Source of the DNA: a virus
Reading direction: 5' to 3' (one strand)
DNA: 40,304 nucleotides
Virus record (IMG/VR): IMGVR_UViG_3300032304_000751
Coordinates: 1 to 40,304 of that record
The notes under the pieces were generated by a model. It was not told the DNA's origin. It did no database searches and was given only the letters and a program-made list of their open reading frames with translations. Positions within the stretch are counted from its first letter, which is position 1; every line of letters starts with the position of its first letter. Below are positions 1-40,304 of the stretch, in pieces. The position numbers were made by a program, and so were the translations under genes.

Positions 1-783
1 TGGAATTAATCCTAAAAATACATCAATATCAACATTATCTCTATCTAAATGGTTTATATTAATTTGAGTTGCTGAAGTTTGAGTTGCATTATTCCAAATT
101 AAATTCGTATTACCCGGATTACCTGATGTAATATTTGTTCTAGCATTATATGGGAAAAAACTATTTGTCCTTCCGTTTATACCTGAAGTACCGCTTGTCC
201 CTGTAGTTCCGCTAGTTCCAGTTGTGCCACTAGTTCCTGTTGTCCCACTAGTTCCTGTTGTCCCCGAAGTTCCTGTTGTTCCACTAGTGCCACTTGAACC
301 AGAAGTTCCTGTTGTACCTGATGTACCGCTTGAACCAGAAGTGCCTGCCGTTGCAGATGTACCTGATGTACCTGCCGTTGCAGATGTGCCTGAAGTACCA
401 GTAGTGCCAGAAGTACCAGTAGTGCCACTTGTTCCTGATGAACCAGATGTACCACTACTTCCGCTTGAACCACTAGAACCAAATGTACCACTTGAACCTG
501 AAGTGCCTGTTGTACCAGAAGTACCAGTAGTGCCACTTGTTCCTGATGAACCAGATGTACCACTACTTCCGCTTGAACCACTAGAACCAGATGTACCACT
601 TGAACCTGAAGTGCCTGTTGTACCAGATGTGCCTGTTGTACCAGATGTCCCACTAGAACCAGATGTACCAGAAGTACCAGAAGTAATATTACCAGTAGAA
701 TCTACAATACCATTGGTAGCAATTAAGATACCGTTTAAATCTCTTATTTTTACTTCACCTGTAAAAAGACCTTGTATTGCCAT
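1..783 (-). CDS. Collagen-like tail fibre/appendage protein, 3' truncated by window edge
   Basis: The frame is open from an ATG at 783 to the left edge, giving 261 codons with no stop, so the C-terminus lies outside the window. After a head of about 35 residues (MAIQGLFTGEVKIRDLNG...) comes a long run of Gly-X-Y triplets built almost entirely from Gly, Thr and Ser, such as GTSGTTGTSGSSG, with two short GTSATA interruptions. A non-repetitive part then begins near residue 201 (NGRTNSFFPYNARTN). Such triplets form collagen-like triple helices in phage fibres and other surface proteins. The position after the capsid genes fits a tail or head appendage that contacts the host. Receptor binding is inference. 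The Thr/Ser-rich triplets would also be plausible acceptors for sugars added by the phage's glycosyltransferases, which is speculation. Confidence 0.8.
   Translation of the reverse strand, partial: MAIQGLFTGEVKIRDLNGILIATNGIVDSTGNITSGTSGTSGSSGTSGTTGTSGTTGTSGSSGTSGSSGSSGSSGTSGSSGTSGTTGTSGTTGTSGSSGTFGSSGSSGSSGTSGSSGTSGTTGTSGTTGTSGTSATAGTSGTSATAGTSGSSGTSGTTGTSGSSGTSGTTGTSGTTGTSGTTGTSGTTGTSGTTGTSGTSGINGRTNSFFPYNARTNITSGNPGNTNLIWNNATQTSATQININHLDRDNVDIDVFLGLIP
410..625. repeat. 108-bp tandem duplication inside the collagen-like gene
   Basis: Positions 410-517 and 518-625 are two almost identical 108-bp copies (36 codons, 12 Gly-X-Y triplets). The one difference I see within the unit is an A/G change near 482, which makes a Phe in one copy where the other has Ser. 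Being a multiple of three, the duplication keeps the frame, so loss or gain of a unit would change only the length of the triple-helical shaft. Confidence 0.8.
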
Positions 784-802
784 CTGATTATTTTTATGTG
801 TT

Positions 803-1318
803 TTAGTACACTAATATTTTAACATATTCTCCTGTAACAAACGGAACAGCTGATGCTACCGTTAAAGTCGCAGTTGCACTATCCCATTTAACTTGATTTA
901 AAACCGGAATGCCTGATGTTATAATTTCTCCAACATCGATACCACCTCTACTCGCATATAATAATGATTTATTTAATGCTTGACTAAATGAAATTACAAC
1001 AGAACCACTACTAGCAAATTTGCCAAATTGTTCTGGGAATCTTCCGTTGCCACCACTTGAAGGGTTTATAACAACACCCGCAACTCCCATTAATGCTTCA
1101 GCCTCAAACGCATACCCACCGCACATTCCATACACATAATTAGTAAAACCATTTATATTTATACCAGTATATCCGGTTGTATTAACCCACTCTAAAGCAT
1201 TTGCTTCAATAGAAATTTTATTAGGTAATTCAAGGTCATTTTCTTGACCTTGTTCTATAGCTTTTATAACAACTGAAACAGTTACCTTCGCTATTTCGAT
1301 TACATCTGAAGTAGTCAT
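803..1318 (-). CDS. Hypothetical virion-associated protein (171 aa)
   Basis: I do not recognise this 171-residue protein. It starts at an ATG that shares one base with the upstream stop codon (TAATG at 1316-1320), which indicates translational coupling to the 172-aa gene before it. It has an N-terminal helical stretch (about residues 3-22). The middle is Gly-rich (GMCGGYAFEAEALMG, then a GVVINPSSGGNG segment), and the C-terminus is rich in beta-branched residues (TATLTVASAVPF). It lies between structural genes and the collagen-like fibre gene, so a minor head or tail-fibre-attachment role is likely by context only. No catalytic motif or signal peptide is visible. Confidence 0.6.
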   Translation of the reverse strand: MTTSDVIEIAKVTVSVVIKAIEQGQENDLELPNKISIEANALEWVNTTGYTGININGFTNYVYGMCGGYAFEAEALMGVAGVVINPSSGGNGRFPEQFGKFASSGSVVISFSQALNKSLLYASRGGIDVGEIITSGIPVLNQVKWDSATATLTVASAVPFVTGEYVKILVY

Positions 1319-1836
1319 TAGAATACAAGTTTAGGATTATCAATAATAAACTTTGCTTTATTTAATGATAATTGAGCAATTGAAATCCCTGCACCTAAAG
1401 CGACAGCATCATCTGCTGCGTATATATAAGTATTTAAATTACACTTAGTGCTTAACCAATTATCTCTATCTAATAAACTAGGACTTGATACTTGAGCTTT
1501 TGATAATTTTACATTATAAATTTTAGCATAAGTTGAAAAACAATAAGAAACCGTTTTATTATATAAAACTGCACTATTGCTTCTCCATTCAACTGTAATA
1601 TTTAATGCATAATCTTTATCTAAAACATTTAAACTAATTGTATTACCAGAAGCTAATGTCCATACTTCATAATTAGTAGTAGTACCTTCTTCAACTAAAT
1701 ATGAACCATCTGCTTTTTGCAAATAAACATATCTTACTGTAATTGCGCCATCACTACCAGTGCTTGTATCATCTAATACAAGTAAATTCGGAGTTGCCAC
1801 ATATTGCGTGGCGGTAAAATTTTCTATTAAAGGCAT
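1318..1836 (-). CDS. Hypothetical virion-associated protein (172 aa)
   Basis: This is an unrecognised 172-residue protein. The sequence is rich in Thr, Ser, Asn and aromatic residues in alternating patterns typical of beta-sandwich phage structural proteins (for example ITVRYVYLQKADGSYLVEE and LNITVEWRSNSAVLYN). It is the first gene after a rho-independent terminator and carries its own promoter-like element just upstream. It therefore probably opens a separate transcription unit with the 171-aa gene and the collagen-like gene. Its stop overlaps the next start by one base. A role as fibre base or decoration protein is inference from position. Confidence 0.6.
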   Translation of the reverse strand: MPLIENFTATQYVATPNLLVLDDTSTGSDGAITVRYVYLQKADGSYLVEEGTTTNYEVWTLASGNTISLNVLDKDYALNITVEWRSNSAVLYNKTVSYCFSTYAKIYNVKLSKAQVSSPSLLDRDNWLSTKCNLNTYIYAADDAVALGAGISIAQLSLNKAKFIIDNPKLVF

Positions 1837-1850
1837 ATAAAAACTTTTAC

Positions 1851-1882
1851 CAAAACTACCAAAAAATAGTAATATAAAACAA
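1851..1882 (-). promoter_or_regulatory. Bacteroidota-type promoter for the fibre-end genes
   Basis: On the minus strand a TTG (1882-1880) is followed after 21 bp by TAGTTTTG (1858-1851), matching the Bacteroidota consensus TTG-N17-23-TAnnTTTG. The start codon at 1836 lies only about 15 bases downstream, so the leader would be very short. The -33 element sits at the edge of the preceding terminator's U-tract. Confidence 0.45.
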
Positions 1883-1910
1883 AAAGCCCCATTATTTTTT
1901 TTAATGGAGC
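1881..1910 (-). terminator. Rho-independent terminator after the 295-aa gene
   Basis: Read on the minus strand, GCTCCATTA (1910-1902) and TAATGGGGC (1894-1886) form a 9-bp stem with one G-T wobble and an A-rich loop. TTTTTGTTTT follows. It lies 26 bases past the stop of the 295-aa gene. Confidence 0.85.
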
Positions 1911-1935
1911 AATTTGTAAAAAAAATTAAATTAAA

Positions 1936-2823
1936 TTATTTTAATTGACTTTTTATGTTTTTCAAGACTTCTTTGCCGTTTTTAGCAGACAAAACGAATT
2001 GTGTTAAAGCATCAGTTACATTACCTCTGTCTTGTTTTGCAACAGTTGTAATCTCTTGGCTGCCTATGTTTACCTTGCCAGTTGCCATGTCAAAATTTAA
2101 AATATTAGTATCTAAAGCCTTTCTAATGGCTGCCTTTGTTTCTAAATTTGGATCTTTATAAATCTTCAAAAATTCTTCTGGATTTGATCTTGCCAAGTTT
2201 GCTGCTTCAGCCAAAATAGCATCATCATCAGTAAATTCATTCCAGTTTAAAGCTGCACCAATTTTTCTTGCCTCTGATGCTGACATTTTAGAAATAATAC
2301 TTACTGCTTCTTTCAATGTAGCAAATCCTGTCAAGGTTTTTTGGCTTGCCGCCTTTGTATTTACCAACTTAAATAAAGGTATTTTGCTTGTATCTCTACC
2401 TTCGCCTAATATTGAATCTTGATTGAAATTTGTAATCATTAAGTACTCATATAACTCCTCATCTCTTTGATTACCACCGACTAATGAAAACTTGCCTCCA
2501 AATTGGAAGTTAGTAACCCCATCACTTAATCCGGGTACAAAAAGTCTTTCAATAGGTCTTTCTTTATCCCAATAATCAGCTACAACAATATCAACCCACG
2601 CATCTTTGCCTTGCTTGGCTAAGTATGGATCTTTAATTCTATCTCTTGTAGGGATATTTGCTTTTGGGTAAAGAACTGGGTTTCTTTGTCTTTCTTTTTC
2701 ATCTGGATCGTTGTTTTTAACCCCTGTAAGCATTTCAAACGTAACCGCTTGACCTACTTCTAATTGAGGGATTGATTTCATAAGATCCTCAGAAACTGTG
2801 TTAAATTTTCCGACTGTTTGCAT
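1936..2823 (-). CDS. Hypothetical structural protein downstream of the capsid gene (295 aa)
   Basis: The function of this 295-residue protein is not recognised. The N-terminal half is mixed alpha/beta with several charged loops (DPDEKERQRNPVLYP near residues 40-55). The C-terminal half, from about residue 165, is mostly helical and rich in Ala, Lys and Asp, ending in a lysine-rich helix. It is a single gene bracketed by two terminators, one after the capsid gene and one after itself, so it probably receives read-through from the capsid operon. A head-associated, head-completion or internal protein is possible by position alone. Confidence 0.6.
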   Translation of the reverse strand: MQTVGKFNTVSEDLMKSIPQLEVGQAVTFEMLTGVKNNDPDEKERQRNPVLYPKANIPTRDRIKDPYLAKQGKDAWVDIVVADYWDKERPIERLFVPGLSDGVTNFQFGGKFSLVGGNQRDEELYEYLMITNFNQDSILGEGRDTSKIPLFKLVNTKAASQKTLTGFATLKEAVSIISKMSASEARKIGAALNWNEFTDDDAILAEAANLARSNPEEFLKIYKDPNLETKAAIRKALDTNILNFDMATGKVNIGSQEITTVAKQDRGNVTDALTQFVLSAKNGKEVLKNIKSQLK

Positions 2824-2844
2824 TTTTTGTTATTTTAGTTATTA

Positions 2845-2873
2845 TGAAAAGAAAGGGTGGCCGAAACCACCCT
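2845..2873 (-). terminator. Terminator after the major capsid gene
   Basis: On the minus strand AGGGTGG (2873-2867) pairs perfectly with CCACCCT (2860-2854) around a TTTCGG loop, followed by TTCTTTTC. The stem lies 20 bases past the stop of the capsid gene and is the most GC-rich hairpin in the area. Confidence 0.85.
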
Positions 2874-2892
2874 CTCATAATTGTTGCAAATT

Positions 2893-4245
2893 TTATGCCA
2901 AAACTTGTTGACGTAAGAAGTGTTGTACACCCAAACACTCTAAACCTTGTGCAGTTGTCCAAGAACATGTCCAGTTCATTGCATCTCCGTTAGGGTTAAC
3001 TGGAGATAATGCACCTGTATGGATTTCTCCAATCATGTCATTACCGTACTTAGTTTGAGTTGGTACATAACGTACTCTCATTGCAGAATCAAAACCACCA
3101 CCTTCAACTTTTACTCTGTTGTTGTACGGGATGTAGTAAACAGACTTGTTGATAGTTGTTTGGCTAAACAACACTGGTTGGTCTTGGATTGGCATTGCCA
3201 TGTAATGTAATTGGAATCCGCCGTAAGATACTTTATCTACTGTCAAATCTAATTCTTTACCGTCTACAACGATACGAACTGATTGAACACCAGAAGAACC
3301 TAAAGCCTTCCAATATGTATCATGCGCACGCTTAGCTGCACTTGATCCAAACACTAAATAATCTTTAGGAGAACGGTTAGCAATTAACACGTCTAAAGCG
3401 TTATCAATGTTTGTTTGTTGTACTGTACCTAAAGTACCGTTAACTAAGGTAGAACCAAACATTTCAATATATTTGTTCAAACCACGAGTTGTTTGTACCG
3501 GTCCACCACCATTTGAACCTTCTGTATTAGCATCAGTTAAGATAGGGTTAGTATCGCTGAATGTTGTAACAGACATATCGCCAGCAATAAATGCTGCGTT
3601 GATTTGACCTTTCAAACGGATTGCTTTCTCTAAGTGATCCTTAACGATAAATTTGTTTTGACCGTTAAATTCTACTTCGATTGTAGCTGCGTTTTGAACG
3701 TCTGTAATCTTAGAGATTTCTCTAAAGATTTGATATTTATTAGTATACTTAGTTAAACCAAAACGTAAGTTACTTTGAGAAACTGAGTTCTCACCTACTG
3801 CTACTGAAAACAAACTTAATTTGTCGCCAGCAGTTAAAGTAGCGTTAGCACCAGATACAGTCTTAACATAAACTGTGTCTACGCCTGAAGTTGTAATTAC
3901 ATTAGTTACGATTGCAGAAATAGCGCCAGTTGGGATCAACACTAAATCATCTTTACGAGCTTGACCTGAAGTCGCTGCTGTACAAGTGAAGTTTAATGAA
4001 GTTGTACCAGAACCGCTTACTGAACCGCCAGTTGTATCTAACAACTTAAATAAACTTTCGTTTACAAAAGTGTAGTACAAAGGTTGACCAGTTGCGATTG
4101 GCTTTTTTCTGTCGCCTAACCATAAGATGTCTGTAAGAGCATCTTCGTTTTGAATGTCAGTCACTAATTTATTGATCTCTCTTGTATCTAATACTGGATC
4201 AATAGAGCTGACGTAGGATTTACTAATTGCACCTATACTTGCCAT
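2893..4245 (-). CDS. Major capsid protein (probable HK97 fold)
   Basis: This 450-residue protein is the best candidate for the major capsid protein. It follows portal and a scaffold-like gene, is of typical size, and has a helix-rich N-terminal part followed by a long mixed region. Ser/Thr/Gly-rich beta segments lie at about residues 70-150, possibly an inserted surface domain. A middle section (HLEKAIRLKGQINAAFIAGD) resembles the long-helix region of HK97-type shells. Codons here are less A/T-biased at the third position than in the neighbouring genes (for example GTTCGTATCGTTGTAGACGG), consistent with high expression. It ends at a strong terminator. The fold was not tested; the call rests on order, size and general character. 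Confidence 0.8.
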   Translation of the reverse strand: MASIGAISKSYVSSIDPVLDTREINKLVTDIQNEDALTDILWLGDRKKPIATGQPLYYTFVNESLFKLLDTTGGSVSGSGTTSLNFTCTAATSGQARKDDLVLIPTGAISAIVTNVITTSGVDTVYVKTVSGANATLTAGDKLSLFSVAVGENSVSQSNLRFGLTKYTNKYQIFREISKITDVQNAATIEVEFNGQNKFIVKDHLEKAIRLKGQINAAFIAGDMSVTTFSDTNPILTDANTEGSNGGGPVQTTRGLNKYIEMFGSTLVNGTLGTVQQTNIDNALDVLIANRSPKDYLVFGSSAAKRAHDTYWKALGSSGVQSVRIVVDGKELDLTVDKVSYGGFQLHYMAMPIQDQPVLFSQTTINKSVYYIPYNNRVKVEGGGFDSAMRVRYVPTQTKYGNDMIGEIHTGALSPVNPNGDAMNWTCSWTTAQGLECLGVQHFLRQQVLA

Positions 4246-4277
4246 TGTTTTAATTTTTTATTGTGGTAAAATAATTT

Positions 4278-5405
4278 TTACCTGCCTAATACACCCACCT
4301 TAGCCCTGTTTTTAATAGCTTCGGCGAATGATTCATTAGGTTGGGCAGGTGTGCTACCGACAGGTCTGCGAGCATTTTGCCCTTCCTCTACGATAGTTTT
4401 CAATCCTAATGATTTGCCATAGTTCACCAAGTCTTTTTCATAGTTTGGATTCAGAGCTACTAATGCAATTTTTTGCAATTTAGCAACATCTGGGATTAAT
4501 TTGCTAGGATCTGCCTCTTGCGGATTTACAGCAATTGCCCTTTGCCATTTTTCTGAATCTAAAGCTACTGCCATCAATGTTTCAGGTTTGTCAACAGTAA
4601 AGTTGAATTTGCCATTATCCCCTAAATCAATCGCAACTCTCTTGCTCTCCATTAGGTTTTTAGTAGCATCATGTTCCTTAAAAAATTGAAGTGCTTGTTG
4701 AACTCTTTCGGATTCTATTTTTTGCTGTTCAGCCATCCTTTCTTGAAATTGGTTCACCTCTTGTGAATTCATAACATCAGGAATCTGAAAAGTCTTTTGT
4801 TCCGCTATTCTTTTTTGTCTAATTAGCTCCGCATCAGCTTCTAATTGAATTGAGCCAATTTCTTTATCATCATCAGAAGCATACTCAGATTGTTTATACT
4901 TTGCTTGATATAACTTTTCTATTTTGTCATCTGTCAAATGAGGGTATTGTAATTTTAATTCATCAAGAACTAAATCTTGGTGATTTACTGTTTCCCAATC
5001 AAACGCCTTTGCTTCTAAATATTTGTAAGCATCTCCTCCATTCTTTCTAAATTCTGCAAATTCAGCTACAAAATCATCGTAGCCTAATTCTTTTAAAATA
5101 TCTTTTGGATTTGCCTTTTTTAATTCTTCTTTCCAATCTACAATAGCAGCCGCAGCTTCTCCTTCTTCATCTTCATTACTATCACCATCAAATGATGGCA
5201 TAGAAAAAGATGCTTGATTTTCTTCCAATGCTGATTCGCTTTGTTCTACTACTACTTGTCCTTCAGCCGGCTCTGCCTCTACGGACGCGGGTGCTAAAGA
5301 CTGCGCTTCATATTCTTCCGGTGTTGGGATGCCAGAACTAACCTTATAGGTTGGTCTAGCTGGTTCTTGTTGTTGTTCTTGTTGTCCGTTTTGTTCTTCT
5401 GTCAT
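4278..5405 (-). CDS. Probable capsid scaffolding protein
   Basis: This 375-residue protein lies directly upstream of the capsid gene, the classical place for a scaffold. The first 90 or so residues are disordered and very acidic (Q/E-rich start, then SFDGDSNEDEEGEAAAAIVD). A predicted helical segment (WKEELKKANPKDILKELGYD) and a long coiled-coil-prone stretch near residues 175-250 (AEQQKIESERVQQALQFF) follow. The C-terminus is Arg/Lys-rich (NRAKVGVLGR), as expected for a tail that binds capsid subunits. No protease motif is visible. The assignment follows from position and composition, not from a recognised family. Confidence 0.65.
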   Translation of the reverse strand: MTEEQNGQQEQQQEPARPTYKVSSGIPTPEEYEAQSLAPASVEAEPAEGQVVVEQSESALEENQASFSMPSFDGDSNEDEEGEAAAAIVDWKEELKKANPKDILKELGYDDFVAEFAEFRKNGGDAYKYLEAKAFDWETVNHQDLVLDELKLQYPHLTDDKIEKLYQAKYKQSEYASDDDKEIGSIQLEADAELIRQKRIAEQKTFQIPDVMNSQEVNQFQERMAEQQKIESERVQQALQFFKEHDATKNLMESKRVAIDLGDNGKFNFTVDKPETLMAVALDSEKWQRAIAVNPQEADPSKLIPDVAKLQKIALVALNPNYEKDLVNYGKSLGLKTIVEEGQNARRPVGSTPAQPNESFAEAIKNRAKVGVLGR

Positions 5406-5451
5406 ATAGTTGATTTTCGTTTACAAAATTATGTAAAATTAATTAAAAAAA

Positions 5452-5937
5452 TTAATTAATGTGCTGATCAAATTCTAAAAGCTCTTTAGTGTATTCAGCA
5501 ACTTTATATTTAGCTAGTAAATCTCCATAATGACCTACTGCTTTTACTTGAATTGTAACAAATTGCTGCAAGAAAATACCAACTGCGCAATCTTCTTCTT
5601 CGGCTTTCTTATAAAGTTCTTTGTACATATTTAATACATCTAACTCTGTTTCGTACCCAATTTCTAATGCATCACCAATTGATTCAACCTTATCCTTCAT
5701 TGCTTCAATTTCAGGCAAACTAGCGCAATCGCCCATATCATTCATGAAATCAACGATAATTTGGTAATGCGTCAATTCTTCCGCACTTTCATCTAAAAAA
5801 TACTTCTGACTACCAAAGTAACCTAATCTTTGCAATTGGTTAGCTAAATGCTTCCAAAGGTTAGATTGATATAATTCCATTTGAAGCGCCTCTTGCAAAC
5901 CTTTTCTTAAGTTTGCCGACAATAAAGACTTTACCAT
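5452..5937 (-). CDS. Ferritin-like protein in the capsid operon
   Basis: This 161-residue all-helical protein aligns along its length with bacterial non-haem ferritin. MELYQSNLW (20-28) matches the first ferritin helix with its site-A glutamate (E21). DESAEELTH (49-57) matches the second-helix ExxH motif (E54, H57), and the third and fourth helices match in length (about residues 85-145). In E. coli FtnA the second half gives a glutamate in helix 3 and EQ-x-EE in helix 4. Here those positions read T97 (flanked by E96 and E98) and IQVKA, so only Q130 is kept and the second iron site looks altered or lost. The gene is translationally coupled to portal (TAATG at 5935-5939) and precedes the scaffold gene. 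Iron storage, protection from oxidation or a structural use of the fold are all open. Confidence 0.75.
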   Translation of the reverse strand: MVKSLLSANLRKGLQEALQMELYQSNLWKHLANQLQRLGYFGSQKYFLDESAEELTHYQIIVDFMNDMGDCASLPEIEAMKDKVESIGDALEIGYETELDVLNMYKELYKKAEEEDCAVGIFLQQFVTIQVKAVGHYGDLLAKYKVAEYTKELLEFDQHIN

Positions 5938-8291
5938 TATTTTTCTGTTTTGGGTGTTTGTATTTGTTTCTTTTCGCTTACTACTATTCTAGCATCTGCT
6001 TGTATTCTTTGAGCAATGACTTTTGCTTCTTTTTGAATTTCAGCTTCTTGAATATCTTTATCCTTCTTGCCCATTTGGATAATGTAATCCCATTGCTTTT
6101 CAGCATTGATACGAGCAACATCGACTTCTAATTGAGTTTGCAATGTAACACGCTTCTCTTGTTCTGCTACTTGAGTTGCCATAGCATTACCTTGAGATGC
6201 TTCTTGAATTTTTTGTAATTCAAATTCTTGTAATTTCTCTCTGCGCTTTTTAATTCTATAAGCTAGAATCATAGATGCCATCTTTAAATTCTTGGTACTC
6301 ATTACCAAAATCTTATCTTCTGGCTCTATCAATCCTTGGCTATCTCTTATGTTTAATTCTTGAATTAATTGTTGTCTTTCAAAGTCAGATGGTACATCTT
6401 CAATAAAGATACCGAACTCATGAATTGAAATGTCAGGACTAATTTGGAAGAATTTAACAGTTTCTTCACCTAATGCTCTAGCATAACCTTCAACCTTGCC
6501 TAATTTAACTGCAATTTGAACCTTGCTAACAATAGCGTCTGCTAAATCTTGTATCAATTGCTTATCTGCAAAACTTAATAGATATAAAGCATTGTTTGTA
6601 CTTTCCATTGCTGCATTTGCAACTGGAACTAATGTTTTAGCATTTGGAGTAGATCCATCTGTTAATTCATTTAATCCAGATACTTGGCGCATCATATCCA
6701 AAGTATTTTGCAACTCTTGGTATAATTGGCCAAATACAGCTAATTGACCTGATGCTTCAATAGATACAGGCTTATAGTTAGGGTTTTGGCTTAGTAAGTC
6801 TGTTGATCTATAAGGCACAACAAAGTTTGAGAAAATAAAATCCATAACTTTTGTAGGATTCATCTTTTCTCCACCACCACCAAAATCTACTCCTTCAAGT
6901 GCGTTTAAATCTATGTTAATCAAATAAGGAATTAACTTATTTGACATATTTTGTAATTTGAACCAAGTAAGACTAGCCTTATCTTCAAGTGGAATTAATC
7001 TTTCGGTAATTCCGGCAAAGCGCATTTTGTAAAAATTCCAAGAATAAAGTTGGATGTTCAATTTAGTATCCCACCAAGACGATGGCTTTCTAATTTGATT
7101 CTCTGACATACCCCAATCATACATATAGTCTGTTTGGATAAGCCACTTGCACTTATAAACTACCTTACGAGTTACCGGCATGAAAATAGGTTCTGCTTGA
7201 CCTTTCATGGTAAAATCTACCATATTAGGGATTGTACCCATTTTATCAATTACGCCTTCTTTGGTTACAGATAGTTTAGTTGCGTCTTGATATTTTGTCT
7301 TTCCGAATCTTACATTCCCTCTATTGTCTACTTCTTCTTTGTATGTATAATCGTTCCAAGATAAAAATTCAAAATCTAAAACAAGTACTTTAAATCTATT
7401 CCAATATTTAGAATAGTCAGTACCATACATAAAGTTTGATGGATTACCGAAACGACCTGCTACGCTTTGTACGATTTGATTCATTTGCTCTACCGTAAAC
7501 CAAGGAGCAAGATCGCCTACATATACTTCTCTAACTTCGCCCCAATGCACTAAATCGGAAAAATCATTTTTAGCGCAATAAGATAACACCATGTTTTCAG
7601 GGTTAATCTCTCTTAATTTTACTTGACCATTTTCATCAATATATTCTGTATAACCGCCCATTCCAAAATCAAAAAGATTTTCTATTGTGCGTTTTCTTTT
7701 TTCATCAAATTTATTTTGGTACATAGCTAAAGATGCAGCCATCTCTGCTTCCATAGACATTACGTGTTTATATCCAAATTGCTCCTCCATCTTCAATTGC
7801 TCTAAGTCTTGAGCTTCACCCGGCTGAGGTGCTAACACTGGGCTATTAAGTAATTCCTGATTGCCTGCCTTTTGTGCTGCTTCTCTCATTAAAATCTTTA
7901 CCTTCATTTCGGTAAAATAATTATCTTCTTCACTTTTGGCAATCGGATCTACCGCAAATGCATTTATAGCATATCTTCTTTGAACTAATTTTGATATTGC
8001 TATCTCTCTAAATTTTGTTAAAAAAGATGGCGGAGTCCAGTCAATGTTCAACCAAGTTTTATCTTGTTGTTCATCTACGTTTAAAAGTTTTTTATATTTA
8101 GTTGTACTTTGTCTACCTAATGCATATTCTCTAATTTCGTTCATTTTAGATTGACCAAAATTTAACATATTATTAGGCACATATCCTCTCGAATCTCCCC
8201 AAGCGGCTTTGCAATATTGTAAAATCCAATCATATCCTTTTTCGCGAGGATCAATTTGTTGATTTGGATAGGTATTCGTTGCTTGTTGCAT
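5937..8291 (-). CDS. Portal protein
   Basis: This 784-residue protein lies upstream of ferritin-like, scaffold and capsid genes, with the composition of a podovirus-size portal. It has a mixed N-terminal half with many aromatic residues (for example FRIKG-type wing segments and a YKCKWLIQTDYMYDWGMS stretch near residue 380), then a helical stem. A long charged, Gln/Lys/Glu-rich C-terminal helix runs from about residue 670 (YRIKKRREKLQEFELQKIQE) and fits the barrel of large portals. It would form the dodecameric ring through which DNA is packaged and ejected. The start at 8291 follows a promoter-like element, and the stop overlaps the ferritin-like start by one base. The call is by size, order and architecture. 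Confidence 0.8.
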   Translation of the reverse strand: MQQATNTYPNQQIDPREKGYDWILQYCKAAWGDSRGYVPNNMLNFGQSKMNEIREYALGRQSTTKYKKLLNVDEQQDKTWLNIDWTPPSFLTKFREIAISKLVQRRYAINAFAVDPIAKSEEDNYFTEMKVKILMREAAQKAGNQELLNSPVLAPQPGEAQDLEQLKMEEQFGYKHVMSMEAEMAASLAMYQNKFDEKRKRTIENLFDFGMGGYTEYIDENGQVKLREINPENMVLSYCAKNDFSDLVHWGEVREVYVGDLAPWFTVEQMNQIVQSVAGRFGNPSNFMYGTDYSKYWNRFKVLVLDFEFLSWNDYTYKEEVDNRGNVRFGKTKYQDATKLSVTKEGVIDKMGTIPNMVDFTMKGQAEPIFMPVTRKVVYKCKWLIQTDYMYDWGMSENQIRKPSSWWDTKLNIQLYSWNFYKMRFAGITERLIPLEDKASLTWFKLQNMSNKLIPYLINIDLNALEGVDFGGGGEKMNPTKVMDFIFSNFVVPYRSTDLLSQNPNYKPVSIEASGQLAVFGQLYQELQNTLDMMRQVSGLNELTDGSTPNAKTLVPVANAAMESTNNALYLLSFADKQLIQDLADAIVSKVQIAVKLGKVEGYARALGEETVKFFQISPDISIHEFGIFIEDVPSDFERQQLIQELNIRDSQGLIEPEDKILVMSTKNLKMASMILAYRIKKRREKLQEFELQKIQEASQGNAMATQVAEQEKRVTLQTQLEVDVARINAEKQWDYIIQMGKKDKDIQEAEIQKEAKVIAQRIQADARIVVSEKKQIQTPKTEK

Positions 8292-8315
8292 TATACTAAT
8301 GATAATTTAATTAAC

Positions 8316-8347
8316 CAAAATTAATTAAAAGTACACAAAAAAAACAA
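8316..8347 (-). promoter_or_regulatory. Bacteroidota-type promoter upstream of portal
   Basis: On the minus strand TTG (8347-8345) and TAATTTTG (8323-8316) are separated by 21 bp, and the portal ATG lies 25 bases downstream. The element sits in the 76-bp AT-only gap that ends the sugar cassette, so it would let the capsid genes be expressed independently of it. Confidence 0.45.
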
Positions 8348-8367
8348 ATTATATTATATTAATTAAT

Positions 8368-8913
8368 TTAATATAATTTTCTTCCTTCAAGTAAACTATC
8401 ATAATTCATATCCATTTTTGTATTATACGAGAATCCATTGTATTGTATGGCAATAAAGGGATCGCAAACCACATATTTTCCCACCCCCCCTAACGCACGA
8501 TCTATATGTTCATCTACGGGTGTATTTAGGTAAATATCGTAAAACCTTTTATTGACTATGTAACAATGGAAACCGGTAAAATTATGTACTGTTTGGTCTT
8601 TTTTTATCTCCCCTATGTATATCCCACTTAAATATATATCAAAATCTAATGGTTTATTTCTTAAAAAGTACGAAAAACTATCCGGATTGGTAAAGTGAAC
8701 GTCATCCTCCATTATGCATATTTCAGGCAAATTCATATCTTTTGCATACTGAACGCACTGCTTATGGGCTAAATTAATTGCTTTTTTAACGGAATGGGAG
8801 TCATAGACAGCAGGGAAAAAAGAAAACTCTTTAATACCCTGTTCTTTAAATTCATTCATTAACCTATCAAATCTATCTCCAGCATCAAAATTATGAATTA
8901 CTGCTATCTTCAT
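8368..8913 (-). CDS. GT25-like glycosyltransferase (short)
   Basis: This 181-residue enzyme is probably a nucleotide-sugar-dependent glycosyltransferase of the GT25/LPS type. MKIAVIHNF forms the first beta strand and PEICIMEDDV (63-72) carries the EDD metal-binding acidic motif. FDIYLSGIYIG (95-105) and HCYIVNKRFYD follow the usual order of the family after the EDD motif. It is shorter than most family members (about 200-250 aa) and lacks the full INLxxRxDR start seen in the other GT25 of this cassette. It is the last gene of the cassette and overlaps the exostosin-type gene by 23 bases. Acceptor and sugar are unknown. Confidence 0.65.
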   Translation of the reverse strand: MKIAVIHNFDAGDRFDRLMNEFKEQGIKEFSFFPAVYDSHSVKKAINLAHKQCVQYAKDMNLPEICIMEDDVHFTNPDSFSYFLRNKPLDFDIYLSGIYIGEIKKDQTVHNFTGFHCYIVNKRFYDIYLNTPVDEHIDRALGGVGKYVVCDPFIAIQYNGFSYNTKMDMNYDSLLEGRKLY

Positions 8914-9712
8914 TTAGCTTGTCTATTATGTTGTTTAATGCGCCTTGATAAGTATAATACTTATTGTATATTTCTTTAATTTTCAACTGCTTTTCAACTA
9001 TATCTATGCTTGGGATACTATTTAAAATAGGCACTATCCTATGGGCATCTTCAGCTTTTATGATTACCCCATAATCTTCAAAATTGGCATCAAAGCAATT
9101 AATGAACTCATCACTGATATAAACAGGTATAGTTTCATATTGGAGGCACTCTGCGATTCTAAAACTATTTAAACCATATCCTCTAGGGCATAAGCCAAAG
9201 ATTGATTGACTAACTATGCCGCAAAATCTATTTATATTATGCTGCTCTTGTGATATATAATAATCTGGGTTTTGGATATCAAACACATGGGTTCTTATTG
9301 GGTGGGTATTAGTGCCAATAAAAGATGCAAAAATTGTTTTCTCTTTATTCCATACAAAGCTATGTGGCATACAAAGTAATGGTATTTCTACCCCTTCTTT
9401 CTTGCTCATATTGAATACCAAGACATCTAAATCTTTAAAATCAACTAAAACTCCGTCATCGTATTGGCAAATTGTCCAATATTGTTGATTTCTAGGCAAA
9501 GCATCTACATAGTCTTGCAGCCTTTTTCTAGCTACCGGATCATTCCCGTAATTGTTATTTACATGATATGATGTCCAATGGATTCTTAAATACGCCCTTC
9601 CATTAAACTCTGGTATAAATCTACTTGAAACCCATTCTTCAAAAATAGTATAATTTTCAAATGGATAAACTGTATTTATGGTAGGCATAAATTCCTGTGG
9701 CACATCTATCAT
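8891..9712 (-). CDS. Exostosin-family (GT47-like) glycosyltransferase
   Basis: The 273-residue protein shows the signature of exostosin-type transferases. FASFIGTNTHPIR (128-140) precedes the strongly conserved donor-binding block IFGLCPRGYGLNSFRIAECL (171-190), and YETIPVYISDEF follows. This block is seen in GT47 enzymes and related phage and bacterial transferases. It would move a sugar from a nucleotide donor onto a glycan in the cytoplasm. No membrane segment or signal peptide is present. It overlaps the FkbM gene upstream by 4 bases and the last GT gene by 23 bases, so it is co-translated with both. Confidence 0.75.
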   Translation of the reverse strand: MIDVPQEFMPTINTVYPFENYTIFEEWVSSRFIPEFNGRAYLRIHWTSYHVNNNYGNDPVARKRLQDYVDALPRNQQYWTICQYDDGVLVDFKDLDVLVFNMSKKEGVEIPLLCMPHSFVWNKEKTIFASFIGTNTHPIRTHVFDIQNPDYYISQEQHNINRFCGIVSQSIFGLCPRGYGLNSFRIAECLQYETIPVYISDEFINCFDANFEDYGVIIKAEDAHRIVPILNSIPSIDIVEKQLKIKEIYNKYYTYQGALNNIIDKLNEDSSNS

Positions 9713-10344
9713 ATGTTAAATTTTCTTACATAAAGTGCGTCAGTCCATGTTTCAGCAACCCAATCGCCCGTTTCAACTCTTTCAAACCCGCGCTGCATCA
9801 TGAAATAATCTAACTCAGGAATAAGCATACACCCTTTGTAGGTTTCTTTTTGATTTACTTCTAACAATGCGTAATCTATATTCTTAATTAAATCGCCCAT
9901 CCCTTCTATTGCTAGATGCTCTGCACCTTGAAGATCTACGTTAAGAAAGTTTATATTTTTAAAACTATAATCCTTAAACAAAGTATCAACTCTTTTAGTT
10001 TTCATTGTTATTTGTTCTATGTAATGTACTTCTGGATGGATTAAAACATGAGTACCAAGCTCAAGCATTGATGAACTTTGGCTTTCGTTATTTGACACAT
10101 TAAAAACCACTTCGTCATTATCTACATTACTTATACAAGCATTAAAAGCTCTTTGGTTTTCATAAGGTTCTATGTTTTTTACTAATTCTAAATAAACAGA
10201 TGGTATTGCCTCAACCCATAAAACATCTCCCTTACAATAATTATCGTATTCTTTTCTTTCTTGCCCTGTTGATGCGCCTAAGTGAAGAACGCCCTTTATA
10301 TCTAACTTATGCTTGTTGACTAAGTAGTCAAATGATATCATCAT
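9709..10344 (-). CDS. FkbM-family SAM-dependent methyltransferase
   Basis: This 211-residue class I methyltransferase is of the FkbM type. VLHLGASTGQE (19-29) is the SAM-binding motif I, and WVEAIP (43-48) supplies the acidic residue for the SAM ribose. INFLNVDLQGAEHLAIEGM (131-149) is the family's diagnostic block. FkbM enzymes commonly O-methylate sugars, so here it probably caps or modifies a residue in the glycan made by the neighbouring transferases. It overlaps the genes on both sides by 4 bases (ATGA type), typical of tight coupling. The substrate cannot be read from the sequence. Confidence 0.85.
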   Translation of the reverse strand: MMISFDYLVNKHKLDIKGVLHLGASTGQERKEYDNYCKGDVLWVEAIPSVYLELVKNIEPYENQRAFNACISNVDNDEVVFNVSNNESQSSSMLELGTHVLIHPEVHYIEQITMKTKRVDTLFKDYSFKNINFLNVDLQGAEHLAIEGMGDLIKNIDYALLEVNQKETYKGCMLIPELDYFMMQRGFERVETGDWVAETWTDALYVRKFNI

Positions 10345-11354
10345 ATACTTTTGCTTTTATATTTATTTACTTCTAATTCAACCCAATTATATAATTTAAC
10401 CATACCTTCTTCAAGTGGTTTTGTTGGACGCCATCCAGTTACTTTTTCAACCAATTCATTGTTAGAATTTCTACCTCTTACTCCCAATGCGTTTGACTCA
10501 ACATTTTTAATTGTCAAATTCTTTCCTGAAATTTTAATAACCATTTTAGCTAAGTCGTTAATTGATATCATTTCATCTGAACCAATATTTACTGGGTAAA
10601 AGTAGTCAGACTTCATCAATGCTCTAACGCCATCCAAGCATTCATCAATATATAAAAAGCTACGCTGTTGTAATCCATCGCCAAATATCTCAATCTCTCC
10701 ACCATCTTCAGCTTCTGCAACTTTTCTACATACAGCTGCGGGTGCTTTTTCTCTGCCACCTGTATAAGTACATTCAGGAGAAAATATATTATGGAATCTA
10801 CCAATTCTTATATCTAATTCTTTATTTCTTCTAAAAGAATCATAAACTTGTTCTGATAATAATTTTTCAATACCATACACACTATCCGGTTTGCCATCCC
10901 AAGCTGAATCTTCTTTCAATGACGCACAATCTAATGACTCTTGTAGTCTTTCGCTATATGCACACGCACTTGATGAAAAGAATAATTTCTTCACTCCAAA
11001 TTCTGCTGCTTTTTTAGCAACATTTAAGTTTATCATTGTTGAATCATAAATTATCTCTGCATCATTTACTCCTGTAAACACATATAATGCACCGCCCATA
11101 TCTGCTGCAAGTTGATAAACTTCGTCAAATGAATTTTCTGGATCGTGCCATTCTTTTTGATTTGGCCCACACAATGCTTTTGATACACTTGACGGATCTC
11201 TTAAATCCAAAATTATAGCTTGATTTGCTGCTGATTCTGCAAATTCAGGTTCCTTTACATCTACTGACCTTACCCAATAACCTTCGCTTTTTAATCTTTT
11301 CACTAATTGCATCCCGATCATGCCATGACCGCCTAATACGCAAGCTGTTTTCAT
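10341..11354 (-). CDS. gme: GDP-mannose 3,5-epimerase (GDP-L-galactose synthesis)
   Basis: This 337-residue SDR-type NAD-dependent epimerase closely follows the plant GDP-mannose 3,5-epimerase. It has the NAD-binding GGHGMIG (8-14), AADMGG (83-88) and SSSACAY (127-133, catalytic Cys131). The SDR pair Tyr160/Lys164 lies in VYGIEK, followed by IGRFHNI (184-190), GGREKAPAA (199-207, Lys203), GDGLQQRSF (225-233), VNIGSDEMIS (255-264) and GVRGRNS (291-297). All residues I know to be catalytic in the family are present. The reaction converts GDP-D-mannose to GDP-L-galactose (or GDP-L-gulose). Within the cassette it should supply a donor sugar, and the GT11-type transferase two genes away is a natural user. 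It overlaps the FkbM gene by 4 bases. Confidence 0.88.
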   Translation of the reverse strand: MKTACVLGGHGMIGMQLVKRLKSEGYWVRSVDVKEPEFAESAANQAIILDLRDPSSVSKALCGPNQKEWHDPENSFDEVYQLAADMGGALYVFTGVNDAEIIYDSTMINLNVAKKAAEFGVKKLFFSSSACAYSERLQESLDCASLKEDSAWDGKPDSVYGIEKLLSEQVYDSFRRNKELDIRIGRFHNIFSPECTYTGGREKAPAAVCRKVAEAEDGGEIEIFGDGLQQRSFLYIDECLDGVRALMKSDYFYPVNIGSDEMISINDLAKMVIKISGKNLTIKNVESNALGVRGRNSNNELVEKVTGWRPTKPLEEGMVKLYNWVELEVNKYKSKSI

Positions 11355-11355
11355 A

Positions 11356-11958
11356 TTAAAATTTATTTAATTTTAAATACCATTGTTTTTTAAACCACCA
11401 TAATCCCCATCCATTAGCAGTTTCTTCTGAATGTAAAACTTTTTCTGCCTCAAATTCTCTATCTGCAATATCTATTCTAGTAAATGTTTTTGGTACAATT
11501 TGACTTACTGCCCTGTTTACTTCATCTGCATTAAAATCATGACCTGCAAGTATGCCTTCATCTTTTACTTTATTGTACCATTCAATAACTTCTTGCTTAG
11601 TTTCTTTATATGTGTGTGATGAATCAATATAAACAAAATCTAAAAAACCATCATTAAACATTTTAGCACAATCTAAACTTGCATAAGGCATTACTTCTAT
11701 ATAATCACCCAAACCGCTTTTTATAATGTTTTCGTATATGGTTTTCATTTGAAAAAAACCACCGTAGCCCATATTGTCTATTGCATAAATTTTAAAATCT
11801 TTACCCAAGTTTTTTAATTCTTGTGCTAGATATATGACACTATCGCCATTTGCAATACCGACTTCTGCTAATAGTGCGTTGTTAGGAAGCTCTTTTGCAA
11901 TTCTTTGATAGAAATGCTGAAAATCAAACATAATTAAATCATTCATAATTTTATCCAT
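11356..11958 (-). CDS. Class I SAM-dependent methyltransferase (Methyltransf_24-like)
   Basis: The 200-residue protein has a compact class I fold. LLAEVGIANGDSVIYLA (29-45) is motif I and YAIDNM (58-63) ends strand 2. DFVYIDSSHTY (107-117) is the DxxH block characteristic of the Methyltransf_24/CmcI-like group, and EGILAGHDF follows. Members often act on sugars or small metabolites. Given its place between a GT11-type transferase and the epimerase, glycan or sugar methylation is likely (inference). The annotated start lies inside the upstream GT11 gene (16-base overlap); Met5 and Met10 are alternative starts. Confidence 0.75.
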   Translation of the reverse strand: MDKIMNDLIMFDFQHFYQRIAKELPNNALLAEVGIANGDSVIYLAQELKNLGKDFKIYAIDNMGYGGFFQMKTIYENIIKSGLGDYIEVMPYASLDCAKMFNDGFLDFVYIDSSHTYKETKQEVIEWYNKVKDEGILAGHDFNADEVNRAVSQIVPKTFTRIDIADREFEAEKVLHSEETANGWGLWWFKKQWYLKLNKF

Positions 11959-12680
11959 TCAGGTTTAACAATATCGCTTGTGTCTAATCCGCACCACCCC
12001 TCACTAAACCAAAACTGCGGAAAGATTACTTTTTTATCTTCGTTTTTATTTAAATATGCACCCCACCAAGAGAATGTAGATGGCGAACATATTTGATGCT
12101 CACACCAACTCATTTCTACAAGGTCGGACTGCTCGTCTGTATTTCCAGAATATTCGCAATCACCTCTATGCTTGAACGATTCCATACACCAAGCAATATC
12201 ATCAGAAAAGAATTTAAACTTATAATTAGGGAACATACTCATTGCTTTCTCATACCACTCTATTGTTACTTCGGGATGCTTATCTCTTAATGTTACATAA
12301 TCACCACGTCTTACATGGATAGAAACATAGCCATCCATTTTTTTATATGGAAAATTTAACAAGTAAAGTATTTCATTACGATAGTTGTCAAAGTATTTAG
12401 CTGTTTGCCTGTACCCTTCAACAATTATATTCTTATCTTTCCAAGATGGATCGTATGGCAAAGGCTCGTAACTATGCCTTGATTCAAACAATTGTATTTT
12501 TTCTAAATATGGATTATATCTATCATCAATTAAATGAGGACAATATATTGGATTCCATTTGGCATTGCTTGTTTCATTAGGTACTGTGAATTCTAAATCA
12601 TGCTCTAAAGCATAAGCCATTGCAGTAGCAGCTTCAAAAAGCCAATTGCCCATTCTGCCTGCGTTATTAAATGTTACCAT
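11943..12680 (-). CDS. GT11-family alpha-1,2-fucosyltransferase-like enzyme
   Basis: This 245-residue protein carries the GT11 hallmarks. GRMGNWLFEAATAMAYA (8-24) is a G-x-x-GN-x-LF type start, and HVRRGDY (122-128) is the HxRRxD donor-binding motif. PSTFSWWGAYLN (200-211) is the C-terminal block. GT11 enzymes transfer L-fucose from GDP-L-fucose in alpha-1,2 linkage. No GDP-fucose synthase is present here, but a GDP-mannose 3,5-epimerase is, and GDP-L-galactose differs from GDP-L-fucose only at C6. Transfer of L-galactose, or of host-made GDP-fucose, are therefore the two obvious options (inference). It is cytoplasmic, with no membrane segment. Confidence 0.85.
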   Translation of the reverse strand: MVTFNNAGRMGNWLFEAATAMAYALEHDLEFTVPNETSNAKWNPIYCPHLIDDRYNPYLEKIQLFESRHSYEPLPYDPSWKDKNIIVEGYRQTAKYFDNYRNEILYLLNFPYKKMDGYVSIHVRRGDYVTLRDKHPEVTIEWYEKAMSMFPNYKFKFFSDDIAWCMESFKHRGDCEYSGNTDEQSDLVEMSWCEHQICSPSTFSWWGAYLNKNEDKKVIFPQFWFSEGWCGLDTSDIVKPEWIKL

Positions 12681-12703
12681 AATTAAGGATAAAGTTAATT
12701 AAT

Positions 12704-13399
12704 TTAATTTAATTTCCTAATTTTTTCTATTAATATTTCTCTAAAGCCCCCTGTTCTTTGGACATTATTTATATAATGAGATTCATCATGCACAAGATGG
12801 TCGTATCTTAACCCATCAACTATGTGCATATATCTACCTGACATTAGCCAATTGTAGTTCTGAAATAGGCTATCGCTTGTTACTGGATCTACTTCAGCAT
12901 CCCATACTTCACAATAAGAATGTTTATTTACAAAATAGTTCATACAATTTAAGCAAGTTTCAAACATTGGTTTGTCTATGTACTCTGGTAGATTTTCTTT
13001 GGTTACAATCAAATTTGCATAGTCTGTATAATTGAACATTGGCATAGCCCAATCTGGGGCTAATATTGTATCCTTATCCCATTCTTGTTCAAAAATCTTA
13101 TCCAAATACAACGTATCTATTTGATTATCAGAATCTAATATAATACAATAGTCTGTTGTTGATAGGCTTACAGCAACATACTTGTTTGCATAGCAATCCC
13201 TATTGCTTAAATTACGATACAATTTTACCTTATTTAATTTATCACATTCACGTTTAAGTTCGCTATAAACAGGTAAATCACTCATGTCATCAACGATAAC
13301 TATATTTTTAACACGAGGATCGTCATAAACTTTACTAAAACTTTTTAATGTCATCTCTACTCTATTCCAAGTTGGGATGCAAATACATAATTCTCTCAT
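12704..13399 (-). CDS. GT2-like (GT-A fold) glycosyltransferase
   Basis: The 231-residue enzyme begins with CICIPTWNRVEMT (5-17), the first strand and loop of GT-A transferases. VIVDDMSD (34-41) contacts the nucleotide, and CIILDSDNQID (85-95) contains the DSD metal-binding motif. The C-terminal part (residues 140-231) is aromatic-rich and has an acceptor-type RYDHLVHDESHYI segment. It has no membrane helices, unlike polymer-synthesising GT2 enzymes, so it probably adds a single sugar. It overlaps the first GT25 gene by 4 bases. Donor and acceptor are unknown. Confidence 0.8.
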   Translation of the reverse strand: MRELCICIPTWNRVEMTLKSFSKVYDDPRVKNIVIVDDMSDLPVYSELKRECDKLNKVKLYRNLSNRDCYANKYVAVSLSTTDYCIILDSDNQIDTLYLDKIFEQEWDKDTILAPDWAMPMFNYTDYANLIVTKENLPEYIDKPMFETCLNCMNYFVNKHSYCEVWDAEVDPVTSDSLFQNYNWLMSGRYMHIVDGLRYDHLVHDESHYINNVQRTGGFREILIEKIRKLN

Positions 13400-14016
13400 A
13401 AATCTCCTAGTTTTTGATAATATCTATTTTCTATAAATGGTTGCCAATTTATGTACGTATTCCCAATATCAGATATACCCGGACGCTGTGTAGCTAATAA
13501 CGGGTAAGTTATGTAAGTTGTGCCATATGGTTGAATCTTAGCTACAATACAATTATCTATTGGGGCTTCCAAGCCTGCCGCTAGTATTTCTTTCATGCCA
13601 TGCAAAGATATAGCCCAAGCGTGAGTTGCGTAAGCGTTTTCTAATAATAAAAGATTTGGCGATACTCTAAATTTAAATCCTGTGGTACATTGCGCTCCAA
13701 GATAAAGTAGATCCCATGTGGGAGGTAATTGCTTTACAACTTCATTCATTGTATCGTTAGGGTTACCACAAGAATCAACAAACATAGCGTCATCTTCAAA
13801 TATCAAGACTGACTCCCATTCGTTTTTTACCGCCTCTCTAAATATCTTCTCTACTGTTATACGCAATCCTTCTGCTCCATTTTCATGCTTTGTAGCATTG
13901 ACTAATTCGTATGGTATACCCCATTTGTAAAGTTGCTCTGCAATCTCTATCAACCTATCAGTTCTTTCCGGCAGGTTTATGACAAATATTTTAGTAAAAA
14001 AGTTAGTCCAAGACAT
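13396..14016 (-). CDS. GT25-family glycosyltransferase
   Basis: This 206-residue enzyme matches LPS-type GT25 transferases. FVINLPERTDRL (11-22) is the family start, and SVLIFEDDAMF (69-79) carries the EDD motif. WDLLYLGAQC and then ATHAWAISLHG follow in the canonical order. It uses a nucleotide sugar in the cytoplasm. As first gene of the cassette its ATG shares a base with the terminase stop (TAATG at 14014-14018), so the cassette is welded into the late operon rather than carrying its own start signals. The acceptor is unknown: host glycan, virion protein or DNA base are all conceivable. Confidence 0.85.
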   Translation of the reverse strand: MSWTNFFTKIFVINLPERTDRLIEIAEQLYKWGIPYELVNATKHENGAEGLRITVEKIFREAVKNEWESVLIFEDDAMFVDSCGNPNDTMNEVVKQLPPTWDLLYLGAQCTTGFKFRVSPNLLLLENAYATHAWAISLHGMKEILAAGLEAPIDNCIVAKIQPYGTTYITYPLLATQRPGISDIGNTYINWQPFIENRYYQKLGDL

Positions 14017-16064
14017 TATGCTATTTTGGTTTGAGGGAAGAAATCAGTTAATTTATATTTAGCTTCTGGTTTTTTAAAGTTTGCTCTTTTGTAATAGTCT
14101 GCAAATAAAGTCCATCCACCACCCATTACTAAGTCAGATACCTCTGTTTCGTTCACATTGAACTTTATCAAGCCATCGTATTTATCATCAATTAGTTCTG
14201 GGTATATTATTTTACCTTCCTTGCCATGCGTTAATATGTATTGTTCCCATAAATTTACCATAAGAGCTTTATTATCAGCATTGGGATCTACTCCGTAGTT
14301 TGACTTCTCTGGCAATCTTATTAGAAACGATTCGCAATAATTGTCAACAAAAAACTTTCTTAATCCGCCATCCATCTTTGCTTCTATTAGCATTTGGCCT
14401 CCATAAGCAAAGCATTGTAAAACCATATCCATGTGGAATAATTCTACCATCTTTGGTCTTGCGTGATACTTTGAAACAAACATCATATTATAAACAGGAT
14501 TGTTTAAACCTGTATCATATCTGTTTAAAACTAAGCTCGTAGCTTTAGATCCTTCTCCATGTTCAACAACTGAATTCTGGAATGGATCGCATCCCATTAT
14601 AAACTGCACTGGATTTTTAGGTACAAACAAATTGCCCCTTCTAGTGTATTTTTCGCCTTCTGTTATTTTAAAGTTCTTAGCCCTTGTCCATCTTGCAGCT
14701 TCTTTGCTAGTTGTTTCCCATACTGCTTCTGTAAAAGGCACGCCATCTTTCCAAGTCCAATTGCCATATTCTAATACTTCTTTCTCGTTTATCTTAGCTA
14801 TTTCGTACAAGTCATTAAGTAATACAGCATCAAAGTGGCAATTAGCATTTCTAAGCATGAACATTTCCCTTTCATCAAAAGGATTCATTCTTATCTCCTC
14901 CTCTAACTGTACCGACTCTAATTGCTTGCGCTTTGATAATAGGTATTCTTTAGCCCCTAGTTTTATATCGCTTTCATCAAGATCGCCTGCGCCTACATAG
15001 TTTTTAACCAAATAATCATATTGTTCCTCTGTTGGTGGCCCGATTACACTCATCCCGTATTTATCAATAAAACCAAGATAACCATCATAAGCTGGTGAAA
15101 AGTATTTAACCAATCGGTTAGGTGTCTTGGGATATTTTAAATGATCTGCCGCATCCCATACAATCTTGAATTCCTCTCCTCCGCTAGTCATACTATTGGA
15201 CGTAGATGGACATTCAATAAATCCTACCCTTTTAGCACCCTTTACCAATGTTTTACTTACAATGGATAAGAATGTCGAGAACGGCGTTTCTTTTGCCCAT
15301 TTTCCGCCTTCATCAAATAAACCACGACTAAGACGTCCTGAGTCATAAGAGTTCAAGGAAGGCGCACGATAATCGATTCTAGACCTATGCCCCGTATCAT
15401 TATCTATTGCATTTCCTTTTGTGCCTCTTATTTCGACTGACTTATGAGCAAATACTAATTCGCTTACACTGTCTTTATTGTTAAGTTGTTTTGGCTTTAA
15501 AAATACTGGTAGCTGCCTGTAACCAAATGAAATCATATTGGTAAAAGCAGCTTTAGCATCTATCTGCGTCTTGCTGGTTAACCCGCAAAAACTATTCTTA
15601 TAAAATATACATTCGTAAACAATATTAGACGTAGCTTGAGATGTAGCACCCTCACGTCTTTTTTTACCCCTGACTACTCCTAAGCACCAAGGCGTTTTTT
15701 CCCAATGATCTAAATACAAGAAATACCTTCTATCGGCATCTCTAAAATCGCCATAAATATCATCCTCTAATTTCCACCATTGCAAATAAAAATAATGCTT
15801 ACCTGTTATAAAAGTAGGCGTTCCGTTATTGTAAAACCAAAATCCTTTCTTACACTTCTCTACTTCTCTTGTAGCAAAATTTGCTTGTTCTGCGTCTAAT
15901 AAAGCATTACCTTCTTTATCGTATTCTACTGAATTAAATAAATTGGGTAATTCTTTTCTTCTCCAGTATTGTTCTTTTGGATCAGTAACGCCCCAATCTT
16001 CAATTACAGAATCACATTCCGGCAAATTGATATTGACGCCATATATATTAATGGTTTCTGGCAT
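14016..16064 (-). CDS. terL: Terminase large subunit
   Basis: This 682-residue protein is the DNA-packaging motor ATPase and nuclease. In the ATPase half, RGKKRREGAT (132-141) fits a Walker A variant and SRGLFDEGGKW (246-256) gives Walker B with the catalytic DE. VGFIECPSTS (280-289) is in the motif III position. In the nuclease half, FIMGCDPFQN (488-497, Asp493), MLIEAKMDGG (558-567, Glu561) and VSDLVMGGG (642-650, Asp644) supply the acidic triad of the RNase H fold. Length is typical to slightly large. It follows a 103-aa ORF that it overlaps by one base and runs directly into the sugar cassette. Confidence 0.92.
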   Translation of the reverse strand: MPETINIYGVNINLPECDSVIEDWGVTDPKEQYWRRKELPNLFNSVEYDKEGNALLDAEQANFATREVEKCKKGFWFYNNGTPTFITGKHYFYLQWWKLEDDIYGDFRDADRRYFLYLDHWEKTPWCLGVVRGKKRREGATSQATSNIVYECIFYKNSFCGLTSKTQIDAKAAFTNMISFGYRQLPVFLKPKQLNNKDSVSELVFAHKSVEIRGTKGNAIDNDTGHRSRIDYRAPSLNSYDSGRLSRGLFDEGGKWAKETPFSTFLSIVSKTLVKGAKRVGFIECPSTSNSMTSGGEEFKIVWDAADHLKYPKTPNRLVKYFSPAYDGYLGFIDKYGMSVIGPPTEEQYDYLVKNYVGAGDLDESDIKLGAKEYLLSKRKQLESVQLEEEIRMNPFDEREMFMLRNANCHFDAVLLNDLYEIAKINEKEVLEYGNWTWKDGVPFTEAVWETTSKEAARWTRAKNFKITEGEKYTRRGNLFVPKNPVQFIMGCDPFQNSVVEHGEGSKATSLVLNRYDTGLNNPVYNMMFVSKYHARPKMVELFHMDMVLQCFAYGGQMLIEAKMDGGLRKFFVDNYCESFLIRLPEKSNYGVDPNADNKALMVNLWEQYILTHGKEGKIIYPELIDDKYDGLIKFNVNETEVSDLVMGGGWTLFADYYKRANFKKPEAKYKLTDFFPQTKIA

Positions 16065-16375
16065 TATTTTCTAGATTCAGCTATGCTTTCCACAAATGGC
16101 TTTTTAACTACGTCTTTTTGCTCATCACCGGTAACACCAGCAGATGTGCCTAAATCTTTAATAGCAGCAGCTAAGGCGTTGCTATCGTTCCAAATTACAC
16201 GCAATCTCTCAAATGATTTGTCTTTGGGATCTTCAATTAATAAATGTGATAAGTTGGTTTTGTTAAGCAAATCGGCCATCTCATTTGCTTTTCTATTTAA
16301 TGCGTAAAACAACTTGGCAGCCCCGTTTTCTTCATATAGGGCTACCCTTTGTCTTAATTCTTCTAATGTTTCCAT
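16064..16375 (-). CDS. Small protein upstream of terminase; candidate small terminase subunit
   Basis: The 103-residue protein is largely helical (METLEELRQRVALYEENGAA and FYALNRKANEMADLLNK), with a probable coiled coil and a Lys-rich tail. It is not recognised by family. Its position immediately before terL, with start/stop overlap (TAATG), is where small terminase subunits often lie. However, I see no clear DNA-binding helix-turn-helix, so TerS is only a candidate. A TANNTTTG element (minus strand 16411-16404) lies about 30 bases before the start, without a convincing -33 partner. Confidence 0.55.
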   Translation of the reverse strand: METLEELRQRVALYEENGAAKLFYALNRKANEMADLLNKTNLSHLLIEDPKDKSFERLRVIWNDSNALAAAIKDLGTSAGVTGDEQKDVVKKPFVESIAESRK

Positions 16376-16414
16376 TGTTCAAATTTGTTTGTTTTAGTTT
16401 GAACAAAGATAATA

Positions 16415-19400
16415 TTATCTTCTTAAAATTCGCTTTTTGCGTTCAATTAATCTTTCCATAGCTGTTTTCTTCTTTTTGCCAAAAACTATTTCTTTAGCTT
16501 CTTTTGTTGCTTCAGATTTAGCTGTTGAAATCTGCTTACTAGCCTCATTTGCTTCTAATGATACAAAAGGAACTGGATTTGGTGAATCTGTAATCACATA
16601 TCCATTATAAAGGTCAGTTAGCTTTTCTGCAATTAATTTATCTCTTTCTTTTACAAACTTATTAAATTGCTCTTTAGTTGCTATTTCTTTGGTAGATGGA
16701 TTTTTTAATTCAAAAGAATAGTATGTATCATCTGTTCTAGCGTGTTTTTTAATAACATCTTCTAATGTTTGTTTAGCTTGATTAAACTGCTTCTCAGTAC
16801 CAACCTTGATACCTGAAATGGCTGGTAATCCTTTTGTAATTAATCCTAATGTACCATCATCTTGTAAATATGTTTTTAAATCTTTTAAAGCCAACGGAGT
16901 AACAGCATCTTTTGCTATTTCTTCAAAACTCAAAGGTTGACCATCGAATGTTTCTCTAAATATCAAATCTAATGATAAACCATAAGCAGGGGACATTTTC
17001 CCTCTAAAAAACTTAAATGTTTCTGTTTTAAAATTAGCTCTTGATTGTTCATCATTAATAAATCTTACACCAAGCATCATAAGTAATAAATATCTTACAA
17101 CGGACGTAAACCTACCATAAGGATTCCATGAATCTCCAGTTGATATTTGTTTTAATTGACCGAAGGTTACACTTCTTGGATCATAATCAACTTCAAAATC
17201 ATCATCTAAAGCAATAGCTGCCATAATTAAATAAGGAACAGTAATTGCCGTAGCCATTTTTGCAATAGCTGTTTTTCTTAATTCAGGTGATAAACTTGCA
17301 TAATAGCCCTTTCTTCCAAGTGCATAATTGTAAATATCACCCAATCCTAATAAATTCAAAGTAGATGCAAGCATCTTAGGGGCCCAAGTAAATGCAGCCA
17401 AAGTTTTAAAAATTCCTGTTTGAAATTCTTCAGACATTTCGCCTCTTGAGGTAAGCTCATTTGCTATTCTTGCTGCGTCTTTGTATTCTTTTTCATTAGT
17501 TTCAATTGTTTTACCTTCAGCTTGCAAATGAGCCACTTGTTCTAAAAATAATCTAATTCTAACATAATTACCCGCAGCTACTGCAATCCTTTCAAATGGA
17601 GCTTTTACTAAAGTAGATAATTTATATTTTTTACCTTTTATGTCAATCCCTCTTTCTAAAAAGTCTACTCCTCCCAATTGTTCTTCTCTTAATTTTTCTC
17701 TTAAAGATTGAGGATCTAGTATATCTAAACCAGAAACTTTAATTAAATTAGCAAATTCTTTATCTTCATAAATAGATAAAATTTCTTTTCTAAATCTACC
17801 CTCATTAAAAATTACTTTTCTTTGTTCATTTAAAACCTTTGGTAATAATGATGGATTTTGCCATATTGCTGGCCCTAATTGAATAAAAATAAATGAGTTA
17901 TCTGCTGTTGCTTTAATACCCTCTAAAGTACTTTTAAATTCAGGCCACCATTTTTTCGTAATTTTTTCTCTAAAATTCATTTTGCTAACTTCATCCTCAG
18001 CAATCAAAACTTCAAATTCATGTTTTTTATCAGACAATTCTTTTGCTGATGTTAAATAACCATCATATTCTTTTGGATATTTCTTTTTAAATTCAGGATT
18101 TTCTAAAAATGAAGGAGCTTTAATTTGTTTTTCAAAGTTGCCATTTTTAATCTTTTCATCAAGTTCTTCAATTTCTTTAAGATTTCTTTCTTTTAAACTA
18201 TTAAGTTTTGATAAATCATAATAATCAAATTCTTTCTTAATATCTCTTAATTGATTTCTTAATTGTGTTAATTTTTGATTTTGCTCAATTTTAGTTTTTT
18301 CATTAGTCGGCACTTTGCCAGCCATTGCATCTTCAATTTGAGCAATCAAATCCGCCTCTTTTCTAAGTTCCGCCTTTTTAAGCTGTATTTGATTTAATAG
18401 AGGCTTTTGTCTTTTATATCTTCCCGCTATTATATCTTGTATATCTTTTTCTTCTAGTCCATCTATTTCATTTCTTAAATCAACATAAATGCGACTTGTA
18501 ATTTCTTTTAAATTATCAACACCTTCTTCTACATAAAGTGTCATTAATTTGCTTACATCTGGAGCAATGGCATAAAGTTGTTTTGCTTTTGTAGGCGAAA
18601 ATGGTAAAGGCACCGCTAATAAAACATCAGTAGGCTTACCCTTTTCTTTCCACTTTCTTTTAATCTGGTCTATAACAGACTTTCTTTCTGCCTTATAATC
18701 CCTAGATTTTTCATAAGGTTTTCTAGCTTTTTTAACTTCTTGAATCTCGCCTTCTGCTAATAATTGAGTATTAAGTTCTTCATTAATTTCAAATTTAGCA
18801 GCTTTTTCTTCCTCTTTCTTTTTGATTTCTTTATACTGCTTTTCTACTTGCTTTCTCTGTTTGTCAGTTAATTCATCTACTTCATTAGCTTCCATTTTAG
18901 CAATTACATAATCTGCCAAAGTTTCTCTAGGATCTGTAACATCTGCTAATGACCTTAGTTGTTTACCTGCTGCTGAGTTGGCAATATCATTAAGTTCGGT
19001 ATAACGAATTAGTTTCTTTTCTATCTCTGCGCTTGGGTTCTTATCGTAATCACTTTTTAATTTAGCTATATATATCTTTCTAATTTGATTTTCAAAAGGT
19101 TTTGGAGAATACCCATTAGCCATTTTATCAAGCAGCTTTTCTACATTGTATCCCCTTTTGATAGCTTTTATAGCATCATTAGTCCATTGCTCAAAAGACT
19201 CCCTTTCTCTTTGATATTCAGGTAAACCTAACATCTCCCTTCTTTCTTCATTTGCAGCAATGGTTATTGCCCCATCCCACCCTTTCGTGCTTTCCTTAAC
19301 ATCTTCGGGCTGTGCATCTTCACCTTCTCCGGCAGCTTCATCCCCTTCGACTCTTGGTTCCACTCGTTTACGTTCACCCCTTGCTTCTCTAGTTTTTCTC

Positions 19401-22400
19401 GGTTGGCTTGGAAGTACTTCCTCTGCGCTTCGCTTTTGTATGGCATCTTTTATATTTTTAAGTGTTTGTAAATCATAATCTGCTTTAATCAATTTAACCA
19501 TATCCTCCACCTCAAAATCATCTATTGCTCTCTTATTAGCTTCTCCTCTTACTTTGCCTTTTACAAAGTCTTTCTTTTTCTTCATAGATCTGACTGCTTG
19601 GAACTTATCCAAATCATTTTCAACTCCTAAAATTTCTTTTACAGCCATTTTAGAGAATTCTTCAAATGTTAAGTTTTGGAATTGTTCTTCAGTCAAATCC
19701 CTAAATCCAGTTAAGCTCTTTATTTTATTCCATAAAGTTTTTAACCAATCTTTAAATCCATCTTTCTTAGACTCTACAACAAATTGCGCACCTTTATCAC
19801 CAATAGCCATAGCTAAGGCTTCATGCTTAAAGTATTCTTCTTTTTCTTGTTCAGTAGCTAATTTAGCTGCTTGCTCTTGGTAAAATTTACTATTTTTTGC
19901 TTTCTTTAAATATGGAGAACCTTCAATAAGCTCCATACCCTTTTGGTATATTTTTGGATCATTATTTCTAGTCCACTCAGTCCATATGTGCCCAGCTTCA
20001 TGAATGATTGTATTTGGATTTAGCTTTTCACCATTCAAATACATTCTATTAGCAAAAGAAAATCCTAATATATCGGTACCACTTGGGTTAGCCATAAATA
20101 AAGGTAAACCTTGCTGTGCTAATTGTTTTACTTCTGGAGTAATATCAACATACCATTGCATTGGAACCCCTTTTGAAAGCTCATTTTCAAAATATTTAAT
20201 TTTATTTAATACCTTTTTCTCATTAAAAGGAGAATCTTTTATTTGTTTTAATCTATCTTTTATTTCCTGATTTTCTCCTTCTAATAACTTGTTTTTTTTA
20301 TAAAATTCATCCCTTTCAACTGTTAACTCTCTATATTCTTTATCATTTTCATTTGATTTATTAACATACTCTTTAATTATATCCTTTTTTTCGTTTGATA
20401 ATTTATCTAATTCCTTATTCCATTGCTCGTATTCTCTATTACTTTTAATTTCTTTTTCATAATTTAAATACCTGTCAATCTCCTTATTTATCTGAATAGT
20501 TCTTTCATCTAAACTTTTACCATATATATAGTCATTAATTTTTTCTCTTTCTTGAGTATTTTTATAAATTTTTTGTTTTACTTCTGAAAGTTTATCTTCA
20601 TTTTTATTATATTGCTCTCGCAATTGATTGCTACGAACGGTTAGCTCCTCAACATATCGAGGATTTTTGTTTAAAATTTCTATATCTTTTCTTATGAAAA
20701 ATAATTGGTCTTTTTTGTCTTTTAATTGCGTTTTTAAATAATCAATTCTAGATGAACCTTTTAACTCCAATTTTTTAGGATCTTGTTTAAATAAAGACTT
20801 AACAATATCTCCGACTACTCCTAATTTATTCTGATTAGGATCTCCATAAAAAGACCTCATCCCTACGCCATCGATTTTAAAATCAATACCACTATAGACT
20901 TTATCATTCATGTCTTTATTAGTATCAAAATCATTCAACACTTTTACAGACAATTCTTTGCCTATGTAATCTTCTAATTGAGTGCTTTTTACATTTTGCT
21001 CAAATGCATTATTACCATTATTAAACCCAATAAGTTGAAATTCTTTATCTCCATTTCTAAATACTTGTAATTCATCTATATACTTAGCTAAACTCCATCT
21101 ATCATTTTGCTGATCTCCATTTGTCCAAGCAAATCTGCTTGCTCCGGATTTTACAGCTTCTTTTAATAAAGATTTTATACCAAGTTTAGTCCAATCACTT
21201 GTTTTAGTTACAAATGGAGCAGTTTTGAATTTACCTGTTTCTCCTTCGTATTTTTTTTGTTCTAATTTTGCTTTTTCATCTATTTCTTCTTTATATAAAT
21301 TATAATCAAAAGTTTCTCTTTTATTTATTTCAAATAATGCTTCTATATGTTTTTCATAATCTTTTTCTTTACTTTCTTTAAGATATTTAATTATATCATC
21401 TCTTATTACAGCGTTTTTTTCAGTTTTATTTTTTTCAATTAAATCATCATAAAACTTATTTCTTAATTCATGCGCATTGTCAATAACTTGTTTTCTATAA
21501 TCTTCATCAGATTTTAAAAATTTAATAAATTCTGGATCACCAGTAACATTAAAATCATATTTATCTGTTATATAATAATATGCCTGTTTCAAATGCGAAT
21601 ATTCTGCATATTTTTTGTTAGTAATATCTCTTAATTCATTTAATCTATTTTTTTCTTGATCTGTTAATGTTTCAGATTTAAAACCATACTCTCTGCCCTT
21701 TTGTCCCCAATCGCTTTGTATTTCTTCTGCAAAAAATACACTATTCCCATCTACATCTTCTCTATTATTTGTTCTAAGATGAACAAGTATATTAGCTTCA
21801 TCAAAATGTGTAGTATATAAAAATTTAGGTTCTTCTAATCTTGCTTCATATTCTCTTAATTTATCATTTAAATCAGATACTTTATCTCCAATATTAGATA
21901 ATTCTACATATACTTTTCCTCTTTCTTCTTTCAATTTATTTATTTCAGAATAAATTTTTTCTTTTGCATCTTCATTATCAGCAGCACGCATTGTGTCATA
22001 TAAATCTTGTACTTTTTGATCAATTTTATTATATTTATTATCTAATAAATCTCCCTCTTTTTTTAATTCATTAAATTTTTCTTTAGCTTCATAATATGCG
22101 TCATCTTTTGGAGTTAAAATAGTTTTTTGTGGTTGAGTAACTAATATTTCTTTATAATTCTTTTTTTCTCCCTCTAATTGATATTGAGAAAATTTAGTCG
22201 GGTTATCGATACCACCTTCTCCATCCGGAGATAATTCTAAAATTTCAATTCTTTTTGTAAATCTATGTGCATCATCCCAATATTCATCAGCTTTATTTTT
22301 TAACCCAGCTTGTTGCGCAATTCTAGCTTTTTTTTCTGATTCCAGTTGTAATCTATTTAATTCTTCAAATGAACTACCATCTCTTACATTTAACAAGTAC

Positions 22401-25400
22401 ATTAACTCATCATATGAGCTATCTTTATACCTGCCTCTTTCAATATCTTCAATTGCTCCTCCCGGATTTTCTTTATCAAGTTTTTCTAAATAATTTAATC
22501 TTTTTATTTGATCTTCGTTTAATACATTTGGTACGCCTTTTACGATTTCAAATATTTCTACCTTATTTGTGTTTAAGTAATTCTTAATTTGGTCTTTAGT
22601 TAAACTTTCTTTTTGTTGGCTTAACCAATCAGAAAGTCCACTCCACTTAGCTTCTTCACCTCTTAATTTTTCTAACCATTGTTTAGCAGGCATTTTGTCC
22701 TGTTTCATTTGATTAAGTTGTAATTCTAATGGGCTATAAAATCCATTAACTACAGACGCATCTATTGGCTTGGCGGTTACTTTTTCTCCATTAGGCATTG
22801 TAATTTGAAAAGAAACTTTACCACCTGTTTCAGCTACGTTTTTAGCTTTTGCATCCAATGCTTTCCCATCTTTCGCTATAAATGGCTTTTGAGAATCTTT
22901 AGGGAACATTTTTTTCATTGCATTGCCTACCCTTCCCAATAACCCTGATTTTACTTCAGGTAATGCAGCTTCTGTTGTTTTTGTATACTCGTTATAAGCG
23001 TCATCTATTGTTTGTCTTAATTTCTTGGTATTGTATCCAAGTTCTTTAGCAATAGCTTTTTTGATTTCAGATAAAGACGTAATGCCATCGTCAATATAGT
23101 CTTTTACTATATCTTGCATTTGGGCTACTTCTTCTGTTGTTGCTTCTTCTACTGCAAATGGTGGTTCTTCCATTCCTTCAATATCCATTTCTTCAAATGG
23201 AACAAAACCGCCTTCAAATTCAACTGGTGCAATTTCTTCTCCTCCTTCTTCTTCAATACCCCTTCTTTCTTCAAATGCTAATTGCTGTTCTTCTAAGGTT
23301 TTACCTTTTTCACCTTGTGTCATTTCAACCAAAGCTCTAGCTGCTTCGGCTCTTGTTGGGTATTCAGAAATTAATCCTTCTATTTCATCTTTTATATCTT
23401 GCGTGGTGATTTTATCTTCATATCCTTCTGGAAGATTATTCCAAATATCATCAACCACATCATTTAATGATTTTACACCTTCTCCTTGAACATCCTTTTG
23501 AGCTACATAATCTCTTTTCGATATTTCTTCTGGAGTAACTTCTTTTACATTCAATCTTGCCCTTCTTCCACCAAAAAGATCCTTAATAGAATTCCAATCA
23601 ATAACATCTGGACTTTGATTCATCCATTGTAAAGCAAATCCTCTTGCATTAGTTGGAGCAATCTTTGCTGCTTGTTGTCTAAAGACTCTTTTATCTGCTG
23701 CTTTTGCACCACTTATTGAAACTTCTTTAGGCTGTGGAGCAAACTTAGTTTTAAACGCTTCTAATTTAGACTTAACCTCTGGCTTTACTTCAGTTGGTTT
23801 AACTTCTTCAGTAACTACTGTTTCTGCAACTTCAGGAGCTACGTTAGCTTCTGGCATAATTACAGCAGCACCTTTCCCTTGTTGCTCTGGTCTTATTACT
23901 GTTGTTTCGGCAGGTACATTTTCCTCTGGCATTATAACGGCAGGCCCTTTGCTTGGCTCTACTACTTGAGGAACTACGTTTTCTTCTGGCATAATAACGG
24001 CAGGAGTTGTATCTACCGGTTCTTTTGCTTTTCTTTCATCTTCTTCTCTAATTGACTTTGCTAAGTCATAAGTTTCCTTATTTATAGGCGTTTCGTTGCC
24101 TTCAGAATCTACTTTAAAATACATTCCCCTTTTCTCTTTGTATTCAGGTTTTTTGCCACTTACAATGCCTTCTAGGTAATCATTTGTTTCATCTATCTTA
24201 GCTTGAATCAAATCAATTTGATCTTGCTTTTCTTTTCTAAATACAGGATCTAAATTGGTTAATTCATCGTATGCTTGTTGCTTTCTTGCATTTAATGCTT
24301 CTCTTTGCTCAATACCGCCTATAATCCTATACTTATCTTGAGGGCTTACTGTTGTTGGTATTTTACCCGCTATTTGGGCGTATTGTTGCGCTGTAATATT
24401 TGCCGCTTCTGCTTCCTGTGGTGTAATATTACCTTCTTCAACTTGCTTGCTTATTTCTTGTTGAATATTGGTAATATCCGATACTACATTTTTATTACCT
24501 GTTGCTTTGTTAAATTCAGCTTCAGAAACTTCAGTATCATTAACAAAGTATTTTTTACCAGCTTTAGATACCTCATCTCTTATTGCTTTATTAGTATTTT
24601 GGAATACTCCAACTCCGCCTCCCGCAACAGTACCAAAAGCACCGCCTCCTATAGTTGCATTTATAACATTTTTGCCAAGATTTGCAATTATATCTTCTTC
24701 ATTAAACACATCTTTGTCAACTATTTTATTAGTTAACAATTTTATACCTTCTTGAGCTGCTGTTTGAGTACCTTCTGTTGTACCTTCTGTTGCAACACCT
24801 GCCAATGCTTTAATCCCTACCCTTTTTGCTTTATTAGCAAATGTGCTTGCTTTTTTAAATGCAGCTTCCTCAATATCTTTTGCTGTTGCCTTAATGCCTT
24901 TCTTTACAAATTCATCTGTAATTTCATTTGCAATTTTTTGCTTTGCAGCTTTCCCTAATCCTGTATTTTTTAATATTAAATCTAATGAAACTTTTTCTAA
25001 AGCTGCTTGAACTGCTGCTTGTGTAAAAATGTATGTAGCCTTTTGCGCATCATTAAGTTTTTTACCAGAATCCGATTGATTTATTTCATTTGCAGCATCG
25101 CTAATAGATTGAGCAACAAAAGATGAACCATAAGTTAAAGATCCCAAAACCATATCTAATGCTTGAGAAGGAGCTGTAAAAGCTAATGCTTTAAAATCAT
25201 CCGCATCTACGCCACTAAGCAAACCGCCGCCCGGCTTTGGAGTAAAATCATATTTACCCATTGCTTCTTCATATTGCTTAGAAGATTTTTCAGATCTTGC
25301 TTTTTCAACAAACTGTTCTGTTTTTTGTCTTGCATTTTCTGCGCCCGCAAGTCTTGTAATAGTAGTTTCAGGTCGACCACCTAAAAAAACTTCGCCTGCA

Positions 25401-25759
25401 TATGCTGCACCGCCAGCTAATCTTTTTACACTACCAACTAAGGTGTTGTATAAACCTGCGGCTAAATTTTCATCTTTTTGTGTATCTTTCTTTACAGCAG
25501 AAGCTATTGGGCTTACACTAAATGGTTTAAGATAACCCAGCTCTGCCTTTACTTGCTCAGAAGCTCCAAATTTTTCATATTTTCTATTTTCAACATATTG
25601 ATTAGGATTTGTATATACTAATGGTGTATCCGAAAATCCTGAAGGTGTAGGTTCTTTTTTTTTTAATATTGGCAATCCACCTAAATCCTTTTCCTGACTT
25701 GGTGTTTCTTTTTTTAATATTGGCAAACCGCCTAAGTCTTGATTTTCAAAATTATCCAT
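16415..25759 (-). CDS. Giant polyvalent virion protein with zincin metallopeptidase domain (gp16-like)
   Basis: This 3114-residue protein is the largest gene here. The N-terminus has two copies of DLGGLPILKK (8-17, 25-34), then Ala/Gly-rich amphipathic segments to about 400 that could cross membranes. Three VIMPEENV-type repeats in a Pro/Val/Glu-rich linker lie near 585-640. A block with EEIQSDWGQKGRE (1345-1357) and FAWTNGDQQNDR (about 1543-1554), known from phage polyvalent proteins, is followed by a long Lys/Glu coiled coil (about 1640-1880). IIHEAGHIWTEW has the zincin HExxH (His1920, His1924) with Glu1980 in HEALAMA as likely third ligand. The C-terminus from about 2590 looks like a large polyvalent protein-associated domain with hydrophobic helices near 2830-2895. 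In order and size it replaces T7 gp16, so it is probably ejected with DNA. Peptidoglycan or host-protein cleavage by the zincin is inference. Confidence 0.8.
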   Translation of the reverse strand: MDNFENQDLGGLPILKKETPSQEKDLGGLPILKKKEPTPSGFSDTPLVYTNPNQYVENRKYEKFGASEQVKAELGYLKPFSVSPIASAVKKDTQKDENLAAGLYNTLVGSVKRLAGGAAYAGEVFLGGRPETTITRLAGAENARQKTEQFVEKARSEKSSKQYEEAMGKYDFTPKPGGGLLSGVDADDFKALAFTAPSQALDMVLGSLTYGSSFVAQSISDAANEINQSDSGKKLNDAQKATYIFTQAAVQAALEKVSLDLILKNTGLGKAAKQKIANEITDEFVKKGIKATAKDIEEAAFKKASTFANKAKRVGIKALAGVATEGTTEGTQTAAQEGIKLLTNKIVDKDVFNEEDIIANLGKNVINATIGGGAFGTVAGGGVGVFQNTNKAIRDEVSKAGKKYFVNDTEVSEAEFNKATGNKNVVSDITNIQQEISKQVEEGNITPQEAEAANITAQQYAQIAGKIPTTVSPQDKYRIIGGIEQREALNARKQQAYDELTNLDPVFRKEKQDQIDLIQAKIDETNDYLEGIVSGKKPEYKEKRGMYFKVDSEGNETPINKETYDLAKSIREEDERKAKEPVDTTPAVIMPEENVVPQVVEPSKGPAVIMPEENVPAETTVIRPEQQGKGAAVIMPEANVAPEVAETVVTEEVKPTEVKPEVKSKLEAFKTKFAPQPKEVSISGAKAADKRVFRQQAAKIAPTNARGFALQWMNQSPDVIDWNSIKDLFGGRRARLNVKEVTPEEISKRDYVAQKDVQGEGVKSLNDVVDDIWNNLPEGYEDKITTQDIKDEIEGLISEYPTRAEAARALVEMTQGEKGKTLEEQQLAFEERRGIEEEGGEEIAPVEFEGGFVPFEEMDIEGMEEPPFAVEEATTEEVAQMQDIVKDYIDDGITSLSEIKKAIAKELGYNTKKLRQTIDDAYNEYTKTTEAALPEVKSGLLGRVGNAMKKMFPKDSQKPFIAKDGKALDAKAKNVAETGGKVSFQITMPNGEKVTAKPIDASVVNGFYSPLELQLNQMKQDKMPAKQWLEKLRGEEAKWSGLSDWLSQQKESLTKDQIKNYLNTNKVEIFEIVKGVPNVLNEDQIKRLNYLEKLDKENPGGAIEDIERGRYKDSSYDELMYLLNVRDGSSFEELNRLQLESEKKARIAQQAGLKNKADEYWDDAHRFTKRIEILELSPDGEGGIDNPTKFSQYQLEGEKKNYKEILVTQPQKTILTPKDDAYYEAKEKFNELKKEGDLLDNKYNKIDQKVQDLYDTMRAADNEDAKEKIYSEINKLKEERGKVYVELSNIGDKVSDLNDKLREYEARLEEPKFLYTTHFDEANILVHLRTNNREDVDGNSVFFAEEIQSDWGQKGREYGFKSETLTDQEKNRLNELRDITNKKYAEYSHLKQAYYYITDKYDFNVTGDPEFIKFLKSDEDYRKQVIDNAHELRNKFYDDLIEKNKTEKNAVIRDDIIKYLKESKEKDYEKHIEALFEINKRETFDYNLYKEEIDEKAKLEQKKYEGETGKFKTAPFVTKTSDWTKLGIKSLLKEAVKSGASRFAWTNGDQQNDRWSLAKYIDELQVFRNGDKEFQLIGFNNGNNAFEQNVKSTQLEDYIGKELSVKVLNDFDTNKDMNDKVYSGIDFKIDGVGMRSFYGDPNQNKLGVVGDIVKSLFKQDPKKLELKGSSRIDYLKTQLKDKKDQLFFIRKDIEILNKNPRYVEELTVRSNQLREQYNKNEDKLSEVKQKIYKNTQEREKINDYIYGKSLDERTIQINKEIDRYLNYEKEIKSNREYEQWNKELDKLSNEKKDIIKEYVNKSNENDKEYRELTVERDEFYKKNKLLEGENQEIKDRLKQIKDSPFNEKKVLNKIKYFENELSKGVPMQWYVDITPEVKQLAQQGLPLFMANPSGTDILGFSFANRMYLNGEKLNPNTIIHEAGHIWTEWTRNNDPKIYQKGMELIEGSPYLKKAKNSKFYQEQAAKLATEQEKEEYFKHEALAMAIGDKGAQFVVESKKDGFKDWLKTLWNKIKSLTGFRDLTEEQFQNLTFEEFSKMAVKEILGVENDLDKFQAVRSMKKKKDFVKGKVRGEANKRAIDDFEVEDMVKLIKADYDLQTLKNIKDAIQKRSAEEVLPSQPRKTREARGERKRVEPRVEGDEAAGEGEDAQPEDVKESTKGWDGAITIAANEERREMLGLPEYQRERESFEQWTNDAIKAIKRGYNVEKLLDKMANGYSPKPFENQIRKIYIAKLKSDYDKNPSAEIEKKLIRYTELNDIANSAAGKQLRSLADVTDPRETLADYVIAKMEANEVDELTDKQRKQVEKQYKEIKKKEEEKAAKFEINEELNTQLLAEGEIQEVKKARKPYEKSRDYKAERKSVIDQIKRKWKEKGKPTDVLLAVPLPFSPTKAKQLYAIAPDVSKLMTLYVEEGVDNLKEITSRIYVDLRNEIDGLEEKDIQDIIAGRYKRQKPLLNQIQLKKAELRKEADLIAQIEDAMAGKVPTNEKTKIEQNQKLTQLRNQLRDIKKEFDYYDLSKLNSLKERNLKEIEELDEKIKNGNFEKQIKAPSFLENPEFKKKYPKEYDGYLTSAKELSDKKHEFEVLIAEDEVSKMNFREKITKKWWPEFKSTLEGIKATADNSFIFIQLGPAIWQNPSLLPKVLNEQRKVIFNEGRFRKEILSIYEDKEFANLIKVSGLDILDPQSLREKLREEQLGGVDFLERGIDIKGKKYKLSTLVKAPFERIAVAAGNYVRIRLFLEQVAHLQAEGKTIETNEKEYKDAARIANELTSRGEMSEEFQTGIFKTLAAFTWAPKMLASTLNLLGLGDIYNYALGRKGYYASLSPELRKTAIAKMATAITVPYLIMAAIALDDDFEVDYDPRSVTFGQLKQISTGDSWNPYGRFTSVVRYLLLMMLGVRFINDEQSRANFKTETFKFFRGKMSPAYGLSLDLIFRETFDGQPLSFEEIAKDAVTPLALKDLKTYLQDDGTLGLITKGLPAISGIKVGTEKQFNQAKQTLEDVIKKHARTDDTYYSFELKNPSTKEIATKEQFNKFVKERDKLIAEKLTDLYNGYVITDSPNPVPFVSLEANEASKQISTAKSEATKEAKEIVFGKKKKTAMERLIERKKRILRR
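19264..19446 (-). CDS. Small phage-type protein overprinted inside the giant gene, +1 frame
   Basis: A complete 60-codon ORF lies wholly within the 3114-aa gene, same strand, +1 frame. The product begins MPYKSEAQRKYFQANREKLE and continues through a SKGMKLPEKV motif to a Lys/Arg-rich end. From memory this matches a widespread family of tiny phage and prophage proteins that start MPYKSEAQRR and carry a KGKKLP motif. Counting by hand, 43 of 60 sense codons end in G or C, very unlike the surrounding AT-rich genes. In the giant frame the same DNA encodes a low-complexity Arg/Glu/Gly linker (residues about 2105-2166). The upstream AAAAATATAAAAG is a good Bacteroidota-type leader. It may be an expressed nested gene or a captured gene now used as linker DNA. 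The function is unknown. Confidence 0.6.
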   Translation of the reverse strand: MPYKSEAQRKYFQANREKLEKQGVNVNEWNQESKGMKLPEKVKMHSPKMLRKARKGGMGQ

Positions 25760-25761
25760 TC

Positions 25762-27276
25762 TTATAATTTTAATGCTTTTTTATATTCTTCTAATGTCAT
25801 TCCAGATTGTTTTGCAGCGTTAATTAATTGCTGCTCTGTATATGTTTTGCCTTGATATTTATATGTTTTTGGTTTTTCACCTTTTATTATCTCTTGCTGA
25901 GCTTTTGCTGTTGGATTAGCTTCCAAATTTACATCTAATTTTGATACCGGAGCAATCATTGTACCTATTTTTCCGGTTTCCATATTAAAGTCATATATAG
26001 ATATTTCTCCTTTCTCGTTTCGCTTAATTGCTATTTCGCTTTGAGATAATTGATTATCACCTTTAGCCTTTCTTGCAAAATCTAATATAATACCTTGCGT
26101 AGTTGAAGATAATTGATTAAGTGGGGCTGCCATTCCTCCCTTTCTTGAATCTACTAGCTTTTCTATTTCCGGATATACATTTACAGTTGCAGTAGGTTCT
26201 TTAGGAATATTTATATTAGTAATTGGCGCACGAGTACTCCCTGTTGGGTAAAATTGACTTTGGTCTAAAGTAGATAGCTTATCAAATAATACATTTCTTT
26301 TAGCGTATTCTTTTTCAGTAGGATTGAATGTATCGTAATTCGGAAACTTATCTCTTGTTGCTTGTATTAATTCAAGATTTGTTTTTGGTTCTTGCGAGAA
26401 TCTATTATAAACATCTTCATCTATAATTTTAAATGGAACTTTTGAAGATGAAGGTATTGCTTGTGCTGGCAGGGTGGATGCTTTTATTTCTAATGAAGGC
26501 TGTAAGCCCTTTTGCAAAAATCCGCCCGGAGCTTGTTCTGGCGTAAACGTAGGTTTTTTCCAAAAAGGAATTGTAGCCTCAAATTTAACATTTTCTGTTG
26601 GGGTTCCTACAAACACAGAAGATTTTTCCATTCCTTTAGGAGCTGTAATAGCTTCTGTTAAATTCTTACCGCCTCTTGTATATTGACTTAAATAATCTGG
26701 GTTTGAAAGATTTGTTACCAAATCAGATTGTTTAACTTCTATTGGATTAACAAAACTTGTTCCGTCTTTTAATCTTCTATTTATTACATCTTTTCTGTAA
26801 TCAGTAAGCAATGCAGTTGCATCTAATTCTGGAAATTGTGTTTTTAATGTTTTTAATGCATTTTCAAAACTTTCTCCTTCCATTTTCAATGCATTCATTC
26901 CTTCTGTTGTAGATGCTATTTCTTTATTTACACCTTCCATTATATCAACTAATCCAGCCTTTCCTTCTTTAGCTAAAGTAATGTATTTGGCTTTAATTTC
27001 ATTTGCTGTTCTATTACCAATAGCATTAGCAACATCATTAGCCGTTTGATATTTAGATAAATCAGACATTTCTTGTATAGTTTGCATTTTTCTATACAAT
27101 TGCGCTTCCTCTCTTTCTGCTTTTCTTTCAGCTGCTTCTTGCTGACGCATTTGCATTTGAGCAAGGTTTTCACCTTGTCTTTGCACTTGCTCAGTTGCGG
27201 ATTGCAGAGCTTGTCCGGGAGCTTGAAATACATTTGGAAGCGTTACCGCATAACTACCTAAATTTCCGTTTGCCAT
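25762..27276 (-). CDS. Internal virion protein, gp15-like by position
   Basis: This 504-residue protein is not recognised by family. Residues 30-75 form a Gln/Glu/Arg-rich coiled coil (QMRQQEAAERKAEREEAQL), followed by helical segments to about 150. A Pro-rich, extended middle section (230-380) contains an NINIPKEPTATVNVYPE stretch. The C-terminal 37 residues (YKYQGKTYTEQQLINAAKQ, then GMTLEEYKKALK) form a small helical module of a kind often found at the ends of phage virion proteins. It sits between the gp14-like gene and the giant gene with gaps of 2-3 bases, so it probably belongs to the ejected core. Functional identity with T7 gp15 is inference from order. Confidence 0.6.
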   Translation of the reverse strand: MANGNLGSYAVTLPNVFQAPGQALQSATEQVQRQGENLAQMQMRQQEAAERKAEREEAQLYRKMQTIQEMSDLSKYQTANDVANAIGNRTANEIKAKYITLAKEGKAGLVDIMEGVNKEIASTTEGMNALKMEGESFENALKTLKTQFPELDATALLTDYRKDVINRRLKDGTSFVNPIEVKQSDLVTNLSNPDYLSQYTRGGKNLTEAITAPKGMEKSSVFVGTPTENVKFEATIPFWKKPTFTPEQAPGGFLQKGLQPSLEIKASTLPAQAIPSSSKVPFKIIDEDVYNRFSQEPKTNLELIQATRDKFPNYDTFNPTEKEYAKRNVLFDKLSTLDQSQFYPTGSTRAPITNINIPKEPTATVNVYPEIEKLVDSRKGGMAAPLNQLSSTTQGIILDFARKAKGDNQLSQSEIAIKRNEKGEISIYDFNMETGKIGTMIAPVSKLDVNLEANPTAKAQQEIIKGEKPKTYKYQGKTYTEQQLINAAKQSGMTLEEYKKALKL

Positions 27277-27279
27277 TTT

Positions 27280-27876
27280 TTATTTTTTTATTAACCCGGC
27301 TAATAGTTTATTATAATCCTGAGCATTTTGATAATTACCATATTGCATTAATCCGCCCGCTATATCGCTTGCCCCGCCGAATATATTACCAATACCAGAT
27401 TGACGTAATGCATCTTGTGCATTTGCATCAAATTGGAATTTCATCATTTTATTTTGTTGCACTTTATCTCCTTCTCCAATAGACATAGCATATGCTCTAC
27501 TTAAATTATCAAACATACCCATTTTTTGCTGACCTTCTTGTGCTGCAAGATTTGATAACGCTGCATTAGTTGCACCTTGAGTTCCGGCACCCAATGCCAA
27601 TAATGTTGCAGCATCTGTTGCGCCTCTTTGTCCTGCTGCCAGCTGATTTGCTTGAGCTGCTTGAATATTAGCTTGCGCTTGACTCATGCCCGGCGTTCTT
27701 CCATAAAACAATTGTTGAGCTGCGCCTAGATTTTGTCTAGCTAAAGGATTTTCTTTATATTCTGCAAATACGGGATTTATTTGTTTAGCCTTGTTCATTT
27801 GGCTCATACCAAATATACCTTTGCCTAGCGCACTAACACCACTTAATATGGCTCCGGCTGTTATTGGATCTATCAT
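27280..27876 (-). CDS. Internal virion protein, gp14-like
   Basis: This 198-residue protein starts with a Gly/Ala-rich hydrophobic segment (MIDPITAGAILSGVSALGKG) that could insert in a membrane. It continues with Ala/Gln-rich helices (NIQAAQANQLAAGQRGATDA), and a second Gly-rich hydrophobic stretch (IGNIFGGASDIAGGLMQYG) lies near the C-terminus. Small Ala/Gln/Gly-rich proteins of this style after the nozzle gene act as gp14-type ejection proteins that form a pore in the outer membrane. The role here rests on composition and gene order. It is 28 bases downstream of the nozzle gene. Confidence 0.6.
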   Translation of the reverse strand: MIDPITAGAILSGVSALGKGIFGMSQMNKAKQINPVFAEYKENPLARQNLGAAQQLFYGRTPGMSQAQANIQAAQANQLAAGQRGATDAATLLALGAGTQGATNAALSNLAAQEGQQKMGMFDNLSRAYAMSIGEGDKVQQNKMMKFQFDANAQDALRQSGIGNIFGGASDIAGGLMQYGNYQNAQDYNKLLAGLIKK

Positions 27877-27904
27877 ACTGATAATTTATTTAAAATTAAT
27901 ACTT

Positions 27905-30900
27905 TTATTGATTACCTAAAATAAAATTTTGACCTCTTGATAGGTTAAATCCTACATCTACAAAATTAACATAAATAATTGAATCATAAGACTGCCATTC
28001 AGCCATTATTTGAGGAATTTGAGAAAGAATTACATCCCCATTTAACATTTTCTGATCTGGCGTACCTGTGGCATTTGGCGATAGTCTATCTCTTAAAAAC
28101 CTTCCGTAAAAGATGCCCTCTTGACTAACGAACTCTGATTCTGTCAAATCTGTAATTTGCGTATTTGGAAGTGTAGTGTACAAAACTGTATAATCTGGAG
28201 CTTGATTACCTTCAACTACCAATTCTGCCATATCCTTCAACCCGCTTAAAGGTTTATTAACCACCCAACATATTCTTACAGGATATTGAGTACCAAACCA
28301 AGTGTTCCACGTGGAAGTATTAGTATTAAACTCATGTAAAGCCCCGTTTTTAAATCCAAACATTCTGTTTTCAAAATATTCGTATTGTTCAGCTATAAAC
28401 TGATAATCGCTTTTCCATTGGTTATCCTGCAAATGGAATACCACCGTCTTTGCTAAGCTATCTGATATATCAAATCTATTTATAATAGAACTTGCGTATG
28501 CTGGAACAGTTGCATAACTTGGTAATGTATCTGCATAGTTCTGATAAATTAACCCCGGCAATGATATTCCAAATTCCTTATGGAATGGATCAATGTAGGT
28601 TGGGATATGATGAAATCCATTTATATTATCTAAGTTATTAGAATTAGCTGCTAAATAACCTTTTGCATAGTTTTTAAATAGTCTTTCCATTTTGAAAGAA
28701 CTAATTGGGAACACTCCATTTGAGCTATATTGAGCTATTTGTCCATTATTAAGGTCATACCAGAAAATAACTCCAAGATACTCAACTACCGTTTCTGGCT
28801 GTGTTGTGCCTAGCATACCCTTTAATACATTAATTGTACCTATTACAGCCACGTCTTGAGCTAAGAAAGCATTTTGAGATGCTCCTACCACCTGAACCTC
28901 TCCAAGATAACAAGACGCCGTTTGAAACGATCCAATAGCCAACATAATAACCCCTTGCTCTGTTGTCTTAGACGCAAGTTGCAATTTTTGTATGCTACCC
29001 ATCCCTAAAGGAACGGTTTTAAAATTTAATACCTCAAATGTACTCAATCCATTGTTTGCTGTGCCAGTTGTATAAACATTAGAATATCTTATTTCATATT
29101 CATTTTGAGCCTGACCAAGACTAGTAATAAAGTTAGCCCATCCAGAATTAGTGTTCCAAAATTGCCACATTTTATCAAATGGCGACATATTCTCTGTAAA
29201 ATAATTGGTACTTGCTCCATCTACTCTTGGTAAAATATATACATCTCCAACCAATTGTCCTGATGTTGTGCCATATTCTCTACTAGAAGTTGTTGCAGAA
29301 TTAATTTCATATACAGGGCTAGCCTCAAAATATGGTTCTTGTGTAGATGATTTTTTTGGAGTGTAAATTTCAATTACAGAATAAGATGTGCTTGTTACTA
29401 CACCAAAATCAATTGCCTCAGCAAGAACATAATCCCCATCTTGCCCAAGAACCTGTAAATTATAGCTTTCGCTTACTCCAGTCAATCTAACCATATCGCC
29501 TTCGGTAAAATTATACCCTAAGCCTATTGAAGTTAAACTAGATATATTAAAAGCAATAGCATACACGCCTGCGGAAAAATTATCTCCATAAGTATAACCA
29601 CCTCCAGTAGCAAAATCTTGTCTTGTGGCATATTGAATACCATTAGTTGCTATTTGAACAAATTCGCTTTGTAATAAATTCTTTGTTTGGACTATTTGAT
29701 AAAAATATGCCCAATCAGGTATTTCCGTCAATGCATTAGTATTATTTAAAGTCCAATTTAAATATTGAATAAATTCAGTTTGACCATCAGTTAGATTTGC
29801 TAATGAATATATTGGGCCATTTGGAACTACCCCGCATCTTCTTCTAAATTTATCATAAAATACAACAGACATATTGTATGTTCCACTTGTTTTAAACACC
29901 GTTTGGGTTGTAAAACTTGTTACATTATTATCTATAGTTACATAATAAGATGGGGTTGATCCAGATGTAAATGTGTATGTAGGATTACCAAAAAACGGGT
30001 AATACCATGCATAATTTGTATTTGCTGGATTATAATTGGAAGCATACCATGTTAAAAAATTACCCTCGCTTGCAAATTGTCCATCTGCATCAGATAAATC
30101 TAATGTTGCTGGGAACCCATTATAGTAACTATTTTTATATGCATTATAAAAATAAGTAGTATTAACTTCCCCCGCTGCATAAAGATAACCTACAACTTCT
30201 GACGTTATATCTCCTGAATCATATATATTTCTAATCGCAATGTGATATGTCTTAACAACTGATACAAAACTATTGCTTGATGGTGTTGTTGACGTTGTTG
30301 ATGCAATTGCTAAACTTGTTTTTATTGGAGTATCGTAACCTGCTAAGTTGTTACCTAAAAATAAGCGAGCTGTTGCTGTTTCTAATGTTGTACTTTTTAA
30401 TGGAACTAAATCATATGGTATGGAAGATTGACTAGAACTTAATGGAACGCCAACTACATCATTATAAAATGAATAAGATAATTGGGTTGTTCCTTCATTA
30501 TGTTCAAATATAGCTAAAGCATCAACCGGATTATTTCTGTCAAAAGTTTTTACAACATAAGTAACATTTGTAATTAAATCTTTTGCGCATATATTTATTC
30601 TTTCTATTTCGCTTTCTATATACTCTGCAAAAGGGATATTACATAAAATGTAATTATTAACTTCGCCGGGAGTATTAAAATTCATTAAACTACTATAAGC
30701 TGACAGTCTTGACATTTCATTGTCAACAAAATCATAATAATAGCATAATTGGAAAGCTGAATTTTCTATAAAATTATTATCAAAATCTATATCTTCTGCT
30801 TTGGTTACATCTAAACCATAATAAGGTGGACGTCTAATTATTGTAAAGGTAGTATATGGGATGCCGCCAGACGGGATTTCATACGCAGTTTCGTTTGTAT

Positions 30901-31378
30901 TATATCCAGCTTGGTTGGTCTTAATCCCCTTATCAATATTGATTTTCTTGGGTTCGTTGTAATTGTCTGACCAATACAACACCCCATTTATTACCTTACA
31001 ATTGCGATCTATCCTGTAATCCTTATTAAAATTTAATCCACCTTCTATTTGACTATCATAAATAACAGCATAGGTTAAATTAGCTACCATGTCAAAGCAA
31101 TAAATACCATGATCGCCCCATGAATTATAAACAAACCATAATAATCTTTGATTTTCAATGTCTATACAACTACCAATTGTTATATTTACACCATATGGAG
31201 GGTAAACAGCTTGTGGTATTGAAGTTGTACCCGGCACACCCTCAACACGATTGTTTCTACCATATTGGGTTACGCCAACCCTTCCATTCATTACTCTTAA
31301 ATACTGAGTGTCCTCAATCAAATGTAAACTATCGTCTTGGTTAGCTCCGCCTATAAATATTTTTTTGTTTCTGATCAT
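27905..31378 (-). CDS. Large tail nozzle/tubular protein (gp12-like)
   Basis: The 1157-residue protein begins NKKIFIGGANQDDSLHLIED and continues with a long series of beta-rich segments (for example LLWFVYNSWGDHGIYCFDMV and VNGVLYWSDNYNEPKKINID). The pattern is like a beta-propeller and resembles podovirus tail nozzle proteins such as T7 gp12 and the large muzzle-type proteins of Bacteroidota podoviruses. Tyr, Asn, Thr and Ser are very frequent and Lys is scarce, as in exposed tail tubes. It follows three neck-type genes and precedes the ejection proteins, as in T7 (gp11-gp12-gp14). It would form the lower tail through which DNA leaves. The assignment is by fold pattern and order. Confidence 0.65.
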   Translation of the reverse strand: MIRNKKIFIGGANQDDSLHLIEDTQYLRVMNGRVGVTQYGRNNRVEGVPGTTSIPQAVYPPYGVNITIGSCIDIENQRLLWFVYNSWGDHGIYCFDMVANLTYAVIYDSQIEGGLNFNKDYRIDRNCKVINGVLYWSDNYNEPKKINIDKGIKTNQAGYNTNETAYEIPSGGIPYTTFTIIRRPPYYGLDVTKAEDIDFDNNFIENSAFQLCYYYDFVDNEMSRLSAYSSLMNFNTPGEVNNYILCNIPFAEYIESEIERINICAKDLITNVTYVVKTFDRNNPVDALAIFEHNEGTTQLSYSFYNDVVGVPLSSSQSSIPYDLVPLKSTTLETATARLFLGNNLAGYDTPIKTSLAIASTTSTTPSSNSFVSVVKTYHIAIRNIYDSGDITSEVVGYLYAAGEVNTTYFYNAYKNSYYNGFPATLDLSDADGQFASEGNFLTWYASNYNPANTNYAWYYPFFGNPTYTFTSGSTPSYYVTIDNNVTSFTTQTVFKTSGTYNMSVVFYDKFRRRCGVVPNGPIYSLANLTDGQTEFIQYLNWTLNNTNALTEIPDWAYFYQIVQTKNLLQSEFVQIATNGIQYATRQDFATGGGYTYGDNFSAGVYAIAFNISSLTSIGLGYNFTEGDMVRLTGVSESYNLQVLGQDGDYVLAEAIDFGVVTSTSYSVIEIYTPKKSSTQEPYFEASPVYEINSATTSSREYGTTSGQLVGDVYILPRVDGASTNYFTENMSPFDKMWQFWNTNSGWANFITSLGQAQNEYEIRYSNVYTTGTANNGLSTFEVLNFKTVPLGMGSIQKLQLASKTTEQGVIMLAIGSFQTASCYLGEVQVVGASQNAFLAQDVAVIGTINVLKGMLGTTQPETVVEYLGVIFWYDLNNGQIAQYSSNGVFPISSFKMERLFKNYAKGYLAANSNNLDNINGFHHIPTYIDPFHKEFGISLPGLIYQNYADTLPSYATVPAYASSIINRFDISDSLAKTVVFHLQDNQWKSDYQFIAEQYEYFENRMFGFKNGALHEFNTNTSTWNTWFGTQYPVRICWVVNKPLSGLKDMAELVVEGNQAPDYTVLYTTLPNTQITDLTESEFVSQEGIFYGRFLRDRLSPNATGTPDQKMLNGDVILSQIPQIMAEWQSYDSIIYVNFVDVGFNLSRGQNFILGNQ

Positions 31379-31383
31379 TTGAA

Positions 31384-32172
31384 TTATGATTTTGGTGCGC
31401 CCATAGTATTTTTCTGAACAATTCTCTTAATCTTCTCTACACTCCAATCTGATTTTCTAGCTCTTAATATTTTTCTTTCTTTAATATAGTTATTTTCAGC
31501 TAATTGTTTTTCACCCATATTATAAGTTCTGTTGTGGGCTTTCATTTGAAAATCAATATAAGCCTGAATAGTTCTAATAGCATATGGATCAACTAAAGAT
31601 GCAGCGTCTGCTGATTGACCATCAGAAACATATTGTAAAACAATATTTTCTACATAAAACTTTTGGTCTAATTGTATTTGGTTTCTTTCTTTAAATACTT
31701 GAAATGTATCTTCTTGATAGCCTGCTCCTAAACCAAAGAATCTACCAATGTTTTCGCCATAATCATTATATCTTACTGTAAACCATTGAGCATATGGCAA
31801 AGCACCATAATAAAGTTGATTTTCATTAGACCCCGGTGGCACCACATTGTCAGTCCATTCTTGCTCTGCGTAATTTTGATTTACATCTAAACTAACTAAT
31901 GGATTTAATGTACTCGTAGGAACTAATGGTCTAATTCTTTGACCAATCATAACTCCAACAGTTACATAATCCTGATAATCTTCTGGTAAATCTGCTGCGT
32001 TTATTGTTTGATTAACAGGCAATATCTTTGTGTTAATTACTCTTAAATCGTCAAAGGTGATTTCGCGCAAGCAATCTGCTGCGTACACCATGAATTGCAT
32101 ATACCAATGAAGTGGATATCCTTTTTTAAGTAAATAGTTTTTTACTATAAAATCTAAACTAGCTGTTGTCAT
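31384..32172 (-). CDS. Neck/collar protein preceding the nozzle (gp11-like by position)
   Basis: This 262-residue protein has a helical N-terminal part (SLDFIVKNYLLKKGYPLHWY) followed by AADLPEDYQDYVTVGVMIGQ. The central region is beta-rich and aromatic, and the C-terminal helical arm is highly basic (NNYIKERKILRARKSDWSVE). The DLPEDYQDYV block resembles the DxPxDYxxxV turn found in adaptor and neck proteins of podoviruses. It is 5 bases from the nozzle gene and 2 from the next neck gene. It probably forms a ring between portal and nozzle. Family identity is not certain. Confidence 0.55.
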   Translation of the reverse strand: MTTASLDFIVKNYLLKKGYPLHWYMQFMVYAADCLREITFDDLRVINTKILPVNQTINAADLPEDYQDYVTVGVMIGQRIRPLVPTSTLNPLVSLDVNQNYAEQEWTDNVVPPGSNENQLYYGALPYAQWFTVRYNDYGENIGRFFGLGAGYQEDTFQVFKERNQIQLDQKFYVENIVLQYVSDGQSADAASLVDPYAIRTIQAYIDFQMKAHNRTYNMGEKQLAENNYIKERKILRARKSDWSVEKIKRIVQKNTMGAPKS

Positions 32173-32174
32173 CT

Positions 32175-32816
32175 TTAATTAGTTTTGCTTTGTAATTCAC
32201 TATAACTGTTTACAATTCCTGTTTCTGGAACTATTGGAGCAAATTTAGCGAATACTTTTTCTATAATTTCTTCTTCCATATTGGCTGGTATTGGCAATGG
32301 ATCTGTGTTAGAATATAATGATATATCCATAACAACTAAATACATATTTACCTCTGATACGTCAAGAAGTGTAATATCTTTTGAAAAAATAACCTCATTC
32401 TTTCTTACCTCGTAATAAACGCTTCCCAAAAGGTCATTTAATAATTTATCAGCCTTTAGCAATGCGCCCTGACCCAATGGCACAGGCACATAATCGATAT
32501 CACTTGTTGTTACTACTCTATAAACGCCCATATTTCTTGGTAAAGAAATTGGCACTATTGGTAATTCTGCTTTTGCTTTATCGCCATATGAAGTAACCGG
32601 TATACTTTCGTAAAATGCTATCATTAAATTGTCTGGTATTGTTTCACCAGTTGGCAACACTGCACTGTAATATTGCGTTTGAAACATGGTATTAATAACC
32701 TGCTCAATCGCCTTTACTACATCTTCCATTTGAACAGATTGAGCTACATCTCTGTAACCACCTGCTAATCTTAGCAAAACCTGCTCGGCCATTAAAAATT
32801 TAGTACTATTAGCCAT
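32175..32816 (-). CDS. Neck/ring protein (213 aa)
   Basis: The 213-residue protein begins with a helical block (KFLMAEQVLLRLAGGYRDVA, then EDVVKAIEQVINTMFQ). An alternating beta region (PIVPISLPRNMGVYRVVTT) and an acidic C-terminal helix (ANMEEEIIEKVFAKF) follow. This helical start, beta middle and helical end is common in ring proteins that stack under the portal in Bacteroidota podoviruses. It is packed between two other neck genes with 2-base gaps. Function is by context; I do not recognise the family with certainty. Confidence 0.55.
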   Translation of the reverse strand: MANSTKFLMAEQVLLRLAGGYRDVAQSVQMEDVVKAIEQVINTMFQTQYYSAVLPTGETIPDNLMIAFYESIPVTSYGDKAKAELPIVPISLPRNMGVYRVVTTSDIDYVPVPLGQGALLKADKLLNDLLGSVYYEVRKNEVIFSKDITLLDVSEVNMYLVVMDISLYSNTDPLPIPANMEEEIIEKVFAKFAPIVPETGIVNSYSELQSKTN

Positions 32817-32818
32817 TT

Positions 32819-33460
32819 TTATTTAGTTTCTTGTGTTTGTAATTGAGCAAATTGTTGAATATCTTGTTCAGCCATATTAATACCCCAAAATTTCAATGCA
32901 CGCGCTATAATGTTATTGATGTAAACATCTGTAAATTCTAATTGAGTGCTAGTATTTGGATTGTAAGTTATTGTTCTACCTGCCTGAGTATATCCTAAAA
33001 CTGGAGTAGCTGGTCTGCGTAAATAATTGTAAAAACCTGTCTGAGCTGATTGAGGATATATTTGGAATCCAACAGATGTGTCTTTTGCAATTGGCTTAGA
33101 TGTTGAAACAGGTCTAAGCTGACTTGTTAATGCAAAAGGTAATTCATCCTCGTTAACAAATCTTACTGCGTTGATTGTGCTTCCTGTAACTGTGTATGGA
33201 TTACCAATCATATGCAAATAATCAGATGCAAATGTTACCTGCCCATCTGATGCGGATGTAAATTGAACTTGTGATCTTAACTGCCTAATAGCATCATGAA
33301 TTATTTGAGTAACGCCATATTGAGAAAACCAATCTTCGGTTGCCTCAAGTTGTGCGTTATCAATAGTCTGCATCGCTTCGGGTATTGTTATAAATACCCC
33401 TCTTTCTTTTCTTACGATAAAGACTAAAAAATTATATACATCATTAATGTTGTATGCCAT
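32819..33460 (-). CDS. Neck/ring protein (213 aa), first of three
   Basis: The 213-residue product starts AYNINDVYNFLVFIVRKERG, then a helical segment with EDWFSQYGVTQIIHDAIRQL (about residues 41-60). Beta-rich sections follow, including YLHMIGNPYTVTG and NYLRRPATPVLGYT. The last 30 residues are helical and end Gln-rich. It is the same length as the next gene, and both have a helical start followed by beta strands; whether they are distant paralogues cannot be judged by eye. It overlaps the upstream GroES-like gene by 17 bases, tying that unusual gene to tail assembly. Confidence 0.55.
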   Translation of the reverse strand: MAYNINDVYNFLVFIVRKERGVFITIPEAMQTIDNAQLEATEDWFSQYGVTQIIHDAIRQLRSQVQFTSASDGQVTFASDYLHMIGNPYTVTGSTINAVRFVNEDELPFALTSQLRPVSTSKPIAKDTSVGFQIYPQSAQTGFYNYLRRPATPVLGYTQAGRTITYNPNTSTQLEFTDVYINNIIARALKFWGINMAEQDIQQFAQLQTQETK

Positions 33461-34310
33461 TGTTTGTGTCCTCCCAAATTCCTAAAGCTCGATAGGATTT
33501 TATTAAATAATATTGTTTATTGTTATACTCATATTTTTCAAGAAATTGTGGTTCAAAACCAACTACATCTCCTTTTTTTAAATTAACACCATCTGGAACA
33601 GATAAAACTTTTGCCCTATCTCCCAATCTCACTTTTGCTTCAATTGTATCAACAACGCCCATTTGTTGAATTACATCTTTTGGGATTTCTACATCAATTG
33701 GTTCAAGTATTATTCTATTTCCAACAGTTGTTAATTCATCATTTTCAATTTTAGCAAAGATATCTCTATAATCTGCTTTCCAAACATCTTTTTTACCAGT
33801 GTCTAATAGGTTTTTAAAAAAGAATGATTGCGTGCTACCAAAATTAAATTGAGATTTCCATCTACTTATATCATGTTCAGAACCTTGACATCCGTCAATA
33901 AAATTACCTCTCTTATCATGATATGTTCCAACCCATATGTGAGTTATCTTTCCCGGCATAGCCACAACTAACAAAGACTCTCCTTTACCATTTTGAAACT
34001 TTTGATAATAGGGACTATCTTTTGTTATTTCCGTAAAGTACTCACCATCAGATTCAAATTTTCTTTCAGCAACAACAGAATAATCAAACAACACCTTATC
34101 ACCCTCTTTAAGTTTAGAAACCACTTTTGCTTCATTACCTTTTGGATTTTTTGGCAAAGTATATACCTCACCTACAACAGTAGCGTTCCATTCTGGACGA
34201 TATGATCCGTCTAAATATAATTCTAAATCACCCAATTTAATTGTATCTTGAATTGGTTTATCTAGACTTAGGAAAATATGATTAATTGGCTTTGCTTTCA
34301 TTATTGGCAT
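33444..34310 (-). CDS. Tandem GroES-like domain protein
   Basis: This 288-residue protein reads as two GroES-type barrels. The first begins INHIFLSLDKPIQD (9-22), has ATVVGEVYTLP (43-53) and KEGDKVLFDY (68-77), then an insertion of about 95 residues. It closes with ADYRDIFAKIE (179-189), the usual GroES end strand. The second begins VGNRIILEPID (196-206) and has GDRAKVLSVPDG (230-241), KKGDVVGFE (245-253), then YYLIKSYRALGIWE (267-280). These are the same landmarks, in the same order, as the normal GroES 65 bases upstream. It could be a specialised co-chaperonin or a structural protein that borrowed the fold. It overlaps a neck-protein gene by 17 bases. The homology is my reading and was not computed. 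Confidence 0.55.
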   Translation of the reverse strand: MPIMKAKPINHIFLSLDKPIQDTIKLGDLELYLDGSYRPEWNATVVGEVYTLPKNPKGNEAKVVSKLKEGDKVLFDYSVVAERKFESDGEYFTEITKDSPYYQKFQNGKGESLLVVAMPGKITHIWVGTYHDKRGNFIDGCQGSEHDISRWKSQFNFGSTQSFFFKNLLDTGKKDVWKADYRDIFAKIENDELTTVGNRIILEPIDVEIPKDVIQQMGVVDTIEAKVRLGDRAKVLSVPDGVNLKKGDVVGFEPQFLEKYEYNNKQYYLIKSYRALGIWEDTNNGIQH

Positions 34311-34340
34311 AAAATTAAGTTTTTTTTAAGTATTAAAATT

Positions 34341-34370
34341 AAAAATGCCCTCATTTTTTGAAGGCATTTA
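34341..34370 (-). terminator. Rho-independent terminator after groES
   Basis: On the minus strand AAATGCCTTCA (34369-34359) pairs with TGAGGGCATTT (34353-34343), allowing one T-G pair, around an A-rich loop; TTAATTTTAAT follows. It starts 5 bases past the groES stop and separates the replication unit from the virion unit. Confidence 0.8.
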
Positions 34371-34374
34371 AAAA

Positions 34375-34635
34375 TTAGACTATTGCGTCTATATATGTTT
34401 CATCGGGAATCAATCGGTAATTTACCCCGTCCACCTCAATATCTACCCCTACCGTATGGGCAAACATAATCCTATCGCCTACTGAAACCAATAAAACCTC
34501 ATTGCCAATTCCGGCTACGACTCCGGTTGCAAAATCGTTTTGGATAGAATCTGGCAAGATTATACCCGCTTCGGTTTGTTTTTTACTTTCGTCTAATTTT
34601 ACTAATACTCTTTTGTTTAATGGCTTGAATTTCAT
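34375..34635 (-). CDS. groES: Phage co-chaperonin GroES
   Basis: This 86-residue protein is a complete GroES/Cpn10. KPLNKRVLVKLDE (4-16) is the first strand and the mobile loop carries TEAGIILPDS (21-30), whose GIIL contacts GroEL. GVVAGIGNEV (38-47) and VSVGDRIMF (50-58) are core strands, and YRLIPDETYIDAIV (73-86) forms the end. It is slightly shorter than the host type (about 90-97 aa) because of a trimmed loop after GIGNEV. Phages that carry their own GroES, as T4 does with gp31, use it to adapt the host GroEL to a bulky capsid protein. No GroEL is present here. It is the last gene before a terminator. Confidence 0.9.
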   Translation of the reverse strand: MKFKPLNKRVLVKLDESKKQTEAGIILPDSIQNDFATGVVAGIGNEVLLVSVGDRIMFAHTVGVDIEVDGVNYRLIPDETYIDAIV

Positions 34636-34640
34636 TTAAT

Positions 34641-34916
34641 TTAATTTTTATTTTTGATGTAATTTAACATTTTTTTAATCCCTTCTCTATTTTTTGGCTT
34701 TTTTTTATCAAGTTTGTAGTCATACCACATAACATAGTTACCAAATTGGTCTACGCTTTCTCTTTTTATTCGTGTGACTGAACAACAAAAGGGTTTTTCT
34801 ATTTCTCTTGTCATTTCTCTTGCTGGATTGCTATATCCAGTTAATTTAATAGAATTTAACACATTTATAACATCTCCTTTCAACAAAGACTTAATTAAAG
34901 CAGTTTTTTTATTCAT
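34641..34916 (-). CDS. Small basic protein with winged-helix-like region
   Basis: The 91-residue protein has an N-terminal helical start (TALIKSLLKGDVINVLNSIK), then REMTREIEKPFCCSVTRIKR, DQFGNYVMWYDYKL and a Lys-rich end. The order (LLxGxxxxxLxSI, Gly turn, REM..IE, V.R.K, then a beta hairpin ending in YKL) resembles the small helix-turn-helix proteins (HTH_39-like) often found near phage replication genes. That match is tentative. It is 2 bases from its upstream neighbour and 5 bases before groES. A regulator or replication accessory role is possible. Confidence 0.5.
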   Translation of the reverse strand: MNKKTALIKSLLKGDVINVLNSIKLTGYSNPAREMTREIEKPFCCSVTRIKRESVDQFGNYVMWYDYKLDKKKPKNREGIKKMLNYIKNKN

Positions 34917-34918
34917 TT

Positions 34919-35149
34919 TTAGATAGTTTTTGTGGTTTTAAAATAATTTTCATCGATACATCCTCCGTCCATTTTATTGGGTAAAACAAGGATTTCTGTA
35001 TCATAAAAGTTCCGCACGATGCCTGAGTTGTGTAGTACGACTTTCCAAACAGTGTTGAGTTCTGAACCGTAGTCAATCCATGCGATTGCTTTGCCATCTC
35101 CAAGAGGCGTTTTAACATAAATTACGTTGTTTAATTCGTGAATGTGCAT
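34919..35149 (-). CDS. Hypothetical small protein (76 aa)
   Basis: I do not recognise this 76-residue protein. The sequence forms a series of beta strands (NNVIYVKTPLGDGKAIAWID and VWKVVLHNSGIVRNFYD), suggesting a small SH3- or barrel-like fold. The ATG at 35149 directly abuts the SSB stop (no gap), and the next gene starts 2 bases after its end, so it is very probably translated. An alternative overlapping frame at 34909-35118 was judged a shadow. Its place beside SSB suggests a nucleic-acid-related role, which is only context. Confidence 0.55.
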   Translation of the reverse strand: MHIHELNNVIYVKTPLGDGKAIAWIDYGSELNTVWKVVLHNSGIVRNFYDTEILVLPNKMDGGCIDENYFKTTKTI

Positions 35150-35533
35150 TTAGAATGGTATATCTGTTTCAAACCCGTTAGGCTGTGTTAAAAAATCTTG
35201 TCCTGCTCCTTGCGTTTTTGAACTTGATAACAAGTTTAATACAGCGACTCTAATCTGCAATTGTGGTATAACCTCGTTATTCTTGTTTGTATATGTTTTT
35301 GCTTCAGGACTTCCTTCTAAATACACCTGTGTACCCTTTTTTAAATACATAGCCACATTTACTCTATCTGTCCAATACGCTGCGCTAACCCATACTGATT
35401 TGTCTACTTCAATTCCATCTTTGTTTTTATACTTTTCAGAATGTGCTACTGAAAAATTAATAACTGTTTTACCATTTACGGTATTAACTGTTGCGTCTTG
35501 GCCCAAATGGCCAATTACTTGCATTTTGATCAT
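35150..35533 (-). CDS. ssb: Single-stranded DNA-binding protein
   Basis: This 127-residue OB-fold protein is clearly SSB: MIKMQVIGHLGQDATVNTVN, then VINFSVAHSEKYKNKDG (24-40), SVWVSAAYW (46-54) and KKGTQVYLEGSPEAKTYTN (65-83). The C-terminal tip is ETDIPF, the short acidic-hydrophobic tail through which SSB recruits replication and repair partners. It coats ssDNA during phage replication. The protein is shorter than host SSB (about 150-180 aa), with a brief Gln/Gly linker, as is common in phages. It lies 16 bases after the primase-helicase gene. Confidence 0.93.
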   Translation of the reverse strand: MIKMQVIGHLGQDATVNTVNGKTVINFSVAHSEKYKNKDGIEVDKSVWVSAAYWTDRVNVAMYLKKGTQVYLEGSPEAKTYTNKNNEVIPQLQIRVAVLNLLSSSKTQGAGQDFLTQPNGFETDIPF

Positions 35534-35549
35534 TGTTTATTGTTTAAAA

Positions 35550-37406
35550 TTAAAAAATTATTTCTTCTCCATTTTCATCACTAAAAGGAACCCAACCTTG
35601 CTTTAACTCTTTTGTAGACTCGGTTTTAAAGGTTATGTTTTTTTCATTCATAATCTTTTGCATAGGGTCTGAGCCATTAAAAAAGAATCTTCGTGTTTTA
35701 AAAAGCATTTCAAATACAAAAAATCCTTTTTTACCAACTATCTTTTGTCTACGAATTTTTTTACTATGAAATTCACAAGTTGGATTTTGAGGATCGGTTT
35801 GCCCGAATGGTCTGTGATAAACTAAAATATTATCAAGTTTATTATTCCATAATGCTCCATCAGCTATATCAAAAACATCTGGACAAGGATAATTTCCATC
35901 TGTTGCTTTTTGCATTTTAACAGGATGCGCAATTATCCAAAAGTACACATTATTTGTTTGCGAAAATCGAGAAAATAAAGATAATACCCATTCCAAATAT
36001 TTATCCCTTCCACCAAAATTTTGGTAATTATTTGCCAACTGATTGAATGGATCAATATCAACGCCATCAACATTTTCTTTAACAATCAATTGTAAGAAAA
36101 CTTCCATGATATATTGCGGTGTTGGTGTTACATTTTTTGGATAAACATAGAAAATATGCTTGCAAACAAAATCGTATGTATATTCATAAATTTGTCTTGA
36201 AGGTCTATTTGGATTTGCAGGAGTGCAATCACAGCCAAGTAAAATTTCTACAAAATCATGATAATATTCTTCTGGTGGATTATCTTCCGGAGAAAATGTA
36301 GCAAACTTCTCTCCGTAAAGTAAAATACGCATTGCTTGATACCATTTTTTCCAAGAAGATTTGCCATAGTTCCCTATACCGGTCAATACTGTTATTTCTC
36401 CTTTTTTTGGTTTAAATGCAAAGTCCATTTCATTTACGCCAATCCCATTTACTGCTGCGTAGCCTTGCTCATACAATTCAAGTGCTTGTTCTTTTACATC
36501 AATACCGTATATCACATCATTCAATTTGCCATCTTCATCAATAATTCCATTTTCTACTTTAACTTCTAACCTAGATGTTTTATCAATTAAAATTTCTTTA
36601 TCAAAAGATGCACTGCCAAATCTACCCCTATTTGTTCTGTATGCAGATGAAATAGCATTATCTGATTCTCTTTTTGTAAACTCTGAATTACTTAAAAATT
36701 CATTGTTAATCATAGAATTAGCTGTCAATTCATCAATACCATATCGACAGCAAGCTGATGCTAATTTAAAAATAAAATTATTCCTTTCCCCTGTTACAAA
36801 TGCTTCGTTTTTGTTAGATAACCATGTTAAAAGTTTCTTAAAAATCTTGTCATCATCATCCGTTTTTTCATAAACAACAATCTTTTCAATCTTTTTTATG
36901 GTTTTAAAAACTTGGGCCTTTTCGTTGATGTAAATATCCGGATCATAGCTTTCATAACAAACTCTGCTTGGATTAATACCACTCTTGTCAATATCAGGGA
37001 ATATATCCTGCAATGCTTGAAAATGTTCTCTATGCTTATTGCCGTCTGCAATTTTAATCAAGGCTTTTAACCCATTACCCGAAGGGCTAACCCAACAAGC
37101 ATAAACGAATTTATTGCTAATAATCTCGGTTTGACGATCCCTTAGCTCAAAAATGTTGTCAAAATCCAAAACTATGCACCCACTATGCTCAATTAAGTCA
37201 GAATCCTTCCTTTCTGCACCAAATTTTCCAGAAAAACACACAGAGGGCAAATTCTTCTTTAAATTGGCAGATTTTTCTTTATCGATAGTATTCCTTATCT
37301 CGGACACAGATAGGCGACTCTTGCCCTCCCTTATGCGGTTTAAGCCGTATTCTAAAGTTACATAGTTAGGCTCCTTTGAATAAATATTTTTAAATATCGT
37401 TATCAT
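35550..37406 (-). CDS. Primase-helicase fusion (BT4734-like primase domain plus DnaB/RecA-type helicase)
   Basis: This 618-residue protein unites two activities. The N-terminal part has CIVLDFDNI (77-85) and YACWVSPSGNGLKALIKI (102-119), the marks of the BT4734/VirE-type primase-polymerase domain common in Bacteroidota elements. A helical linker follows (TGERNNFIFKLASACCRYG, 205-223). The C-terminal part is a RecA-fold helicase with Walker A GIGNYGKS (343-350), Walker B-type VDGVDIDPFNQ (446-456) and WIIAHPVKMQK (490-500). It would prime and unwind DNA at the fork, similar in layout to T7 gp4/Twinkle but with an unrelated primase. The start overlaps the preceding replication gene by 17 bases. 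Zinc-binding cysteines of DnaG primases are absent. Confidence 0.8.
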   Translation of the reverse strand: MITIFKNIYSKEPNYVTLEYGLNRIREGKSRLSVSEIRNTIDKEKSANLKKNLPSVCFSGKFGAERKDSDLIEHSGCIVLDFDNIFELRDRQTEIISNKFVYACWVSPSGNGLKALIKIADGNKHREHFQALQDIFPDIDKSGINPSRVCYESYDPDIYINEKAQVFKTIKKIEKIVVYEKTDDDDKIFKKLLTWLSNKNEAFVTGERNNFIFKLASACCRYGIDELTANSMINNEFLSNSEFTKRESDNAISSAYRTNRGRFGSASFDKEILIDKTSRLEVKVENGIIDEDGKLNDVIYGIDVKEQALELYEQGYAAVNGIGVNEMDFAFKPKKGEITVLTGIGNYGKSSWKKWYQAMRILLYGEKFATFSPEDNPPEEYYHDFVEILLGCDCTPANPNRPSRQIYEYTYDFVCKHIFYVYPKNVTPTPQYIMEVFLQLIVKENVDGVDIDPFNQLANNYQNFGGRDKYLEWVLSLFSRFSQTNNVYFWIIAHPVKMQKATDGNYPCPDVFDIADGALWNNKLDNILVYHRPFGQTDPQNPTCEFHSKKIRRQKIVGKKGFFVFEMLFKTRRFFFNGSDPMQKIMNEKNITFKTESTKELKQGWVPFSDENGEEIIF

Positions 37407-38118
37407 GTTGTTCTATGGGTTTAAATGCTTTTATAGCTTGGTTCACTTTATCTTGATATGAATTACTAGGTGCAGATGGGGTTATTGGTTTTAAAAATGG
37501 AATAGTATTTCGTATTTTAGATTTCCATGATTTTATCGGTTTATTATTCCCGTCTTTCCAATTATTTTCAACCCATGATGAAAATTTAGATTTTAACGAA
37601 TATTCATACAAAGGGAAGTTCATCCCATTTTTAATCATATCATCCTTACAAAAAGAAAGAAACTCATCAATACTTGGTTTACTTTCTTTACTTTCCTTTC
37701 CTTTTATTTCCTTTCCTTTCCTTTCCTTTATAGCATTACTATCGGATTGCGTTTGCACTGCGTTTGTATCAATTTTATTTTTATTCCATCTAGAATATGC
37801 GCTATCTCTAGCTTTTTGACTTTTTTCTTGTCTGTTGTTTATTCTATTTTGCACGGATAAACTACCAAAATTATCACCATTAAAAACAAATAAATCAAAG
37901 TCGTGTAATACGCTTTTTATAATCTCGCTTTCCGTTCTTAAATCAAATGCAATACCATCGTAATCCAAATGCAATGCGTTCGCATTATTGTATAATTCTT
38001 CTACAATAGCCCAAAAAATACCATACCCTTGCATCCCGTGTTTTCTAATTAGCTTTTTAATTTTTTCATCATTCCTACTATTGTAGTCATGTGAAAAATA
38101 AAATGTGTCCTTTGGCAT
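37390..38118 (-). CDS. DUF4373-like replication initiation/helicase-loading protein
   Basis: The 242-residue protein starts DTFYFSHDYNSRNDEKIKKL, then HGMQGYGIFWAIVEELYNN (27-45), the recognisable start of DUF4373 (Lin1244/Lin1753-like) winged-helix domains in phage replication proteins. A lysine-rich low-complexity linker (KERKGKEIKGKESKESK) separates it from a C-terminal domain (SIDEFLSFCKDDMIKNGMNF, then SSWVENNWKDG and KSWKSKIRN), similar to DnaD/DnaT-type loaders. It probably binds the origin and recruits the primase-helicase, whose gene it overlaps by 17 bases. Origin binding is inference. Confidence 0.75.
   Translation of the reverse strand: MPKDTFYFSHDYNSRNDEKIKKLIRKHGMQGYGIFWAIVEELYNNANALHLDYDGIAFDLRTESEIIKSVLHDFDLFVFNGDNFGSLSVQNRINNRQEKSQKARDSAYSRWNKNKIDTNAVQTQSDSNAIKERKGKEIKGKESKESKPSIDEFLSFCKDDMIKNGMNFPLYEYSLKSKFSSWVENNWKDGNNKPIKSWKSKIRNTIPFLKPITPSAPSNSYQDKVNQAIKAFKPIEQHDNDI
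37691..37730. repeat. GGAAA pentanucleotide tract in the replication gene
   Basis: Read on the minus strand, four GGAAA units stand side by side and are followed after ATAAAA by two more imperfect ones. They encode the KERKGKEIKGKES linker. The unit is not a multiple of three, so slippage by one unit would shift the frame and remove the C-terminal domain. Confidence 0.7.
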
Positions 38119-38130
38119 TTTTTAGTTTTA

Positions 38131-38337
38131 TTAATTGTTTTTAAAATCAGTCCCAAATACGTTGTTTACCTTATCTAAATTCCTGTCAGATAGGGCAAAA
38201 TGTTTCTGTTTAAATACAGAATAAAGAGTTGGGTATGGTATTTCAGTCTTTTCAGATAACCAAGAAAGATTTCTTTCAATTTCATCCAAATGCAATAATA
38301 TAGCATCTCTTACGTCATAAGTAGTTTGTTTTTCCAT
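38131..38337 (-). CDS. Small HTH regulator (Cro/C1-like)
   Basis: This 68-residue protein contains a helix-turn-helix at about residues 24-46 (LSWLSEKTEIPYPTLYSVFK), preceded by a helix (RDAILLHLDEIE) and followed by LDKVNNVFGTDF. The pattern is of lambda-repressor-like/XRE domains with little else, so Cro-size. It is the first gene of the leftward replication operon, next to a divergent promoter pair. It probably regulates that region, including its own promoter. There is no dimerisation or protease-sensitive domain as in full C1 repressors. Confidence 0.75.
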   Translation of the reverse strand: MEKQTTYDVRDAILLHLDEIERNLSWLSEKTEIPYPTLYSVFKQKHFALSDRNLDKVNNVFGTDFKNN

Positions 38338-38359
38338 AAATTTTAGTTGTTTACAAGGA

Positions 38360-38389
38360 CAAAGTAAAAGTAATTATTTTATAATCCAA
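38360..38389 (-). promoter_or_regulatory. Candidate leftward promoter of the replication operon
   Basis: On the minus strand TTG (38389-38387) and TTACTTTG (38367-38360) are 19 bp apart, with one mismatch to TAnnTTTG. The HTH gene starts 23 bases downstream. It faces the rightward promoter across about 10 bp. Confidence 0.45.
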
Positions 38390-38398
38390 AATTTTTTT

Positions 38399-38427
38399 TT
38401 GTTAATTTATTAAATTAATTATCTTTG
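38399..38427 (+). promoter_or_regulatory. Rightward Bacteroidota-type promoter
   Basis: TTG (38399-38401) is followed after 18 bp by TATCTTTG (38420-38427), a full match to TTG-N17-23-TAnnTTTG. The ATG of the rightward operon lies 22 bases further on. A run of ten Ts precedes the -33 element. Confidence 0.65.
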
Positions 38428-38449
38428 TTAAAATCAAAACAAATAACGT

Positions 38450-39070
38450 ATGATATTAAACTCAAACATACCAAGTTTTAAAGCTCTTGTAAAAAAGTCA
38501 TATTTTACTAAAGATGAAAAAGACAATAATGAATATTACAATGTCTATGTGTTTGGTATTCAATCTTTAGGTGGTAAAATACTTACATTTCATATATTAA
38601 CTGACTCTGGTATGTTAAGAAGTAGAGTTCCATTGTCTGAAATATATACTAAGATCCCCGTCAATGATATTCCTTATAATTATAAACAATTATGGGATTG
38701 CTTTAGTGAAAATGTAGCAGTTATAGAATATGATTTTTTGGCTTACCATAGAGGACAAGTAGTATTAAGAGATGGCACTAAAGTTTGGGGTACTTATATT
38801 TTTACTGTTGACTGGTATAATAATCCATACAGTGATGAACCTTCTGATTATAAGTGTGGACATATTCTTGAATCTGATGATGGTTATTTATTGTGCATGC
38901 CTAATAATAGAATATTTTGGAAAGATTCTAACTGGGTAACAAAAAAATTACCAGAAGATTTAAAACAATTTAAAGTTGATACAAATTTAGATTCTGTTGA
39001 AAACCAATCAGACAGATGGATAGTGGAAGATACTGACTCGTTTTATTATGATATAATAAAAAACAAATAA
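38450..39070 (+). CDS. Hypothetical protein (206 aa), first gene of the rightward operon
   Basis: The family of this 206-residue protein is not recognised. It is rich in Tyr, Trp and Asp, with motifs such as ILTDSGMLRSRVPLSEIY, DIPYNYKQLWDCFSENV, YDFLAYHRGQVVLRDGTKVW and YSDEPSDYKCGHIL. The last of these is followed by GYLLCMPNNRIFWKDSNWV. The pattern suggests a compact beta-rich globular domain without membrane segments or obvious catalytic motif. It is expressed from the rightward promoter, opposite to almost all other genes, and lies in an operon with a junction nuclease, so an early or host-takeover role is plausible but unproven. Confidence 0.7.
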   Translation: MILNSNIPSFKALVKKSYFTKDEKDNNEYYNVYVFGIQSLGGKILTFHILTDSGMLRSRVPLSEIYTKIPVNDIPYNYKQLWDCFSENVAVIEYDFLAYHRGQVVLRDGTKVWGTYIFTVDWYNNPYSDEPSDYKCGHILESDDGYLLCMPNNRIFWKDSNWVTKKLPEDLKQFKVDTNLDSVENQSDRWIVEDTDSFYYDIIKNK

Positions 39071-39073
39071 CCT

Positions 39074-39202
39074 ATGAAACAATTAAGATTTATTTATGAA
39101 CTATTAAAGTTTGTACTATTCAGTGTACCATTAGCAATATGCATTTATTTAACCGCACACTTATACTTTGAAATTAAACGATTATGCTTAAAATATTTAT
39201 AA
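39074..39202 (+). CDS. Small membrane protein ORF (42 aa)
   Basis: ATG at 39074, 3 bases after the preceding stop, opens a 42-codon frame: MKQLRFIYELLKFVLFSVPL, then AICIYLTAHLYFEIK and a basic end. It contains one strong transmembrane segment (about residues 10-32) with positive charges on both ends. Tight spacing after the 206-aa gene, and filling of the gap before NinG, argue that it is real. Function is not known. Confidence 0.5.
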   Translation: MKQLRFIYELLKFVLFSVPLAICIYLTAHLYFEIKRLCLKYL

Positions 39203-39258
39203 CCATAGCACTCTGGGAATTATTGAAAGTATTGTACTACAAACTAATAAACAAATGA
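39184..39258 (+). CDS. Tiny membrane ORF (24 aa), coupled to NinG
   Basis: ATG at 39184 lies inside the end of the 42-aa ORF in another frame and reads MLKIFITIALWELLKVLYYK, ending LINK. It is almost entirely one amphipathic or transmembrane helix. Its TGA overlaps the NinG ATG (ATGA at 39255-39258), so ribosomes leaving it could re-start on NinG. It may act as a leader peptide as much as a protein. Confidence 0.4.
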   Translation: MLKIFITIALWELLKVLYYKLINK

Positions 39259-39794
39259 GGAACTCAACAATAATAGTTAAAAAGAAACGCTGTGTTAATT
39301 GCGGTAAATTTGATTATCATTTCTCTAAAAAAATGTGCAAGCAATGTGCAACAATACATTCTACACAAAAAAGAATGGATGAATATGAAGAAGATGGAGA
39401 AAGTTTTCAAAATTTAGTACAAGATCTTGACCATGTTTTTAGTCAATACATAAGATGTAAATACGCAAACAAAGAAGGCATAGTTGAATGTTTTACATCG
39501 GGTAAAAAGATTGAATGGACAAAAATTCAAAATGGACATTTTATTCCAAGAGCTAATTTAGGAACAAGATGGCTTGAGGCAAATTGTAAGCCACAATCGG
39601 AACATGATAATGTATTTTTATCTGGTAATTTAGACGTTTATGCCAAAAAATTAGACGAAGAAAGACCGGGTACGGTAGAATACCTTCAAGAATTAGCAAG
39701 ACAGGTGGCAAAACCTACAAAAGACGAGCTAAAAAGCCTAATTATTGAATATAGGTCAAAATTAGATTTGGTAAAAAAGAAATTTATAAAATAA
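39255..39794 (+). CDS. ninG: NinG/Rap-type recombination endonuclease
   Basis: This 179-residue protein resembles lambda NinG (Rap), a nuclease that acts on branched DNA during recombination. It has an N-terminal zinc ribbon (C13-x2-C16, C28-x2-C31), then VECFTSGKKIEWTKIQNGHF (77-96) with the conserved GHF. ANLGTRWLEANCKPQ (100-114) and FLSGNLDVYAKKLDEERPG (121-139) follow; all these blocks occur in the family. Where many members have a CxxCN motif, this one has CKPQSEHDN, so the second metal site is changed. The start overlaps a tiny ORF (ATGA). A strong terminator follows about 60 bases after the stop. Confidence 0.85.
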   Translation: MRNSTIIVKKKRCVNCGKFDYHFSKKMCKQCATIHSTQKRMDEYEEDGESFQNLVQDLDHVFSQYIRCKYANKEGIVECFTSGKKIEWTKIQNGHFIPRANLGTRWLEANCKPQSEHDNVFLSGNLDVYAKKLDEERPGTVEYLQELARQVAKPTKDELKSLIIEYRSKLDLVKKKFIK

Positions 39795-39853
39795 TTAAAA
39801 AAAACAATTAATTTTACATTGTTCTGTGTTTTTTGTTTAGATTTTAGTTGAAG

Positions 39854-39885
39854 CCCCTGTTATTTTTATAACGGGGGTTTTTATT
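39854..39885 (+). terminator. Rho-independent terminator after ninG
   Basis: CCCCTGTTAT (39854-39863) and ATAACGGGGG (39868-39877) form a 10-bp stem with a TTTT loop and one T-G pair, followed by TTTTTATTT. The U-tract is only on the plus-strand side, so it ends the rightward operon. It abuts the stop of the convergent RHH gene. Confidence 0.9.
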
Positions 39886-40150
39886 TACAATTTTCAGACT
39901 TCCAAATAGCTAAATCTATCCCAGTTAATCCAATAGGCGGCGTATTTGGCGTTGTGGTAAGTGTATGACCTGCTGAGTTTAAATCAAAATATGAGGTTCC
40001 TGTACTAGAAATAGGTATATTTTTTAATGGTTTGCTATAATTATCCATTAAATAATTAACTACCTGTTGAACAGATGTCAAATTCTGCTCTTTTTGAATC
40101 ATATCCAACTTATCTAAGTCAAATCTAACTCCAATTGGTTTACTTTTCAT
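39881..40150 (-). CDS. Ribbon-helix-helix-type DNA-binding protein
   Basis: The 89-residue protein begins KSKPIGVRFDLDKLDMIQKE, a short beta strand (PIGVRFD) followed by helix A. QNLTSVQQVVNYLMDNY (23-39) follows as turn and helix B. This is the Arc/CopG/ParD-type layout, in which two strands of a dimer enter the major groove. The C-terminal half (about 45-89) is Thr/Pro-rich and may hold a partner-binding or oligomerisation tail, ending GLTGIDLAIWKSENCK. Its promoter lies within palindromic repeats, so it most likely represses itself and organises the repeat array. A transcriptional regulator, a plasmid-type copy-control or partition protein, or an antitoxin without its toxin are all possible. 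Confidence 0.7.
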   Translation of the reverse strand: MKSKPIGVRFDLDKLDMIQKEQNLTSVQQVVNYLMDNYSKPLKNIPISSTGTSYFDLNSAGHTLTTTPNTPPIGLTGIDLAIWKSENCK

Positions 40151-40163
40151 AGATTATTTTATT

Positions 40164-40304
40164 TGTAGCTACAAAGTTAGTAAATTATTTTAAATGTAGC
40201 TACAAAATTTAATTTAATTTAACCAAATGTAGCTACAAAATTTAATTTAATTTAACCAAATGTAGCTACAAAATTTAATTTAATTTAACCAAATGTAGCT
40301 ACAA
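40164..40304. repeat. Array of five TGTAGCTACA palindromes (operator/iteron array), runs off the window
   Basis: The perfect 10-bp palindrome TGTAGCTACA occurs at 40164-40173, 40195-40204, 40228-40237, 40261-40270 and 40294-40303. The first interval is 31 bp and the next three are exactly 33 bp, about three helical turns. From 40195 on the whole 33-bp unit is repeated identically, with an A/T-only spacer ending AACCAAA. The array continues to the last base of the window. Sites 1 and 2 overlap the promoter of the RHH gene. Confidence 0.9.
40172..40205 (-). promoter_or_regulatory. Promoter of the RHH gene embedded in its operators
   Basis: On the minus strand TTG (40205-40203) and TAACTTTG (40179-40172) are 23 bp apart, matching the Bacteroidota consensus at its longest spacing. 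The first palindrome begins within the -7 element and covers the likely start site; the second overlaps the -33 TTG. The arrangement predicts autorepression. Confidence 0.6.

Follow-up and report, generated by a model that had tools for sequence, protein, structure and literature searches.

A conserved palindrome array before a ribbon-helix-helix-like gene, a probable autorepressor operator at the inner edge of inverted terminal repeats in uncultured tailed phages of Bacteroidota

Results

The array and its gene

The stretch of DNA analyzed here, which we call the window, is the complete IMG/VR record IMGVR_UViG_3300032304_000751, a whole contig of 40,304 bp. At its right end lie five exact copies of the palindrome TGTAGCTACA, spaced at intervals of 31, 33, 33 and 33 bp, beside a gene encoding a small ribbon-helix-helix (RHH)-like protein (Table 1). 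No further match occurs elsewhere in the 40,304-bp window, even with up to one mismatch allowed. Five matches at one-mismatch tolerance were obtained in none of 100 dinucleotide shuffles, and when the last 424 bp were modeled in 20,000 Markov simulations, none gave two or more exact sites. The sequence and the shuffles thus confirm the array of five sites beside an RHH-like ORF that an earlier note on this DNA had described. The same note had placed all sites on one face of the helix, which is too strong a statement: 33 bp corresponds to 3.14 turns at 10.5 bp per turn, a drift of about 51 degrees per 33-bp interval, and the inner 31-bp pair alone is separated by nearly whole turns.

Table 1. 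Positions of the array, the regulator gene and associated features in the window and in related loci (L numbers).
Feature	Location	Strand	Remark
Site 1, innermost, TGTAGCTACA	40164-40173	.	read from the sequence
Site 2, TGTAGCTACA	40195-40204	.	31 bp from site 1
Site 3, TGTAGCTACA	40228-40237	.	outermost site of the closest relative, L017
Site 4, TGTAGCTACA, extra 33-bp unit	40261-40270	.	
Site 5, TGTAGCTACA, at contig end	40294-40303	.	
Tandem 33-bp units TGTAGCTACAAAATTTAATTTAATTTAACCAAA	40195-40304	.	three copies and one partial copy
RHH-like regulator gene, 89 aa	39881-40150	-	start 13 bp inside site 1
-7 element TAACTTTG (TAnnTTTG)	40172-40179	-	overlaps site 1
Candidate -33 element TTTG	40203-40206	-	overlaps site 2; 23-bp spacer to -7 box
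GIY-YIG fusion loci	L174:191-892 (= L325), L178:18-701, L326:15-713, L327:1948-2613, L328:86-751		
Lineages with terminal palindrome	L128, L249/L194, L171, L014, L255, L241, L256, L253, L254, L237		

The last 113 bp of the window (40192-40304) keep a perfect 33-bp period throughout, and because this run sits at the contig end, the number of sites is uncertain, being at least five as assembled. We consider it possible, although rather unlikely, that the array is partly a product of assembly and in truth numbers three sites, like those of the nearest relatives. The additional 33-bp units do not differ from one another, they lie at the contig end, and a doubled 33-bp unit was found in no viral contig other than the window; in addition, the contigs of relatives break at the same junction. 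However, the single 33-bp unit of the nearest relative, which is 94.8% identical to the window across 40029-40238, shares too little sequence between neighboring sites to create an assembler loop, so that at least two real 33-bp units seem to be needed. The 113 bp of 33-bp period also equal no common assembler k.

The window protein has a predicted N-terminal strand (MKSKPIGVRFD), two predicted helices, a variable linker and a C-terminal PP.GL.GIDLAIWKSEN. Among the 93 distinct sequences of the family in viral loci, the KSKPIGVRFD start is nearly invariant and a GLxGIDLxIWKxEN tail is conserved. A structure model of the window protein places helices at residues 12-21 and 27-38 after an unstructured or strand-like N-terminus (pLDDT 65), and the model of a distant homologue, L196, has the same layout (pLDDT 74); an unstructured N-terminus is expected of an RHH chain modeled without its dimer partner. 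Foldseek returned no significant match; its few hits include RHH-type or RHH-like chains such as VapB and TCP, with VapB11, TCP and MazE chains among the top ones of the L196 model. When aligned by hhalign with four RHH proteins, CopG and Arc among them, the family fell in register over the domain at a non-significant probability of 2.4%. Pfam gave no match for the window protein, and 18 relatives matched none of its RHH models; a sequence search of the PDB yielded nothing useful, and no relative was found among INPHARED/GenBank phages. The fold assigned in the earlier note therefore agrees with the strand/helix/helix layout but finds no significant match in sequence, profile or structure, and we consider the protein probably an RHH protein as judged from the models. 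In the window its gene is the first one behind the array and is followed by a convergent NinG gene, so that no further co-transcribed gene is evident there.

Conservation of the module in related phages

Relatives were collected from IMG/VR in two independent ways. A scan for a DNA pattern of two palindromes 12-40 bp apart, in which no protein was used, returned 119 stretches, and a protein scan returned 115 relatives, 80 of which were kept. The RHH gene accompanied the pattern-only arrays at 31 of the 34 with a 31-bp interval and at every one of those with intervals of 32 bp (38/38), 33 bp (30/30) and 43 bp (10/10). Arrays carrying the gene are AT-rich; pattern matches lacking it, mostly in GC-rich contigs and mostly with other intervals (22-24 or 34-35), were set aside as unrelated. 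Conversely, nearly all relatives found by the protein scan have the array. The array and the RHH gene are thus a conserved module. Its reach extends to L196, a distant relative (37% identity) in a Chitinophagaceae MAG, where two one-mismatch sites lie directly before the gene.

Collapsing these loci to 73 distinct arrays reveals a strict spacing rule. Two sites are present in 39 arrays and three in 33, while the window alone has five; the inner interval is solely 31/32 or 42/43 bp and the outer interval solely 33/34 bp. In operons that begin with a different gene, the array keeps its place at the start and the RHH gene lies downstream. The window carries a phrog_3704 gene at 38450-39070, a homologue of which is the first gene after the array in L171 and L184, indicating that genes behind the operator have been exchanged between phages.

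The innermost palindrome is fused to a TAnnTTTG box in 72 of the 73 arrays, against a background of 0.8%, which places the sites over the regulator's own core promoter, as in an autorepressor operator. The start codon usually follows 9-14 nt past the -7 box and site 1. Both overlaps that had been noted for the window, of one site with the -7 and of another with the -33 element, are present in its sequence; TTTG is found at site 2 in only 40 of the 73 arrays, and the -33 overlap is therefore not constant and less certain. The TAnnTTTG box of Flavobacterium psychrophilum occupies -12 to -5 (PMC9723704), by which reckoning site 1 would span about -6 to +4.

Five loci carry a fusion in which the RHH domain stands behind zinc-ribbon-like and GIY-YIG-like nuclease domains, named here from their motifs (Table 1). 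All five have CGTAACA repeats directly before the start codon, numbering four in every locus whose upstream DNA is complete. None contains TGTAGCTACA, while the RHH part is nearly unchanged. The exchange of palindromes for CGTAACA with the RHH part retained means that the palindromes need not be read by the RHH domain alone. The fusion is possibly a homing nuclease that replaced the operator.

An inverted terminal repeat beyond the array in relatives

In 60 of 150 loci of relatives the contig ends 100-175 bp outside the outermost site. An inverted terminal repeat accounts for these frequent ends. One relative of 66,344 bp (G021) has an inverted repeat of 1,295 bp that is complete at both ends, and in IMGVR_UViG_3300010970_000144 (69,590 bp) the two ends share 1,730 identical bp in inverted orientation, likewise complete. 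Five further relatives (G009, G010, G011, G019 and G043) show inverted terminal matches of 99-123 bp, the assembly stopping within the repeat. In all seven of these relatives the inner edge of the repeat falls close to the outermost TGTAGCTACA, from 7 bp on its inner side to about 25 bp on its outer side; other long records, which have a single assembled copy of the repeat, lie outside this comparison. Because the 99- and 123-bp terminal matches look like k-mer overlaps, the contigs appear to break where they do because the repeat is present twice. Hypervariability was rejected as the cause of the breaks, since identical and near-identical contigs mostly agree there.

The ORFs of the window are collinear with positions 27.4-66.3 kb of G011, and the TerL proteins are 86% identical. 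Very probably, the window thus represents 40 kb at the right of such a genome, truncated at the junction. Whereas the earlier note had the array running off the window, the array is indeed cut at the end, but that edge is the end of the contig, the window being a complete record. Likewise, what lies beyond was said to be unknown, which holds for the DNA of the window itself; its relatives, however, have a long inverted terminal repeat there. Judging by the relatives, the inverted terminal repeat of this phage, which contributes no sequence to the window, should begin at or just past the array. Since the two copies of the repeat do not differ, only one of the genome ends has an operator just inside the edge. 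At its left end (1-783) the window stops within a highly repetitive collagen-like gene with GTSGSSG repeats, and that break is probably a repeat break as well.

Contents of the repeat and palindromic ends

The non-coding stretch adjacent to the array is G+T-rich on the strand running toward the array, with a GC skew of 0.36-0.75 over the first 200 bp in 12 loci. Recurring short motifs were seen in this G+T-rich DNA at L134:3200-3560 and within the 180-300 bp that adjoin the array on its outer side in other relatives. Its possible roles include those of an RNA gene, an origin or a packaging signal. As an Rfam scan of the window and six relatives gave no match, it is not a known RNA family. A segment of the terminal repeat at L134:3085-3170 has a -7-like box, about 75 nt and a strong intrinsic terminator, all kept in related contigs, and is a candidate small RNA on these features.

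Outward-facing genes follow the G+T-rich stretch, a CopG-like protein among them and a RusA resolvase (PF05866, E 2.3e-15) last. At L249:2476-2655, inside the repeat and adjoining RusA, a small CopG-like RHH protein with a weak RHH_1/CcdA match is encoded, a second one besides the protein of the array. Throughout the 80 RusA loci the contig end lies at most 153 bp from the matched end of RusA, except in L249 (6,322 bp) and L314 (9,398 bp). These two contigs are perfect palindromes over their full length, that of L249 including the terminal repeat, the array and the RHH gene, and the center of each palindrome is presumed to be the genome end.

Immediately outside RusA lies the motif TATAATACTCA...ACGC.GAGTCTTT, followed by an AT-rich palindrome whose sequence varies by lineage (Table 1). 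The arms of these palindromes reach 63 bp at the contig ends of relatives; the palindrome of L109 has a TTGT loop and that of L243 one mismatch. The palindrome center lies 1.7-4.2 kb from the array in the loci that allow a measurement, with a lower bound of 5.0 kb in one locus; the repeats extend to about 5 kb. The 99.6% pairing in the terminal palindromes was discounted as covariation, since it follows from the fold-back of a single arm. The palindromes look like hairpin-type ends or the head-to-head junctions arising from them; in assembly data the two are indistinguishable, as is the position at which virion DNA is cut.

The replication genes were surveyed in 16 related records. A ResT/TelK-type protelomerase (PF16684) was found in none of them, a search with a weak control that matched in 1 of 14 genomes. 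DNA polymerase A was likewise found in none, and protein-primed PolB gave no match, with its control equally silent. The window encodes a primase/helicase, a replication-initiation-like protein and an ORF resembling SSB. The evidence suggests linear tailed-phage genomes whose ends may be hairpins.

Discussion

Function of the array

We propose, at a probability of roughly 0.8, that the array is the autorepressor operator of the RHH gene's operon and at the same time lies at the inner border of a long inverted terminal repeat, at the right end of a linear tailed-phage genome of about 67 kb. The earlier note had left the choice between a repressor array, a partition site and a cluster of origin iterons. 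Self-regulation is well supported, since in 72 of the 73 arrays the -7 box merges with site 1, usually with the start codon close by, whereas partition is unsupported and the origin-iteron part stands without positive evidence.

Hypothetically, the array would control an early phage operon that faces inward and whose products include an RHH-like repressor of the operon itself. The 10-bp palindromes would be bound by dimers of this protein, and occupancy of site 1 would block the -7 box and the start point. With site 2 some three helical turns upstream and site 3 a further 33 bp or so away, binding could be cooperative. Once enough protein had been made, the operon would be shut off by its own product. 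Direct observations are the palindromes, the rule that governs their spacing, the way they are fused to the promoter and their constant occurrence with the RHH gene; we infer from sequence the RHH fold, dimer binding, repression and cooperativity. That the inner intervals of 31/32 and 42/43 bp are one turn apart argues for contact between bound dimers. A role in lysogeny is not supported, as no tyrosine integrase (PF00589) was found in the 16 related records.

A different protein, from host or phage, might instead bind the array, with the RHH gene as merely its usual first passenger. The GIY-YIG fusions, which keep the RHH part but carry CGTAACA repeats, and the operons in which a different gene is first could be read in this way. 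We nevertheless think it improbable given the near-perfect co-occurrence with the RHH gene in a scan that used the DNA pattern only, and given the near-matching sites before the distant L196 homologue. Still less probable, in our view, is that the sites are iterons helping to open an origin located in the array or in the adjacent G+T-rich DNA of the terminal repeat. The adjoining non-coding DNA is strongly strand-asymmetric and present at both genome ends, as an origin there might be, but the array is present at one end only, relatives have two or three sites, outer sites are missing in many, and site 1 is fused to the promoter. Finally, a centromere-like role, in which the RHH protein would act like ParR or omega as an adaptor, loading onto the array together with a motor protein to segregate a phage-plasmid, is highly improbable: RHH proteins on phased short repeats serve partition in known systems, and the window resembles those of ParR, omega and ParG in having an RHH-like protein beside regularly spaced repeats, five in number, but AAA_31 ParA-type genes were found in 0 of 16 related records (controls 14/14 positive), tyrosine integrase was likewise found in none of them, and the sites, two or three in most relatives, are merged with and locked to the promoter.

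Comparison with known systems

As an autorepressor operator, the array would join a well-known class. CopG of pMV158, Arc and Mnt of P22, MetJ and the RHH antitoxins are likewise small proteins, with an N-terminal strand followed by two helices, the layout predicted here, and with short palindromes at approximately whole helical turns that overlap the protein's own promoter. The family described here differs from them in having no significant sequence match, in its 10-bp TGTAGCTACA palindrome, in its GIDLxIWKxEN tail and in the position of the array at the edge of an inverted terminal repeat. The closest known phages, the Flavobacterium elemo phages and the Cellulophaga phages, share the family of the terminase large subunit, at about 29% identity; the RHH-like protein has no INPHARED match, and the RusA matches no Flavobacterium or Cellulophaga record.

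The form of the genome invites two further comparisons. Kilobase inverted terminal repeats are, to our knowledge, not present in N15-type phages, whereas relatives of the window have them. Both G021 and the 69,590-bp contig carry such repeats, the feature by which a SIRV- or pox-like genome would be recognized; the terminal palindromes and the two fully palindromic contigs correspond to the palindromic telomere of an N15-like genome. The telomere phages N15, phiKO2 and PY54 (PMC12042878) likewise combine a tailed-phage genome with palindromic, hairpin-type telomeres, but neither a ResT/TelK-type protelomerase nor a SopA-like ParA was found here in the 16 records. The rudivirus SIRV2 and the poxviruses are alike in a linear genome, kilobase inverted terminal repeats, palindromic ends and a Holliday-junction resolvase gene (PMC3157427). 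For SIRV2, the resolvase is proposed to cut cruciforms at inverted-repeat junctions, giving nicked hairpin ends that a ligase could seal (PMC3157427). With RusA encoded at the very tip of the repeat, a SIRV2-like scheme of resolution is an attractive hypothesis here. These phages differ from SIRV2 and the poxviruses in being tailed, with terminase and portal genes, and in carrying RusA inside the repeat; covalently closed hairpins and resolution by RusA are hypothetical here.

Implications

We see an even chance that the window belongs to a large clade of uncultured tailed phages of Bacteroidota with linear genomes, kilobase inverted terminal repeats and hairpin ends, in which no protelomerase is recognizable and the ends are perhaps resolved by RusA, much as in rudiviruses or poxviruses, and in which the RHH array at the inner edge of the repeat is the early switch of one genome end. 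A search of the open-licence literature returned no description of such a genome form in tailed phages of Bacteroidota.

The operator itself adds a new example, unusually placed, to a familiar class of switches. It is well conserved, its natural variants number more than 70 and all keep to a strict helical spacing, and the array offers a fresh example of the co-evolution of operator and protein in phages of Bacteroidota. The larger point is its position, at the junction of unique DNA with long, palindrome-ended inverted terminal repeats. If confirmed, this genome form would be new for tailed phages of Bacteroidota within the open literature searched, and it would raise the questions of how terminase-driven packaging of such DNA works and whether an enzyme of the RusA type can stand in for a protelomerase.
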